Assembly (NCBI GenBank): GCA_016125375.1
Contig: WGLU01000002.1
Location: 211,227-275,226 of the forward strand
Source of the DNA: Pseudomonadota bacterium
GTDB lineage: Bacteria > Pseudomonadota > Alphaproteobacteria > UBA1280 > RI-95
DNA: 64,000 bases
Direction of reading: 5' to 3'
In this document: in pieces, positions 1-64,000 of the stretch
Position numbering within the stretch: the stretch's first letter is position 1
Layout: the number at the start of each line of letters is the position of its first letter
Notes under the pieces: model-generated
What the model saw: the letters and a program-made list of their open reading frames with translations, nothing else
What the model was told of the DNA's origin: nothing
Database searches by the model: none
Position numbers and translations under genes: made by a program

Positions 1-72
1 ACCATCTATGCCCAGTTGTTTCAGGATAGACTGGACTTCTGTTTGGCTGAACTTGACGGCGCTTTGTGCCAT
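1..72 (-). CDS. 5' end of a protein continuing off the window (MAQSAVKFSQTEVQSILKQLGIDG...)
   Basis: Minus-strand ATG at 70-72, open to the window edge. Confidence 0.5.
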   Translation of the reverse strand, partial: MAQSAVKFSQTEVQSILKQLGIDG

Positions 73-146
73 AGTGGTATCTCCTCCATTGCGTACAAAC
101 CCGGACTGGGGTAGAAAAAATTACGGAAACAAAAGTAACACAGATT

Positions 147-659
147 ATGACGAACACAAAAAACCTCTTCTCCGCCTGTCTCGCAGCTGCACTGTCGGCT
201 GGTTGCGCCACAACCGACAAAGTCGCTGTTAATACGCCCAAAGAGCGTTTGGCCGAAGCCCGGCAAACGGTGAAGGAGTTCGGCATTTGGACACTGAAAG
301 ACTGTCAGCTCCATGCCAAGCGCGCGGATATCGAGATTTTTACGGACGGCCGCATGACCGGGAATACGCTTTTCTTCCGCATGGTGGCCCACGAACCTCT
401 GCTTACAGCCCCCAAACTGTCCCTGTGGGGTGTAGGCGGCTTTAATCTGGACCTTGACGGGCGCGACAACACATGGTCGTTCAAGTTCCCCTTTGGCCCG
501 GCCGACGCTGCCAAAATGATCAGCGATGACGTGTTCGTGGTGGTTGGCTACCAGATTGCGGAGAGTATTCGCCCGCTTAACGCCGTATTCAGTGCCCGGG
601 AGCTGCCTGCGGCACTGGAATATCTTTCTGCCAACTGTCTGGACAACAGCGATTCTTGA
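147..659 (+). CDS. putative lipoprotein, uncharacterised
   Basis: ORF with signal peptide and lipobox-like LSAGC. Confidence 0.6.
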   Translation: MTNTKNLFSACLAAALSAGCATTDKVAVNTPKERLAEARQTVKEFGIWTLKDCQLHAKRADIEIFTDGRMTGNTLFFRMVAHEPLLTAPKLSLWGVGGFNLDLDGRDNTWSFKFPFGPADAAKMISDDVFVVVGYQIAESIRPLNAVFSARELPAALEYLSANCLDNSDS

Positions 660-753
660 CATAGGCTGCCGAGCTTCCTAGATTAACGGCAGTACCCCGA
701 CCTATCGCGTTTTATTGACTCTTTTAACAGACCTTTCTTTGAATGAGGTTCCT

Positions 754-984
754 ATGCCCCGTCGTCAGCCGCCCTACAAGGGGCCGGGCAAGTACGATCC
801 CCAATATGGCAGCCCGTGGCCGGTCATCATCTTCCTGATCGCCGTCGTCGCTGTTGCCTGGATCGGCCACCGCTACGAAGAAACCCACCGAGATCCCTTC
901 GCCCAGAAGCAGACCACGGTGGACCGCTGCGCCAAGAACTCCGGCCATCTGGCCTGCCGCGGCGTACAGCACCGCAAGAACTGA
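754..984 (+). CDS. small single-TM protein
   Basis: Internal ATG after GAGG SD; one hydrophobic segment; followed by terminator. Confidence 0.55.
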   Translation: MPRRQPPYKGPGKYDPQYGSPWPVIIFLIAVVAVAWIGHRYEETHRDPFAQKQTTVDRCAKNSGHLACRGVQHRKN

Positions 985-992
985 CCAAGCGA

Positions 993-1022
993 AAGCCGCC
1001 CCATCAAGGGGCGGCTTTTTTC
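993..1022 (+). terminator. Rho-independent terminator
   Basis: AAGCCGCCCC/GGGGCGGCTT stem followed by T-run. Confidence 0.85.
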
Positions 1023-1032
1023 ATTTCAAATC

Positions 1033-1431
1033 TCAGGCACCCTGTCGGGGCGACATATAACTTGTGACCACACCCCAGAACAGTGCGTAGATAAGCAGCA
1101 CAACAAGCGTCTTATGGTTAACCACCATGTTGAGTGAGGCGTAATCCATCAGTTTCTCGAGCCCGCCACTCGACATGGCAAGATGCGTCAGCGCCGGAAA
1201 GATACTAAAGATGACACCTTTAATCAGCGGACTTACGTTGAAAGGCAACAGGTACAAAAAGCCCCACAAGCCACCCCAGACCATCGGCTCATAAAAACTG
1301 GCCAGCTCGGGCTTGAACGACACGAAGGGCAACCCGTTGGCACTTTGTGCCAGCGCCCAGTAGGCCAGTACAGTCAAGGCACCCCCAAGGCTGCCGACAC
1401 CGTACAGAATCATCATGCGTTGGCTGTTCAT
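1033..1431 (-). CDS. small multi-pass membrane protein
   Basis: ORF with several hydrophobic segments. Confidence 0.5.
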   Translation of the reverse strand: MNSQRMMILYGVGSLGGALTVLAYWALAQSANGLPFVSFKPELASFYEPMVWGGLWGFLYLLPFNVSPLIKGVIFSIFPALTHLAMSSGGLEKLMDYASLNMVVNHKTLVVLLIYALFWGVVTSYMSPRQGA

Positions 1432-1433
1432 TA

Positions 1434-1901
1434 CTACTCTGCGCTGCTGTAGATCAGGCTTTCCAGACGCGTCAGCAGCCCTTCCAGAGAGGAGGACAGC
1501 ACCAAACCGGAGAAGGCACTCAGGTGTTCCAGCCCCAAAAATCCCGGCTCGGCACCGATAATCACTTTTTTACCCTGTCCGATGGCATAGCCAATCTCAA
1601 CGCGGGAGGCCTGGTTTGCCAACCCTTCGCCCAGCCAGAACAGAGCGATGTCGGCAGCTTCGATTGCTTTACGTTCCCACAAAACCTGCTCAGCGTGTTC
1701 GACAGGTGTTGCTTCCGGGTCCGGAAAGGCATCACGCCGTGGGTTGATAAACGTCACATTCGCCCGTTCGAACTTGCGGAATACATCATGTCGCCAATCG
1801 CGGCCACGGCAGTTACCGCCCAGAAATACAGAAGGATGGGACACTTTGGTCTCCAGCGCTTCCATGCCGTCATTCGGGTTAACTAGTTTATAGGTCGTCA
1901 T
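1434..1901 (-). CDS. nucleoside 2-deoxyribosyltransferase-like protein
   Basis: VFLGGNCRGRDWR...INPRR...ADIALFWL...RVEIGYAIGQGKKVIIG pattern. Confidence 0.6.
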   Translation of the reverse strand: MTTYKLVNPNDGMEALETKVSHPSVFLGGNCRGRDWRHDVFRKFERANVTFINPRRDAFPDPEATPVEHAEQVLWERKAIEAADIALFWLGEGLANQASRVEIGYAIGQGKKVIIGAEPGFLGLEHLSAFSGLVLSSSLEGLLTRLESLIYSSAE

Positions 1902-1979
1902 GCGTTCTTGTTCCCAGCATCACACATCATGTTGTGTTTATTGTTTTTAGTGTATGCCTGTTTGACGGCCATCGTCAAA

Positions 1980-3242
1980 TCAGGAGTAAAACGCGTACTG
2001 GTTTTTACCCTGTTTCTTGGCGACATACATCGCTTCGTCAGAAGAGTTCAGGATGGACTCACCGTCCGAACCGTCCTGCGGTGCAATCGCAATACCGATA
2101 CTCACCCCCATTGTCACACGGGAGTCGCCCACCCAGTAGGGTTCGTTAATCTGCTCAAGAACCAGGTCAGCGCGCTGTTTGATGCTGTCACGGTCCACAA
2201 GGCCCGGGAACATCAGCACGAACTCGTCACCGCCCAGACGGCAAATCACATCGTCGTCACGCACACAGGCGCCGAGGCGCTTGGCAACGGTCTTCAGCAC
2301 TTCGTCACCCACTTCGTGGCCATAGGTGTCGTTAATCGGCTTGAACCCGTCAAGGTCGAGGAACATGAGCGAAACCTCTTTCTTGCCGCGATAGCCGCGC
2401 TTCATCACATCGTCGAGGGCCGAAACAAGGGCACGGCGGTTGGCCAGACCGGTCAACGGGTCGGTGTGGGCCTGCTGGTGCACTTCGTCTTTAGCGGAAG
2501 GCCCCTGAATCAGGGTATTAACTGCCTTGATGAGTTTGGCAATCTCCCCGCCACCGGTTACCGGAATCGGCGCAGGCTTTTCGCCTTTCTCAACAATTTC
2601 AACAGCTTTACGGATGCGTGCAATCGGTGCGGTTACGCCACGAGCCAGGAAAATTGCCAGCGCAGCAGATGCAAGCAGCGAGCCACCAGCAACCATAATC
2701 AGCAGTTGGCGAACGGCGGTGTATGTGACCAGCGCACCCGACTCCTCGCGCTGGATCAGCGCATTGTAGTCAGGGCGGCGGATACCTGCATCTTCAATCG
2801 GCAGGATAGGCACAACAACGCTCACGTAGGAGTTACCGAGCATATTGTAGATAAAGGGGTCGGTACGGCTTTCGAGTGTGGAGGCCATACCCGATACGTT
2901 TTCAGCCTGCATGTCGCTCAGGTTAGAGAACACAGGTGCACCGTTAGCCGGTGATGTAAACACAGTAACTTTGAAGGGAACTTCGCCAGCCTGCTCTTCT
3001 GCAATCGCGGCGACAAGACGTCGGTCCGGCGTGCCGTACAGGCCATCTTTTTGCATTTTAGTGCGGACTTTGAGGGCTACTTGGTTGCCATAGCTCTTAC
3101 CCACGGCGGCCAGATCCACTTCCGCCTTGTGCAGTGCCAAATCTTTAACCTTAGTCTCCAAACCGCCGAACAGCAGCCCCATGGCAAGCGCATTCAATCC
3201 TAAAATCGTAGCAACGTAGCGCAGTGAAATACCGCTAAACAT
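1980..3242 (-). CDS. membrane diguanylate cyclase (periplasmic sensor, HAMP-like, GGDEF)
   Basis: DPLTGLANRR...LDLDGFKPINDTYGHEVGD...RLGGDEF; two TM segments. Confidence 0.9.
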   Translation of the reverse strand: MFSGISLRYVATILGLNALAMGLLFGGLETKVKDLALHKAEVDLAAVGKSYGNQVALKVRTKMQKDGLYGTPDRRLVAAIAEEQAGEVPFKVTVFTSPANGAPVFSNLSDMQAENVSGMASTLESRTDPFIYNMLGNSYVSVVVPILPIEDAGIRRPDYNALIQREESGALVTYTAVRQLLIMVAGGSLLASAALAIFLARGVTAPIARIRKAVEIVEKGEKPAPIPVTGGGEIAKLIKAVNTLIQGPSAKDEVHQQAHTDPLTGLANRRALVSALDDVMKRGYRGKKEVSLMFLDLDGFKPINDTYGHEVGDEVLKTVAKRLGACVRDDDVICRLGGDEFVLMFPGLVDRDSIKQRADLVLEQINEPYWVGDSRVTMGVSIGIAIAPQDGSDGESILNSSDEAMYVAKKQGKNQYAFYS

Positions 3243-3481
3243 ATGACGGGGCCCCTCGTTTGTCTGTGTTCTTTTTTGTTCAGCTTCAAGGTCTCGGCAG
3301 TTTTACGTCAAATTCGCAACCTGCCGCACAAGCATAACTTATTTTGTGAACGGATAAAATAACCGTCAACCTTTCGCGTGTGCAAAACCGATTTTAATAC
3401 CGTGGGGCTGGACCGCATGCAGGTTCTGGACTATCCTGCTTGGGCTTTAGCACGCTTAGCTTTTAGGGAGTTTTATCAGGC

Positions 3482-4609
3482 ATGTCCGGCACACTTAAAA
3501 AAACACCGTTCCACGCCTTTCATACCGCCAAAGGTGCCAAAATGGCCCCCTTCGCCGGCTATGATATGCCCATCCAATACGCCGACGGCATACTGAAGGA
3601 ACACGAATGGGTGCGTACCCGCGCCGGTTTGTTCGATGTATCCCACATGGGCCCATCGTTCCTTGAAGGTGCCGACGCGGCCGCCAATCTGGCGCGCCTG
3701 ACCCCATCCACGTTCGAGAAAGCCGCTATTGGCCGCGCCAAATATACCGTGCTCACCAACCCCGAGGGCGGCATTATCGACGACCTGATCGTCACCAAAC
3801 TGGCCGAGGATAAGTTCCTGCTGGTGCTCAACGCCGGCCGTAAGGATGTGGACGCCGCGTGGATTGCCAAAAACATCTCCGGCAAGGTTACCTTCACCCC
3901 GCCGGTGGAAGGCACACCACTGCTTGCCCTGCAAGGCCCCTACGCCGCTGCCGCGTTGGAAAAAGCCGTCCTGCAAAAACAATCTATGGACGACCTGCCC
4001 TACATGACGGGTGACTGGTACAGCCTGTTCGGCAAAAAATGCTTTATCACCCGCACCGGTTACACGGGCGAGGATGGGTTCGAGATTATGCTCCCCGCCG
4101 GGGATGACGAACTGGCCATCCGCGTGTGGGACCTGTTGGTAAACCATCCGGACGTAAAGGCCATCGGCCTCGGCGCGCGGGACAGTCTGCGGCTGGAAAT
4201 GGGTTACCCCCTCTACGGCCACGATCTGGACGAAACCACCTCCCCGGTCGAAGCCGACATCAAATGGATTATCTCTAAAAAGAACGACGGTTTTTTCGGC
4301 GCTCCACGGGTACAGAAAGAACTGAACGGCGGTGCCGCGCGCATCCGCGTCGGCATTCAGATTACCGACAAGGGCATCGCCCGCGAAGGCTGCACCCTGC
4401 ACACCCGCACAGGTGAAGAAATCGGCGTGCTCACCAGCGGCGGTTTTTCGCCCACGCTCAAGCAGGCTATCGGGCAGGGCTACATCCGCCCCGAATACGC
4501 CAAAGACGGTACCGAAATCCGCGTGGACATCCGCGGTAAGAAAGTGGCCGCCAAGGTACATGGCCTGAGCTTTGTCAGCCCCAAAACCAACAGCAAGCCC
4601 TCTGCATAA
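3482..4609 (+). CDS. gcvT: aminomethyltransferase (glycine cleavage T protein)
   Basis: Family sequence (FDVSHMG, TRTGYTGEDGFEI); operon with gcvH/P. Confidence 0.93.
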   Translation: MSGTLKKTPFHAFHTAKGAKMAPFAGYDMPIQYADGILKEHEWVRTRAGLFDVSHMGPSFLEGADAAANLARLTPSTFEKAAIGRAKYTVLTNPEGGIIDDLIVTKLAEDKFLLVLNAGRKDVDAAWIAKNISGKVTFTPPVEGTPLLALQGPYAAAALEKAVLQKQSMDDLPYMTGDWYSLFGKKCFITRTGYTGEDGFEIMLPAGDDELAIRVWDLLVNHPDVKAIGLGARDSLRLEMGYPLYGHDLDETTSPVEADIKWIISKKNDGFFGAPRVQKELNGGAARIRVGIQITDKGIAREGCTLHTRTGEEIGVLTSGGFSPTLKQAIGQGYIRPEYAKDGTEIRVDIRGKKVAAKVHGLSFVSPKTNSKPSA

Positions 4610-4620
4610 GGACGCGCACA

Positions 4621-5516
4621 TGCCGCAAACCTTCGCCTTCGTCAACGGCCGCCAGATACCCGAGCAGGATGTACGCATCGGGCTGGATGACTTTGGCTTC
4701 ATCCGCGGCAATACGGTGTTCGAGCTGGCTCGGGTTTACGGCGAGCACCCCTTTGAACTGACTGCCCACCTCGACCGGCTGGAGGCCTCGCTGCGCCTCT
4801 GCCATATTCCGCAACGCTTTACCCGGCAGGAGCTGAAAGCGCAAATCAGCGCCCTTATCCGCACCCACAAGTTTGCAGACAGTGTGATCAAGATTTACGT
4901 TACGCAGGGTGCTACCAAAGCCACAGGGTACAGTCTGGGGATTACGGCAACCTCCTGCGATCCGCAACTGATTGTGCTCAACCAGCCGTTTACGCCTTTT
5001 AGCGCCGACTACCCCTATCACGAGCGCTATTACAAGGAAGGCCTCAAGCTCGCATCCCTGCACGCCGAACGCCCGCTGGCTGCCGCCAAAACCACCAGCT
5101 ATATTCAGGCTACGGCAGCAAGCTCCGAGCATCTGGCCGACGGGATGGACGATATCCTCTACATCAACAGCCACGGCTGCGTGACCGAAAGCTCCCGCAG
5201 CAACATCTTTTTCACCCGAGGGGCGCACATCATCACCCCCGCCCACGGCATGCTGGACGGTATCACCCGCCGCGTGGTGCTGGATATTTTGACCGAGCTG
5301 AACATCCCGGCCGAGGTACGCGACGTACCCCTGACCGAGTTGCCCAAAATGGACGGCGGTTTCACCACCGCGTCGACCACCGAAATTGTGCCTGTGCAAA
5401 GCGTGGACACCATACGCTGGCAGGCGGACAATGCGCTCATCCAGCGCATCCGTACCGCTTTTGCCGCGCGTGTTGCAGCCTGCCGCGGTGCCGGTACATC
5501 GTTGAAAACCGCCTAA
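4621..5516 (+). CDS. class IV aminotransferase (BCAT / D-amino acid transaminase type)
   Basis: VNGRQIPEQDVRIGLDDFGFIRGNTVFE...LDRLEASL...KTTSYI...TESSRSNIFF. Confidence 0.85.
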
Positions 5517-5537
5517 CCTCTAAGGAGACCTGTAAAA

Positions 5538-5933
5538 ATGGCCAACATCCCCGCTCACCTGCGCTACACCAAAGACCACGAGTGGATTGAACTGCAAAGC
5601 GACGGTACCGCCGTTGTGGGCATTACCGAATACGCACAGGAAGCGCTGGGCGACCTGGTTTTCATCGAACTGCCAAAAACAGGCGCCGGCCTTTCGGTCG
5701 GTGACGAGTTCGCGGTTGTGGAATCCGTTAAAGCCGCGAGCGAGGTTTACGCCCCCATCAGCGGCAAGGTGACCGAGGTGAACGAAGACCTGTCCGACAA
5801 TCCTGCCGCCATTAACGAGTCCCCCTACGACGACGGCTGGATGATTAAAATGACCGTTGCCGACAAGAAGGAAATCGAAACCGGCACCATGTCCGCCGAC
5901 GAGTACGCCGGCTATCTGGACAAACTGAACTAA
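5538..5933 (+). CDS. gcvH: glycine cleavage system H protein
   Basis: YTKDHEWIEL...GDLVFIELP...VESVKAASEVYAPISG. Confidence 0.95.
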   Translation: MANIPAHLRYTKDHEWIELQSDGTAVVGITEYAQEALGDLVFIELPKTGAGLSVGDEFAVVESVKAASEVYAPISGKVTEVNEDLSDNPAAINESPYDDGWMIKMTVADKKEIETGTMSADEYAGYLDKLN

Positions 5934-5986
5934 GCAACCGATACCCAAGCAACCGTAACCTGAAAAGTCCGGATAGGAGCCGCCCG

Positions 5987-7264
5987 ATGCGTTACCTGCC
6001 CCAAACCGCCGCCGACCGTGCCGCCATGCTGGCCGACATCGGCGTAAAAACCGCGGATGATTTGTATAAAGACGTGCCTGCAGGCATGCTGCTCACCAAG
6101 CCCGTCAACCTGCCCTCCCATCAGGGCGAGTATACGGTGGAGCGCACCATCAGCGCGCTGGCGGCGCAGAACCTTCACGCCGACGGTGCCCCGTTCTTTT
6201 TAGGTGCCGGTTGCTACAACCACCATATTCCGTCCACGGTGGATTACATCATCCAGCGTTCGGAGTTCCTGACCGCCTACACCCCCTACCAGCCGGAAAT
6301 CGCCCAAGGTACGCTGATGTACCTGTTCGAGTTCCAGAGCTACATCTGCAACCTGACGGGCATGGACGTAGCCAACGCGTCGATGTACGACGGGGCCACC
6401 TCGGTTGCCGAAGCGGTACTGATGGCCAAACGCGTGACCAAGCGGGACAATGTCACCGTGGTGGACGGTCTGCATCCACAGTATCTGGACGTGCTCAAAG
6501 CATATCTGACCCATAGCGAGGGCACCATCACGATTGGCGATAAAGCCGACGACACCACCGCCTGCGTGGTTGTGCAAACCCCTAACTTCTATGGCGAAGT
6601 TGTTGACCTCAAGCCCCTGCGCGCCCTGTGCGACAAAACCGGCGCCCTGCTGGTTGTGGCTATCAACGAAATCGTCAGCCTCGGCATGCTGCCTGCACCG
6701 AAGGAAGCGGATATCGTCGCCGGCGAGGCCCAGAGCATCGGCGTACCAATGAGCTTCGGCGGTCCGCACCTCGGCTTTTTTGCCTGCAAGGAAGGCTACA
6801 TCCGCCAGATGCCCGGTCGCCTGTGCGGCGAAACGCTGGACGCCGATGGCAAGCGCGGTTACGTGCTGACACTCAGCACCCGCGAGCAGCATATCCGCCG
6901 CGAAAAAGCCACCTCCAATATCTGCACCAATCAGGGCTTGTGTGCACTGGCCTTTACCGTGCACCTGAGCCTGCTGGGCGAGGAAGGATTCAAACAGCTT
7001 GCCCGCCTCAACCATGAGGCTGCGTGCGACCTGGCTGATGCGCTGGCCAAGGTGCCCGGCGTGAAGGTACTCAATAAGACCTTCTTTAACGAGTTTACGG
7101 TCGAACTGCCGAAGAACAGCGCCGACGTGGTCGAGGCGCTAGCCGACATCGGCATCATCGGCGGCCTTGCGCTGGACGGCAACAAACTGCTGGTCACCGC
7201 GACCGAACTCACCACGCCCGAGCATATTGCGGCCTTTACGGCCGCGCTGAAAGAGGTGCTGTAA
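5987..7264 (+). CDS. gcvPA: glycine dehydrogenase (decarboxylating) subunit 1
   Basis: RYLPQTAADRAAML...FLGAGCYNHHIPSTVD. Confidence 0.93.
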   Translation: MRYLPQTAADRAAMLADIGVKTADDLYKDVPAGMLLTKPVNLPSHQGEYTVERTISALAAQNLHADGAPFFLGAGCYNHHIPSTVDYIIQRSEFLTAYTPYQPEIAQGTLMYLFEFQSYICNLTGMDVANASMYDGATSVAEAVLMAKRVTKRDNVTVVDGLHPQYLDVLKAYLTHSEGTITIGDKADDTTACVVVQTPNFYGEVVDLKPLRALCDKTGALLVVAINEIVSLGMLPAPKEADIVAGEAQSIGVPMSFGGPHLGFFACKEGYIRQMPGRLCGETLDADGKRGYVLTLSTREQHIRREKATSNICTNQGLCALAFTVHLSLLGEEGFKQLARLNHEAACDLADALAKVPGVKVLNKTFFNEFTVELPKNSADVVEALADIGIIGGLALDGNKLLVTATELTTPEHIAAFTAALKEVL

Positions 7265-7265
7265 C

Positions 7266-8789
7266 ATGGAAAGCGCGAAAGTACATCACATGACCCCAGA
7301 GCAACCTGCCTTCATGGCCAAAGTGCCCAACAACAAAGCCCTGATGCTGGACGAAAAACTGCTGTTCGAGCAATCCACCAAAGGCCGCATGGGCGTTGAC
7401 CTGCCTGCCCTCAAAGGGACAAAAAGCCGCACCGGCCTTGCCGAACGTGCCAAAGTCGGCCTGCCGGAGGTGAGCGAGCCGCAGGTTGTGCGCCACTTTG
7501 TTCGCCTATCGCAAAAGAATTACAGCATAGACGGCGGCCTGTTCCCGCTGGGCTCGTGCACCATGAAGCACAACCCACGCCTGAACGAGAAAATGGCCCG
7601 CCTGCCCGGCTTTGCCCGCATCCACCCCATGCAGCCGGACAGCACCGTCCAAGGCGCGCTGGCGCTGATGCACGACCTGAGCCACTGGCTGACCACCCTG
7701 ACCGGCCTGCCCGGCATTACGCTGACACCCGCCGCGGGCACCCACGGCGAGCTGACCGGCATGATGGTCATCCGCAAGGCGCACGAGGCTGCCGGCAAGC
7801 CCCGCAAAATCGTGCTGGTACCCGACAGTGCCCACGGCACCAACCCGGCCACGGCCGTGACTTGCGGGTACACCACCTATCCCATCCCCACCAACGAAAA
7901 AGGCCATGTGGACATGGCCGCCTTCACCAAAGCGGTGGATGAACTGGGCGAAGATATTGCCGCTTTTATGCTGACCAACCCCAGCACCTGCGGCCTGTTC
8001 GAGCCGGACATCAAGAACATTGCCGATAAGCTCCACAGCATCGGTGCGTGGTTCTACTGCGACGGTGCCAACTTCAACGCCATCGTGGGCAAAGTCCGCC
8101 CCGGCGATTTGGGCGTGGACGTGATGCAGTTCAACCTGCACAAAACCTTCTCCACCCCGCATGGCGGTGGCGGCCCGGGCTGCGGCCCTGTGGTGGTGAG
8201 CCAAAAACTCATCCCCTACCTGCCCGTCCCGCGGGTCGAGAAAAAGGGTAATACGTACAGCGTTGTGACCAAAGATGCCACCTCCATTGGTCGCATCAAG
8301 GGCTTTAACGGCCAGTTCGGCATGATGGTGCGCGCGCTGACCTACATGCTGTCCCACGGTGCCGACGGCCTGCAAAAAGTGGCCGAAGACGCGGTAATTA
8401 ACGCCAACTACATTCTGGCGCACCTGAAGGACACCTACCATGTGCCCTTCAAGAGCACCTGCATGCACGAGTGCCTGCTGACCGACAAGCGCCAGAAGGA
8501 AACCGGCGTGACCACGATGGATATTGCCAAGTCGCTCATCGAGCATGGCTACCACCCGATGACGGTGTACTTCCCCCTCGTGGTACAGGGCGCGATGCTG
8601 ATTGAACCCACCGAGACCGAAACCAAGGAAACGCTGGACGAGTTCATCGCCACCATGAAGAAAATCGCCTGGGACGCCGCCAATGGCAATGCAGACGCCC
8701 TGCACGCCAACCCGGTCAGCGCTCCGGCGCGTCGGCTGGACGAAGTGCGCGCCGCCCGCCAGCCTGTGCTGCGCTGGCAAACGGCCTGA
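7266..8789 (+). CDS. gcvPB: glycine dehydrogenase (decarboxylating) subunit 2
   Basis: PLGSCTMKHNPRLNEKMARLPGF; HKTFSTPHGGGGPG PLP-lysine region. Confidence 0.95.
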   Translation: MESAKVHHMTPEQPAFMAKVPNNKALMLDEKLLFEQSTKGRMGVDLPALKGTKSRTGLAERAKVGLPEVSEPQVVRHFVRLSQKNYSIDGGLFPLGSCTMKHNPRLNEKMARLPGFARIHPMQPDSTVQGALALMHDLSHWLTTLTGLPGITLTPAAGTHGELTGMMVIRKAHEAAGKPRKIVLVPDSAHGTNPATAVTCGYTTYPIPTNEKGHVDMAAFTKAVDELGEDIAAFMLTNPSTCGLFEPDIKNIADKLHSIGAWFYCDGANFNAIVGKVRPGDLGVDVMQFNLHKTFSTPHGGGGPGCGPVVVSQKLIPYLPVPRVEKKGNTYSVVTKDATSIGRIKGFNGQFGMMVRALTYMLSHGADGLQKVAEDAVINANYILAHLKDTYHVPFKSTCMHECLLTDKRQKETGVTTMDIAKSLIEHGYHPMTVYFPLVVQGAMLIEPTETETKETLDEFIATMKKIAWDAANGNADALHANPVSAPARRLDEVRAARQPVLRWQTA

Positions 8790-8816
8790 TTGTTCCTCAC
8801 CTAAGCCAATAAAGAC

Positions 8817-8845
8817 GGGCCCGGTACATTGCCGGGCCCTTTTTA
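8817..8845 (+). terminator. Rho-independent terminator after gcv operon
   Basis: GGGCCCGG/CCGGGCCC stem then TTTTT. Confidence 0.85.
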
Positions 8846-8876
8846 TGGGATGGTTTCTTATTTTCTGAAACGTTTC

Positions 8877-9527
8877 TTATTCTTTTAACGCTTTACGGGC
8901 AGCCGTCCGTCGTTGACGCTCTACATAGGCTGCGCGGGCGGCAGACATGCGCCCCAGCCAGTGGAGAATCCGGTCAGCGCCTTCATAACTGAGTCCACTG
9001 CTGATGACCGACAGACCTGCCGCACGATCATTCCAGAGCGACAGGACATTAAAGGCCTCATCTGCACTTCTGGCCTCAAGCATGACGTAGCCACGGGCAC
9101 TGTCGTTATTCACTTTCAATCGGGAAACCAGCACCATTGATGAGTACTCATTCGCTGATAGCAGTCCGGTTTCCACCCACAGGCGGCCCAGTGTATCCAG
9201 TTGCGTCCATGTCATGTTGCGCACGTCATAACGCTCGGCCAATTGGTCGATCATCAGGTTCCAGTCCGCACCTAGAAAGTTGTAGCGCGTGTTGGGTCTG
9301 AATGTTGCGGTTTCCCATATGAGTTTGCGTTCAGCGTCCTCATCCAGATCGCTGTAAAGTTGGTGGTAGGCGCCTGCGCTGCGGATAGTGAGCGGCAGTC
9401 CGGCCTTGCTTTTCTTTTTATTCGCTGGGTTCAGCTTTTCGGTATCCTGCAGAAGCGATCGCGCCGTTTTCATGGAATAGACAATTGCCATGAGGCGGTC
9501 TCCTTCTCGGTTGTAGATGTTTCTCAT
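8877..9527 (-). CDS. uncharacterised protein
   Basis: 216-aa ORF; no family recognised. Confidence 0.5.
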   Translation of the reverse strand: MRNIYNREGDRLMAIVYSMKTARSLLQDTEKLNPANKKKSKAGLPLTIRSAGAYHQLYSDLDEDAERKLIWETATFRPNTRYNFLGADWNLMIDQLAERYDVRNMTWTQLDTLGRLWVETGLLSANEYSSMVLVSRLKVNNDSARGYVMLEARSADEAFNVLSLWNDRAAGLSVISSGLSYEGADRILHWLGRMSAARAAYVERQRRTAARKALKE

Positions 9528-9610
9528 CTACCGGAGTAAGTGCAAGCGATAGGCCAAAGCATAAAATGTCAACAAAATAATAAATAAAATCAATATATTA
9601 GGAAAACTTT

Positions 9611-9637
9611 GCCGCTAGGCAATTTTTGCCTAGCGGC
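9611..9637. repeat. 12-bp perfect inverted repeat with 3-nt spacer
   Basis: GCCGCTAGGCAA ttt TTGCCTAGCGGC. Confidence 0.9.
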
Positions 9638-9878
9638 CAAAAGCTATGGATGGGGAAATAAACACCCCCTCGAAAATGGGGCGTAGGTATTTGGGATGGA
9701 TGGTTTGTTTTGTGAAAGGACGAGCGACGCAGTGTACTAGACGTACATGAGGAGCGAGGCGTGCACACAAAATAAAGCAGGCGCCCAAAGAACAAGCTCC
9801 CAGCCCCAAACAAGATGGCCGCCACTTAGGGGGAGTGGCGGCCGGTGGGACGGTTGTTGGGGATGGATAGGTGTTAAC

Positions 9879-10055
9879 TTAACGCTCCACGATAAAGTAG
9901 TCATAAAAGGCCGTTGGCATCGCAATCTGAACTGGGAAACCGGCGGGGAACATATCGTTCTCCTTATCCGTTTCGACCGTCGAGTCGGCATCGATAATCT
10001 CAAAGATATCGCACTTCTCGCCAGCCGTCACATTCATCAGCGATCGGTTTTTCAT
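9879..10055 (-). CDS. 58-aa peptide MKNRSLMNVTAGEKCDIFEIIDADSTVETDKENDMFPAGFPVQIAMPTAFYDYFIVER
   Basis: Complete small ORF below the ORF-track cutoff; C-terminal motif shared with 10176-10388. Confidence 0.6.
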   Translation of the reverse strand: MKNRSLMNVTAGEKCDIFEIIDADSTVETDKENDMFPAGFPVQIAMPTAFYDYFIVER

Positions 10056-10149
10056 GTCACTTTATCCTTTCGCATTTCATCAACGCCAAAGGTACTGCAT
10101 GGCCCGTGCCAACTTTTATAACCAATTGATATAAAATGGTAAAAAACAA

Positions 10150-10166
10150 CCGCCCCAGTGGGGCGG
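10150..10166 (-). terminator. Rho-independent terminator after the 70-aa gene
   Basis: CCGCCCC agt GGGGCGG; T-run on the minus strand (gttgtttttt). Confidence 0.75.
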
Positions 10167-10175
10167 CAATTTTTA

Positions 10176-10388
10176 TCAGGCTGTTTCGACCACAAAATAA
10201 TCGTTAAATGTGGGGGGCATCCGGAGCACTTTAGCCATCACCTCGGGCGCAACCACAATATCACTCACAGGGCTGCTGCCACTTGGCTGCGGCGTTCCAG
10301 CATCAGCTACCCGCACATCAAACAGATCAGGCAGGTCACTGGCTTGCAACGGGCGGGGCACTTTGATGCCTTTTGTATATGTCGTCAT
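10176..10388 (-). CDS. 70-aa peptide ending MPPTFNDYFVVETA
   Basis: Small ORF with terminator; C-terminus matches neighbouring 58-aa ORF. Confidence 0.65.
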   Translation of the reverse strand: MTTYTKGIKVPRPLQASDLPDLFDVRVADAGTPQPSGSSPVSDIVVAPEVMAKVLRMPPTFNDYFVVETA

Positions 10389-10509
10389 GGTAATTACCCT
10401 GCTTTTGCTTTGTTTTTGCTTATTTTTAGCGGGTTTTGCACAACATAAAGGCAGTTACCATAAAACGCAAGGACAAAAATCTGCCAAAACAGGTGGTTAT
10501 GGCGCTGCG

Positions 10510-11352
10510 TTAAGCCTTTGCCTGTTCCAGCACCATGGCATAGGCCTCGCGTTTGGGGATGCCGTAAACGGTGGCGATATGGTCGCGGATATCTTTGGCG
10601 GAGAGGCCCTTGGCGGCCATATCGGCAATAACAGCCTGCACATCGTCCAGCGTAATGGCGGCGGGCTTGCCGTTGCTACCGGCAACAATCAGGGTGATTT
10701 CGCCCAGTACCTCTGCCCTGTTTGCATAATCGTCGGATAATTGCTGTAAGGTGCCGCGGCTGAACTCCTCATGGGTTTTGGTCAGCTCCCGACATAGGCA
10801 CGCCCCACGCCCCTGCCCCAGCACGGCAGCCATATCGGCCAGTACGTCTACGATACGGCGGGGGGATTCGTAAAAAATCAGGGTTTCCGTCCGCTCGGCC
10901 AGCTTGGCCAGCTCTTTTTGGCGCGCGGCAGATGTTTTGGGCAAAAAGCCGATAAAACTAAATGTCTGGCTGGGCAGGCCGCTGGCCGCAAGCGCTGTTA
11001 CGCTTGCCGACACACCGGGGATGACGTGCAGGTCGTAGCCTTTTTCTACAACAGTTTTGGCCAGCAGGTAGCCCGGGTCACTAACAGCGGGCATACCGGC
11101 GTCTGTAATCACGGCGATGCTTTTACCTTCCGCCAGCCAGTTCAGCAAACCCTCTGCCGCGGCATGTTCGTTATGGGCATGATAGGCAACAAGGCGTTTG
11201 GGGCTGATGCTAAAGTGTGTGAACAGGTGGCGTGCCCTGCGGGTGTCTTCCGCGGCAATCACGTCTACGCTATTGAGAATATCCACGGCGCGGAAGGTCA
11301 TATCCCCGTAATTGCCAATCGGCACGCCGACCAGATACAACGTACCGCTCAT
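10510..11352 (-). CDS. rsmI: 16S rRNA 2'-O-ribose C1402 methyltransferase
   Basis: LYLVGVPIGNYGDMTFRAVDIL...AEDTRRARHLF...TDAGMPAVSDPGYLL...FYESPRR. Confidence 0.93.
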   Translation of the reverse strand: MSGTLYLVGVPIGNYGDMTFRAVDILNSVDVIAAEDTRRARHLFTHFSISPKRLVAYHAHNEHAAAEGLLNWLAEGKSIAVITDAGMPAVSDPGYLLAKTVVEKGYDLHVIPGVSASVTALAASGLPSQTFSFIGFLPKTSAARQKELAKLAERTETLIFYESPRRIVDVLADMAAVLGQGRGACLCRELTKTHEEFSRGTLQQLSDDYANRAEVLGEITLIVAGSNGKPAAITLDDVQAVIADMAAKGLSAKDIRDHIATVYGIPKREAYAMVLEQAKA

Positions 11353-12002
11353 CCGATTTTACCCGTCATATACAAGGTTTCCCGCCCGCTGCGGCGGATA
11401 AGGCGCCCCGCCCATGTGGACGGATGGTCTTTGAGCTCGAGCGCATCCAAAAAGGCGTGGTTGTGGATGGTGATGCCTGCTTTTTCGTAAGCGGGGATGA
11501 GCGTACCTGTAACGTAGGCCTCGTCCACGTCGGGCAGGTTCATGTGCTGGCGCTGTTCCTCGTTCTGGAAGACGTAGAGGTTCAGGTAAAAGCTGAAATC
11601 CGCTCCTTTTTTACCGATAGCGGCCATGCTGCGTATCGCCTCGATATTCGGCTCAACCCATGCATACATCAGGCTGCCCCACGGGAAGTTGACGAACACG
11701 TGGTCGGCGATGCCCGTCATATCCTCCGGCACATCCAGCAGGTTAAAGCACACGAACGCCGCGTTGGCGGCACCGCCGCGGGCGGGTTTTTTGGCAGCCT
11801 TGGCGGAGGACTCCGCCAGCGAGGAGCGGTCGGCGTCCACACCCAGATAAAACACATCCGCCTGCGCGCGGGCATGGCGGTAGACAAACATGCCGTCACC
11901 TGTGCCCAGATCCGCATGAAAAGCGCCATAGGGTGCTGCCAGCTCGCGCAGGGCGCTGCCGCTGATGGGGAAAGATTTTTTGCCGATAATCTGCTCTAAC
12001 AT
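11349..12002 (-). CDS. KamB/NpmA-like class I SAM methyltransferase
   Basis: HADLGTGDGMFVYRHARAQADVFYLGVDADRSSLAESSAKAAKKPA...FVNFPWGSLMYAWV resembles the 16S rRNA A1408 methyltransferase family; start chosen at MLEQIIG. Confidence 0.7.
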   Translation of the reverse strand: MLEQIIGKKSFPISGSALRELAAPYGAFHADLGTGDGMFVYRHARAQADVFYLGVDADRSSLAESSAKAAKKPARGGAANAAFVCFNLLDVPEDMTGIADHVFVNFPWGSLMYAWVEPNIEAIRSMAAIGKKGADFSFYLNLYVFQNEEQRQHMNLPDVDEAYVTGTLIPAYEKAGITIHNHAFLDALELKDHPSTWAGRLIRRSGRETLYMTGKIG

Positions 12003-12133
12003 GCTGGCAATATTAGGCGGAGGCAGCCGCGCGTCAACTCCTTGTTGACAGCCAGTCCCAAAAAACCTAGATAGGACAGTACGTTTACCCTTCATTTTCC
12101 GTTTCCCCACCCCCTGCCCTGAAAGACATTGCC

Positions 12134-12556
12134 ATGTGCATGCTCCGCTACAGTGCCCCCCAAACCTTTACCCGTACCGTAACGCGCAATCCGGCCGACT
12201 ATGCCGCAGAGGTGCTGCCCGGAACTGTGCCGGCCAGCATCGGCTATTACGGCAGCCACCACGTCCGTGTGACGGTGGTTCGTATCAAGAAGCTCCGTCG
12301 ACGTGGCGATACGCTCACCATGGTGCTCCCCAGCGGGTACTTCTCCGATTCCGTGCTCAACACCCGGGCGAAGGACACCCTCTGGTACGAGATCGCCCCC
12401 GGCGAGTTCGCCTTCATCGGCAGCCCTGCCGACGCTGCGGCGCAGCTCAAACGCTGGGGCTTCCGTTTCTCTACGCTTGCACGCCACCTCAAGCGCAAAG
12501 CACCGGCCACCATTCACATGAAAGAGGAAACCAACCCCTTTCCCGGTGATCTTTAA
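12134..12556 (+). CDS. uncharacterised protein
   Basis: 140-aa ORF followed by hairpin GGCCCGCCttccGGCGGGTC and T-run. Confidence 0.5.
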   Translation: MCMLRYSAPQTFTRTVTRNPADYAAEVLPGTVPASIGYYGSHHVRVTVVRIKKLRRRGDTLTMVLPSGYFSDSVLNTRAKDTLWYEIAPGEFAFIGSPADAAAQLKRWGFRFSTLARHLKRKAPATIHMKEETNPFPGDL

Positions 12557-12604
12557 CGCAAACAGGCCCGCCTTCCGGCGGGTCTGTTTTTTATGGGGTA
12601 CTCC

Positions 12605-13996
12605 TTAGCTGTGGAGCGCCCGGCGATCAACGGCCAGAGCGGCTTCTTTAATCGCTTCGGTCATGGTCGGGTGGGCGTGTACACTGCGGGCAATATCTTC
12701 TGCAGAGGCTGCAAACTCCATCCCGACAGCCAGTTCGGCAATCATCTCCGACGCGTTAGCGCCAATGATGTGGGCACCCAGCATCCGGTCGGTTTTGGCA
12801 TCGGAAATAATTTTTACGAAGCCATCCGTGTTGGCAGTAGCAATGGCGCGGCCATTGGCGCGGAAGTGGAACTTGCCGACTTTGTACTCGATGCCTTTAT
12901 CCTGCACCTCGCGCTCGGTCATACCAACGCTCGCCATTTCAGGCCACGTGTAAACAATGCCTGCAATGGCACTGTAGTTGACGTGACCAGCCTGACCAGC
13001 CATCAGCTCCACTGCGGCGACACCTTCTTCTTCACCCTTGTGGGCCAGCATCGGCCCGGGGATGCAGTCGCCCACAGCATAAATGCCGGGAACGGAGGTC
13101 TGGTAATGGGCATCCACATCAATAAAGCCGCGGTTATCCACTTTTACCCCTACCTCGGCAAGGCCCAGTTTAGCGGTATTTGGGCGGCGGCCCACGGCAA
13201 CCAGCACCTTATCGGCCGGGATTTTTTTGCTCTTGCCGTCTTTGCCTTCCAGCTCGACCTCGTAGCCTTTGCCTTTTTTGGCAACGCCTACAATCTTCTG
13301 CTCCAGCTCGAACTTGAGGCCTTGCTTGGTGAAGATTTTCTGAGCCTCCTTGGTAATATCGGCGTCCATGGTACCGGCAATGGCAGGGGCCATATCCACT
13401 AGCGTCACATCGCTGCCCAGACGGCGCCAGACGGAGCCCAGCTCCAGCCCGATAACGCCCGCACCAATGACCACCAGTTTGGCTGGTACGCTTGCAAAAT
13501 CCAGCGCTTCGGTGCTGGTGACAATATCTTTGCCGTCAAACTTGACGTGGGGCAGCTCAACAGGCTCGGACCCCGCAGCAATCAGGATTTTTTTTGCTTT
13601 GTAGGCTGTGCCGTCCACGCTCACGGTATCGGCGGCAGTCAGTTTGCCCCAACCGTTCAGCACGGTAACCTTGTTCTTTTTCATCAGCATGTCCACGCCG
13701 CCGGTCAACTGTTTGACCACCGCGTCCTTGCGGCCAAGCATCTTTTTGAGGTCCAGCTTAACGCCTTTAACCTCGACCCCGTGGTCGGCAAAGTGGTGCA
13801 GGGCTTCTTCGTACTTTTCGGACGAATCCAACAGCGCCTTGGAGGGAATGCAGCCCACGTTCAGGCAGGTGCCGCCAAGGGTTTTGCTCTTTTCGACCAA
13901 TGCCACCTTCATGCCCAGCTGGGCTGCGCGAATGGCGCCCACGTAACCGGCAGGGCCTGCACCAATGACAATCAGATCAAACTCTTGGGCGCTCAT
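12605..13996 (-). CDS. lpdA: dihydrolipoyl dehydrogenase
   Basis: GGTCLNVGCIPSKALL; HAHPTMTEA C-terminus. Confidence 0.96.
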   Translation of the reverse strand: MSAQEFDLIVIGAGPAGYVGAIRAAQLGMKVALVEKSKTLGGTCLNVGCIPSKALLDSSEKYEEALHHFADHGVEVKGVKLDLKKMLGRKDAVVKQLTGGVDMLMKKNKVTVLNGWGKLTAADTVSVDGTAYKAKKILIAAGSEPVELPHVKFDGKDIVTSTEALDFASVPAKLVVIGAGVIGLELGSVWRRLGSDVTLVDMAPAIAGTMDADITKEAQKIFTKQGLKFELEQKIVGVAKKGKGYEVELEGKDGKSKKIPADKVLVAVGRRPNTAKLGLAEVGVKVDNRGFIDVDAHYQTSVPGIYAVGDCIPGPMLAHKGEEEGVAAVELMAGQAGHVNYSAIAGIVYTWPEMASVGMTEREVQDKGIEYKVGKFHFRANGRAIATANTDGFVKIISDAKTDRMLGAHIIGANASEMIAELAVGMEFAASAEDIARSVHAHPTMTEAIKEAALAVDRRALHS

Positions 13997-14169
13997 GGAT
14001 GGAATCTCCGTTCTTAGAAAAAATGTTGCCTCATCTTTTTACGCTGAAACGGAACAAATTTCAAAACATTCCAGCCTTTTCAGGCGCGCATAAATGGTCT
14101 AAACTGCGCCCTGTTTTGTTTTTACCTTGTTTACCTTTTGCCCCTTTCACCCTCACACGGGAGGCCGCC

Positions 14170-14604
14170 ATGCGTCCCCTTTACGAGATGGAAGTCCGTT
14201 TCACCCTGTCCTTCAAGGGTAAGGACCGCCAGAAAGCCCTTCTTTCGATCGTCCCCGAGATTCACAGCCGCCTGATGGCTCTCAAGCAGACCGACGGCAG
14301 CTGGGCGAAGTCCCTCAAGACCGACGTGCCGACCTGCAATCCGCAGGTGAACATGTCGCTGCCCACCCCCACCGACCCGACCGCCACGGATCAGCCGTTC
14401 GAGCTGACCATCAGCGGCACGCTGGTCTACCCCGGCGCCACCGACCACGATGTGCGCTTCGACCACAAGCAGGAGCTGGCGAATTTCGCCGACGCCCTCT
14501 GCGCCGAGCTTGGACTCGAGCCCAAGGGCTTCAGCTTCGAGGCGAAGGTCATGGACCCCATGATCACCTTCCTCTACCTCGACCACACCAAGCAGACCGA
14601 TTAA
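14170..14604 (+). CDS. uncharacterised protein
   Basis: ATG after CGGGAGG SD (MRPLYEMEVRFTLS); followed by terminator. Confidence 0.5.
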   Translation: MRPLYEMEVRFTLSFKGKDRQKALLSIVPEIHSRLMALKQTDGSWAKSLKTDVPTCNPQVNMSLPTPTDPTATDQPFELTISGTLVYPGATDHDVRFDHKQELANFADALCAELGLEPKGFSFEAKVMDPMITFLYLDHTKQTD

Positions 14605-14674
14605 CGACGCAGCCCCTGACCTTTCGGTCAGGGGCTTTTGCCGTTGAGGGACTCGGGGGTATAAGGTCCCCGAC

Positions 14675-15340
14675 TTAAGCAGCCAGCTTGCCTGCGCTAT
14701 AGCCACCTTTGTCGAGGATGCGCCGGATGTATTTGCCTTCAAAGTCACTGTCTACCGAGGCAGTGACAGACGGTCTGGCAACCAGCGCTTTTTGCCAGGC
14801 CGAAACTTTTGGCGTTTTGGCGGTAAAATCTTCCAGCCCATGACGGGCCAGAAGGTGTAACCGCAGCATCAGGGGTGCCCATGCCGCATCGACCAGCATA
14901 AAGGTGTCACCGGCGAAGTACGGGCCCTCGCTCAGGACATCTTCCACGCGGGCAAAACCTTTGTAGAGGGTTTCGCGAGCCGTGTTATAGGCGGCTTCAT
15001 CTGCGGCATTGGTCATTTGATAATGTGCGACCAGCAGGGAGCTGCCAAACTCTATCCACGCGCGGTGCTTGGCGCGCTCCAGCGGTGTTTTAGCGTGGAG
15101 CATGGGGGCATACACCTCGTCCAGATACTCGTTAATCACTGCCGACTCGAACAGTACATCGTTACCGACCTGCAGTACCGGTACTTTGCCGGTGGGGGAG
15201 AGTTTCAGGAACCAATCCGGCTTGTTGGCCAGGTCAATATAGTCAATGTCAAAGTCTACCTTCTTCTCCAGCAGTGTAATGACCGAACGCTGAACAAACG
15301 GGCAAACATCAAAGCTAATCAAACGGGGTTTCTGGCTCAT
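14675..15340 (-). CDS. glutathione S-transferase family protein
   Basis: CPFVQRSVITLLEKKVDFDIDYIDLANKPDWFLKLSPTGKVPVLQ. Confidence 0.9.
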   Translation of the reverse strand: MSQKPRLISFDVCPFVQRSVITLLEKKVDFDIDYIDLANKPDWFLKLSPTGKVPVLQVGNDVLFESAVINEYLDEVYAPMLHAKTPLERAKHRAWIEFGSSLLVAHYQMTNAADEAAYNTARETLYKGFARVEDVLSEGPYFAGDTFMLVDAAWAPLMLRLHLLARHGLEDFTAKTPKVSAWQKALVARPSVTASVDSDFEGKYIRRILDKGGYSAGKLAA

Positions 15341-15487
15341 GGGACGACTCTCCTTTTTTGCATCAGGTGTTCACCCTACGCCTGTTAGACTGTACAGTCT
15401 AGTCAAAAACACTTGTACTTTTCTTCGCCCCCACCCAAACTAGGGCCATTCGCTCTACCGTTTGACCAGCGCACAGGAGCAACCGCC

Positions 15488-16246
15488 ATGCGCCCCAAAA
15501 AACGCGTCATCTTTCTTACAGGCGCGGGGCTTTCCGCCCCGTCCGGCCTGCAAACCTTCCGCGGCAAGGACGGCCTATGGATGGGCCACCGCATCGATGA
15601 GGTCTGCAACGAGCTGACCTACAACAAGAACCGCGACAAGGTTTTCGCCTTCTACAACGCCCGCAGACAAGAGCTGGCGACCGCAGCACCCAACGCTGCC
15701 CATGCCCTGATTGCCGAACTGCAAGCCGACTTTGGCACCAAGGCCGTGCTCAACGTCACCCAGAACGTGGATGACCTGCTGGAGCGCGCCGGCGTGACCG
15801 ACGTGCTGCACGTGCATGGCTTTCTGCCCAGTCTGCAATGTACACGCTGTAACGGCTTCAGTTGGGACATCGGCCACCGCGCCGCCCAGTACGGGGCGGA
15901 CACCTGCCCCAACTGCAACCGTCCCAACGCGGTCAAGCCGAACATCGTGCTGTTTGGCGGCATGGCCCCCAAATACCGGACCATGTACAAACTGTTCTCG
16001 GAGCTGACGGAGGATGACCTTGTCGTCGTCATAGGCACAACGGGAGCGGTTATTCCCGTCAACGACCTGCTGACCGGCGGTGTGGCCTTCTACGGCATGG
16101 GCGCGCGCTGCAAGGCGCTCCTCTGCCTGATGGAGCCCAGCATGTACATCCGGGAAGATTTGTTCGGCACCGTTATCTACGGCTGCTGTGCCGAAAATGC
16201 CTCAGCAATTGGCGCGACAGTTCGCGCCCACCTGAACGGCGATTAG
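15488..16246 (+). CDS. Sir2-family NAD-dependent deacylase
   Basis: FLTGAGLSAPSGLQTFRG; TQNVDDL; HVHGF; CxxC...CxxC zinc site. Confidence 0.9.
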   Translation: MRPKKRVIFLTGAGLSAPSGLQTFRGKDGLWMGHRIDEVCNELTYNKNRDKVFAFYNARRQELATAAPNAAHALIAELQADFGTKAVLNVTQNVDDLLERAGVTDVLHVHGFLPSLQCTRCNGFSWDIGHRAAQYGADTCPNCNRPNAVKPNIVLFGGMAPKYRTMYKLFSELTEDDLVVVIGTTGAVIPVNDLLTGGVAFYGMGARCKALLCLMEPSMYIREDLFGTVIYGCCAENASAIGATVRAHLNGD

Positions 16247-17967
16247 CGACCCAGACCCTCGTGCACATGCGCGGGGGTCTGTTCTATTTGGGCATACGCC
16301 GCCTGACGGCGGGCCATCAACCCCTCAATAATCTCGGCTTCAACCATAGGGCGGTCACCGCCTCTGCTGCAGGCTTCGGCCTCGCGTACCTTAGCACGCA
16401 GGAAGTGCGCCTCGCCCTCCGGCGTGCGGTAGCTGTCATCCAGCTCGCACACAGCTTCAAGATCCATCAGCACTTCTTCTTCCTTGCACATCACGTCCAG
16501 TACATCGAGTTGCATATCAAAATAGTCGCGCTGGTCATCATCCAGACCGTTCAGCGCCATAATGCGCTCCCGGCGATGGTCCAGCAGCATCTTGCGGTCG
16601 GCGGCATTATCCAGATGCGGATATTCCTCCGTCAGGTGCTGCATCAGCGCGCGTTCTTCCAGCTCCATCATAAAGGCTTCCTGCTGGTCGGGGTCCATAT
16701 CCCGCAGCTGCGGGAAGAAAGTCTGGCAGCGGGCAAACTTTTGGTCCGTATCCTCCAGCCTATCCTGAGCCTGATCCGCACGGTCCCTGCACGCGTGCCA
16801 CGCGTCCTTATCCCGCGCCATGGGCAGGGCATTTACCGCCCATTGGGGTAGGTGCTTTTCCACATCATCCAGCAGGTCGCGGGCTTTGTTTGCACCAAAG
16901 GTTGCCTGCCCCATGGCGGCATATTTCATCATGCCGTAATGCTGTTCTTTACTGCGGATATGATCGGCCACATGGCGCACAGCTACATCTGTTAATTCAT
17001 GGATATCAAGGTGTTTTAGACCCTCAACAAAATATTTGTCACGCCCTTTCTCGGCCAGCGCATACAGGGCATCCGCCGTGTCGTGGTCAAAATCGCCTAC
17101 TTCGTCCAGCGCACTCGCACGTGTATCGGCAATCAGACTGATAAATGCCGGATCCCCGCCTTCCTGCAAATGCAGCAGCATGGCGGCACTGTCGACAACA
17201 TTCTCCTCGATGTACTTGCCGTAAGGTGTGGACCACTCATTACCTACCCGCTGGTTTTTCTCATGCTGAGCGGCAGCAACCATTTCCGCGGCCTGACCGC
17301 TAAAGTAATTCGGTGTGTACATATGCTCTGATTTAAGGCGAAAACTGCCATGGAAGCGCTCATGCGCATCCACATAGCGGTGCATGTCCGTCAGTTGGAA
17401 CGGCAGCAGAAAGGGCACATTCTCAGCTTCTGCCATATCGCCGTAGGCGAAGCTGGCCACAATCTCCTGACGGGTCATCATCGGGTCGTAACTATTGATG
17501 ACACCACCAATGATAGGTGTCCGTTTGGCATTGGCCTGCATGGCGCTTACCAGCGACGCAAAGTCCTGCCGAACGGGCATCTGCGCGTCCGGATCCAGAT
17601 TCACGCCCGGACGCAGACTGCCATCGACATTACTGTAATAGGCAAAACCAACGCGCCTTTGCAAATCTTGCTCGTAGTGTTTGACTGAATCAGGTTTCAG
17701 AACGGCTCCTGCACCCGAACGGGCCAGAAAGTCGCCTACATCTGCCTTGAGGCGTTTACTGTCCAGCGCCATGGCGGCACGGTTAACGTGATCCAACGGG
17801 TGAAAAACAAAGAAACGGAGCCCCTTGTGAGCGGCAAAGGCCTCTTCATTGCGCTGGCGCCAGCCTGCCTGCCCCGTCAGGTGGGGCACATGTGCCTCCA
17901 TGCTTTGCACGGCCGCACGCGGCGCCAAATACGCCAAATCCACAGTGTACTGCTGCTGTTGTGACAT
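16243..17967 (-). CDS. large uncharacterised protein
   Basis: 574-aa ORF; no family recognised. Confidence 0.6.
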   Translation of the reverse strand: MSQQQQYTVDLAYLAPRAAVQSMEAHVPHLTGQAGWRQRNEEAFAAHKGLRFFVFHPLDHVNRAAMALDSKRLKADVGDFLARSGAGAVLKPDSVKHYEQDLQRRVGFAYYSNVDGSLRPGVNLDPDAQMPVRQDFASLVSAMQANAKRTPIIGGVINSYDPMMTRQEIVASFAYGDMAEAENVPFLLPFQLTDMHRYVDAHERFHGSFRLKSEHMYTPNYFSGQAAEMVAAAQHEKNQRVGNEWSTPYGKYIEENVVDSAAMLLHLQEGGDPAFISLIADTRASALDEVGDFDHDTADALYALAEKGRDKYFVEGLKHLDIHELTDVAVRHVADHIRSKEQHYGMMKYAAMGQATFGANKARDLLDDVEKHLPQWAVNALPMARDKDAWHACRDRADQAQDRLEDTDQKFARCQTFFPQLRDMDPDQQEAFMMELEERALMQHLTEEYPHLDNAADRKMLLDHRRERIMALNGLDDDQRDYFDMQLDVLDVMCKEEEVLMDLEAVCELDDSYRTPEGEAHFLRAKVREAEACSRGGDRPMVEAEIIEGLMARRQAAYAQIEQTPAHVHEGLGR

Positions 17968-18045
17968 CCGCCTTGGTAACCCTTCTCGTTCTCTGCTTTT
18001 TTATGGAGGCGGCCACAAACAAAAGCTGACAGTTACATAATAAAA

Positions 18046-18070
18046 AAACCCCGCCTCGCGGCGGGGTTTT
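18046..18070 (-). terminator. Rho-independent terminator after odhB
   Basis: AAACCCCGCC tcgc GGCGGGGTTTT; A/T runs on both sides. Confidence 0.8.
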
Positions 18071-18085
18071 ATGGCAATTACTGAC

Positions 18086-19297
18086 TTATACATTCAGCAT
18101 CAGACGGGCAGGGTCTTGCAACGCTTCCTTGATTTTTACCAGGAAGGTGACAGCCTCGCGGCCATCGACGATACGGTGATCGTAGCTCAGCGCCAGATAC
18201 ATCATCGGGCGGACCTTGATTTCGCCATTGATGACCATGGGACGCTCCATGATGGCGTGCATGCCCAGAATCCCAACCTGAGGACTGTTCAGAATCGGGG
18301 TAGACATCATCGACCCGAACACACCACCGTTGGTGATGGTGAACGACCCGCCGGACATATCTTCCGGCATCAGTTTGTTACCCTTGGCTTTGGCGGCATA
18401 GTCGGCAATCGACTGTTCGATACCGGCAAAGGTCAACTTGTCGGCGTCACGGATAACAGGCACAACCAGACCACGCGGGGCGGACACCGCAATACCGATG
18501 TCATAGTAATGTTTGTAGATGATTTCCTCGCCGTTAATCTCGGCATTCAGGGCCGGGATTTCTTTCAGCGCTTCAACCACAGCTTTGGTGAAGAAGGACA
18601 TGAAGCCCAGACCAACACCATGCTTTTCCTTAAACATGTCTTTGTATTGTTTACGCAGGGCCATAACTTCGGTCAGGTCCACCTCGTTAAAAGTGGTCAG
18701 CATGGCGGCGGTGTTTTGTGCTTCTTTCAGGCGGCGGGCAATGGTTTTGCGCAGCGCGGTCATGGGTACACGCTCTTCGCGCTCACCGGCAGCGCGGGGC
18801 TTGGCCGGGGCCTGTACAGGAGCCGCAGCAGGTGCGGCAGCAGGCTTGGCGCCACCTTCCATGTGGGCAATCACGTCACCTTTGGTCAGGCGACCATCGC
18901 GGCCGGTACCGGCAACGTCGGCAGGGTTGATGTTATTCTCGGACACCATTTTACGTACCGACGGTGCCAGGCCGTCAGCAGCGGCAGCTTTGGCGGCAGG
19001 CGCAGCGGCAGCAGTTTTTTCCACTTTCGCACCGTCAGCTTTGGCAGCGCCGGCAGCAGCAGCGTCATCAATTTCGCCCATCAGGTCGCCAACCGATACA
19101 GTCGCACCTGTCGCTGCAACGATTTTCACCAGTTTGCCGGCTTTAGGCGCAACAACCTCAAGGTTCACCTTGTCGGTTTCCAGCTCGGCCAACAGCTCGT
19201 CGGCTTCTACAAAATCGCCTTCTTTCTTTTTCCAACCGGCAACAGTGGCCTCGGTAATGCTTTCGCCCATGGCGGGAACGTTAATTTGTACAGTCAT
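18086..19297 (-). CDS. sucB: 2-oxoglutarate dehydrogenase E2 (dihydrolipoyl succinyltransferase)
   Basis: Lipoyl domain ETDKVNLEV; catalytic [13 protein letters not shown]. Confidence 0.95.
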
Positions 19298-19312
19298 GAC
19301 ACGACTCCTCGG

Positions 19313-22042
19313 TTAAAACTTAAAGGCTTCAGTAACAATGGCTTCCTGCTCGGCAGCGTGGCGCTTGGGCGATCCCACGGCCGGCGATGCGGCGGCAACA
19401 CGTCCGATATAACGGATGGGTTTGCCGATGACATCGGGCAGGTTATCCAGCATATACGTCCAGGCGCCCTGGTTACGGGGCTCTTCCTGTACCCATACAA
19501 TGTCTTTGGCTTTGCTGTAGGCTTTCAGGATTTTGTTCAGCACATCCCCATCCAGCGGGTGGAGTTGCTCAACACGGACCAAGGCAACCTTGGCACCGTT
19601 CTTTTTATCCTCTTCCTGACGGGCCAGCAGGTCGTAGTAGACCTTGCCGCTGCACAGGACTATACGCTCGACCTTGGCAGCCGTTACGGCGGCATCGTCA
19701 ATCACGGTCTGGTAGCTGCCTTTGGTCAGAACATCCAGACCACTGACAGCCTTGGGATGACGCAACAGGCTCTTCGGCGACATCACCACCAGCGGACGAC
19801 GCACCTTGGCGTGCATCTGGCGGCGGAGCGCGTGGAAAATCTGTCCCGGGGTGGTGTAGTTGGCAATGGTCATGTTACCATCCGCACACAGTTGCAGGTA
19901 ACGCTCTAAGCGGGCAGACGAGTGCTCAGGCCCCTGCCCTTCAAAACCGTGGGGCAGCAACATGACCAGACCGCTCATGCGGTCCCATTTGGCTTCGGAA
20001 CTGGCGATGAACTGGTCAATCACAATCTGCGCACCGTTGGAGAAGTCGCCAAACTGCGCTTCCCAGATGGTCAGGGTGTTGGGGTCGGCCAGCGTGTAGC
20101 CGAACTCGAAGCCAAGAACGGCTTCTTCGGACAGCGGGCTGTTGTGCACTTCCATCGTTGCACCCTTGGCAGCCATAGCAGCCACGGTCAGCAGGCCTTT
20201 ACCTGTTTTGGCGTCAAACATGACCGCGTGACGGTGGGAGAATGTTCCGCGTTTGGCGTCCTGACCGGACAGACGGATGCTGAACCCTTCGGACAGCAAG
20301 GTGGCGTAAGCCGTCATCTCGGCACTGCCCCAGTCCATGCTGTCCGACAGCATGGATTCGGCACGCTTCTCGATAATCTTGGCGATTTTGCTGTTGGGCG
20401 TAAAGTCCTTCGGCCAGGTCATGAATGCTTTGGCGGCTGCCTCCACATCCTTTTTGGCAACTGCGGTTTTCACAGCACCTGTTTTTTCCTGCGACAGGCC
20501 TTTCCACGCACCGCCGAACATATCTTTAGTGGCTTTAAAGCCGTCCTTGCTGGCCGTGTCGTAGTCCTTGTTCAAACGGTCGCTGAAGGCACCTTCCATC
20601 TTCTGGATTTCGGCATCGCTGAAGGTACCGTCGGTCACCACACGGTTGCTGTACAGGCTGAACGTGCTGTCGTGGCCGTTGATTTTGCTGTACATGACCG
20701 GTTGGGTGAACGTCGGATCATCTCCTTCGTTGTGTCCGTAGCGGCGGTAGCAGACGAGGTCAATCACCGCATCGCGCTTGAACTTGCGGCGGTATTCCAT
20801 CGCCAATTGCATCACGTGGGCGCAGGCATCCGGATCATCACCGTTCACGTGGAAAATAGGCACTTGCAGCATGCGGGCAAAATCGGTGCAATACTCGGTG
20901 CCAAAACCATCGGACGGGTTGGCGGTAAACCCGACCTGGTTGTTGATGACAATATGGACAATACCGCCGGTGTTATACCCATCAACCGTGCTGATAATCA
21001 GGCTCTCTGCCACAACACCCTGACCGATAAAGGCCGCGTCACCATGAATCAGTAGCGGCAGTACTTTGTTGCGTGCCGTGTCACCCTTAATGTGCTGGCG
21101 GGCGCGGGCGTTGCCCATCACCACAGGGTTGACGATTTCCAGGTGGCTTGGGTTAGGCAGCAGGGCAACGTGCAGGTCGTAGCCTTTGCTGGTGGTAATA
21201 TCGAACGATTTGCCCATGTGGTACTTCACGTCACCCATGGAGGCATCACCCGGCTGGGCTTTGACCGTCCCCGCAAACTCACTGAAAATCGCTGCGTAAG
21301 GCTTGTTCAGGATGTTCGCCAGCACGTTCAGGCGGCCACGGTGGGCCATACCCATCACAACGTCAGTCACACCGGCTTCGCCCGCGGCGTCAATCAGCAC
21401 GTCCAGCATGGGGATGAGGGACTCGCCCCCTTCCAACGAGAAGCGCTTGGCGCCAACAAACTTTTTGTGCAGGAACTGCTCGAACTTCTCGGCCACCATC
21501 AGGCCTTTCAGGATACGCTCGCGTACCTGTTTGCTGTGTTTGGGGCGGTTGAGCACACTTTCCATCTGCTGTTGCAGCCACAGGCGCTCGGCACGGTTGG
21601 GCAGGTCATAGTACTGCACACCGATGGAACCGCAGTAGGTGGTTTTCAGCGCTTCAAAAATTTCGCGCAGGGTTGCATGGCTCTGGGGCAGCACGCCGTC
21701 TGTCGCAAAAGTCTGGTCCATATCGTCTACCGTCAGACCAAAGGCAATAGGCTTGAGGTCGTCGTCCAGCTCGGGCTTGGGTGCCAGCGGATTGATATGG
21801 GCGCGTTTGTGACCGTAATTGCGGAAGGCCTGAATCAGGTGCGCAACGCGGCTTTGTTTATCGCTTACAGGTGCCGTGGCCAGCCCGTCTGTTGTGCGCA
21901 CGCTGGCGCTGCCTGCCTCGCCCAGACTGCCGAAAAACGCGCGCCAGTTATCGGGCACGCTTGCGGGGTCTTGCTGGTATTGCTGGTAAAGGTCTTCGAG
22001 GTAGGGCGAGTTTGTGCCGTACAGAGAGCTGAATTTATCCAC
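19313..22042 (-). CDS. sucA: 2-oxoglutarate dehydrogenase E1
   Basis: MAHRGRLNVLANI; HGDAAFIGQGVVAESL; CYRRYGHNEGDDP. Confidence 0.96.
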   Translation of the reverse strand: MDKFSSLYGTNSPYLEDLYQQYQQDPASVPDNWRAFFGSLGEAGSASVRTTDGLATAPVSDKQSRVAHLIQAFRNYGHKRAHINPLAPKPELDDDLKPIAFGLTVDDMDQTFATDGVLPQSHATLREIFEALKTTYCGSIGVQYYDLPNRAERLWLQQQMESVLNRPKHSKQVRERILKGLMVAEKFEQFLHKKFVGAKRFSLEGGESLIPMLDVLIDAAGEAGVTDVVMGMAHRGRLNVLANILNKPYAAIFSEFAGTVKAQPGDASMGDVKYHMGKSFDITTSKGYDLHVALLPNPSHLEIVNPVVMGNARARQHIKGDTARNKVLPLLIHGDAAFIGQGVVAESLIISTVDGYNTGGIVHIVINNQVGFTANPSDGFGTEYCTDFARMLQVPIFHVNGDDPDACAHVMQLAMEYRRKFKRDAVIDLVCYRRYGHNEGDDPTFTQPVMYSKINGHDSTFSLYSNRVVTDGTFSDAEIQKMEGAFSDRLNKDYDTASKDGFKATKDMFGGAWKGLSQEKTGAVKTAVAKKDVEAAAKAFMTWPKDFTPNSKIAKIIEKRAESMLSDSMDWGSAEMTAYATLLSEGFSIRLSGQDAKRGTFSHRHAVMFDAKTGKGLLTVAAMAAKGATMEVHNSPLSEEAVLGFEFGYTLADPNTLTIWEAQFGDFSNGAQIVIDQFIASSEAKWDRMSGLVMLLPHGFEGQGPEHSSARLERYLQLCADGNMTIANYTTPGQIFHALRRQMHAKVRRPLVVMSPKSLLRHPKAVSGLDVLTKGSYQTVIDDAAVTAAKVERIVLCSGKVYYDLLARQEEDKKNGAKVALVRVEQLHPLDGDVLNKILKAYSKAKDIVWVQEEPRNQGAWTYMLDNLPDVIGKPIRYIGRVAAASPAVGSPKRHAAEQEAIVTEAFKF

Positions 22043-22298
22043 GTTAAAATCCTGCCGGAAAGCTGTTTTTCTTGCTCGCTTACCCTATCACCGGTGCCCA
22101 AAAACCTCAAGTATTCCCGCATATAGAGCGCTGCTTTTTTGCAGGGCAACATAACTGGCGGGTAAAAAAAGGTTGAAAAGTAACATAATCGTCCTATTTC
22201 CTTTACACCCGCGGCGGACTCTGGTAGATAGTCGCGGTTCGTGACTGCAAAGGCATTAGGGGTTCTGCGCGGTCAGTCAACTACCGAGAGAAGGATGA

Positions 22299-23057
22299 AT
22301 GCGACATACTTGGCTACTGGTTCTGGCAGCGCTTTTTTGCTGTATCGGGACCAACGTGACAGGTCACGCAACATCAGAGCACGCAGACCGCCCCGCGATC
22401 ACAGCCATCAATCTGGTGGCTCCGTTCGAGAATCCGCTCCTCTGGAAAGGTGATATCGACACCTCATGGCCCCATTACCCGGGCAATAAAAGCCATGCCA
22501 CAGCCTGCTCCGAACGCGGCTGCTGGAACGGCTGTACCATTACTTTCGGCTACAATATGGGCGCCCACTCCGCACGCGAAATGCGTCGCGACCTGCGCGC
22601 CATCGGCATTGAAGAAGAACGCATCCGCAATCTGACCTATTTCGCCCGCAAACGCGGGACCGAGGCCTATAAATACTGTGGCGGCGGCAAACTCGGCTGG
22701 GAAAAGCTCTCCCGCGAGGAAGGTCTGCGCCTGCTGGAACAACAGATTCAGGAAGCCCGTACCAACGTGCTGCGCCGTATCAGGGCAGAAGATGTCAGCC
22801 TGAACCGTGAACAGGTTGCCGTGCTTGTCGCGCTGGACTTCCAGTCCCCGGCCCTCAGCTCCAAGGCCACAGAATTGTGGACCCTTATCCGTAACGAAGA
22901 CTGGAGCGCCGTTGCCGACGAAATCCGCAACAATTCCGGCACCCGTGTACTGGCTGCGCTTCAGCGCCGCCGCAACACAGAGGCAGAAGCTTTCCTGCGC
23001 GCATCCGGCGTACAGGAAGAAAATACCCTTATCGCCTTCCTTAGCCGCGCTTTTTAA
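22299..23057 (+). CDS. secreted lysozyme-like protein (phage T4 lysozyme/pesticin-type fold)
   Basis: Signal peptide; ITFGYNMG; LNREQVAVLVALDFQS...RVLAALQRRRNTEAEAF. Confidence 0.6.
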   Translation: MRHTWLLVLAALFCCIGTNVTGHATSEHADRPAITAINLVAPFENPLLWKGDIDTSWPHYPGNKSHATACSERGCWNGCTITFGYNMGAHSAREMRRDLRAIGIEEERIRNLTYFARKRGTEAYKYCGGGKLGWEKLSREEGLRLLEQQIQEARTNVLRRIRAEDVSLNREQVAVLVALDFQSPALSSKATELWTLIRNEDWSAVADEIRNNSGTRVLAALQRRRNTEAEAFLRASGVQEENTLIAFLSRAF

Positions 23058-23191
23058 GCTGTTTTTCGATTGTGGTGCGCGGCAACATAATCGTATGATG
23101 TTTGTCTGGTCGCTCGCTTGAAAGTCTAGGCTGAGCGCCCCATACCAATCAGTATAAGCAACCGATAACAAAGAAGACGGGCTGCGCATCA

Positions 23192-24730
23192 ATGACGCAA
23201 GAAATCGGCATCCACGGCGGTATCATCCTCAACAGCTCCGTGCCGCAGGGCATTTACGGCTTTACAGTCAGCAACGGTAAGTTCACACAGGTCTTCACGG
23301 ACGAGTTCGCCTTCAAAAAATATGTCGAACGCAAAGGGCTCAAAACATTCAATCTCGGTAGCCGTTGCCTGACACCGGGCCTGGTGGACAGCCATACCCT
23401 CGCCAGCCTTTACGGTCGCTTTAACGGTCTGCCCAACGCCGCTGGCATGGAGAGTGGCCTCATGCCCATGTTACTTAAAAAAGCTGTCGAGGCCGGTCCA
23501 TCAAACAATGGCTGGATACAAATCAAAAACTGGTCGGCAAGCACACAGCCGCTTACCAAAGCCGATCTGGATGCGATGGAAGCTACACGCCCCATGGCCG
23601 TACTTAGCGCCAGCCTACATGGTGCAGTGCTCAACTCCGAGGGGCTGAAAAAGATTTTTGCCGACGGGGCTGACAAGGTAAAGGACCACATCGACCAGAC
23701 CACAGGCATGGTCAAGGCCAAGGCATTCGAGTGGTGGTTGCATATGTACCGCCCTGCCCCGGCCACTTATGCCGATGCCATTCTTGCCTACGAGGATGAA
23801 CTCCTGAGCTACGGCGTAACAACCGCCCACGACCTGCTGGTGCAACACCCCGAACAGCTCGAGGCTTATCGCCGCTTAGCACAGGACGATAAACTGCGCC
23901 TGCGCTGGCGCCTGTACGTAACGGACGTTGCCCTGATGAAGGATGCCAAGGCGATGGAAGCCGCGGGCGTGCCGATTATGGGCATGAAGGTCTTTATCGA
24001 CGGTGCCTACGGCATGCGCACCGCGGCGCAGGACCGCGAACATGCCTACCCTGATGGCAGCACCGGCATGCTGCTCATGACCCCGCAAGAGGTTTTGAAT
24101 GCTGCCCGTCAGGTCTATGAACATGGTTGCCGCCATCTGGCTGCCCACTGCATCGGGTTCATGGCCTGCCATACCTACATTGAAGCGGCCAAACTCGTAC
24201 GTGAAAGTATTTTTACCAACGACATCAAACTGCGGGCGCAACACTTTGAAACGGCCAATGAACGCATGATGCACGAGTGCCATAAATACGGCATCCACCT
24301 GAGCATGAATGCCCACTTCTCCGACGATGCGCTTACCTACAAGGACATCATTCCCGTACCCGAGCACATCAATCCACTGTCCCTCGCCAGCACGCGGCTG
24401 GGCGACAAGGTGGTACTGGGCAGCGACAGCATGGCAATGCGCGGTATGCTGGGCGAGGCCAAATATGCTATCTACCCACCCTTACCGCACCAAAAGTTGG
24501 GCGACAATCTCAACCAGATATTGCCCAACATGACCCGTAACGCAGCCAAGTTGACGAACGAGGCCAAGCTTTACGGCACCATCTCACCCGGTTTGGCTGC
24601 CGACTTTACAATTTTTGACAAGATGCCGCGTAACGCAGCAGATTTTGACAGCATGCAGGTCCTGCAGGTCTGGCGTGACGGCAAACAGGTTTACAGCCAG
24701 CCGCAAGCGGCCGCCGCCGCTAACGGATAA
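23192..24730 (+). CDS. YtcJ-like amidohydrolase with altered metal-binding motif
   Basis: LTPGLVDSH; LHGAVLNSEGLKKI; VVLGSDSMAMRGM. Confidence 0.75.
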   Translation: MTQEIGIHGGIILNSSVPQGIYGFTVSNGKFTQVFTDEFAFKKYVERKGLKTFNLGSRCLTPGLVDSHTLASLYGRFNGLPNAAGMESGLMPMLLKKAVEAGPSNNGWIQIKNWSASTQPLTKADLDAMEATRPMAVLSASLHGAVLNSEGLKKIFADGADKVKDHIDQTTGMVKAKAFEWWLHMYRPAPATYADAILAYEDELLSYGVTTAHDLLVQHPEQLEAYRRLAQDDKLRLRWRLYVTDVALMKDAKAMEAAGVPIMGMKVFIDGAYGMRTAAQDREHAYPDGSTGMLLMTPQEVLNAARQVYEHGCRHLAAHCIGFMACHTYIEAAKLVRESIFTNDIKLRAQHFETANERMMHECHKYGIHLSMNAHFSDDALTYKDIIPVPEHINPLSLASTRLGDKVVLGSDSMAMRGMLGEAKYAIYPPLPHQKLGDNLNQILPNMTRNAAKLTNEAKLYGTISPGLAADFTIFDKMPRNAADFDSMQVLQVWRDGKQVYSQPQAAAAANG

Positions 24731-25883
24731 AACCGCCGCCACGTACGCCGCTTAGGCCCGCAGCACCCGGCAGGTTTACATCCTTGTTCACATAGGCATT
24801 CATAACCAGCCCAATACCCAGCATCAGGGTCAGCAGCGCTGTACCGCCGTACGAGACAAAGGGTAACGGCACGCCGACAACGGGCATCAGCCCCATGACC
24901 ATGCACATGTTGATAAATGCATAAAGAAATACTGTCAGCACCACGCCAATCACCATCAGCCCGCTGAACTGGTTCCGGCAGCGCAGGGCAACGTCCAGAC
25001 ACAGGAACATCAACAGCAGGTACAAGCTAATCAAAATCAGCGCCCCGATCATGCCAAAGTCCTCGGTCATCAGGGTGAAGATGAAGTCCGTATGCTTCTC
25101 CGGCAGGAACTTCAGGTGCGCCTGCGTGCCGCCGCCAAAACCTTTCCCCCACACACCGGCAGAGCCAATGGCAATTTTGGACTGCATGATGTGATAACCG
25201 GCGCCCAGCGGGTCGGCCTCCGGGTCAAGGAATGTCAAAATCCGCTGTTTCTGATAGGACCTTAGGAAAAACTCCCAACCCACCGGAATCGCTGCCATAC
25301 CACCCCCGATGAGCAGAGCAAAAAACTTCCACGATACGCCCGCAGCAAACATGATGCCCGTGCCCATCATCCCCAGCAGCAAGGCTGTACCAAGATCCGG
25401 CTGTTTAACAGTCAGAATAAACGGGACAAGCATCATCAACAGCGGCGGTATCAGGTACGGGATTTTACTGACCACCCCCAGCGGGCGCATATGGTAATAG
25501 CGGGCCAGTGCCAAAATAAGCGCCACCTTCATCATTTCCGATGGCTGCAGGCGGAACCCCCCGATATTCAACCACCGCGTTGCCCCCATGGCCGTGTGGC
25601 CTTTCAGCTCAACCAGAATCAAGAGCACCAGTGAAATACCATAGAGGGGATACGCCAGCCGGAAGATGGTCTTTACGTCCAGCGCTGCCAGACCAAAAAT
25701 CACACCCAGCCCAAAAACAAAACGCACCATCTGACGGTCGGCATACGGGTCGAGGCTGCTGCCTGCAGCGTCGTAAAGCAGCAGGGATCCATAGAAGATA
25801 ATCAGACACATCACAGCCAGCAACGGCCAGTGAATCTGCATCATGCGGGTCATCAGGCTCCTGCGTATCTGGACCGATTCCAT
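24720..25883 (-). CDS. rodA: rod shape-determining protein RodA (SEDS)
   Basis: QPSEMMKVALILALARYYH; FVSYGGTALLTLMLGIGLVMN; beside PBP2. Confidence 0.95.
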   Translation of the reverse strand: MESVQIRRSLMTRMMQIHWPLLAVMCLIIFYGSLLLYDAAGSSLDPYADRQMVRFVFGLGVIFGLAALDVKTIFRLAYPLYGISLVLLILVELKGHTAMGATRWLNIGGFRLQPSEMMKVALILALARYYHMRPLGVVSKIPYLIPPLLMMLVPFILTVKQPDLGTALLLGMMGTGIMFAAGVSWKFFALLIGGGMAAIPVGWEFFLRSYQKQRILTFLDPEADPLGAGYHIMQSKIAIGSAGVWGKGFGGGTQAHLKFLPEKHTDFIFTLMTEDFGMIGALILISLYLLLMFLCLDVALRCRNQFSGLMVIGVVLTVFLYAFINMCMVMGLMPVVGVPLPFVSYGGTALLTLMLGIGLVMNAYVNKDVNLPGAAGLSGVRGGGFIR

Positions 25884-25886
25884 ATA

Positions 25887-27680
25887 TCAGGCCTCCTCTT
25901 TCGCTTTTGCCAGATTATCCAGCGCCCGTACCAGACAGTCACGCCCCAATGGCGCAGCTGCCGAGCCACCACCGCCGCCGTGTTCGTAAATCACCGATAC
26001 GGCAACACGTGGATTCTCTGCCGGAGCGAAGCCGACAAATAGGGCGTTCGTCCGCTCGTGCATAGGTACCTGTGTTAAGGGCACGTGTTTTTCCACCCGT
26101 TTGGACACAACCTGACTCGTCCCCGTTTTACCGGCAAGACGGTACGCTTTATTACGAATACCGTGCGCAGTACCGCGTGGTGTATTGACCACATCTTCCA
26201 TCGCCCGGCGGATGGACCGCAGGAACCGCGGTTCGATGTTCATGGCAGGCTGCTCGGGTATTGTTTCACGCAGGTCGAAGTGGGGGTTTATCTCCTGCCC
26301 CGTTGCCAAACGGGCCGTCATCAAAGCCAGTTGCAACGGTGTGGTCAGCGTGTATCCCTGCCCGATGCCGACAATCAGGTCTTCGCCCCTATGCCAGGGC
26401 TGGTTAAAGCGCTGGCGTTTCCATGCCGTGGTGGGAACCAGTCCCTTGTCTTCTGGCATCTCGACACCTGTGTAGTGGCCAAGGCCGAACATGTTGGCGT
26501 ATTTGGCAATTGTATCTACGCCCAGCCGTTGGGCCATCTCGTAAAAGTAGATGTCACAGGACTGGACAAGCGCATCATGCATATCCAGCGAGCCGTGCCC
26601 CGGTTTTTCCTTCCAGCAGTGGAAACGGCGGTCGCCGAAGTCGATGTGTCCGTTACAGACGATACGCTCCTTCTCGTGCCCTTTGCCTTCCTGCAAGGCA
26701 GCCAACGCCACCAGCATCTTGAAAGTACTGCCCGGCGCATAAAGACCCTGTAGGCTGCGATTCAACAAAGGTTTGCTGAGGCTTGTACGCAGCTCGTCCC
26801 ACTCGCTCTGGCTCATACCTTCCACAAAGTGGTTGGCATCAAAGGCGGGGCGGTTCACACAGCACAGCACACCACCTGTGCGCAGGTCCATGGCAACAAC
26901 GGCGCCATTCCCCTCGCCCAGCTGTTCGTACATGTAGTTCTGCAAATCCATATCCAGCGTCAGGCGTATCTGCTCGCCCGATGTTTCCGGCTGGCGGGCA
27001 ATCTCGCGCACCTCGCGGCCAAAGGCATTGACCTCAACCTGCGTGGTACCGGCGCGACCGCGCAGCTTTTCGTCGTAAACCTGTTCCAGTCCCTGACGGC
27101 CGATACGAAAATCCGGGTTCTTGAGCAGTGGATCCTTATCATCCAGATCCGGTGGCGGCGCACCGATGTACCCGACAATATGGCCAGCCTGCATACCGTA
27201 GGGATAGTAGCGGTCCACACTCTCCTCAATATCCACGCCGGGCAAATCGGGCAGGTTGACCTGTATCTTTGCAACCTCCTGATAATCAAGGCGCTTTTTG
27301 ACGACAGCAGGCAGAAACTTTGGCTGCTTTCGGATTTTTTTCAGCAGTACGTCCTGCCAGTCTTCTTCCAAAGGGACAACACGGCCGATACGGTGCAACA
27401 CATCTTCAATATCCGGGGCTTGCTCCGGGTACACAATCAGGCGGAAGGCTTTTTTGTTTTCTGCAACCGGCAGGCCATACCGGTCCACAATCTCTCCCCG
27501 GCGAGGCGTCAGCAAGCGCAGGCTGAAGCGGTTTTCATCAGACAGGCGGCGGTATTTATGGCCGGCGATGATCTGCAATACATAGAGTCGGCCAAGCAGG
27601 ATTGAAAACGGCAAGCCCATAATTGCCAACAGTGCCACGCACCGGCGGCTGAAAACCTGTTGCTTGCGTGCGACGTGCAT
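25887..27680 (-). CDS. mrdA: penicillin-binding protein 2
   Basis: APGSTFKM active site; QSCDIYFYEMAQRLG; KTGTSQV. Confidence 0.95.
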   Translation of the reverse strand: MHVARKQQVFSRRCVALLAIMGLPFSILLGRLYVLQIIAGHKYRRLSDENRFSLRLLTPRRGEIVDRYGLPVAENKKAFRLIVYPEQAPDIEDVLHRIGRVVPLEEDWQDVLLKKIRKQPKFLPAVVKKRLDYQEVAKIQVNLPDLPGVDIEESVDRYYPYGMQAGHIVGYIGAPPPDLDDKDPLLKNPDFRIGRQGLEQVYDEKLRGRAGTTQVEVNAFGREVREIARQPETSGEQIRLTLDMDLQNYMYEQLGEGNGAVVAMDLRTGGVLCCVNRPAFDANHFVEGMSQSEWDELRTSLSKPLLNRSLQGLYAPGSTFKMLVALAALQEGKGHEKERIVCNGHIDFGDRRFHCWKEKPGHGSLDMHDALVQSCDIYFYEMAQRLGVDTIAKYANMFGLGHYTGVEMPEDKGLVPTTAWKRQRFNQPWHRGEDLIVGIGQGYTLTTPLQLALMTARLATGQEINPHFDLRETIPEQPAMNIEPRFLRSIRRAMEDVVNTPRGTAHGIRNKAYRLAGKTGTSQVVSKRVEKHVPLTQVPMHERTNALFVGFAPAENPRVAVSVIYEHGGGGGSAAAPLGRDCLVRALDNLAKAKEEA

Positions 27681-27683
27681 GAC

Positions 27684-28202
27684 CTAGTGCCCTCCGCGCC
27701 GCAGGAAGCGGTATTGGAAACGGCCTGCAAGGGCGTATACCAGCGGAAATGACAAAACAGTACTTACGTAGCGGAGCATCGGCGCCATGCCAAACGGGTA
27801 GCCCAGAATCGACATCATAAACCACTCGATCAGCGCCCATAAGCCAAAGGCAAAGCCGAAGAAGAACCAAACAAGGTGAAACGCACGTCCATGCAGGAAC
27901 TGTTGTTGACCTGCCGCCATCTGCCGCAACAAAATAAAACCCAGCGCATGGATACCAAGCGGCGTACCACTCAGAATATCCTGTAGCAGGCCAACCAACA
28001 GACAAACGGCATGAGGCACCAGGTCCGGTCGGTACAAGCCCCAGTAAAATATAAAGGCTCCGGCCAGCAAAGGCATCCCCTGCTGCACCGCTGTCATATC
28101 AAAGGATATCTGGGTTAGCACCACCACCCCAACCAGAAGGGCAACAGGTAACGCCCCTCTTAGGCTGGGGCGGCGTGGGTCCTTGGGTTTGGCGATAATC
28201 AC
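27684..28202 (-). CDS. mreD: rod shape-determining protein MreD
   Basis: Membrane protein in conserved mreBCD-mrdAB order. Confidence 0.85.
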   Translation of the reverse strand: MIIAKPKDPRRPSLRGALPVALLVGVVVLTQISFDMTAVQQGMPLLAGAFIFYWGLYRPDLVPHAVCLLVGLLQDILSGTPLGIHALGFILLRQMAAGQQQFLHGRAFHLVWFFFGFAFGLWALIEWFMMSILGYPFGMAPMLRYVSTVLSFPLVYALAGRFQYRFLRRGGH

Positions 28203-29035
28203 TGTTTATCCTCGCCCGTTGCCTCTGTTCCCAGAATCCCGCTCACATCGCGTTTCTGGACAACTACAAGGTCGAGGTTGCTCAGGCTGTTATAGGTTCG
28301 CACCAGCGGGACCCGCGTAACGTCGTGCACTACACCAACGGGCAGACCGGGAGCAAAAATCCCGCCGGCACCGGAAGTGACTACATGGTGCCCGGCCACA
28401 AGTGCTGCATCCCCTTCAGTCAGAATCAGCTCAGGGTAACGGCTGTTGTTTCCGCGCATAATAGCCTGTTGGCCACTCTCAAGAATTTTAACCGGAATAC
28501 GGGCGTTCGGGTCGGAGAGCAAGAGCACACGCGAGGCCTCCTGTCCCGTAAAAAGTACCCTGCCAACCAGTCCGCGCGCACCCATCACAGCCTGCCCTTT
28601 GGCAACACCGTGCTTGCGGCCCGCACTAATGAGCACCGTACGTGCGTAAGGCGTATTCGCATCGGCCAGCACACGGGCCGTAATCGGCGTTACGCTCTGG
28701 TCACTGACCATATTCAGGAGTTCTTTAAGGGTATCGTTTTCAACACGCAGGAACATCGCTTCTGCCCGCCATGCCCGCAACATCTGGTTTTCTTCCATAA
28801 GGTCACGGTTTTTACGGACAGTTGCAAAATGCTGGGCAATACCGTCACCGATACCTTTGGCAAAAGTTACAGGCGCGTTGAGGACCTTATAAACAGCGGC
28901 AAGGCGGTCAACCGTATAGGTATGAACACCTTCTGTAAAAGCAGGGAACCGGGTAGAGATGCCGACTAAAGACAAAGCCACCACCACAAATACCATGTAA
29001 ACAATGGTACGGCGGCGGCGGCTTCGGCTACGCAT
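28199..29035 (-). CDS. mreC: rod shape-determining protein MreC
   Basis: Coiled-coil region, GLVGRV, TSGAGGIFAPGLPVG; synteny. Confidence 0.92.
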   Translation of the reverse strand: MRSRSRRRRTIVYMVFVVVALSLVGISTRFPAFTEGVHTYTVDRLAAVYKVLNAPVTFAKGIGDGIAQHFATVRKNRDLMEENQMLRAWRAEAMFLRVENDTLKELLNMVSDQSVTPITARVLADANTPYARTVLISAGRKHGVAKGQAVMGARGLVGRVLFTGQEASRVLLLSDPNARIPVKILESGQQAIMRGNNSRYPELILTEGDAALVAGHHVVTSGAGGIFAPGLPVGVVHDVTRVPLVRTYNSLSNLDLVVVQKRDVSGILGTEATGEDKQ

Positions 29036-29053
29036 GGCTTACCCCACGCGCAC

Positions 29054-30151
<1,098 letters not shown>

Positions 30152-30209
30152 TTATACGGGCAAATTAAGGGTATCAGCGCCCCACGGCAAAAGCAACTGC
30201 AAAGGCGGG

Positions 30210-31178
30210 CTAAGCCCTTGACGCCAGTCTCTCTTCCAGCCATCCGGCAGCTTCGGCAGCATCGGCGCTATCGAACACATGGTCCGGATGATATGACCTT
30301 CTGAGCCACGTTGTCTGCCGTTTGGCGTAATTGCGCATATGCTGCAACACTTTCTCATGCGCCGCATCCAGCGACATACGCCCTTCCAGAGCTTCAAAAT
30401 AAACTGGGAATCCGATACTGGTCAGTGCCGGGAGCGTCGGCAGATAGCCACGGGCAAAAACAGCTTCTACCTCTGCCACCAACCCGTTGCTCAACATCGT
30501 ATCAAAGCGGTCATGGATACGTTTGTACAGCACCTCGCGCGGCGGACAGAGTGCAAGTTTTATGAACCGTGCCGCAACCGGTTTCTCTACCGGCTTTTCC
30601 TGCCAGACAGATAACGGCACACCTGTTGTGCGCACCACCGCCAGACCACGGACAATCCGATGCGTATCACCCGGTGCAAGGCGGGCCGCCAGCACAGGGT
30701 CTGCCTGCTCGAGCTCGCCGTACAGGGCTGCCAGACCGACGGCATTCACCTCAGCCATCAACCCTTCCAGTGTTGCAGAATCAGTTGGAGGTATGGGGCT
30801 CAGGCCATCTGTCAGATACTTCAGATAAAACCCTGTTCCACCGACAAAAAATGGCACTTTATTCCGCGCCCAGATATCGCGTGCCGCACGTACGGCCAGC
30901 CCCCCCCATGCCACAGCGCTCAAAGCCTGATCAGGCTCCAGAAAATCAAAGAGGTGATGAGGTGCCGCAGCAAACTCGTGCGGCTCCGGCATGGCTGTAA
31001 TAATGGGCATATGCCGATAGACCTGACGGCTATCGGCATTGATAATTTCGCCCCCGAACTGTTGGGCCAACGGTAGACTCAAACCCGTTTTACCGGAGGC
31101 CGTCGGCCCAAACAGCAGGACTGCTACAGGCAGTTGAGACAGTGACTTATCCTTTGTCTTTGCTGTCTTTATCGTCAT
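30210..31178 (-). CDS. miaA: tRNA dimethylallyltransferase
   Basis: LLFGPTASGKTGLSLPLAQ; INADSRQVYRHMPI; YAKRQTTWLRR. Confidence 0.94.
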   Translation of the reverse strand: MTIKTAKTKDKSLSQLPVAVLLFGPTASGKTGLSLPLAQQFGGEIINADSRQVYRHMPIITAMPEPHEFAAAPHHLFDFLEPDQALSAVAWGGLAVRAARDIWARNKVPFFVGGTGFYLKYLTDGLSPIPPTDSATLEGLMAEVNAVGLAALYGELEQADPVLAARLAPGDTHRIVRGLAVVRTTGVPLSVWQEKPVEKPVAARFIKLALCPPREVLYKRIHDRFDTMLSNGLVAEVEAVFARGYLPTLPALTSIGFPVYFEALEGRMSLDAAHEKVLQHMRNYAKRQTTWLRRSYHPDHVFDSADAAEAAGWLEERLASRA

Positions 31179-32610
31179 CCTTGTCACCAGTGCGGCGCAC
31201 AGCAACAAACAGGCTGTCGGTACCACGCTGGATGAGCAGCAGGACAGATTTGTCATCGCCTTTATCAACCAGATTGGTCACGTCGGTAACGGTTTCCACC
31301 GCTTGACGGTTCACCTGCAGGATGATGTCGCCACGGCGGATACCCGCATTGGCGGCAGCACTGCGACCATTGACGTAGCGTACCAGGACACCCTTGACGT
31401 CTGTGCCAACACCATATTGGGCACGGACGTTATCCGTCAGGTTCATCAGGTACATGCCCAAGACAGTGCGGTTCATCTTCTTGGCCGGACCGGTTTTCTC
31501 TGACGTGGTACCGGAGTCTTCAACCAGCTCGGTAATCTGGGCGCTCATGGCAAGGCGTTTACCAGCACGAACGATTTCCATTTTTACCCGCTTGTTGATC
31601 TCCGTCTGGGCGACCAGACGCGGCAGGTCAACCATTTTGGTAATGCCGTGGCCGTCATAGGATACAATCACGTCACCCTCTTTCAGACCGGCCTTATCGG
31701 CAGGGCTGCCATCCACAACACCGGCAACCAGTGCCCCGTGCGCATCGGACAACTTCATGGCGTCTGCCAGCTCCGGCGTTACCGTCTGGATGCGTACACC
31801 CAGCCAGCCACGGATCGGGCGGCCATGTTCTTTAATCTGATCCACAATCAGTTTGACCGTGTTGGACGGAATGGCAAAGCCAATACCCTGACTGCCGCCA
31901 CTGCGGCTCAGAATAGCGGTGTTAATGCCCACAACCTGCCCGTCAGTGTTAAAGAGCGGGCCGCCTGAGTTACCCGGGTTAATAGCCGCGTCCGTTTGCA
32001 GGAAGTGGTCATACGGACCCTGACCGATGTTACGGCCCAGAGCACTGATGATACCGGCACTCACACTGCCGCCCAGACCGAACGGGTTACCGATGGCAAC
32101 TACCCAGTCGCCAACCCGGACGCTGTCAGAATCGCCCAACGGTGCATGGGGCAGATCCGCCCCGTCAACCTTGATCAGGGCAATATCCGTTTTTGGATCG
32201 GAGCCTACCAACTCGGCTTTCAGCTCGCGTTCATCGGCAAGACGGACGGTAATATCGTCAGCCTGCATCACCACGTGGTTGTTGGTGACGATGTAACCAT
32301 CGGGCGAGATAATAACGCCGGAACCCAAAGATTTGGTCGGCATATGGCCGTGAGGACCGTTTTCCAGAAAATCACGGAACATATCCTCGAACGGTGTGCC
32401 CTGGAAAGGGCTGGGCTGATCAGGGTCCGGTGTCGGGGCGGCATCGCCCTCGTCACCCGGATCCTCGTCACCGTTGGAGGTGCTGGAAATGTTAACAACT
32501 GCTGGCTGGTTTTTTTCGATAAGGTCGGCGAACGACTCCGGCATAGCGGTGGCGTTCAAGGCCCCGAAAACCCAACTAACGACTACAAATGCTTGTACGA
32601 GCTTTTTCAT
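31147..32610 (-). CDS. degP: DegP/HtrA-family periplasmic serine protease with two PDZ domains
   Basis: TNNHVV, DIALIKVD, NPGNSGGPLFN catalytic triad. Confidence 0.94.
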   Translation of the reverse strand: MKKLVQAFVVVSWVFGALNATAMPESFADLIEKNQPAVVNISSTSNGDEDPGDEGDAAPTPDPDQPSPFQGTPFEDMFRDFLENGPHGHMPTKSLGSGVIISPDGYIVTNNHVVMQADDITVRLADERELKAELVGSDPKTDIALIKVDGADLPHAPLGDSDSVRVGDWVVAIGNPFGLGGSVSAGIISALGRNIGQGPYDHFLQTDAAINPGNSGGPLFNTDGQVVGINTAILSRSGGSQGIGFAIPSNTVKLIVDQIKEHGRPIRGWLGVRIQTVTPELADAMKLSDAHGALVAGVVDGSPADKAGLKEGDVIVSYDGHGITKMVDLPRLVAQTEINKRVKMEIVRAGKRLAMSAQITELVEDSGTTSEKTGPAKKMNRTVLGMYLMNLTDNVRAQYGVGTDVKGVLVRYVNGRSAAANAGIRRGDIILQVNRQAVETVTDVTNLVDKGDDKSVLLLIQRGTDSLFVAVRRTGDKDDDKDSKDKG

Positions 32611-32927
32611 CGCTCACACTCCTCTTTTACAGTCTCGATGGTGATATCGGTTTTTATTTTTCCAGCGGCTCTCATGGCGGCAAGGCCACCCGCGGCACCC
32701 AGCAGGGCACATACAGGGGTGGGCAGCGCCAGCGCATGTGTCACAAGAACCACACTGACAAATACCAGTATCGGCAGCATAAACCCGTAAAACGCAAGAC
32801 GCAACAGCCCAGATGGCTCCATGCTGCACATCACCGCCTGCCCGTCCGGCAAGTTATCGGCCTGTGGGGGAACTTGCGGCGCCCGGCCACTGGCGGGCGT
32901 CAGTTTACGGCAACAGTTCGGTCCCAT
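32607..32927 (-). CDS. small two-TM protein, possibly RseC/MucC-like
   Basis: Cys-rich N-terminus and two TM segments beside degP; start uncertain. Confidence 0.4.
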   Translation of the reverse strand: MGPNCCRKLTPASGRAPQVPPQADNLPDGQAVMCSMEPSGLLRLAFYGFMLPILVFVSVVLVTHALALPTPVCALLGAAGGLAAMRAAGKIKTDITIETVKEECER

Positions 32928-32951
32928 CGGGCACCCGTCGCCAGAGGCATC

Positions 32952-32979
32952 GAAGGGCTGCAATATCTTGCAGCCCTTC
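32952..32979. repeat. 12-bp perfect inverted repeat between hflC and downstream genes
   Basis: GAAGGGCTGCAA TATC TTGCAGCCCTTC. Confidence 0.95.
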
Positions 32980-33012
32980 TCTGTCCTGATTCTGGCAGAC
33001 TGCCGGAGCAAC

Positions 33013-33879
33013 CTACTCTGCCTTGACTTTGTTAAAGTGCTGCAAAAAGTCCACGTTAGGATCCAGCACCAGCAGGGTGTCCGGGTTTTTCAGGCTGTTC
33101 CGGTAGGCCTCAAGGCTCCGGGTAAAGCCATAGAAAGCAGGATCCTTCTGGTAGGCATCCGCATAGGCCTTGATAGCCAAAGCATCCCCCTCACCGCGCA
33201 TCTGTTCGCCTTTCTTGCGGGCCGTTGCCAGCAGAATGGTGACCTGACGATCGGCATCGGCGCGGATTTTATCCGACTCCTCGGTACCCTGAGCGCGAAT
33301 CTCGCGCGCTTCCTTGTCACGCTCGGCACGCATACGGCGGAACACGGCGTCGGAGTTTGCTTTGGGCAGATCCGTCCGCTTGATGCGCACGTCCACAACA
33401 TCAATCCCCAGCTTTGCCGTCTGCTCGCGCACACGTTTGAGGATGTTGGCCATTAGCGCCTCGCGGTCACCGGAAATGATGTCCTGCAGGTTGGACTGGG
33501 CCAGCACTTCCTTGTTCACCGAGTTGACGATACTTTCCAAGCGGGTCAGCGCACGGGCATAGGAGCCCACGCTCTGGTAGAACTCGGCCGCGTCAGCAAT
33601 ACGCCAACGGGTAAAGCTATCTACCACAAGGCGTTTTTTATCACGGGCGACAATTTCTTCCGCCTCGGAATCCGATTCCAGAATCCGGCGTTCCAGTTTG
33701 AGCACCTGCTGATAAAACGGCACACGTACATACAGGCCCGGTTCGGCAATCTGGCGGTCAATCTTACCCAGACTCAGCACCAGCGCCTTTTCAGTTTCGT
33801 CCACCACAAACAGGCTCTGGCTGGCGGCAATACCGCCCAAGGCAACGACCAGCAGGGCAACAATTTTAACAGGATTCAT
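33013..33879 (-). CDS. hflC: FtsH modulator HflC
   Basis: SPFH protein (FVVDETEKALVLSLGKI) beside HflK. Confidence 0.93.
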   Translation of the reverse strand: MNPVKIVALLVVALGGIAASQSLFVVDETEKALVLSLGKIDRQIAEPGLYVRVPFYQQVLKLERRILESDSEAEEIVARDKKRLVVDSFTRWRIADAAEFYQSVGSYARALTRLESIVNSVNKEVLAQSNLQDIISGDREALMANILKRVREQTAKLGIDVVDVRIKRTDLPKANSDAVFRRMRAERDKEAREIRAQGTEESDKIRADADRQVTILLATARKKGEQMRGEGDALAIKAYADAYQKDPAFYGFTRSLEAYRNSLKNPDTLLVLDPNVDFLQHFNKVKAE

Positions 33880-33893
33880 TGTACTTCCCTCCC

Positions 33894-35042
33894 TTAGCGG
33901 CCTTTAACCGGTTGTTTTCTGTCTGTATCCAGTGGCAGGTACGGCAGGATGGATTTACCGCTGTCCTTGCCCATAACCACGGTGCGGGCGCTGCCCAGCA
34001 CTTCTTCCATGGTTTCCAGGTACATCCGCTCTGCAGTAACGTCCTTCGAGTTACGGTACTCGCTCAGCTGACTGGTAAAACGCGCCGCCTTACCCTGAGC
34101 TTCGGATACTTTGGCTTCACGATAGGCTTCTGCGGCCTGAATAATCTTGGCCACCTCACCACGGGCGCGGGGGATGCGGTCGTTGGCATAGCCCTGTGCC
34201 TCGTTACGCATGGTTTCGGCATCTGCGCGCGCAGCCTGCACATCCCGGAAGGCGTCAATCACCTGCGTCGGCGGGTTCACCTGTTGCAGTTCCACACCAT
34301 TAATCTGGATGCCCAGCTCATACAGGTCGGCAAGGCGTTGGATGTTCTTACGCACACTGACCTGAATGTCTTCACGTTTTTCGGTCAGGACTTCGTCGAT
34401 GGCACGTTTGCCAACCTCTTCACGCATGGCGGACTCGGCCAGACTGAACAGTGCCGACTGCGGGTTGGCCACGCGGAACAGGAACTGCTCGGGATCCTTA
34501 ATTTGCCAGCGGACGGTAAAATCCAGATCCACAATATTCTCGTCACCCGTCAACATGAGCGACTCTTCCGGAATATCGCGAATTGCAGACTGGCTGCTGT
34601 TGTCATACCGGGCAAAGGGCGATGTGGCGCCCATACCGCGGAACCCTACCTGAATCATGTTTTCCTGTAACACATTGGGCTTAAGTACTGCCTCCACAGG
34701 CCACGGCAGATGATAGTTGGGGCCCGGGCCCGTCATCCTGCTGAACTTGCCGAATGTTTTGACCACGCCGACTTCGGCCGGGGCAACCATGTAAAAGCCG
34801 CTGGCCAGCCATGCTGCGCCAATAACCAGGCCAATCAATCCCCAGGACTTGCCGCCCATGCCGTCACCGTCGCCAGGGCGTCCATAGCCACCGCCACCGC
34901 CGCCCATCATACGTCCGAGCTTGTCTTGCGCCTGACGGATAACATCGTCCATATCCGGCTGGTTTTTGTTACCGCCATTGCGGTTACCGCCGGACGAACC
35001 CCAGGGGCCCTTGCCGTTGCGGTTATCCCAAGAGAAAAGCAT
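33894..35042 (-). CDS. hflK: FtsH modulator HflK
   Basis: Gly-rich N-terminus, GFYMVAPAEVGVVKTFGKF, SPFH domain. Confidence 0.93.
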   Translation of the reverse strand: MLFSWDNRNGKGPWGSSGGNRNGGNKNQPDMDDVIRQAQDKLGRMMGGGGGGYGRPGDGDGMGGKSWGLIGLVIGAAWLASGFYMVAPAEVGVVKTFGKFSRMTGPGPNYHLPWPVEAVLKPNVLQENMIQVGFRGMGATSPFARYDNSSQSAIRDIPEESLMLTGDENIVDLDFTVRWQIKDPEQFLFRVANPQSALFSLAESAMREEVGKRAIDEVLTEKREDIQVSVRKNIQRLADLYELGIQINGVELQQVNPPTQVIDAFRDVQAARADAETMRNEAQGYANDRIPRARGEVAKIIQAAEAYREAKVSEAQGKAARFTSQLSEYRNSKDVTAERMYLETMEEVLGSARTVVMGKDSGKSILPYLPLDTDRKQPVKGR

Positions 35043-35225
35043 GCTCATCTGTTTCTTATCGCCTGTTTTTTTGTGTAAAACAGCCTCCATTATGACGGCT
35101 CCAGCACAGCGGTCAACTCAAAGCGATATAAAGAAAATTGAATGTATCGTGGTTTGCATTCATGCCAGAAAAGGCGCATAGTGTTGCCAACCAAATAAAT
35201 GGTGTCAAAAACAGGAGATACCGCT

Positions 35226-35684
35226 ATGGCTACCATGAGCGCGAATGAAGCAAAAAACCTGGCAGGCGCCCTGTCGGTCATGCTTGCCGACAGCTACACC
35301 CTGCTGCTGCAAACCCAAAATGCCCACTGGAATGTGAAAGGCCCCAACTTTGGCAGCCTGCACACCCTGTTCGAGGGGCAGTACACCGCCCTGTTCGGCT
35401 CGGTTGACGAAATTGCCGAGCACATCCGTGCGCTGGGCGAACGTGCCCCTGGTTCGCTGGGCGAGTTTGCCAAACTCAAAACCATTGACGATGCCGATAT
35501 GGCCGGCATGGATGCTGCCGCCATGCTCAAGCACCTGATCAAACAGACCGACGGTACCCACACCACTTCTGCCAAGGTCTTGAAAATGGCACAGGATGCC
35601 GGTAACGAAACCGTCGCCGATCTGGCGATTGGTCACATGACCATGCTGGAGAAAAACAGCTGGATGCTGAAAAGCTCCCTGTAA
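35226..35684 (+). CDS. dps: Dps-family ferritin-like DNA-binding protein
   Basis: TQNAHWNVKGPNFGSLHTLFEGQYTALFGSVDEIAEHIRALGERAPGSL. Confidence 0.94.
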   Translation: MATMSANEAKNLAGALSVMLADSYTLLLQTQNAHWNVKGPNFGSLHTLFEGQYTALFGSVDEIAEHIRALGERAPGSLGEFAKLKTIDDADMAGMDAAAMLKHLIKQTDGTHTTSAKVLKMAQDAGNETVADLAIGHMTMLEKNSWMLKSSL

Positions 35685-35737
35685 GTTTGCCGCATAAAAA
35701 AAGCCGCCCATACGGGCGGCTTTTTATTTTGATTGCA

Positions 35738-36115
35738 CTACAGCCCCATGATGAGACGTGGCAGTTTCATCCCCAGCCACATCAAGGCCAGCGCGCCGAT
35801 AACGGATATCAATACATACAACAGACCCAGCAGGCTCATCCCCCGCTCGCTCAGCAGAATCGCCTCCATGGCAAAGCTGGAGAATGTCGTAAAGCCACCC
35901 AGAACACCCACAACAACCAGCAGACGCACTGCCTCCGGCATTTGTTGTCCCTGCGCGCCAAAGCCGACTAGCACGCCCAACACAAAGGCACCAATCAGGT
36001 TGGCGGACAGTACCCCCAACGGTACCGTTGTCACAGGCACCAAAGTACCCAGCAGATAGCGGCCCATTGCCCCAAGACCGCCGCCGGCAGCGACCAGAAG
36101 AAGATTCTTTATCAT
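35738..36115 (-). CDS. crcB: fluoride channel CrcB/Fluc
   Basis: GGGLGAMGRYLLG; GVLGGFTTFSSFAME. Confidence 0.95.
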   Translation of the reverse strand: MIKNLLLVAAGGGLGAMGRYLLGTLVPVTTVPLGVLSANLIGAFVLGVLVGFGAQGQQMPEAVRLLVVVGVLGGFTTFSSFAMEAILLSERGMSLLGLLYVLISVIGALALMWLGMKLPRLIMGL

Positions 36116-37230
36116 TTCACTTCAATCTTTTGTGTCATTTGTTTCATGCGGAACTGCATCACCCCGCCCACGCCGGAAATCATCACCAGCAGGACAAAAA
36201 TCCACCCCACATAGGGGATTTGCCCCACCAGCGCCAGCACGCCCACGCCCGTCACCAGCAGCAGCAGGTGACCGCCAATGGTCGTATGTACTTTACCAAA
36301 CCGCTGCCACACACGATCACCCAGATACAGCGCCCCCATGGCAGAGCCCAGCAGCAGCGCAACCGGATAAGAGGCAAACAGCGACACCCCGAACGGCAGG
36401 CCGACAACGCTGATCATCAGCACGGCAGCCACCAGCGGGATCCCGAACAGGCCCGCCACGCCAAAACCCACATTGTGCCAGAACCGTCGGCGCAGCAGGC
36501 GCAAGCCCGTATCTGCCATCCGGCGCATGACCAGCACCAGGAACAACCCGGCGATCGTCGGCCACAAAACCAGCAGAACAATCCCGCCCAGCTTGGTGGC
36601 ACGGGCCGCCTTTTCTACCTTCTCAAAAACTTCCGGCACTTCGTGTGTGTAGCCTTGGACCATCACCGCACGGTCGTCAATCACCGGCTTGTATTTACCC
36701 CGGTACAGGAGTTTGCCATCGATACGGGCCCCCTTCTCAACCACCAGTTCTTCTGAATCCACTTGAAGGTTCTTTGTGAACGTGCCGGACAGATAAACCT
36801 TTTTACCCGTTACCTGCACGCCCTTGTTATAGGTACCCGCAAGGCTCACCCGCTCGCCCGCAATACGCGCCGCACCGCCAACCACCGTCGCGGGCGTCAC
36901 CGTCACATCACGGCCGGCAATCATCACCTCGCCGCCCACATGGGCGCTCAGGGTTACCGCCTCACCCAGCAGTTGTGCGTCGGACTTCACACGCCCATGC
37001 ACCTGAATATTACGACCGGCAAGGCTCACATCCCCGCCGTAGGTGGCATCGCCCAGCAGCACATCTTTTGCCAGGGCGCGCACGTTGCCTTTCACATCCT
37101 TGTTAAAGCTGACCACATCCCCAAACTCGTATTTATCTTCGGACAAATCGCCAAGCCCGATTGCCTCGTCAGCTGTGGCAGGCAGGGAATGGGCCAGAAG
37201 AAGGCACAGGGTCAGCAGGTATTTTTTCAT
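36112..37230 (-). CDS. bactofilin-like polymer-forming membrane protein with signal peptide
   Basis: Repetitive beta-helical region (VSLAGRNIQVHGRVKSDAQLLGEAV) plus C-terminal TM segments. Confidence 0.65.
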   Translation of the reverse strand: MKKYLLTLCLLLAHSLPATADEAIGLGDLSEDKYEFGDVVSFNKDVKGNVRALAKDVLLGDATYGGDVSLAGRNIQVHGRVKSDAQLLGEAVTLSAHVGGEVMIAGRDVTVTPATVVGGAARIAGERVSLAGTYNKGVQVTGKKVYLSGTFTKNLQVDSEELVVEKGARIDGKLLYRGKYKPVIDDRAVMVQGYTHEVPEVFEKVEKAARATKLGGIVLLVLWPTIAGLFLVLVMRRMADTGLRLLRRRFWHNVGFGVAGLFGIPLVAAVLMISVVGLPFGVSLFASYPVALLLGSAMGALYLGDRVWQRFGKVHTTIGGHLLLLVTGVGVLALVGQIPYVGWIFVLLVMISGVGGVMQFRMKQMTQKIEVK

Positions 37231-37383
37231 GGCGGGTGCGTATCCTTTTCGTATCGCACCAGCATACGGCCATTCCCCCTGTCAGGCAACAAATCGGCTC
37301 CCCGCGCATAAGAGGATGTACCAACCCCCGTGCGCTTTCACGCAATCGGGTTTTCCGTTTCACATCTTTCTCTGGAGAGTCGC

Positions 37384-37752
37384 ATGTACGACATCATCAC
37401 CCGCAAGGGCTTCAACCACATCATTCTGGCCGCTGTCACTGGCTTCGTGCTCAAGATGACGGTCATCGGCACCATTTCGGCCAGCATCACCTTCCCGGTG
37501 ATGTTCGGTTCCGCGCTGGTGCTGAGTGCGATGCTGCTGACCCCGGTCAGCGACACCGTCATGAAGTGGCTCGGCACGGCTGCTACTTCCGTGGGTATGG
37601 CGCTGACGCTGTCGGCGGCCGATGCCAACCCGAGCACGTGGTTCACTGCGTTCACCCTGTGCGGCACGCTGGCTACCGCCTGCGTCGGTTCCGTCGCCCT
37701 CATGAACGGCGAAGGTGCCAACTGCCGCACCGTACTGGTGCGCGCCCGCTAA
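37384..37752 (+). CDS. small TM protein
   Basis: ATG after GGAGAG SD; terminator at about 37781-37811. Confidence 0.55.
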   Translation: MYDIITRKGFNHIILAAVTGFVLKMTVIGTISASITFPVMFGSALVLSAMLLTPVSDTVMKWLGTAATSVGMALTLSAADANPSTWFTAFTLCGTLATACVGSVALMNGEGANCRTVLVRAR

Positions 37753-37895
37753 GCCGCGGGACCACCCAACCGAGAGGACACCCCGACCGCAAGGTCGGGG
37801 TGTTTTTTTTGCGTGACAGCACCTATGTATACAACCTATGCTGCGTTCATTCTTTGTTTGTTCCTTTTTCTCCTCACCTTTCATGAGGATTTCCT

Positions 37896-38231
37896 ATGTC
37901 CACACCCAAGCAATACCGTAAAGAAGCCACCATGTGGGTCTACACGGCCCTCATCACCGTCACGGCCACCGTTGCCCACCTGTTCGTGCCCGCAGTTGCG
38001 GCATGGATTTGGGGACTGGCTGGCGGCATCGGCATCTTCGCGCTCGGCCTGTGGGGCTTCAAGGGCAGCACCCTTGGCGACTACCACGCCTACGGCGCGA
38101 CGGCGCTGGCCATCCTGTGCGGCGGCCTCATCCATGCGGCAATCGGCGGTTCGTTCATCGCCCTGCTCATCGGCGTGGCGGTTGCCATCGTCATGGCTGC
38201 CCTGTGCGAGAGTCTCGCCCGCAATCCATAA
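37896..38231 (+). CDS. small TM protein
   Basis: ATG after GAGGA SD; terminator at about 38237-38263. Confidence 0.55.
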   Translation: MSTPKQYRKEATMWVYTALITVTATVAHLFVPAVAAWIWGLAGGIGIFALGLWGFKGSTLGDYHAYGATALAILCGGLIHAAIGGSFIALLIGVAVAIVMAALCESLARNP

Positions 38232-38359
38232 GCGTTAAAGCCGCCCGGAAGGGCGGCTTTTTTATGTTACTTGTCAGTTTATCCACTCTCCCGGTCCTAC
38301 ATAAAAGGGTACACACATTGCCTTTGGCGTTCCCTTTTCCACCCTTCGGGAGATATCTC

Positions 38360-38575
38360 ATGAAACATGTTTTCATTTTCGCTGTTCTGGCTCTGGCCGC
38401 GTTTGCGTTGGCAGCCACTCAGGGCTACTACATGCACACGTACACCGGAAAGCTGGAAGATGGCCATTACGTTGTTCTGGCCATGATTCTGGTCTGCGCC
38501 TTGGCCGCCACCTTCGGTGGTTCCGTCAAGCTGCACGAAGCGCGTGCCTATGCCCGCGTTCGCAAGAACCGCTAA
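38360..38575 (+). CDS. small TM protein
   Basis: ATG after GGGAG SD; terminator at about 38585-38613. Confidence 0.55.
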   Translation: MKHVFIFAVLALAAFALAATQGYYMHTYTGKLEDGHYVVLAMILVCALAATFGGSVKLHEARAYARVRKNR

Positions 38576-38612
38576 TCACAAACGGAGGACCGCCCCGAAA
38601 GGGGCGGTTTTT

Positions 38613-39428
38613 TTATTCAATGACGATTTTGACAGGCTGGGCGGCCCTGGCCTCGTTATCGGCCAGAATGTCCGTAACCTTTTTGGCCATCTCGCGATAA
38701 ATGGCGGCCGGTTTGCTCTCCGGTGCGCTGATGACCAGCGGTTTGCCACTATCTGTCTTCTCACGGATTTGCAGATCAAGCGGCACGGCGCCAAGGAAAG
38801 GCACCTGCAACTCTTCGGCGGCTTTCTCCGCACCCTTGTGGCTGAAGATATGCGCCTCATGCCCGCAGTTGGGGCAGATAAAGACGGACATATTTTCCAC
38901 CATGCCCAGAATAGGCACGTTCACCTTGCGGAACATGTTCAGTCCCTTGCGGGCATCCAGCAGCGCAATATCCTGCGGGGTTGACACAATCACCGCACCG
39001 GAAAGCGGCACCGCCTGTGCGATGGACAGTTGCGTATCACCGGTTCCCGGTGGCATATCCAGCACCAATACATCCAGCGGCGACCACTTCACCTGAAAAA
39101 GCATCTGCCGCAAGGCGGACTGGACCATAGGGCCACGCCAGACCATGGGGGTATCTTCCTCGACCAGAAAGCCCATCGACATCACCTTCACGCCATGCGC
39201 CACGGCAGGGTCGATGGTCTGACCGTCAGCGCTGGATGGCGGTGCATTCTCCAGCCCCATCATCCGGGGCACCGAAGGACCGTACACATCTGCATCCAGC
39301 AGGCCGACCTTGAGCCCCTGCACGCTCAGGGCAACAGCAAGGTTCATGGCTGTTGTCGATTTGCCCACGCCGCCTTTACCGCTGGCAACAGCAATGATGT
39401 GGCGCACGCCCGGGATGGATTGGCTCAT
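38613..39428 (-). CDS. apbC: Mrp/NBP35-family iron-sulfur carrier ATPase
   Basis: IAVASGKGGVGKSTTAMNLAVAL; CPNCGHEAHIF. Confidence 0.94.
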   Translation of the reverse strand: MSQSIPGVRHIIAVASGKGGVGKSTTAMNLAVALSVQGLKVGLLDADVYGPSVPRMMGLENAPPSSADGQTIDPAVAHGVKVMSMGFLVEEDTPMVWRGPMVQSALRQMLFQVKWSPLDVLVLDMPPGTGDTQLSIAQAVPLSGAVIVSTPQDIALLDARKGLNMFRKVNVPILGMVENMSVFICPNCGHEAHIFSHKGAEKAAEELQVPFLGAVPLDLQIREKTDSGKPLVISAPESKPAAIYREMAKKVTDILADNEARAAQPVKIVIE

Positions 39429-39992
39429 TTCAGGCCCTCTCGCAATGGTTTTCTCCTGCCAACATACGCCAACAGACTGTGTTTTCCAAGATGGGCATCC
39501 GATTTTTTCCGATTTTGGTTGAACCACTGCGTCTGCTTGATATCATTATGTTCATAACGACTGAGAAACACCTTTAACTACTACCGTTTATTGATAAACC
39601 GCCGATTGTGGCTTACCTCTGGACATACCGTCCACCCCTGAAACACATTTGCCCGCATTTTGCCTGCAAATCATTGTGTTTGTTTATTCGTGTTCCTCCT
39701 CGCGGCTGCTAGATGTTGCCCCCTCTTCATCATTGCCTATGCTTTTCCCTCGCATGTGCCGACCTCAGCCAACAGAACCCGACAGATTCTCTTTACGACC
39801 TGAATCGCAAGAGACTTCAGCTGAAGGCTACTTCAAAATCGCTCTGGAAGAGAAACACACACACGTAACATGGCTAAACGCCCCGAATCATCCGGAAAAG
39901 GCTCCCTTCTGAGGGAGCTTTTTCATTTGGTACTAATCCTTACCCGCCAACAAAAAACCGCCCCTTCCGGGGCGGTTTTATTGATGCAGGCC

Positions 39993-41111
39993 TTAGGCGA
40001 CTTTGCGCATTTTGCCGCCGCCGGAAGAGCCGTTACCGCTCTCGGACTTGGCATACAGGCTGCCGTTCTTGGTTGCCAGGAAGGCATCCAGCGGAATGTT
40101 TTCCTGATGGATGAAGCCTTTGCTCGGCAGGGTACCGTTGTTGACCATTTCAATAACAGCACACAGGGAACCTGCGGTCGTCCAGGCAATGGCACGCCAT
40201 ACCTGACCGTCGATTTCCAGCGGGTAGTAACCACGGACAAATTCCTCACGGAACATTTTGCCGTTCTTCACACCCTCTGCGCTGGCATGTACGTAAACCA
40301 CGTCTTCGTTAACCGGCGGCTTGGCGTTCAGCAGGATTTTGCCAGCCATCTGACGGTCGTCTTTCATGTACAGTTCGTTAAAGAAGAACTGCATCAGCTG
40401 GGCGTGACCGGGGTAACGGATGGTTTTGTAGTTCAGGGTTTTTACCTTGCCATCGTAGGTTTCGCACATGGTGCCCAGACCGCCGGAGGTGGTAAAAGCT
40501 TCCAGCTGGACGCCGTTGATGACGATGGTTTCCAGATCTTCCAGCGGCGGTACCAGTTTGTGTTCGCCGTCTTCAATCACTTCGCAGTCGTTCAGGTATT
40601 CGTTGACCAGACCTTCGGTCGACCAGTTAAAAGCGTAGCCCAGCAGGCCGGTCGGGTGCTGCGGCAGTGCGCCAACGCGCATCTTGATGCTGCGCAGGGT
40701 ATCGAAACCTTTTGCCAGATCAGCGCCAACAATACCGATAAAGCCCGGAGCCAGACCGCACTGAGGGGCCATAACGCCTTTGGAGTTTTTGCTCAGTTCC
40801 AGAATTGCCTGGGTGCTGGCTACGTCTTCTGTCAGGTCGAAGTAGTGCAGGCCTTTGCTGTGGGCAACAGTAGCCACCATTGTGTTGAGGTGGTACGGCA
40901 GGCAGGAGACGACAGCGTCAACGCTGCTCATCGCTTTTTCCAGTTCCATTTTGCTGGAAACGTCGCCTTTGACGGTTTTGAAAGGCAGGCCGTCGGGAAT
41001 GTGCATATCCATACCGGTTACACTAAAGCCTGTGCGGTTCAGCAACACGCCGGCCAAAGAACCTACTTTACCCATACCTAATACCAGGACGGATTTGATT
41101 TTCCCACTCAT
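39993..41111 (-). CDS. saccharopine dehydrogenase-family protein
   Basis: VLVLGMGKVGSLAGVLL; SCLPYHLN; GLAPGF. Confidence 0.85.
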   Translation of the reverse strand: MSGKIKSVLVLGMGKVGSLAGVLLNRTGFSVTGMDMHIPDGLPFKTVKGDVSSKMELEKAMSSVDAVVSCLPYHLNTMVATVAHSKGLHYFDLTEDVASTQAILELSKNSKGVMAPQCGLAPGFIGIVGADLAKGFDTLRSIKMRVGALPQHPTGLLGYAFNWSTEGLVNEYLNDCEVIEDGEHKLVPPLEDLETIVINGVQLEAFTTSGGLGTMCETYDGKVKTLNYKTIRYPGHAQLMQFFFNELYMKDDRQMAGKILLNAKPPVNEDVVYVHASAEGVKNGKMFREEFVRGYYPLEIDGQVWRAIAWTTAGSLCAVIEMVNNGTLPSKGFIHQENIPLDAFLATKNGSLYAKSESGNGSSGGGKMRKVA

Positions 41112-41340
41112 CGCCTATTCCTTTTTGAGTTCAAGTTTTCATAATCGGGTGCCCGACTGTAACGCCGTGAGGGGGGTATTGTCCAAGGAAAATCCTCTGT
41201 CAGCTGTGCATTTGCGAACGTCCCCATAAAGCTCTATCAGACACACCGTGTCTGCAACACATGCAGTATGAGTTGCGGGCACAGTCCCGTTTCAACCTTG
41301 CCGCATGTGTTTTCCTTTTTTCCATGGAAGGACTACGCAC

Positions 41341-41871
41341 ATGACCAACCTGACCCCGACCGAGAATCTCGCCCGTCTGAACGCCGTTCGCCGTGCGCAG
41401 GGTATGGCCCCGTTGGCCGCTCTGCCCACCGTCGCGCCCGCCGTGCAGACCGTCGTCTCCTCGGCCAAGGCCAAGGCCGCGTCCTCGCGCAAGAAGAAGG
41501 CCGACATCCGGGTTGCCTCGCGCTCCCACGGCCGCACCTTCAAGTTCGAGGTCGTCACGACCAGGCTCCGCGGTGCCAAGAAGTCGGTGAAGCCCACGGG
41601 TTTCAATGCCGACACGTTCAAGGCGCAGATGTCGCGCGAACCGATGACCACCGCGGAAATCCGCGGCACCATCGCCAGCGGCAACTACGACGAGGATACC
41701 CGCATGCATCTGGCCGTCTTCGGCGGCCATGCCGGACTGGTGACCGGTCGCGACCGCGACGGCACCTTCCGTCAGATGACCTGGTTCCAGGCCATCGAGC
41801 GGGACACCGACGGCGTCGACGGGGACAACGAGTTCGCCCCGTTCTCGCCGCGCGAGCGCCGGGCGTCCTAA
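41341..41871 (+). CDS. uncharacterised basic protein
   Basis: ATG after GGAAGGA SD; Lys/Arg-rich N-terminal half. Confidence 0.5.
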   Translation: MTNLTPTENLARLNAVRRAQGMAPLAALPTVAPAVQTVVSSAKAKAASSRKKKADIRVASRSHGRTFKFEVVTTRLRGAKKSVKPTGFNADTFKAQMSREPMTTAEIRGTIASGNYDEDTRMHLAVFGGHAGLVTGRDRDGTFRQMTWFQAIERDTDGVDGDNEFAPFSPRERRAS

Positions 41872-41893
41872 GCCCCATCAAGCGACAAGCCAG

Positions 41894-41922
41894 AGGGCGT
41901 GCACATTTGTGCACGCCCTTTC
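41894..41922 (+). terminator. Rho-independent terminator
   Basis: GGGCGTGCAC attt GTGCACGCCC then TTT. Confidence 0.8.
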
Positions 41923-41937
41923 GGCTTTTCTAAAGAC

Positions 41938-42351
41938 CTAGTTTGCGCTGCGGATACGCAGGGCGTGCAAGGCGTTGGCCGCCTCCTGCAGGTACGTGGC
42001 ATCCATTTCTGTCGTCAGCTTGTGAACGTAATCCAACAGGTCTTTTTCGTCTGCTGTCAGTTTCGCCAGCAAGGCTTTGGGATGGCTATGCGCTGCATAA
42101 ATACTTGCTTTCTCAAGGATTTCCCGTGCCATATCACGCACGTTGCCGCCCAGAAGGGTATTCAGCTTTTCCATCAGCGCCAGAGCGCGATTCTCGAAAT
42201 ACGGGTCTACGGCCAAACTTGCCGACCAGACGTAATCGCCATGCCCGCGCAACGCGACGTGGATAAGGTTGGAAAAAATGAGCCTGTCCATCGCCCGTTC
42301 CCGTGCGGTGGCCTGTGTACCCCTGAACAAGGGGGATGTGGACGCATACAT
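41938..42351 (-). CDS. uncharacterised protein
   Basis: 137-aa ORF on strand opposite to neighbours. Confidence 0.45.
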   Translation of the reverse strand: MYASTSPLFRGTQATARERAMDRLIFSNLIHVALRGHGDYVWSASLAVDPYFENRALALMEKLNTLLGGNVRDMAREILEKASIYAAHSHPKALLAKLTADEKDLLDYVHKLTTEMDATYLQEAANALHALRIRSAN

Positions 42352-42517
42352 CAGACGCGGTCCTCCTACTTTTTGGTTAACCGCTTATCCCAATGCAAAC
42401 CCCGTGCCGAAAACACCCCTTGCATCCACGCGCCGTAGACGCCATAACCTAAAGCCAACGTGTTTTCACGTATCTTTTCCGTTGCCTTTTTTTCTCCCCT
42501 GTTCAGGAGTTCACTCC

Positions 42518-42928
42518 ATGACCACCCCACCCAAAGCCCGGGCGCAGTTCCGTGCCATGCTCGCCCTCGCGGGCAAGGGCGACGCGAGCGCCCTCTACGA
42601 AGTCGGCATGGCCTACTACAGCGGCAAATTTGCCGCCTTCGGCACCAAGGCCCTCAAGGTCACGGTGAACCGCAAGAAGGCGCTGGAGCTGCTGCTCAAA
42701 GCCGCCAACGGCGGTCACGCCGGTGCCCAAATGGCGGCCGGCTACGCGCTGGTCCGCAAGACTTGCGGCGTGCAGGACTTCACCAAGGGCATCGCCCTGC
42801 TGCAAAAGTCAGCGGAAGCGGGCAACCCGCATGCCAGTCAGGAGCTGGCCGAAATCAGCGACAAGCTCCAGACCCTCGCCAGTGCCGACCCGTCGGTCGA
42901 ACTGGTGCTGGTGGAGGACAAAGCATGA
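42518..42928 (+). CDS. Sel1-repeat protein
   Basis: AANGGHAGAQMAAGYAL...KGIALLQKSAEAGNPHASQELAEI. Confidence 0.75.
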   Translation: MTTPPKARAQFRAMLALAGKGDASALYEVGMAYYSGKFAAFGTKALKVTVNRKKALELLLKAANGGHAGAQMAAGYALVRKTCGVQDFTKGIALLQKSAEAGNPHASQELAEISDKLQTLASADPSVELVLVEDKA

Positions 42929-43317
42929 CCCAAAGTTATCCCAAGGTCACGTCCAGCCCCACCGCCAACAAGGCCTTCCGCACGCTCAAGCAGGCTGCCG
43001 CCACCGGTGACGTAACGGCCATGCGCCATTACGCCATCGCCGTTTACGGCGGTATCTTCGTGCACACCACCAGCGGCCGACCCTACCGTCTGGATGCAGA
43101 CCACAAGCTGGCGGCCGAGCTCTTCGGCAAGCTGGCCGAGGGCGGCGATGCCAGGGCCCAGCGCTATCTGGCGCACTGCTACCTGTATGGCCACGGGGTC
43201 GACACCGACCGCGACAAGGCCCTCGACCTGCTGCGCCAAGCCGCCGCAGGCGGTAGCCGCGAAGCCGAGGCCGACCTCCACAACCATACAGACGACGGCA
43301 CCGACGCCGAAGCCTGA
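42925..43317 (+). CDS. Sel1-repeat protein
   Basis: AEGGDARAQRYLAHCYLYGHGVDTDRDKALDLLRQAAAGGSREAEADL; ATGA overlap with upstream gene. Confidence 0.8.
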   Translation: MTQSYPKVTSSPTANKAFRTLKQAAATGDVTAMRHYAIAVYGGIFVHTTSGRPYRLDADHKLAAELFGKLAEGGDARAQRYLAHCYLYGHGVDTDRDKALDLLRQAAAGGSREAEADLHNHTDDGTDAEA

Positions 43318-43431
43318 TACCGACAGCCCCTGCCGCATGTGCGGCAGGGGTTTTTCTTTTTGCCCCTCTTTGCAGCCGTGTTGAACCGCACCATATGTAA
43401 AGGAGGTACATCAACCACAGGATAAGAAGGA

Positions 43432-43770
43432 ATGAGTACACTCACCCTGAAACGCCCCATCTCCCAGTTGGAAGCGGATGCACTACGCGAATCTTACAAA
43501 AATGGTGCCCCACGAGGGAAAGTTGTCCGCACGGACCTGCCTCTGTCCAGAGGTGCTGCAAGATTTCAGGAGCGTGCAGGCGGGCGTGTCGCCTTCCCCG
43601 GCATTGACCGGGACAGCCGTTTTGCTCAAGCAGATGCCGCCCTGCGACAAGGATTTCAGGAAGTGGACCGCAACGCGGCCCGCGCGGCCGTCAGGGCAGA
43701 TTACGAAGCGCAAGGCATTACCGTGCATGAGCCAGCACCACCCGAACACGATACCGACAAGACACGTTAA
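43432..43770 (+). CDS. uncharacterised protein
   Basis: 112-aa ORF followed by terminator AAGGCCGCtttcGCGGCCTTTTTTTT. Confidence 0.5.
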   Translation: MSTLTLKRPISQLEADALRESYKNGAPRGKVVRTDLPLSRGAARFQERAGGRVAFPGIDRDSRFAQADAALRQGFQEVDRNAARAAVRADYEAQGITVHEPAPPEHDTDKTR

Positions 43771-43807
43771 AAAAAGGCCGCTTTCGCGGCCTTTTTTTTA
43801 TTTTCTG

Positions 43808-45262
43808 CTATTCGGCAGGCTTTTCCGTAATCGTCTGGTCGGCGCGTTTCTCGCTCCAGCTGTCGGCATCCATATCGCCGTACAGTTTCAACGACGGGTG
43901 GAAATGCGCCACAACATTCAGCATTTCCTGAGCTAGCGGGCGCAGGCTTGGGTGCACAGTCTTGCCGCTGCGCAGTTCGCCCACATACACCAGTTGCGGC
44001 AGGCTGTAGCTCAGAGACACAGGCACGGCCACACCCATCGGGAACAGGTATTGGGTTTTAAGGCGGTCAGCCTTCAGGCCCGATTGCTCCAGATGGCGGA
44101 TTTTTTCGAACTGTTCCTGCGTTTGTTTGAACAGCGCCGTAAAGTCTGCCGGAGTCAGGATGCGCTTGAGTTCATCCATGTACCAGCTGTACATACCCAA
44201 CTGGCCGTCAATCAGCGGCAGAGGGCAAATACCGTTGCGGTGACGCTGCAAGTCGCGGTAGGAACCGAAGTCCATCATAAAGGCCATGTTGTAATTGCCG
44301 TAAGCGGCAAACCGGCGGGACAGCACACCCCCGCGCGGGCGGGCAGCCATGGTGGCTTTCTCGTTCCGGTTCAGGCCGTCTACATCCATAGACTGGGTCC
44401 GCAGCACAACGCCGCCATTCTCCATGGTATGGATTTCGTCCGCCGTCATATCGAAGCGGCTGACAATCTCCTCCATGGACTGGAAGTTATCCTTGACCGC
44501 TTGCGCCTTGTTAAAGGCGTCGCGGTCGGCATAACGTGCGCTGTCGTCAGCAAACTCTTCACCCGAGAAGCTGTGGGGGTACATCTCGAGCATCTGGGTA
44601 TAAATGCTGCGCGCCATATCCTGAACTTCGGGCAACGGATGGCTCTTGAGCAGCATCAGCCGTTCACGGGCCTGACGCAGGTTTGTTGTCCAGCTAAACA
44701 GCGTGGTTGTGCCAACAGGCAGGAAGGCGCGCATAATATCAAACGCACGCACCTCGACCGTATTCAGCCACGATTTTTCAGACTTATATTCCCCGGCTTC
44801 AAACGGGTGTGCTTTCTTCAGGGCCTCGGTCACGACCGGCAGCCACTGGTGGTACATGCTCATCCATGTGTTCAGGATGGATGTTGTGTACGGATGCTCG
44901 TAAGGGTCAATCATCGGTTGGGCGGAGAAATCCAGATAGCGTGTACTGGCTTCCTGGCCCGAATACATGGGATTATCCTGAATGGCCTTGCAGGCCAGCA
45001 TGGACACGTTTTCCACAAATACAGTTGTTACGCCACAATCGCCGATACTGGCGTGGCCGTAGCCAACATAAAAGCGGCTCATAAACTTGCCTGCCCCGAC
45101 TTCTTTCACCTTATCCAGGTGGGTCAATACGCTGGCCGGGCTGCGGGAATACAGTGCCTGCAACATGGCGCAGTCTTCGGGGTGGAGGTCATGCATAACA
45201 AAAACGCGGGTTTCGTTATCGGTACGGGTCTGCGGCGTGGCAGCGGTGTTTTGCGCGGTCAT
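43808..45262 (-). CDS. double-length FAD-dependent thymidylate synthase (ThyX-like)
   Basis: GHASIGD...FVENVSMLACKAIQ...GQEASTRYLDFS and a second-half FGSYRDLQRHRNG ThyX-like segment. Confidence 0.8.
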   Translation of the reverse strand: MTAQNTAATPQTRTDNETRVFVMHDLHPEDCAMLQALYSRSPASVLTHLDKVKEVGAGKFMSRFYVGYGHASIGDCGVTTVFVENVSMLACKAIQDNPMYSGQEASTRYLDFSAQPMIDPYEHPYTTSILNTWMSMYHQWLPVVTEALKKAHPFEAGEYKSEKSWLNTVEVRAFDIMRAFLPVGTTTLFSWTTNLRQARERLMLLKSHPLPEVQDMARSIYTQMLEMYPHSFSGEEFADDSARYADRDAFNKAQAVKDNFQSMEEIVSRFDMTADEIHTMENGGVVLRTQSMDVDGLNRNEKATMAARPRGGVLSRRFAAYGNYNMAFMMDFGSYRDLQRHRNGICPLPLIDGQLGMYSWYMDELKRILTPADFTALFKQTQEQFEKIRHLEQSGLKADRLKTQYLFPMGVAVPVSLSYSLPQLVYVGELRSGKTVHPSLRPLAQEMLNVVAHFHPSLKLYGDMDADSWSEKRADQTITEKPAE

Positions 45263-45415
45263 GAGGCCCCCTGCATGTGGTGATTGTTTTTTCTTACAGT
45301 TGGTTTATCATACCAGCGATTGTGGTATGGGGGTGATGCAAATTAAGCACACACTGCAATTAAAATACTTGACCCAACAACACCAACAACTTAACCGGAA
45401 GTGAGGATAACAACC

Positions 45416-46048
45416 ATGCGGTCTCTGCCCTTTCTTTTAACGCTGACTGCCACTTTTATGTCATCAGTTGCCCACGCAGGCGCACCTGTTGTAGCCACCA
45501 CAACAGATGTAACAGGACGTGTTTTTATCAGTAGCCCGGAAAATGGGGCTTTCCTGCCGCTCAAGAAGGGCTACCCCCTCACCGCCGACCAAAAACTGGC
45601 ACCTCTTGCAGGTACCCACGCCAAACTGGCCATGGGCAGCCTGAGCATTGACGTACCCGCCCAGACCGAAGTTATGCTGGGCGCCATGAGCCCTGCAACC
45701 GCCAAGGACCCCGCTGGCTACGGTGTCAAACTGGACCGTGGGGCGCTGCGTGTATTCGCCCCCAAGGGCACCAAGGACCGTATCGCCATTCATACGCCGG
45801 TCGGCCTTGTCCATCTGGCGCCATCCGCAACTGCCGACAGCACCTTGCTGGTCGAGGTCCGCGTTGATGGCACCACCTCCGCCAGCATCGACGGCTGCTG
45901 TGCAACATTGAGCACCCAGGGCGGTAAAGTGGACCTGAAAGGCACCAACCTGCTGTCCATCGCGACCAGCAGCATCGCTGTACCAGCCGCACCTGTTCAG
46001 GCACCCGAAGCCTGGCTGGCCGAACTGAAAAAAACTATGGGCAAGTAA
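45416..46048 (+). CDS. secreted FecR-domain-like protein
   Basis: Signal peptide; VTGRVFISSPENGAFLPLKKGYPLTADQKL...KLAMGSLSIDVPAQTEV. Confidence 0.55.
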   Translation: MRSLPFLLTLTATFMSSVAHAGAPVVATTTDVTGRVFISSPENGAFLPLKKGYPLTADQKLAPLAGTHAKLAMGSLSIDVPAQTEVMLGAMSPATAKDPAGYGVKLDRGALRVFAPKGTKDRIAIHTPVGLVHLAPSATADSTLLVEVRVDGTTSASIDGCCATLSTQGGKVDLKGTNLLSIATSSIAVPAAPVQAPEAWLAELKKTMGK

Positions 46049-46066
46049 CAGGATACCAGCAGAAAC

Positions 46067-46498
46067 ATGGGTACGTTCTTTAAAGAGTTCCGCACTTTTG
46101 CCATGCGCGGCAACATGATCGACATGGCAGTCGGTATCATTTTGGGTGCCGCCTTCGGCAAAGTGGTTTCCTCCCTTGTGGCGGACATTGCCATGCCGCC
46201 ACTGGGGCTGCTCATTGGCGGGGTGGAGTTTACACAGCTGCAACTGGTGCTTAAAGAAGCAGCAGATGGCAGCGCCGCCGTTACGCTGACCTATGGCAAG
46301 TTCATCCAGACCGTGGTGGACTTCCTGATTGTGGCATTTGCCGTGTTTGTTGTGGTCCGGACCATTAACAAACTCAAAGGCTATATGCCTGCCGAGGAGG
46401 CAGCGGCCGCAGCCCCAGCAGCCCCCAAAGTGCCGGAAGATGTCCAGCTCCTGACGGAAATCCGCGACTTGCTCAAAAAGCAGTCCAAGTCCAAATAA
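46067..46498 (+). CDS. mscL: large-conductance mechanosensitive channel
   Basis: [46 protein letters not shown]. Confidence 0.96.
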
Positions 46499-46514
46499 AG
46501 ACCGCGCGCAAAGA

Positions 46515-46542
46515 AAAACCCCCGTCCTTTCGGACGGGGGTT
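46515..46542 (-). terminator. Rho-independent terminator (mscL / 32-aa gene, bidirectional)
   Basis: AACCCCCGTCC tttc GGACGGGGGTT; T-run on minus strand. Confidence 0.8.
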
Positions 46543-46556
46543 CTCGCTTGGAGAGG

Positions 46557-46655
46557 TTAGGCCTTCTTGCCGTCGGTCTTGCCGGCAGCGGTGTCGACCT
46601 TGTCGTCGGCCTTCGGAGCCGGCGCCGCAGCGCCGATCATAATGAGAGACGACAT
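46557..46655 (-). CDS. 32-aa small protein MSSLIMIGAAAPAPKADDKVDTAAGKTDGKKA
   Basis: Strong SD (AGGAGGGCC) before ATG; terminator immediately downstream on minus strand. Confidence 0.65.
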   Translation of the reverse strand: MSSLIMIGAAAPAPKADDKVDTAAGKTDGKKA

Positions 46656-46914
46656 AGTTATGGCCCTCCTAAGGCCTAGAGGTGATCGCCACACAGGGTG
46701 GCGGTGGTGATAAAAAACAGAAGGGACTCAAAACAGGAACCTTGCGGCCCCGAAAGAAGAAGATGAAGCTCCATAAAGGCTACAATGGGATTTGTAGAAT
46801 ATTTGTATACACTTTACAAGCAAAATCGGACCCCCTCTTTACCCACCAAAAACCTTGAAGATACGTGCATGAGCGTCTATGTTGTAGACGTACACATCGT
46901 ACGCACACCTAAGT

Positions 46915-47268
46915 GGGGACGTCACGGTTTCGACGGGATGTGAAAGCGATGAAGTGCATGCCGCTGGCGATGGCCCCGCGTTAAAAAACTGTCAAATCAT
47001 AGTCGCAAATAACGACTTCGAATACAAACTGGCTGCCTAATAACCAGCTAGGGCTCCGGAGCTCTCCCTTCCGGCGGGGACTTTAGGGCTTTTATTTAGT
47101 CGGAATATGGCAAAGTACGCCTCGGTACCGCGCTGAATTTTTTAAGAGGATCGCCTATGGCTTGTCTGTTACAGAGCCGGCTGTAGGTTAAATGACTCTG
47201 TAACTACGCATGTAGGACTTCACGTGCTAGCGTTTCGGACGCGGGTTCGACTCCCGCCGTCTCCACCA
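46915..47268 (+). ncRNA. ssrA: tmRNA, one-piece; tag reading frame GCA AAT AAC GAC TTC GAA TAC AAA CTG GCT GCC TAA (ANDFEYKLAA)
   Basis: 5' GGGGAC pairs with 3' GTCTCC-A-CCA; T-loop GGGTTCGACTCCC; tag ORF at 47005-47040. Confidence 0.95.
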
Positions 47269-47282
47269 TTTAGGAGTTTAAC
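47263..47282 (+). repeat. attL-like core repeat CCACCATTTAGGAGTTTAAC
   Basis: Identical to 57317-57336; includes the tmRNA CCA end. Confidence 0.92.
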
Positions 47283-47298
47283 TAAATCCGACAACATC

Positions 47299-47327
47299 CA
47301 AAAACCCTTGCATATGCGGGGCTTTTT
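47299..47327 (+). terminator. probable tmRNA terminator supplied by the element
   Basis: AAAACCC ttgcatatgc GGGGCTTTTT just inside the left att repeat. Confidence 0.5.
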
Positions 47328-47355
47328 GTTTATTTGTTGTCCAGCGCTATCCGAT

Positions 47356-47431
47356 GTTACCCGCAGTCACCTACACCAAGTTGCGGGTAACCATGCGGGT
47401 AACAGGCAAAGCTAAAAATGGAGTTACCCGC
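47356..47431. promoter_or_regulatory. cluster of four GCGGGTAAC sites (two per orientation), possible integrase arm sites
   Basis: GTTACCCGC at 47356-47364 and 47423-47431; GCGGGTAAC at 47383-47391 and 47395-47403. Confidence 0.65.
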
Positions 47432-48107
47432 AATGGGCACCAAAGGTGGATTATGCTGGATATGTAAAGCGAACAAAGCGACTAGCGGGGAACATGCCAT
47501 TAAAAAATCAGATATCAAATTAGCCTTCCCCGAGAAACAACGGCTTTATTTTCATACCGCTGAGAAAAAGAATATTTATATTCAAGGCTCTAACAGTGTT
47601 TGGCTAAAACCCCTAAAAATATGCCCTGACTGCAATAACAAGCGACTACAGCCATACGACAAAGCTTGGGATGCCTTCTCAAAAAATTGTTTAGACCAAC
47701 GCACCACAGAAACTCCTGCATCCCTCTGGAGAAAGCTGCCAACCAAAGCACAGCAGCAAATAAGGCTATTTTTACTAATTAAGCTAGGATGCATTACTAA
47801 AAGATTACAGCACGACAAGCTACGGGGTCACACATCTAACGTTAAGAACATTCTTGATCAAATGTCTAATGGAATACTTACAGAGAAACTTCCTCGCTCT
47901 TTCTATGCCGAATTTCTGCCGCCAGCCCCCGGCCTGCAAACCCCTAATTTGGAAGTGCTCAACAAAAAGAATACAAACATATGCATGGCGGTAGCCTCTG
48001 GATATAACTTGCCTTGGGTTTCTATAAAAGTAGCCTTTGCAGTACATACATCAGCAGGCCTTCTCAACTGGATGCAAACCGTCCACGTATCGGATTTAAG
48101 CTCATGA
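47418..48107 (+). CDS. HNH-endonuclease-like zinc-binding protein
   Basis: CWICKANKATSGEHAI...KICPDCNNKRLQ (CxxC...GEH...CxxCNN); start may be 47433. Confidence 0.6.
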   Translation: MELPAMGTKGGLCWICKANKATSGEHAIKKSDIKLAFPEKQRLYFHTAEKKNIYIQGSNSVWLKPLKICPDCNNKRLQPYDKAWDAFSKNCLDQRTTETPASLWRKLPTKAQQQIRLFLLIKLGCITKRLQHDKLRGHTSNVKNILDQMSNGILTEKLPRSFYAEFLPPAPGLQTPNLEVLNKKNTNICMAVASGYNLPWVSIKVAFAVHTSAGLLNWMQTVHVSDLSS

Positions 48108-49321
48108 AGCTCACCGCAACAACCATCAAAAACGCCAAGGCCACAGGTAAGCTACAAAAGCTGGCTGATGGCGGTGGTTTGTACCTTGAGGTTACGGCCA
48201 AAGGCAATAAGCGCTGGCGTTATCGGTATTACTTCCAAGGCAAAGAGCAACTTATCTCTCTGGGCATCTATCCTGATATTTCCCTTAAAGATGCGCGGGA
48301 GCGGCATGCCGCTATGCGCAGGCTGCTTGCGAATGACATTAACCCGAGTGACACCCGCAAGGCTGAAAAGGCCTCTCAAGCAGGGGCAGAAAGCTTTGAG
48401 GCCATTGCCCGCGAGTGGCACAACAAAAACCTGCATATGTGGACAGAGCGTCACGGGCAGGACATTTTGCGCCGCCTCGAGCTCAACATCTTCCCGTGGT
48501 TAGGTAAAAAGCCTATTAACGACATTACGCCACCCGCTCTGCTTGCCGTCCTCCGCCGTATGGAAGACCGAGGCGCAGTAGAAACCGCCCACCGTGTAAA
48601 AGCCTGCTGCGGGCAGGTGTTCCGCTACGCTATTGCCACAGGCCGTGCAGAGCGTGATGCAAGCCAAGACCTTAAAGGCGCAATCCCTCCTGTAAAGAAG
48701 AAGCACCTTGCCTCCATTACCGACCCCGTAAAAATTGGCGAACTTCTCCGTTCTATTGACGGGTACGAGGGTAGCTTTGTGGTTAAAAGTGCCCTGCGCC
48801 TTGCACCGCTTGTGTTTGTGCGCCCCAAAGAGCTGCGCTGCGCCGAATGGAGCGAGTTTGATTTTGATAAAGCCGAATGGCGCATCCCGGCCGAAAAGAT
48901 GAAAGCCCGTGTGCAACACATTGTGCCACTCTCCCGCCAGGCGATAGAGGTGCTGCAAGAGCTTTATCCACTCACAGGCCACGGCAAAGCGGCTAAATAT
49001 GTGTTCCCAAGCCCCCGCACCCTTAGCCGCCCGCTATCTGACAATGGGGTACTCTCCGCCCTGCGCCGCATGGGGTACGCCAAAGAAGAAATGACAGGCC
49101 ACGGCTTCCGCTCTATGGCCTCTACCCTCCTTAACGAACAAGGTTGGAACGCCGACGCTATTGAACGCCAACTTGCCCACGGCGAACGCAACACCGTCCG
49201 TGCCGCCTACAACTATGCCCAGTACATGGACGAACGCCGCGAAATGATGCAAGCCTGGGCAGATTATCTGGATGAGCTGCGGGCGGGTGGCAAAGTTATT
49301 ACAGCTAAGTTTGGTGGGTAG
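48104..49321 (+). CDS. int: P4-type tyrosine integrase with N-terminal arm-binding domain
   Basis: LADGGGLYLEVTAKGNKRWRYRYYFQGKEQLISLGIYPDISLKDAR; R-PKEL, HGFR, LAHGERNTVRAAYNYAQY. Confidence 0.95.
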   Translation: MKLTATTIKNAKATGKLQKLADGGGLYLEVTAKGNKRWRYRYYFQGKEQLISLGIYPDISLKDARERHAAMRRLLANDINPSDTRKAEKASQAGAESFEAIAREWHNKNLHMWTERHGQDILRRLELNIFPWLGKKPINDITPPALLAVLRRMEDRGAVETAHRVKACCGQVFRYAIATGRAERDASQDLKGAIPPVKKKHLASITDPVKIGELLRSIDGYEGSFVVKSALRLAPLVFVRPKELRCAEWSEFDFDKAEWRIPAEKMKARVQHIVPLSRQAIEVLQELYPLTGHGKAAKYVFPSPRTLSRPLSDNGVLSALRRMGYAKEEMTGHGFRSMASTLLNEQGWNADAIERQLAHGERNTVRAAYNYAQYMDERREMMQAWADYLDELRAGGKVITAKFGG

Positions 49322-49323
49322 CC

Positions 49324-49881
49324 ATGAATAGTGAAACACGTGAAGAGTTAGTTCAATACGCCATGGAATATTTCGAGACCCGTAAGTCATTCGATATACC
49401 TGCAAGTGAACAAGCTACCATATTGGCAGAGGTTCCATTTTTTGGTTCCCACCCTAATTTTTCAATTTCCATGGACAATACGCGGCAAGACCATATTTTA
49501 GAAAGTCTCTTCAAAAAAGCCCTACAAGACAAAGCCACTTTTAACGCTGCAAATGAGGTAGCTATTGCTTGGCTAGAAGCCCCTCAAAACCCACCAGAGG
49601 CAGTCAGAAAATGGCTTATTGGCATCCTAAACGGAACAAATACAGCACCCAAAAAGCAAGGGAAAGCAACTGACTATACAAGAAACCTCCACCTGGCAAT
49701 GTGTGCATACATGATGAAGAAGGAGCACGGATTAAGCCTCGACAAAAACCCTACCGCAAAACACAACCTTTTTGCCTTCTCCATCGTTGCGGAAGCTGCT
49801 CAAAGGATGAAGCACCCAGAAATCACTGAAAACAGCGTGCGTAACGCCTACCAAAAACACAGATCTAAAGCGCGTGAATAG
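49324..49881 (+). CDS. uncharacterised element-borne protein
   Basis: 185-aa ORF immediately after int. Confidence 0.6.
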   Translation: MNSETREELVQYAMEYFETRKSFDIPASEQATILAEVPFFGSHPNFSISMDNTRQDHILESLFKKALQDKATFNAANEVAIAWLEAPQNPPEAVRKWLIGILNGTNTAPKKQGKATDYTRNLHLAMCAYMMKKEHGLSLDKNPTAKHNLFAFSIVAEAAQRMKHPEITENSVRNAYQKHRSKARE

Positions 49882-49930
49882 TTAATCCTAACTTTTAAAA
49901 ACCACGCCCCCTATTTCTTCAACCACTATC

Positions 49931-49965
49931 GTTCCTCCTTAGTTTACATCAAACAAGGAGCGAAC
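49931..49965 (+). promoter_or_regulatory. RBS-sequestering hairpin / dyad upstream of alpA-like gene
   Basis: GTTC-CTCCTT-a-GTTT-acatc-AAAC-AAGGAG-c-GAAC; right arm contains the SD AAGGAG. Confidence 0.75.
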
Positions 49966-49966
49966 T

Positions 49967-50161
49967 ATGACTACATCCAATCATTCTGGCTTTTTGCGCC
50001 TACCAGACGTGCTAAAACTCATTCCCGTAAGTAAAAGCACGTGGTGGCAAGGCGTAAGGGACGGCAAATTCCCCAAGAGCTATAAACTAACGGAACGCAC
50101 CACAGCATGGCGTGTTGAAGACATTCAAAAACTCATGCAGGAGATGGCCGGACATGAGTAA
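49967..50161 (+). CDS. AlpA-family MerR-like DNA-binding regulator/excisionase
   Basis: FLRLPDVLKLIPVSKSTWWQGVRDGKFPKSYKLTERTTAWRVEDIQKLM. Confidence 0.88.
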   Translation: MTTSNHSGFLRLPDVLKLIPVSKSTWWQGVRDGKFPKSYKLTERTTAWRVEDIQKLMQEMAGHE

Positions 50162-50696
50162 GCATAAAAAGATGATTTCAGGCCTCCGCCATAACTACAC
50201 CTATACCACAAGCCAGCTACAGCAACAGTTTGGCATACACCCCCATACTGTGCGCCGCTGGGTAAAAGATAGTAATTTTCCCAACCCACCGATACAGCCA
50301 AGACCACTCATGGTATTTAGTGAGGATTTACGAGCATATTTAAGGACAAAAGAACAGGCTCGTAAAACTTCACTTCAAGCCACCGAGTTTTACTGCATGG
50401 GCTGTAAAGCCGCCAAACAAGCAGAAGGCAATCAGGTGTACGTAGAAACTATCAAGCTAACAACACGCCTCAAAGCTGTGTGTCCGTCCTGTGGGGCATT
50501 TATGAACAAGGCACAATCCATATCAAAACTAGATAGCGTGACGCCATTCTTTAAGCGCATCAACACGCTGGCAGAGCTGCATATACTTAGCCGTGCCACC
50601 CGCAGCGAAAAAGCTCACTTGGGAGGGATTGTGACCTCACACCCAAATGAGCCCTCAACAGACACTCACCTTTTACAACAAGCAAGCCTATTTTAA
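50154..50696 (+). CDS. HTH protein with C-terminal zinc ribbon
   Basis: TTSQLQQQFGIHPHTVRRWVKDSNFP; CMGC...CPSC; 8-nt overlap with alpA-like gene. Confidence 0.75.
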   Translation: MSKHKKMISGLRHNYTYTTSQLQQQFGIHPHTVRRWVKDSNFPNPPIQPRPLMVFSEDLRAYLRTKEQARKTSLQATEFYCMGCKAAKQAEGNQVYVETIKLTTRLKAVCPSCGAFMNKAQSISKLDSVTPFFKRINTLAELHILSRATRSEKAHLGGIVTSHPNEPSTDTHLLQQASLF

Positions 50697-50706
50697 GGAG
50701 TACATC

Positions 50707-51711
50707 ATGGCGCAGTATAACAGAAAAAATGAAGTCCTTAAAAAGCAGTACGAAAACCATCTGGAGCTGGATGAAAGGTTAAGTGAGACAACCCGGCTTA
50801 GTAAGTTAAGAGACATACGAAAGTTTGAGACCTACACTAATTTTAAGGACTTCAAAACCTTTTCTAAGCAACAGGCTATGGGGTTTAAAGACAGCTATAA
50901 AAAGCATAGCGTCGAATACTCAACCCTTTCGCACACCATTCGCAACCTACGGGAATTTTTTGGGTGGCTGACACAGCAACCCAAATACCGGAGCAAAAGC
51001 AAAATCGAAGCTGTGCGGGTTTTTAGCCTTACCCGAAAAGAGGAGAACATTGCCCAAAGAAAAGCATACAAAGACGCCCCTACTTTGGAGCAAGTAAGGC
51101 ATGTTCTTTCCTCTATGCCGACAGATACTGAACAACAAATGCGCGACAAAGCAATGATTGCTTTCGTCGCTTGCACAGGTGTGCGAGTGACAGCTTTAAT
51201 GAGCCTGAAAATCAGCCACATAGATGAGCACCAAAAACTAGTACGACAAAACCCCGCCGAAGTAGACACAAAATTTGGCAAATACATTGTGACCCAACTC
51301 TTTCCTGTTGGAGAGGATATCCAACAAATCGTGGTGGACTGGGTGCGATACATGAAAGCAAACAAACTGGCTGACCAAAACAGCCCGCTTTTCCCTGCCA
51401 TGTTAAGTGAATACAAAGCAGAAACTGGCGAATTTACACAAGAGCACCTATCCACCCAACACATCAGCAGCCAAACAACTATTAGGCGGGTATTTTCCGA
51501 GGCCTATAAAAATGCCGGACTAAAATACTACAACCCTCATACCATGCGTCATATGCTGACAAGCCTGGGAGAAAAACTATGTAACACGCCGGAAGAGTTT
51601 AAGGCGTGGAGCCAAAACCTCGGCCATAGCTCACCATTAACTACTTTTACCAGCTATGGGCAGGTGCATACACACAGGCAATGTGAGCTGATATCAAGCC
51701 TTTCGAGGTGA
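50707..51711 (+). CDS. second tyrosine recombinase
   Basis: ACTGVRVTALMSL, HTMRHMLTSLG, LGHSSPLTTFTSYG catalytic R-HxxR-H-Y. Confidence 0.92.
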   Translation: MAQYNRKNEVLKKQYENHLELDERLSETTRLSKLRDIRKFETYTNFKDFKTFSKQQAMGFKDSYKKHSVEYSTLSHTIRNLREFFGWLTQQPKYRSKSKIEAVRVFSLTRKEENIAQRKAYKDAPTLEQVRHVLSSMPTDTEQQMRDKAMIAFVACTGVRVTALMSLKISHIDEHQKLVRQNPAEVDTKFGKYIVTQLFPVGEDIQQIVVDWVRYMKANKLADQNSPLFPAMLSEYKAETGEFTQEHLSTQHISSQTTIRRVFSEAYKNAGLKYYNPHTMRHMLTSLGEKLCNTPEEFKAWSQNLGHSSPLTTFTSYGQVHTHRQCELISSLSR

Positions 51712-51776
51712 CCCAGACAGCACAAAGGGCACAAGTTTCTTTTGCAGAAAACTACTAAATACCCTAATCTTTTCTG

Positions 51777-51990
51777 GCGGAATAGCTAAACACTTCCGCG
51801 GGGCTTGATAACCCCAAACACTAGGTGGCAGGCACCGCCATTAAAGGTGCCCTGTGTCTTTTGGCACAAACAGTTTCTCGGTTTTATGGCCGGGAGGCGG
51901 TGTCATGTCCAAGGTGCGTGCACCTAAAAGCACTGCGCCGTTCCTAGTGTACGGTTATCAACTCCCGGCTACCTTTCAAAGGTAGCCTTA
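51777..51990 (+). ncRNA. candidate structured RNA (or folded recombination site) downstream of second recombinase
   Basis: Long-range stems TTGATAAC/GTTATCAA and ACACTAGG/CCTAGTGT, internal hairpins, and terminal hairpin GGCTACCTTTcAAAGGTAGCC (51967-51987). Confidence 0.75.
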
Positions 51991-52019
51991 TGTTTTTAAC
52001 TTATGGGAGACCTGCACAT

Positions 52020-52364
52020 ATGGCATTACAAGATATTCTCGGGAAGTCTACTTACCAGTCACTCCCTCCTTTGGTCGTCGGCAAGCTAGAGCGACTGGAC
52101 GAGGAAGACCAAAACCTTTTCATGGCAACATACAAAGACAATCGAAAAAATTGGGTTGTTGCTTACCTATGCTGGATTTTCACTTTCCATTATTTGTATT
52201 TAGGCGGCACAAAATCTTTACTCACCCAAATCATTTTCTGGATAACATTTGGAGGTTTTGGTATCTGGTGGGTATTCGACTTTTTACGCTTACCGAGCGT
52301 GGTTAATCGTATCAATGGAGAGCTTGCTATTGGTATTATTCGCGATATACGGCAGCTCAGTTAA
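52020..52364 (+). CDS. TM2-domain membrane protein
   Basis: FHYLYLGGTKSLLTQIIFWITFGGFGIWWVFDFLRLP. Confidence 0.75.
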   Translation: MALQDILGKSTYQSLPPLVVGKLERLDEEDQNLFMATYKDNRKNWVVAYLCWIFTFHYLYLGGTKSLLTQIIFWITFGGFGIWWVFDFLRLPSVVNRINGELAIGIIRDIRQLS

Positions 52365-52429
52365 TAAAACATTTTGGTAACCACCTAATAACTGTACACA
52401 AAACTAGTAAATCGCTAAACTCCACACCT

Positions 52430-55309
52430 ATGCAGGTAGAACAATTTATTAGTAAATGGCGCAACGCCAGTTTAGGCGAACACCGTTCTGGTTCCGGGGC
52501 GGTGCAGCACTTCCTTGACCTGTGTGACCTGCTAGGCGTAGAAAAGCCCTCCGATGCTGATAATAAAGCTGAATGGTACTGCTTTGAGCGCGGAGCACGA
52601 AAAACCACAGGTAAGAGTGGTTGGGCAGATGTTTGGAAGCGCGGTCATTTCGGCTGGGAATATAAGGGTAATGGCAGCAATCTCGACAAGGCATTTGCAC
52701 AGCTTCAACAATATGCTGTTGCACTTGAGAACCCACCTTTACTTGTCGTTTCCGATATGGAACGCATCATCATACATACTAACTTCACCAATACAGTTTC
52801 ACAGGTGCATGAAATTGGGTTAGAGGATCTGCGCGATGCCCACAAACGTGATGTGCTGCTATGGGTTTTCACTGACCCTGACCGCCTCAAGCCAGATAAA
52901 ACCATTCAGGCTCTCACCGATGCAGCAGCTCAAAAATTTGCAGAATTAGCTTTGCGTATCCGTAACCGTGGCCACGAACCTGAACAAGTTGCCCACTTTA
53001 TCAATAGGCTAGCATTTTGTATGTTCGCGGAAGACGTCAACCTGCTACCTCGTCATTTTTTTACCGAACGCCTGTATAAACTAGTCAGTCATCCAGAGCG
53101 TATTGAGCCAGCCCTTAAAGCCCTTTTCAGTGCGATGGCGAAAGGCGGCATGTATGGCGATGAACCCATCGAGTGGTTTAATGGCGGCCTGTTTGATGAT
53201 AACGCCGTATTACCGCTCGAACGGGAAGATATCGCTCTGCTTTATGAAGCTGCCAAAATGGACTGGCAGGATATTGATCCCTCTATTTTTGGCACCTTAT
53301 TTGAGCGTGGTCTCGACCCTGAAAAGCGCAGCCAGTTAGGGGCACATTATACCGACGCTGAGAAAATTATGATGATTGTCGAACCTGTCATCATCCAACC
53401 GCTTTTACGTGAGTGGGAAGACACCCTCCAGGCTATTGAAAAAGAGTTTGAAAAAGAGAGTACTGCCAAAAGAGCCAAAGATAGGGCTGACGCAGCCAAA
53501 AGATCTTTTGCCAGGATGGAAAAACTACGCTCACAATTTTTAGTAAAACTGGAAAATTTCCAAGTTTTAGATCCTGCTTGTGGTTCCGGCAACTTTCTAT
53601 ATATAGCGCTCAAGGCACTAAAAGATATTGAACACCGAGTGTACCTTGAAAGCGAAGTTTATGGGCTACCAAAACCCGCCTTGATGCGCACAGGCCCCCA
53701 TAATATGCGCGGAATAGAGCTGAATAGCTACGCTGCTGAACTAGCCCGCATGACGGTATGGATTGGCGAAATTCAATGGTGCCTAAAGCACGGCTGGCAA
53801 ATCAATAAACAACCTATCCTCAAGCCGCTAAAAACAATTGAGAACCGAGATGCTCTCATCAGTGCCGACGGAAAAGAGGCCATTTGGCCTGCAGTGGATG
53901 TAATCATTGGTAACCCCCCTTTTCTGGGCAACAAAAAGATGATTGCCGAATTGGGTGAAGAATATACCAATGCCCTGCGAACCACCTATAAAGGCAGGCT
54001 TTCAAATAGCATCGACCTCGTTTGCTATTGGTTTGATAAGGCTGACCAGCTCATGCGTGAAAGTAAAGCACACAGGGTTGGGCTTGTGGCCACCAACAGC
54101 ATAAGCGGCGGTAAGAACCGTGATGTACTCAAGGTAATTTGCAAAGAACACCACATGTTTAATGTCTGGCGTGATGAGCCGTGGACAGTTGAAGGTGCGG
54201 CAGTACGAGTGGCTCTTGTGATGTTTGCCCAATGCAAGCTGGAAGACACCACAAGCCTTGATGGCGAAGCTGTAGAAGAGATTTTTTCTGACTTAACAGG
54301 CAATAATTCTGGTAAAGCCGACTTGTCCACGGCCAGACAACTGGAAAGCAACCTCAACCTAGCCTATCAGGGCACGATTAAAGGAGGGGCGTTTGATATT
54401 AGCTATGGACAGGCAAAAGAATGGCTTCAATTACCCTTAAACCCTAACGGTCAACCAAATTCTGGCGTAGTAAGACCGTGGGCCAACGGTATGGACGTAA
54501 CCCGCAGACCAGAAGGAAAACGGATTATTGACTTTGGCACAGATATGACGAAGGAAGATGCTTCTCTTTACGAGGCTCCCTATGCTTATGTCCTTGAACA
54601 TGTAGAGCCTATTCGCAGTAAGGTTCGTAGGGAGGGACATGCCAAGTATTGGTGGCGACATGGCGAGGCTCGACCCGGTATGCGTAATATGCTTGCACCT
54701 CTATCACGTTATCTTGCAACACCTCGCGTTGCAAAACATAGAATTTTTGTCTGGAAAGACCGCGCTGTGCTACCTGATAGCGCCTTAATAGCGATTGCCC
54801 GAGACGACGACACTACCTTTGGCATTTTACATAGCCGTTTTCACGAACTATGGTCACTGCGTATGTGTACTTATCTTGGCGTTGGCAATGACCCACGCTA
54901 CACACCCAGCACTACCTTTGAAACTTTCCCGTTCCCAGAAGGGCTAGAACCCAATAGGCCTGCAAGTAAATATGCCAATAACCCTCGCGCTCAAAAGATT
55001 GCACAGACTGCCCAAAGACTTAATGAACTGCGTGAAAACTGGCTCAACCCACCCGACCTGATAAAGCGTGAGCCGGAGGTTGTTGAGGGCTATCCTGACC
55101 GTCTCTTGCCAATTGATGACAGGGCGGCCACCATCTTGAAAAAACGTACGCTAACAAACCTGTACAATGAACGACCTACATGGCTGGCCAACGCACACCG
55201 CGCACTTGATGAGGCAGTTGCAGAAGCCTATGGCTGGAACGTAGACATGACCGATGATGAAGTTTTGGCTGCTTTGCTTGATTTGAACTTGAAAAGGTCT
55301 GATAAATAA
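52430..55309 (+). CDS. single-polypeptide type IIL (MmeI-like) restriction-modification enzyme
   Basis: D-X9-E-X-K nuclease motif (DVWKRGHFGWEYK), VLDPACGSGNFL SAM motif, IGNPPFLG N6-adenine MTase motif. Confidence 0.9.
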   Translation: MQVEQFISKWRNASLGEHRSGSGAVQHFLDLCDLLGVEKPSDADNKAEWYCFERGARKTTGKSGWADVWKRGHFGWEYKGNGSNLDKAFAQLQQYAVALENPPLLVVSDMERIIIHTNFTNTVSQVHEIGLEDLRDAHKRDVLLWVFTDPDRLKPDKTIQALTDAAAQKFAELALRIRNRGHEPEQVAHFINRLAFCMFAEDVNLLPRHFFTERLYKLVSHPERIEPALKALFSAMAKGGMYGDEPIEWFNGGLFDDNAVLPLEREDIALLYEAAKMDWQDIDPSIFGTLFERGLDPEKRSQLGAHYTDAEKIMMIVEPVIIQPLLREWEDTLQAIEKEFEKESTAKRAKDRADAAKRSFARMEKLRSQFLVKLENFQVLDPACGSGNFLYIALKALKDIEHRVYLESEVYGLPKPALMRTGPHNMRGIELNSYAAELARMTVWIGEIQWCLKHGWQINKQPILKPLKTIENRDALISADGKEAIWPAVDVIIGNPPFLGNKKMIAELGEEYTNALRTTYKGRLSNSIDLVCYWFDKADQLMRESKAHRVGLVATNSISGGKNRDVLKVICKEHHMFNVWRDEPWTVEGAAVRVALVMFAQCKLEDTTSLDGEAVEEIFSDLTGNNSGKADLSTARQLESNLNLAYQGTIKGGAFDISYGQAKEWLQLPLNPNGQPNSGVVRPWANGMDVTRRPEGKRIIDFGTDMTKEDASLYEAPYAYVLEHVEPIRSKVRREGHAKYWWRHGEARPGMRNMLAPLSRYLATPRVAKHRIFVWKDRAVLPDSALIAIARDDDTTFGILHSRFHELWSLRMCTYLGVGNDPRYTPSTTFETFPFPEGLEPNRPASKYANNPRAQKIAQTAQRLNELRENWLNPPDLIKREPEVVEGYPDRLLPIDDRAATILKKRTLTNLYNERPTWLANAHRALDEAVAEAYGWNVDMTDDEVLAALLDLNLKRSDK

Positions 55310-55391
55310 GGTTACAAGAGCACTACACACCCTAAGATTGTGTACTCTATATGAAACCGTTCCAGTAACCATTATAAAGTTGTCATTAATA

Positions 55392-56501
55392 ATGCAATTT
55401 AAAGAAACCCGCACAGCAGCACAAAAATACTGGCACGTCATACATCAACGATCCATTCAAAAACGGGAAGCTACCCGCCCAGAAAGATTAAAGCGCTTTA
55501 AAGCTGGGCAAAGTCGATATATTCCAGATCATCCTCACATTGATGTCTTAAAAGCCCCCGAGCTGTTAAGCCTAGATACAAATGGCATATCGAATACTCT
55601 CACCTTTTTGACAGAACTTAGGAAGCTGGTGTTTATAGATAGGGCAAAACATATTAGGCTTGACCTGTCTGCCTGCAAAGAAATTGATATCGCAGCCGCC
55701 CTCACCTTGACGGCAGAAATTGAACGGTGCTTAGCAAAGGCACCTGTAAGAATTCAAGGTAACTGCCCGCATCCAGATGCGGGAGATGCTTTTCTAACAC
55801 TAAGAGACTTGGGATATTTCTCCTATTTAGGCACAAAAAAAATTCCGGAATGGAAGAAAGAAGTCATACCCGCAGTAGAGGTATTGAGAATAGTATCCAG
55901 CACTCATGGAGATGGTGAGGCACTGGCTAAAGCAGGTCAAAAACTTATCCTAGGTAATGAACAACAGCAGAACCTATTCAGCAGATATGTTTACCGAGTA
56001 CTAACCGAAGCAGCCACCAATTCAGTGCGCCACGCTTACCTAGAAGGTCATGATCATTCTATGCCTTGGATAGATGGGAAATGGTGGATGACTGGCTTTA
56101 GGGACACCGTAAACAAACGGGTTGTCATGGTTTTCTACGACTTAGGCTTAGGAATTCCTCAAACACTTCCTATTAGATGGGAGAACTTTTGGAAAGATCT
56201 ATTGAACATAACGCCAAATGATGCGGAAGTAATCAAGCTCGCAATGGAGGTAAGAAGATCACGCACAGACATAGGCGGATATGGTTTAAATGACATGAAA
56301 AATGTTGTACAAGAACACTGTAAAGGTGGCGTACTGCAAATACTAAGTGGTAAAGGGTGTTACCAATATTCTAAAAGTGCCGAAGGTGAGTTTGAAGAGA
56401 CTAGTTCCTTACCTGGGCACATTGAAGGTACTCTAATTATATGGTACCTAGATAATTTTGAAGGCATGGAACATGAGCACAAAAGAGATAAGCGTCGCTG
56501 A
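55392..56501 (+). CDS. STAS-like plus GHKL (HATPase_c) protein
   Basis: LDLSACKEIDIAAALTLTAEIERCL (STAS-like); RVLTEAATNSVRHAY (N-box), FYDLGLGIP (G1), GGYGLNDMKNVV (G2). Confidence 0.8.
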   Translation: MQFKETRTAAQKYWHVIHQRSIQKREATRPERLKRFKAGQSRYIPDHPHIDVLKAPELLSLDTNGISNTLTFLTELRKLVFIDRAKHIRLDLSACKEIDIAAALTLTAEIERCLAKAPVRIQGNCPHPDAGDAFLTLRDLGYFSYLGTKKIPEWKKEVIPAVEVLRIVSSTHGDGEALAKAGQKLILGNEQQQNLFSRYVYRVLTEAATNSVRHAYLEGHDHSMPWIDGKWWMTGFRDTVNKRVVMVFYDLGLGIPQTLPIRWENFWKDLLNITPNDAEVIKLAMEVRRSRTDIGGYGLNDMKNVVQEHCKGGVLQILSGKGCYQYSKSAEGEFEETSSLPGHIEGTLIIWYLDNFEGMEHEHKRDKRR

Positions 56502-56787
56502 GGACTTTTCTAGATATCCCATTGGCCGCACCAGAGAGGAGAGTGCGTATTGCGGTGATGTCTTCCGTGAACGACACTTAGTTCCTGCATTTAAAAATGC
56601 ACAAACAGTACACGTCAATTTAGATGGAACTGCTGGGTATGGCTCTTCATTCTTGGATCAAGCCTTTGGAGGACTTGTAAGATATGAAGGTTATACAGCC
56701 GACGAACTCCATCAACGTCTTAAGTTAACCTCAAATGATGATGAGTCCCTTATTGCTGAGACTTGGGGATACATAAATGACGCTTAG
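56473..56787 (+). CDS. STAS-like DUF4325-type protein
   Basis: YPIGRTREESAYCGDVFRERHLVPAF...VHVNLDGTAGYGSSFLDQAFGGLVR; overlaps upstream gene by 29 nt. Confidence 0.78.
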   Translation: MSTKEISVAEDFSRYPIGRTREESAYCGDVFRERHLVPAFKNAQTVHVNLDGTAGYGSSFLDQAFGGLVRYEGYTADELHQRLKLTSNDDESLIAETWGYINDA

Positions 56788-57223
56788 CGCTGTTGTCGAA
56801 ACTATATTATGGCCATTATGCTCGGGTATTATTTCATGGCTTGTGGCGCACTACGTCGCCAACAAACGTATAAATGATGCCCGGCTTTGGGACTTAATTC
56901 AACGAGCAGAAAGCCAAGTTGATATAATAGATCTTAAAGCATGCGCTTATTGGGAGGCTGGTCATTGCCCATCAGCTTCTCAGTACAGTCGCGAGCTTCA
57001 AGTGATGCTCAGGGATCTGGCTAGCATGATCAATAAAGTAAAGAACCTTTGCCCCAAACAGAAAGAAGCTCTGTTAAATCGAATGACCGCTTTTAGAAAG
57101 TCTGTTACTCTCGACTTTGAAAACACTAAAAGATCCAAACTTCCCTCAAATGCCCCTAAATTGAAAGATATATCTGAGGAAGCAACCGCTCTCAGAGAAC
57201 TTTTAAGTGACTTAGCGCCCTAA
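56777..57223 (+). CDS. N-terminally membrane-anchored protein, third gene of the STAS/GHKL operon
   Basis: VVETILWPLCSGIISWLVAHYVANKR TM segment, then Cys-containing helical region; overlaps upstream gene by 11 nt. Confidence 0.65.
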   Translation: MTLSAVVETILWPLCSGIISWLVAHYVANKRINDARLWDLIQRAESQVDIIDLKACAYWEAGHCPSASQYSRELQVMLRDLASMINKVKNLCPKQKEALLNRMTAFRKSVTLDFENTKRSKLPSNAPKLKDISEEATALRELLSDLAP

Positions 57224-57227
57224 TCAT

Positions 57228-57248
57228 ACGGGTAACTTTAGGGGTAAC
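57228..57248 (+). promoter_or_regulatory. right-end arm-like sites (CGGGTAAC, GGGGTAAC)
   Basis: 57229-57236 CGGGTAAC and 57241-57248 GGGGTAAC, related to the left-end GCGGGTAAC cluster. Confidence 0.45.
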
Positions 57249-57316
57249 ACCAAAAAATCCGACACATAAATCTATATAAAACAAAATTATAGACATTTAG
57301 TTAAACTGACGCCGCC

Positions 57317-57336
57317 CCACCATTTAGGAGTTTAAC
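57317..57336 (+). repeat. attR-like core repeat CCACCATTTAGGAGTTTAAC
   Basis: Identical to 47263-47282. Confidence 0.92.
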
Positions 57337-57351
57337 AACCTCCCGAGGGAG

Positions 57352-57966
57352 ATGTCTTTCAAAGTGTCAAACCAAGAGCCTTCTGAACACCCCCCATACA
57401 TCTTTAAGAGCCCTCTACTAACAGTACATGGCGTGCTCATATTGGCATGCATTTGGAATATCCTAGACTCTGACACACCCTCAGCTTGGGTCTTTTGTTC
57501 AGTATTCATTTTTCTATTCGGATTTTTAACGGAATATCTAAGTTTGTTATGGGACACTTGTGCGGAACATCAGCCACGCTTAGCTGAAAAAGCAACGCAC
57601 ATTCTGGAAGAAAATGACCCGAATGAGTCGGTAGTCCTGAGGTTTATTATCAAACACAGGAGCAACCCAATAATACATGCCACTTTCACGCCATCACCTA
57701 GAAGAGTGGAGGTTTTTGTACTCCTATCAATGTTTTTCAGCATTATTTCAGGTACGGCCTTATGTCTGGGCATAGTATTTCTTGTAATGGCTGCTGCCTC
57801 AAAACTCATGGGGATCTGGAGCATCATTATTCTAGCGCTTCTTGTGCTCGCACTCTACGCCTTGTGGAAGGACATACGGAATGAGCTCGTAAGCACCCCA
57901 GAGACGCTGGAAATTATTGAGAAAACAGTCCCAAAGAAGCTGAAAAGAGGGAAAATATCTAATTAG
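57352..57966 (+). CDS. multi-pass membrane protein, uncharacterised
   Basis: 204-aa ORF with four hydrophobic segments, just outside attR. Confidence 0.6.
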   Translation: MSFKVSNQEPSEHPPYIFKSPLLTVHGVLILACIWNILDSDTPSAWVFCSVFIFLFGFLTEYLSLLWDTCAEHQPRLAEKATHILEENDPNESVVLRFIIKHRSNPIIHATFTPSPRRVEVFVLLSMFFSIISGTALCLGIVFLVMAAASKLMGIWSIIILALLVLALYALWKDIRNELVSTPETLEIIEKTVPKKLKRGKISN

Positions 57967-58093
57967 TTAAGCCGATACCACTTTCTACCCCCCCAAAAAA
58001 TCCCCTTGCACTTTTTTACAGCTTTGATAGCATCGGTTTTAACAAGGTGTCTTCACTACTTTCCCCTGTTACAGCAGACCAACCCCACTTAGC

Positions 58094-59236
58094 GTGGAGA
58101 TTTTTGCTGTGATCATAGACAGCCAGATAAAAGACCTGCTTTATGAGTTGGAGCAGGCACCCCCACACCGGGACCCCGGGCCCCTTCTGGCAAAGCTCAT
58201 CCAAACCCTCACCCATAACTGCCAACGCCACCCGCACACCCCACACCACCACCCTCCCGCATACCCGCATATCCCCCTACCCGCCTACCCGACCGACGCC
58301 GAAGGCTACGCCATAGCCCAGGACCCCCTCCAAGACGAAGCTGCATTTAAGGATACCTTCCACACCTACGGGCTGGTAGTGGGCAAACAGGTGATTACGC
58401 CCGCGCTCTGCACACGCGCTGTTGCGCGTTTGGAGGAACTGACCGCCGCTTTAAGCGATGGCACCTGTGACCTGCGCAATCCCGACACATGGCACCATAT
58501 GCCGCAGGACGCTCAAGGCGCGCCGCTCCTCAGCCGCGGGTTTTACGAGGTCTATCACGACGCCTTGTGGGCGGACATCCGCCAGAGCCTGCGCCTGTAC
58601 CTGCACCACGTGGTGCTGTGGCACCGTGCCGATTTGTGGACGAGTTTCGACCGCTTTGGCATCAAATTGCCGCAGAGTCCGGACGGGAAGGCGCTCGGAC
58701 TGCATGTGGACCAGAACCCCACCGTCCACAGCGGCTTTAAAACCCTGCAGGGCATTCTGGCGCTGGCCGATAACCCGGCCGAGCAAGGCACCTTCCGCGC
58801 CGTTTGCGGCTCCCGCGCGCTGTTTGTAGACTATGCGCCGCTTGCCACCAACAAAGGGGAGTATATTGCCCTCTCGGACGGCTCTGAACTTGCAGAGCGC
58901 CTGCGCCCCCATGCACAGGCCTTTCCGCTCCACGCTGGGGACATTGTGACGTGGGACAGCCGCACCACCCACGCCAACACCAGTAACCTGTCCGACAGTC
59001 CACGCTTTGTGGCCATGGTTGCCGCAGGGCCGGCACCTGCCGACTTTGCCGCCCAGCAAGCCATCCGCAAGGAGGCCTTTGCCAGCGCGCTGGGCAGCAA
59101 CGTGCGTGACGCCCTGATGCACGCCAGCCAAAAACCGCGCTTTACCGACAGCGCGCGCATGAACCACCACCGCACCCCTGAAAACCTGAACCTGTTAGGA
59201 GAGCACCTCTATGGTTTCCGTCCCTATGCGTCCTAA
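58094..59236 (+). CDS. phytanoyl-CoA dioxygenase-like Fe(II)/2OG oxygenase (GTG start)
   Basis: LGLHVDQNP (HxD) and WDSRTTHANTSN (distal His). Confidence 0.7.
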   Translation: MEIFAVIIDSQIKDLLYELEQAPPHRDPGPLLAKLIQTLTHNCQRHPHTPHHHPPAYPHIPLPAYPTDAEGYAIAQDPLQDEAAFKDTFHTYGLVVGKQVITPALCTRAVARLEELTAALSDGTCDLRNPDTWHHMPQDAQGAPLLSRGFYEVYHDALWADIRQSLRLYLHHVVLWHRADLWTSFDRFGIKLPQSPDGKALGLHVDQNPTVHSGFKTLQGILALADNPAEQGTFRAVCGSRALFVDYAPLATNKGEYIALSDGSELAERLRPHAQAFPLHAGDIVTWDSRTTHANTSNLSDSPRFVAMVAAGPAPADFAAQQAIRKEAFASALGSNVRDALMHASQKPRFTDSARMNHHRTPENLNLLGEHLYGFRPYAS

Positions 59237-60314
59237 AGTCCTGATGAATGCAGAATCCTTTGGCTTTGGCCCAACTGCGGCTATCGCCAGCTTCTTCCCG
59301 TACCTGCGCCCGCACGTGCCTACACTCGGGTACATTGGCGAAGGGCATAGCCTGGACCTGCAAACCCCCCTGCCCTACAACGACTTGCATGACTGCACCA
59401 ACTGGTCGGACAGCGCCATTCTGCGTGTGATGCGCCAGTACGATGTGTTTGTAACGGCGACGGACTTCCGCATGGCGGCGCTCGCCAAACAGGCAGGACT
59501 GTTCACCGTGATCTATGACCCGCTCACGTGGTTCTGGCGGGAGATGCCGGACGCTGTAAAGGCCTGCGATATGTATCTGGCGCAGAATTTTATTGGCGTT
59601 GCGGATGCGCTGGCAGGCTACCTGCCGCATATGCGCGCTCAAGCGCACACCGTTGCCCCCATCCTGCAAAAGGCTGTGCCTTTGCACAAAGGTGATACGG
59701 TGCTGATTAACTTTGGCGGCCTGCTGAACCCCTTCTGGTCGCTGGCGGATGCCGTGAGCTATGCCCGCAGCATGTACCGCGCCATCAAGGCAACATTGCC
59801 GGTAGACGTAACACCCGTGGTCTGCGCCAGCACGGCTATTGCCAAAGCCCTGCCGGAGATGAATGCCAAAAGCTACGCCCGTGCCGATATGCTCACCCTT
59901 ATGGCGCAGAGCAAGCTGGCTTTTATGACCAGCGGTCTGGGCAACATTTACGACGCTGCCCAATACGACCTGCCCACTGTTTGGCTGCCCCCCACCAACG
60001 ATAGTCAAGGCCAGCAGTTGGCATTGCTGGTAAATGCGGGGCTGACCGACCAGCATATTGACTGGCAGCACATCGACGGCTCACTTGCGGTGGATTACCA
60101 CGCCCCGCAGGCAGAGGTGATGGCGCATATCGTGCGGCGGGTACATGGGTTGGCAGCCCCTGCCGCGCGGACGGCTGTCGCCCACGCGTATGCGCAGGTC
60201 AACGCATTAGGGCACAGCAAAACCCGCGGCCTTATCCAACGCTTTGGTACTGGCGGGGCGGAGGAAGTTGCCGGTCACATCCTCAACATACTGGAAAGCA
60301 AAGCCGCGGCATGA
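59211..60314 (+). CDS. GT-B-fold glycosyltransferase-like protein
   Basis: INFGGLLNPFW; MTSGLGNIYDAAQYDLPTVWLPP donor-site-like region. Confidence 0.55.
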   Translation: MVSVPMRPKVLMNAESFGFGPTAAIASFFPYLRPHVPTLGYIGEGHSLDLQTPLPYNDLHDCTNWSDSAILRVMRQYDVFVTATDFRMAALAKQAGLFTVIYDPLTWFWREMPDAVKACDMYLAQNFIGVADALAGYLPHMRAQAHTVAPILQKAVPLHKGDTVLINFGGLLNPFWSLADAVSYARSMYRAIKATLPVDVTPVVCASTAIAKALPEMNAKSYARADMLTLMAQSKLAFMTSGLGNIYDAAQYDLPTVWLPPTNDSQGQQLALLVNAGLTDQHIDWQHIDGSLAVDYHAPQAEVMAHIVRRVHGLAAPAARTAVAHAYAQVNALGHSKTRGLIQRFGTGGAEEVAGHILNILESKAAA

Positions 60315-61129
60315 GCTATCAGGTAACGACCGCACAGGCCACAAGCCAACTACTGCTGGATGCCTACGCCCCCAGCCTGTGCCAACCCGTGGATGAGGCT
60401 CCTTTGCGCCTAAGCGTCGCAGCAGGTTCTGCTCCGGCCCTAAACCAAACGGTGGACGGCTGGCAGTTCACCCATACGGAGGGGGAAACCACCTTCCCGC
60501 AGGATGCCTACCACCTGCTGGGTGCCATGCTGCGTACCCACTACCTGATACGCGGGTTGTACAGCACCCATGCGGCCTGTGTGGATGGCCATCTGCTGGT
60601 CGGTCACTCGGGCGCCGGCAAGACCTCGACGCTGGTGGAAATGCTCAACGCAGGCGCCCAACAGATTGTTGCGACAAACAAAACGCTCCTTGCCGTCACG
60701 GCGGATGGACTCACGGCCTGTGGAGGCACCAGCACCATCACGCTTGAGGCTGCCGACCTGCACACGCCACAGCTACAAGGTGCCGAGCACTACGGCAACC
60801 GCGTTGCCTTTGCCCTGCCCGCCGGTGCCCGCGCCACGGCACCGCAGGCCGTGCGTGCCGTCTGGTTTATCCGCCTGACGGACGCACCGGTGACGGTACA
60901 ACCGTTGAGTCCGCTTTCCAGCGCGCACCGTCTGTACCCGTTTGTGATGGATAGGGTTAATGCCGACGTGCTGCTTGCAGGCGGCGCCCACCTCTACCAT
61001 ACGGATGACACGGCAGCAGCAGCACGCCTTGCCACCCTGTTACCGCAGGCACTGCGGCACGTGCCTGCGTACATCATCAGCGGCACACGGCAAGCCGTTG
61101 CCGCGCATATTCGGAGCATCACACCATGA
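60311..61129 (+). CDS. HPr kinase-like P-loop protein
   Basis: HAACVDGHLLVGHSGAGKTSTLVEMLNAGAQQIVATNKTLL; ATGA overlap. Confidence 0.65.
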   Translation: MSYQVTTAQATSQLLLDAYAPSLCQPVDEAPLRLSVAAGSAPALNQTVDGWQFTHTEGETTFPQDAYHLLGAMLRTHYLIRGLYSTHAACVDGHLLVGHSGAGKTSTLVEMLNAGAQQIVATNKTLLAVTADGLTACGGTSTITLEAADLHTPQLQGAEHYGNRVAFALPAGARATAPQAVRAVWFIRLTDAPVTVQPLSPLSSAHRLYPFVMDRVNADVLLAGGAHLYHTDDTAAAARLATLLPQALRHVPAYIISGTRQAVAAHIRSITP

Positions 61130-62328
61130 AGCGCCTGTTATACGGCATTTGCGGCATTGGCCTTGGGCATATGTACCGCCAGCTCCCGATTTTGGAAGCC
61201 CTGCGCCCCAGCCATAAAATCGCCATTTTTGCCTACGGCGAAAGCCTGACCTACTGCCGCGCCCACTTTGCAGGTGATGACAATATTCAGGTCATCCCCG
61301 TTGCGGTACCCTATCTGGTTGGCAACGATGACGGATTGGATTTTACCGCCAGCGCAGCCCACCTCGCCAACAGGCAGGACTTCTTCACCATCAACGCGCA
61401 GGCGTTTGCAACGGCAGAAGCCTTTATCGGCACGCCGGACATGGTCATTACCGATTATGAGCCCACCAGCGCGCAGTATGCCTACGCGCACGACGCGCCG
61501 CTGTACACCATCGACCAGCAGAGCAAGTATCTGGTCGGGGATTTTCCGGGCCGGTTGAACGGCTTTTCCAACGCAGATGAAATCGCCCGCCTGCGGATGT
61601 TCTTCCCGGTAGCGGCCAAGCGCATTGTCTTTTCGTTCTTTGATGTACCGGTTAGAGAAGAATATCGGGAGAGCACCCTCGTCCTGCCGCCGCTCCTGCG
61701 GCCATCGCTTGCACAGGCAACATGGGCGCCAGACGCGGATAAATACGTCATTTACCTCTCCGCGCAGGATGGGTTCTGCCAGTCGGTGGCGGATGTTATC
61801 GCCGTCTGCCAGCAGTTTGGGGATAAAACCTTCCACCTGTACGCCAAAGGCGTGCAGGCAGGTCAGCAGGGCAACGTCATGCTCCACCCCCATAACGACG
61901 GCACGTTCGACGCACACCTGCTTACCTGTGAAGGCCTTATCTGTACGGCGGGGCATTCGCTCCTCAGCGAAGCGGTGAGCCTCGGCATCCCCATCTACGC
62001 CATGCCGCTCGACCTCTACGAGCAGCAGATGAACGCCCACATGGTGCAAAAAAACGGCTGGGGGGTGGCGCACGCAACTTTCCACACGTCTTTCTTCACA
62101 AACTTTCAAGCCACTCTTTTGCATGCGTATCAACCAAACGGCCCCCAGTCTCCTGCGAACAAAAACCGTCACCAAAAACTAGCGATTAGATTACAGTCAC
62201 CTGGCCACAGGACTATAAACAGCTTTGGCGTAAAATGCTGGCAGAAATCAGTTACGCCAAGCTGCCTACGAAGCAAACAGCCACGACATCAGCCAACAGA
62301 CTGGAGGCTTTGTTTTTTGTGGGTTTAA
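61126..62328 (+). CDS. GT-B-fold glycosyltransferase-like protein; C-terminus possibly altered
   Basis: GICGIGLGHMYRQLPILEAL; LICTAGHSLLSEAVSLGIPIYAMPLDLYEQQMNAHMV; ATGA overlap. Confidence 0.65.
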   Translation: MKRLLYGICGIGLGHMYRQLPILEALRPSHKIAIFAYGESLTYCRAHFAGDDNIQVIPVAVPYLVGNDDGLDFTASAAHLANRQDFFTINAQAFATAEAFIGTPDMVITDYEPTSAQYAYAHDAPLYTIDQQSKYLVGDFPGRLNGFSNADEIARLRMFFPVAAKRIVFSFFDVPVREEYRESTLVLPPLLRPSLAQATWAPDADKYVIYLSAQDGFCQSVADVIAVCQQFGDKTFHLYAKGVQAGQQGNVMLHPHNDGTFDAHLLTCEGLICTAGHSLLSEAVSLGIPIYAMPLDLYEQQMNAHMVQKNGWGVAHATFHTSFFTNFQATLLHAYQPNGPQSPANKNRHQKLAIRLQSPGHRTINSFGVKCWQKSVTPSCLRSKQPRHQPTDWRLCFLWV

Positions 62329-63011
62329 TCTTTGGTTAATTGGCGATACTTAGAGTTAAACATTTTGTCCACAGGCGATGCATCCTCAGCGTTAATATCC
62401 TCGGCCCAACAACGACATCCATATGCATCTCCTGGGTGCCCACCTTCAGGCGGGCTTTCCCAATCAAATACCTTGCCCTCACGCATGCGGTGCTCAAGCC
62501 TAACATTTTTATCGGCTTGCGTGCGCCAGATATACTTCCCTATCCTTTCCTGAACAACCTCCCGTATGGTTCCTTCGGTGTACCCCTCGTGTTCTTGAAT
62601 GACCTCCACTATATCCGGTATGCGCCCTATAACAGCTGAAAGAGGGGTGTCCCTGCTAATTTTTGTCTCATATACAATATGCTCTATGTATTTCTCAGTG
62701 TTATTTCCATCTTGTGGTGGCGCATAAGCATAAATTGCCTGTTCAAGAGTTAGCCCTCTCTTTGCCTTAGTTGTTATATCTACCCGAATAGCTCTCTTCC
62801 CCTGTTCATAGCTATTAAAAATACAAAACTTCTCTGCATCTATGCCAATCAGGCCATCCCAAGGAATGTTAAAATCCCTAATGTTTCCCGGATTATTATT
62901 ACGCCACGACTTACTTCCACCCACCCAATGCTCTTTACGGCCGTCCGCATATTCATATTCTCGTGTTAAGTTCCCTATATCTCGTCCCTTAATAGGAGCA
63001 TCCATATCCAT
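62325..63011 (-). CDS. chimeric protein: NNNPGNIR-type domain plus phage MuF-like C-terminal motif
   Basis: WRNNNPGNIRDFNIPWDGLIGIDAEKFCIF; RLEHRMREGKVFDWESPPEGGHPGDAYGCRCWAE. Confidence 0.65.
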   Translation of the reverse strand: MDMDAPIKGRDIGNLTREYEYADGRKEHWVGGSKSWRNNNPGNIRDFNIPWDGLIGIDAEKFCIFNSYEQGKRAIRVDITTKAKRGLTLEQAIYAYAPPQDGNNTEKYIEHIVYETKISRDTPLSAVIGRIPDIVEVIQEHEGYTEGTIREVVQERIGKYIWRTQADKNVRLEHRMREGKVFDWESPPEGGHPGDAYGCRCWAEDINAEDASPVDKMFNSKYRQLTKD

Positions 63012-63082
63012 TTCTCCAGATCATTTGATTACACATAAAAAAGAGGCTTTAAAGCCTCTTTCTTCTAACTATAAACAAACGT

Positions 63083-63637
63083 CTATCTGATTAGATCGCG
63101 CACATTACAGTATTTATCTTCGGTGGTTCTTTTGCTGACTTCTTTGAAGTAAAAACGGGGGAGACCAATGCTCATCTCACCTTCTTTTAGGGCGTCAGAA
63201 AACTTATAAGACGTTATGGTCACAGGCATTTTGGAGCTGTAATTTTCGCCAAAATCACGTGCGTATTTTGTAATCACCAATAGGCCATTCTCATCTTTCT
63301 CAAAGGTGTAGTCTGTCAACTGAGACAACCCATTAGGACTCTCAGACGCACAGCCTGCTCCTTCTGAGGTTACAAAAGACCCTTTTTCCATAAGTCCCAG
63401 AGGTACCTCGTACACCCCTTCTCGGCACAATTCATCTTTGCAGTTAATCAGGGCAAGGTATCTATCAAAAGAATGTGCATTTCCATTCTCCCAGCGAGAT
63501 TTCACAATAATATCATCCACCCCATCGCCATTCATATCCACATCATTCACACCATAGTGCATCGTTAGGGGCTCTGCCTGGCACATAACAGGTTGCAAAA
63601 GCAGAATGCATAAACAACAAGCAATAATAAGATGCAT
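63083..63637 (-). CDS. secreted CarG-like protein
   Basis: Signal peptide; DVDMNGDGVDDIIVKSRWENGNAHSFDRYLALI. Confidence 0.6.
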   Translation of the reverse strand: MHLIIACCLCILLLQPVMCQAEPLTMHYGVNDVDMNGDGVDDIIVKSRWENGNAHSFDRYLALINCKDELCREGVYEVPLGLMEKGSFVTSEGAGCASESPNGLSQLTDYTFEKDENGLLVITKYARDFGENYSSKMPVTITSYKFSDALKEGEMSIGLPRFYFKEVSKRTTEDKYCNVRDLIR

Positions 63638-63793
63638 GAGATAGTCTCCCGATCAAACAAAAATGGAGTTGGTTACACCAACTCCGATTGTGACTATTTT
63701 ATAGCATAGTTTGAGGCGTCTTGTCAGGAAAGTTCCCACTGTTCATCAAAGCAGCCCCATTGCCAGGCGGACATATAGCGGACACAAAAAAGA

Positions 63794-63824
63794 AACGGCT
63801 CAAGCAGGTATAGCTTAAGCCGTT
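63794..63824. terminator. bidirectional terminator-like hairpin
   Basis: AACGGCT c AAGC ... GCTT a AGCCGTT with flanking A and T runs. Confidence 0.7.
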
Positions 63825-63832
63825 GTTTTATT

Positions 63833-63878
63833 TGGTTGCGGGGGCAGGATTTGAACCTACGACCTTCAGGTTATGAGC
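63833..63878 (-). tRNA. 3' fragment of initiator tRNA-fMet (anticodon loop to CCA), truncated
   Basis: Minus strand GCTCATAACCTGAAGGTCGTAGGTTCAAATCCTGCCCCCGCAACCA; no 5' half present. Confidence 0.9.
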
Positions 63879-64000
63879 TTTACGTACAGTCACCAACCAC
63901 CACAAACCTCAACAATCATCATAATATTTTTCAATGACTTAGTATGTTTCAGCTGTTGAGGTTTGTTGCGCTTTCTAGGCCATTCTTGGGAGCAATTACT

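Follow-up and report, generated by a model that had tools for sequence, protein, structure and literature searches.

A leader RNA in an island of an alphaproteobacterium is a divergent member of a family of C4-like antisense RNA loci that includes sRNA-Xcc1

The C4 RNA is an antisense RNA of phages whose 5' end arises from RNase P processing of a precursor. In the P1 record, a and b boxes are annotated on both sides of C4, and the downstream pair represses translation of icd-ant. The RNA immunity of phage P4 depends on the CI RNA, a leader-derived RNA that pairs with the repeats of its own leader and acts via transcription termination. sRNA-Xcc1 was discovered by cDNA cloning; it is a stable small RNA of 88 nt that gave a signal of about 100 nt in Northern blots (PMC2996969), and it was proposed to be a trans-acting sRNA on host mRNAs in plant pathogens. 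Together with symE it is the most widespread integron cassette of Xanthomonas, located upstream of symE and in an orientation opposite to that of most cassettes (PMC12444791). Seven copies are known from Xylella, of which five form a cluster; in the open-licence literature searched, this is the one paper that names both sRNA-Xcc1 and C4 antisense, and it gives them as separate annotations (PMC12189769). In EHEC, sRNA-Xcc1 is transcribed and has few ribosome footprints (PMC5331693). An earlier link between sRNA-Xcc1 and C4 was not found in the open-licence literature, and one may exist outside that scope.

Here, we describe a structured element in a stretch of 64,000 nucleotides (the window) from an alphaproteobacterium. 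Its parts and the genes behind it are listed in Table 1. With the Rfam gathering cut-offs, the tmRNA was the sole match in the window. Below the cut-offs, the whole 87-nt model of sRNA-Xcc1 (RF02221) matched 51888-51978 with 27.8 bits (E 0.009; cut-off 53 bits) and c4-a1b1 (RF03163) gave a weak match at 51764-51819 with 21.5 bits (E 0.003) and 30.2 bits in one relative. The C4 model (RF01695) had no match in the window. A match to a known Rfam family, which would have spoken against the original prediction, was seen only in part: no gathering cut-off was reached, and sRNA-Xcc1 is related to the 3' half below the threshold. A scan for a consensus promoter of the element found none.

Table 1 Parts of the element and genes behind it (window positions).
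Feature	Position	Strand	Remarks
5' hairpin P0 (GCGGAA/TTCCGC)	51777-51799	+	Presumed transcript start; hairpin here in most homologues, by eye
GGGG/CCCC hairpin with target box a in its loop	51800-51815	+	TTGATAACC (51805-51813) pairs with a' (51953-51961); covariation
Target box b (ACACTAGG)	51818-51825	+	Pairs with b' (51943-51950)
Small GGC/GCC hairpin with pseudoknot	51827-51851	+	Loop GGCACC (51831-51836) with GGTGCC (51846-51851); homologues by eye
Closing stem of the antisense RNA, 5' strand (GCCGGGAG)	51889-51896	+	First positions of the sRNA-Xcc1 model
Antisense RNA, first hairpin (GCGGTG/CACTGC, AGGTG/CACCT)	51897-51936	+	Covariation
Second hairpin, stem GCCGT/ACGGT, box b' in the loop (51942-51950)	51937-51955	+	Covariation
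Antisense box a' (GGTTATCAA)	51953-51961	+	Covariation, helix parsing
Closing stem, 3' strand (CTCCCGGC)	51962-51969	+	Final 3 nt common to the terminator
Intrinsic terminator GGCTACCTT-TCA-AAGGTAGCC, then TTATGTTTTT	51967-51997	+	Overlaps the closing stem
Shine-Dalgarno sequence GGGAG of the downstream gene	52005-52009	+	Without a copy of box a or b
Downstream gene, 114-aa protein with TM2 domain	52020-52364	+	
Type IIG restriction enzyme-methyltransferase (MmeI-like)	52430-55309		Directly behind the TM2 gene

The segment 51800-51966 folds with -79.8 kcal/mol, compared to -53.6 +/- 3.8 kcal/mol for shuffled sequences (z -6.93; 0 of 200 shuffles reach this value), and the plus strand (z -7.0) folds better than the minus strand (z -4.8). 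Both long-range helices are located where the original prediction had put them from the sequence: helix a/a' has 9 bp, helix b/b' has 8 bp (ACACTAGG with CCTAGTGT), and GGGG at 51800-51803 pairs with TCCC at 51963-51966. The GCGGAA/TTCCGC hairpin that it had named is indeed present (51777-51782/51794-51799), as is the terminator after the element (51967-51987), and its argument that two long helices are unlikely to arise by chance agrees with the z score and with the covariation in homologues described below. Two of its smaller hairpins had to be revised. The pairing of CAGGCACC and GGTGCC is better read as a pseudoknot in which the loop of the small GGC/GCC hairpin pairs downstream, because the same pattern is seen again in the homologues by eye. 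The sequence of the CCGGGA-type hairpin exists, but CCGGGAG has an additional, strongly covarying partner, the 3' strand of the closing stem, that was overlooked.

A search of 60 relatives yielded four loci in three other genomes, which precede unrelated genes. Inspection by eye revealed that both helices had changed on both sides: TTGATAACC/GGTTATCAA of helix a/a' in the window is TTCATAACC/GGTTATGAA, TTACAAACC/GGTTTGTAA or TTATAAACC/GGTTTATAA elsewhere, and ACACTAGG/CCTAGTGT of helix b/b' is CAACAAA/TTTGTTG, CAAAGAG/CTCTTTG or CCACAGA/TCTGTGG. The sRNA-Xcc1 family is widespread: the search with it was positive for 57 of the 387 genomes of the class, many of them with several copies, and full-length relatives reach up to 70 bits. 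The genome of the window has a second copy with 51.7 bits (L006, 1428-1600) that lies between recF-like and dnaN-like genes, ahead of a possible 40-aa membrane peptide. BLAST of the window element against plasmids and phages gave no match. The aligned full-length relatives share one plan. The 5' part starts with a hairpin, continues with box a, presented by a GGGG/CCCC loop, and ends with box b and a middle part. In the 3' module, the closing stem encloses the first hairpin with a well-conserved asymmetric loop, the second hairpin with b' in its loop, and then a'. The accepted members of sRNA-Xcc1 and the window element are held by one alignment and one covariance model and have this architecture in common. 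By computation, the element belongs, as a divergent locus of full length, to a family of C4-like antisense RNA loci whose 3' part is sRNA-Xcc1.

The pairing is maintained in the family. In 38 sequences of the antisense module, 88.2% of the pairs are standard pairs, 17 of the 20 pairs have changed on both sides and the observed covariation score was not reached by any of 500 shuffles. For helix a/a', the closing stem and the first stem, taken together in 23 class I sequences (see below), 94.2% are paired and again 0/500 shuffles attain the score; the stem closing the b' loop covaries as well. Helix b/b' and also helix a/a' were counted by helix parsing with cross-locus controls; for b/b' this was done because the variable length of the box defeats column-wise counting. 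In class I, all elements (35/35) have a score of 6 or more for helix b/b', compared to 19% of the cross-locus pairs, and the same holds for helix a/a' (35/35, compared to 12%). The proposal to look for covariation of the two long helices in homologues was therefore answered in the positive: both covary and each is kept in all 35 relatives. Since this covariation is strong, the element is a functional structure and not a product of chance.

Helix a/a' and the closing stem compete with each other: the 3' strand of the latter is also a possible partner of the GGGG of box a, and helix a/a' has GG in common with the stem below the b' loop. The element therefore has two mutually exclusive folds, and both are conserved.

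The element is inside an island that is integrated at the tmRNA gene. The tmRNA gene and the tyrosine integrase gene behind it (48014-49321) occupy 46915-49321, and 49967-50161 encodes an AlpA-like regulator. The final 12 bases of the tmRNA gene are not repeated exactly at any other place in the window. The original prediction had suggested a structured RNA or a folded DNA, the latter as an attC-like single-strand site for the neighbouring recombinase. The location directly after a tyrosine recombinase gene and a hairpin with unpaired bulges are in line with a DNA site, but the homologues stand ahead of ant, HTH, TM2, methylase and many more genes, mostly with no recombinase nearby. Moreover, the end of every relative is formed by a terminator or a ribosome-binding site, with unrelated genes behind it, a placement that obeys the logic of an RNA, and attC boxes were already reported missing in the original prediction. 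We consider the attC reading extremely improbable and rejected it on gene context, the second recombinase being an incidental neighbour; the structured RNA is borne out by homologues and covariation.

We take the element to be the leader of the TM2-domain gene; the type IIG restriction-modification gene behind it probably, or at least possibly, has the same leader RNA. Three further genes (55338-56501, 56777-57223 and 57352-57966) stand behind the restriction-modification gene; PADLOC had no match for any of the three proteins and Pfam none for the first two.

Comparison of the family members revealed two classes. In class II, the phage type, a terminator-like hairpin separates box b from the antisense module, and many members have a second a/b pair downstream, over the Shine-Dalgarno sequence of the gene. 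The window element belongs to class I, in which a pseudoknotted hairpin is found at this position; a search of the window and of class I for a downstream a/b copy was negative. Directly behind the closing stem, 37 of the 39 class I elements have an intrinsic terminator, compared to 0 of 13 class II elements. This terminator overlaps the closing stem in class I, with three bases shared in the window.

Class II also informs on the function of the boxes. In E. coli O157 EDL933 the RNA is directly upstream of the antirepressor gene ant; it is present in 376 of 5,426 complete E. coli genomes and also in Stx phages. Among the alleles of Stx phages and prophages, the upstream box, the box at the Shine-Dalgarno sequence of ant and b' change together, which gives five allele groups (in this order): CAAATAAG/CAAATAAGGAGG/CTTATTTG, CTTACAAG/CTTACAAGGAGG/CTTGTAAG, CTTCAAAG/CTTCAAAGGAGG/CTTTGAAG, CACATATG/CACATATGGAGG/CATATGTG and CGTCAG/CGTCAGGAG/CTGACG. 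In the a boxes, a one-base indel is common to all three copies. This triple co-change is the signature of antisense pairing directed at the ribosome-binding site. Vibrio phage VHML has the same plan as the E. coli ant elements, and ant, KilA-N, Rha or Bro-N genes lie behind some of the sister elements. The allele groups of the Stx phage RNA ahead of ant (L037, 4450-5208; L104) look like different immunity types. The miRNA-size phage RNA 24B_1, reported as a regulator of an antirepressor gene, was set aside, as it is reported to lie in the lom-vb_24B_43 region.

The genome collection supplied 54 distinct loci that were left out of model building. The complementarity of the antisense boxes to their own upstream region is within the top tenth of cross-locus controls in 26 of these loci (p ~1e-12) and that to their own downstream region in 19 (p ~6e-7), the p-values being optimistic due to kinship among the loci. 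The downstream-box complementarity of 27 further loci agrees. These data bear on the function proposed for sRNA-Xcc1, an independent trans-acting sRNA aimed at host mRNAs. Rfam types the family as sRNA, and sRNA-Xcc1 is a stable small RNA (PMC2996969), but the boxes differ quickly between copies and match their own leader, in class II often also their own downstream gene, and a fixed seed for host targets is absent. We regard a host-targeting RNA as quite improbable.

In genome G294 (1.6 Mb, fragmented), about 39 matches were counted, part of them weak. In 24 copies compared, the closing stem is identical (24/24), but a' occurs in 15 forms and b' in 18, and there are 23 distinct a/b combinations. 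Boxes a and b match their own a' and b' in nearly all copies; in L082 and L086 the 5' and 3' halves do not fully match, and these are perhaps recombinants or assembly errors. Many copies (L064-L092) are ahead of small HTH regulators or 46-aa proteins. Seven loci have mainly the RNA in common, at times also a small gene or a short repeat, and their other surroundings differ. The simplest reading, if perhaps not the sole one, is that the diversity of a and b reflects selection against cross-reaction.

The main alternative is an attenuator or riboswitch that works only in cis: the a/b helices would be mere structure, and a ligand or protein would select between closing stem and terminator. It is made possible by the energetics, since the fold with a and b paired in cis plus the terminator is strongly favoured (-103.1 kcal/mol compared to -72.8 kcal/mol for the fold with a free module, pseudoknots ignored). 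A terminator of its own that overlaps the closing stem in class I, very different downstream genes and the well-conserved asymmetric loop of the first hairpin would also suit it. In G294, however, a and b are hypervariable and the closing stem and other helices nearly constant; were the a/b helices mere scaffolding, the others would be expected to change equally fast, and specificity in trans is likely in class I as well. In addition, b' is displayed in a loop by a covarying stem of its own, which is needless for a helix formed only in cis, and in sister elements these boxes serve as antisense to the Shine-Dalgarno sequence. An attenuator acting only in cis is thus unlikely.

We favour the view that the element is a self-specific, C4-like antisense RNA that acts through termination, with a probability of roughly 0.7. 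The transcript would first expose the target boxes a and b. The antisense module (51889-51969) would be made next, with b' in a hairpin loop and a' single-stranded, and a' and b' could then pair with a and b, either in cis, which yields the long helices, or in trans if another transcript has the same specificity. The antisense RNA of class II should block translation at the Shine-Dalgarno sequence, as C4 does. The window is without a downstream a/b copy, and the translation block of C4 is therefore not applicable as it stands. Because the class I terminator shares bases with the closing stem, we propose a control of read-through into the TM2 gene, and perhaps also into the type IIG gene. Pairing of a and b would decide between the terminator and the full closing stem: formation of the terminator would release a small RNA and leave the gene off, and the full closing stem would weaken the terminator and allow read-through. 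Expression would thereby be sensitive to other copies with the same boxes, provided that the copy in the window is processed and acts in trans as we infer.

More tentatively, class I as a whole might be a large family of self-contained cassettes of RNA plus small gene, with combinable a/b boxes as specificity codes, in which each copy recognises only itself, dozens coexist in one small genome (some 39 in 1.6 Mb) and regulation of the own gene is by transcription termination and not by translation. A description of this terminator-based variant was not found in the open-licence literature. The roughly 39 natural variants of a single RNA switch in G294, which differ in their codes, are a ready-made test case for the diversification of RNA specificity and might supply regulators that do not interfere with each other.

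How does the element compare with the known RNAs? The Rfam model of sRNA-Xcc1 covers only the 3' half, typed as a free sRNA, and the a/b boxes and the upstream pseudoknots are outside the model. A poorly understood family that was discussed as a virulence RNA is now tied to C4-type antisense control in phages, with support at the level of alleles from the E. coli Stx phages, and an RNA so far classed as a virulence RNA of plant pathogens thereby joins a large family of switches that act on mobile genes and are probably self-specific. The covariance model of the window's family did not detect P1 C4; since neither model detects the other, the relation to C4 rests on architecture. As in the window's family, P1 C4 folds into a closing stem and two hairpins with one box in a loop and one single-stranded. 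In P1/P7 C4 and in the window, b' is in the second loop and a' is single-stranded, the target boxes a and b are upstream behind a 5' hairpin and a gene of a mobile element follows. Class II is also like C4 in having a second a/b pair downstream and, in phages, ant as the target gene. Several features set the window element apart from C4: a downstream a/b pair is missing, the closing stem is followed by an intrinsic terminator, the hairpin that separates box b from the antisense RNA is pseudoknotted and not terminator-like, and the gene downstream encodes a TM2-domain protein and not a phage antirepressor. By analogy, the element would work like C4, and common descent is plausible. The mode proposed for class I resembles that of the CI RNA of phage P4.
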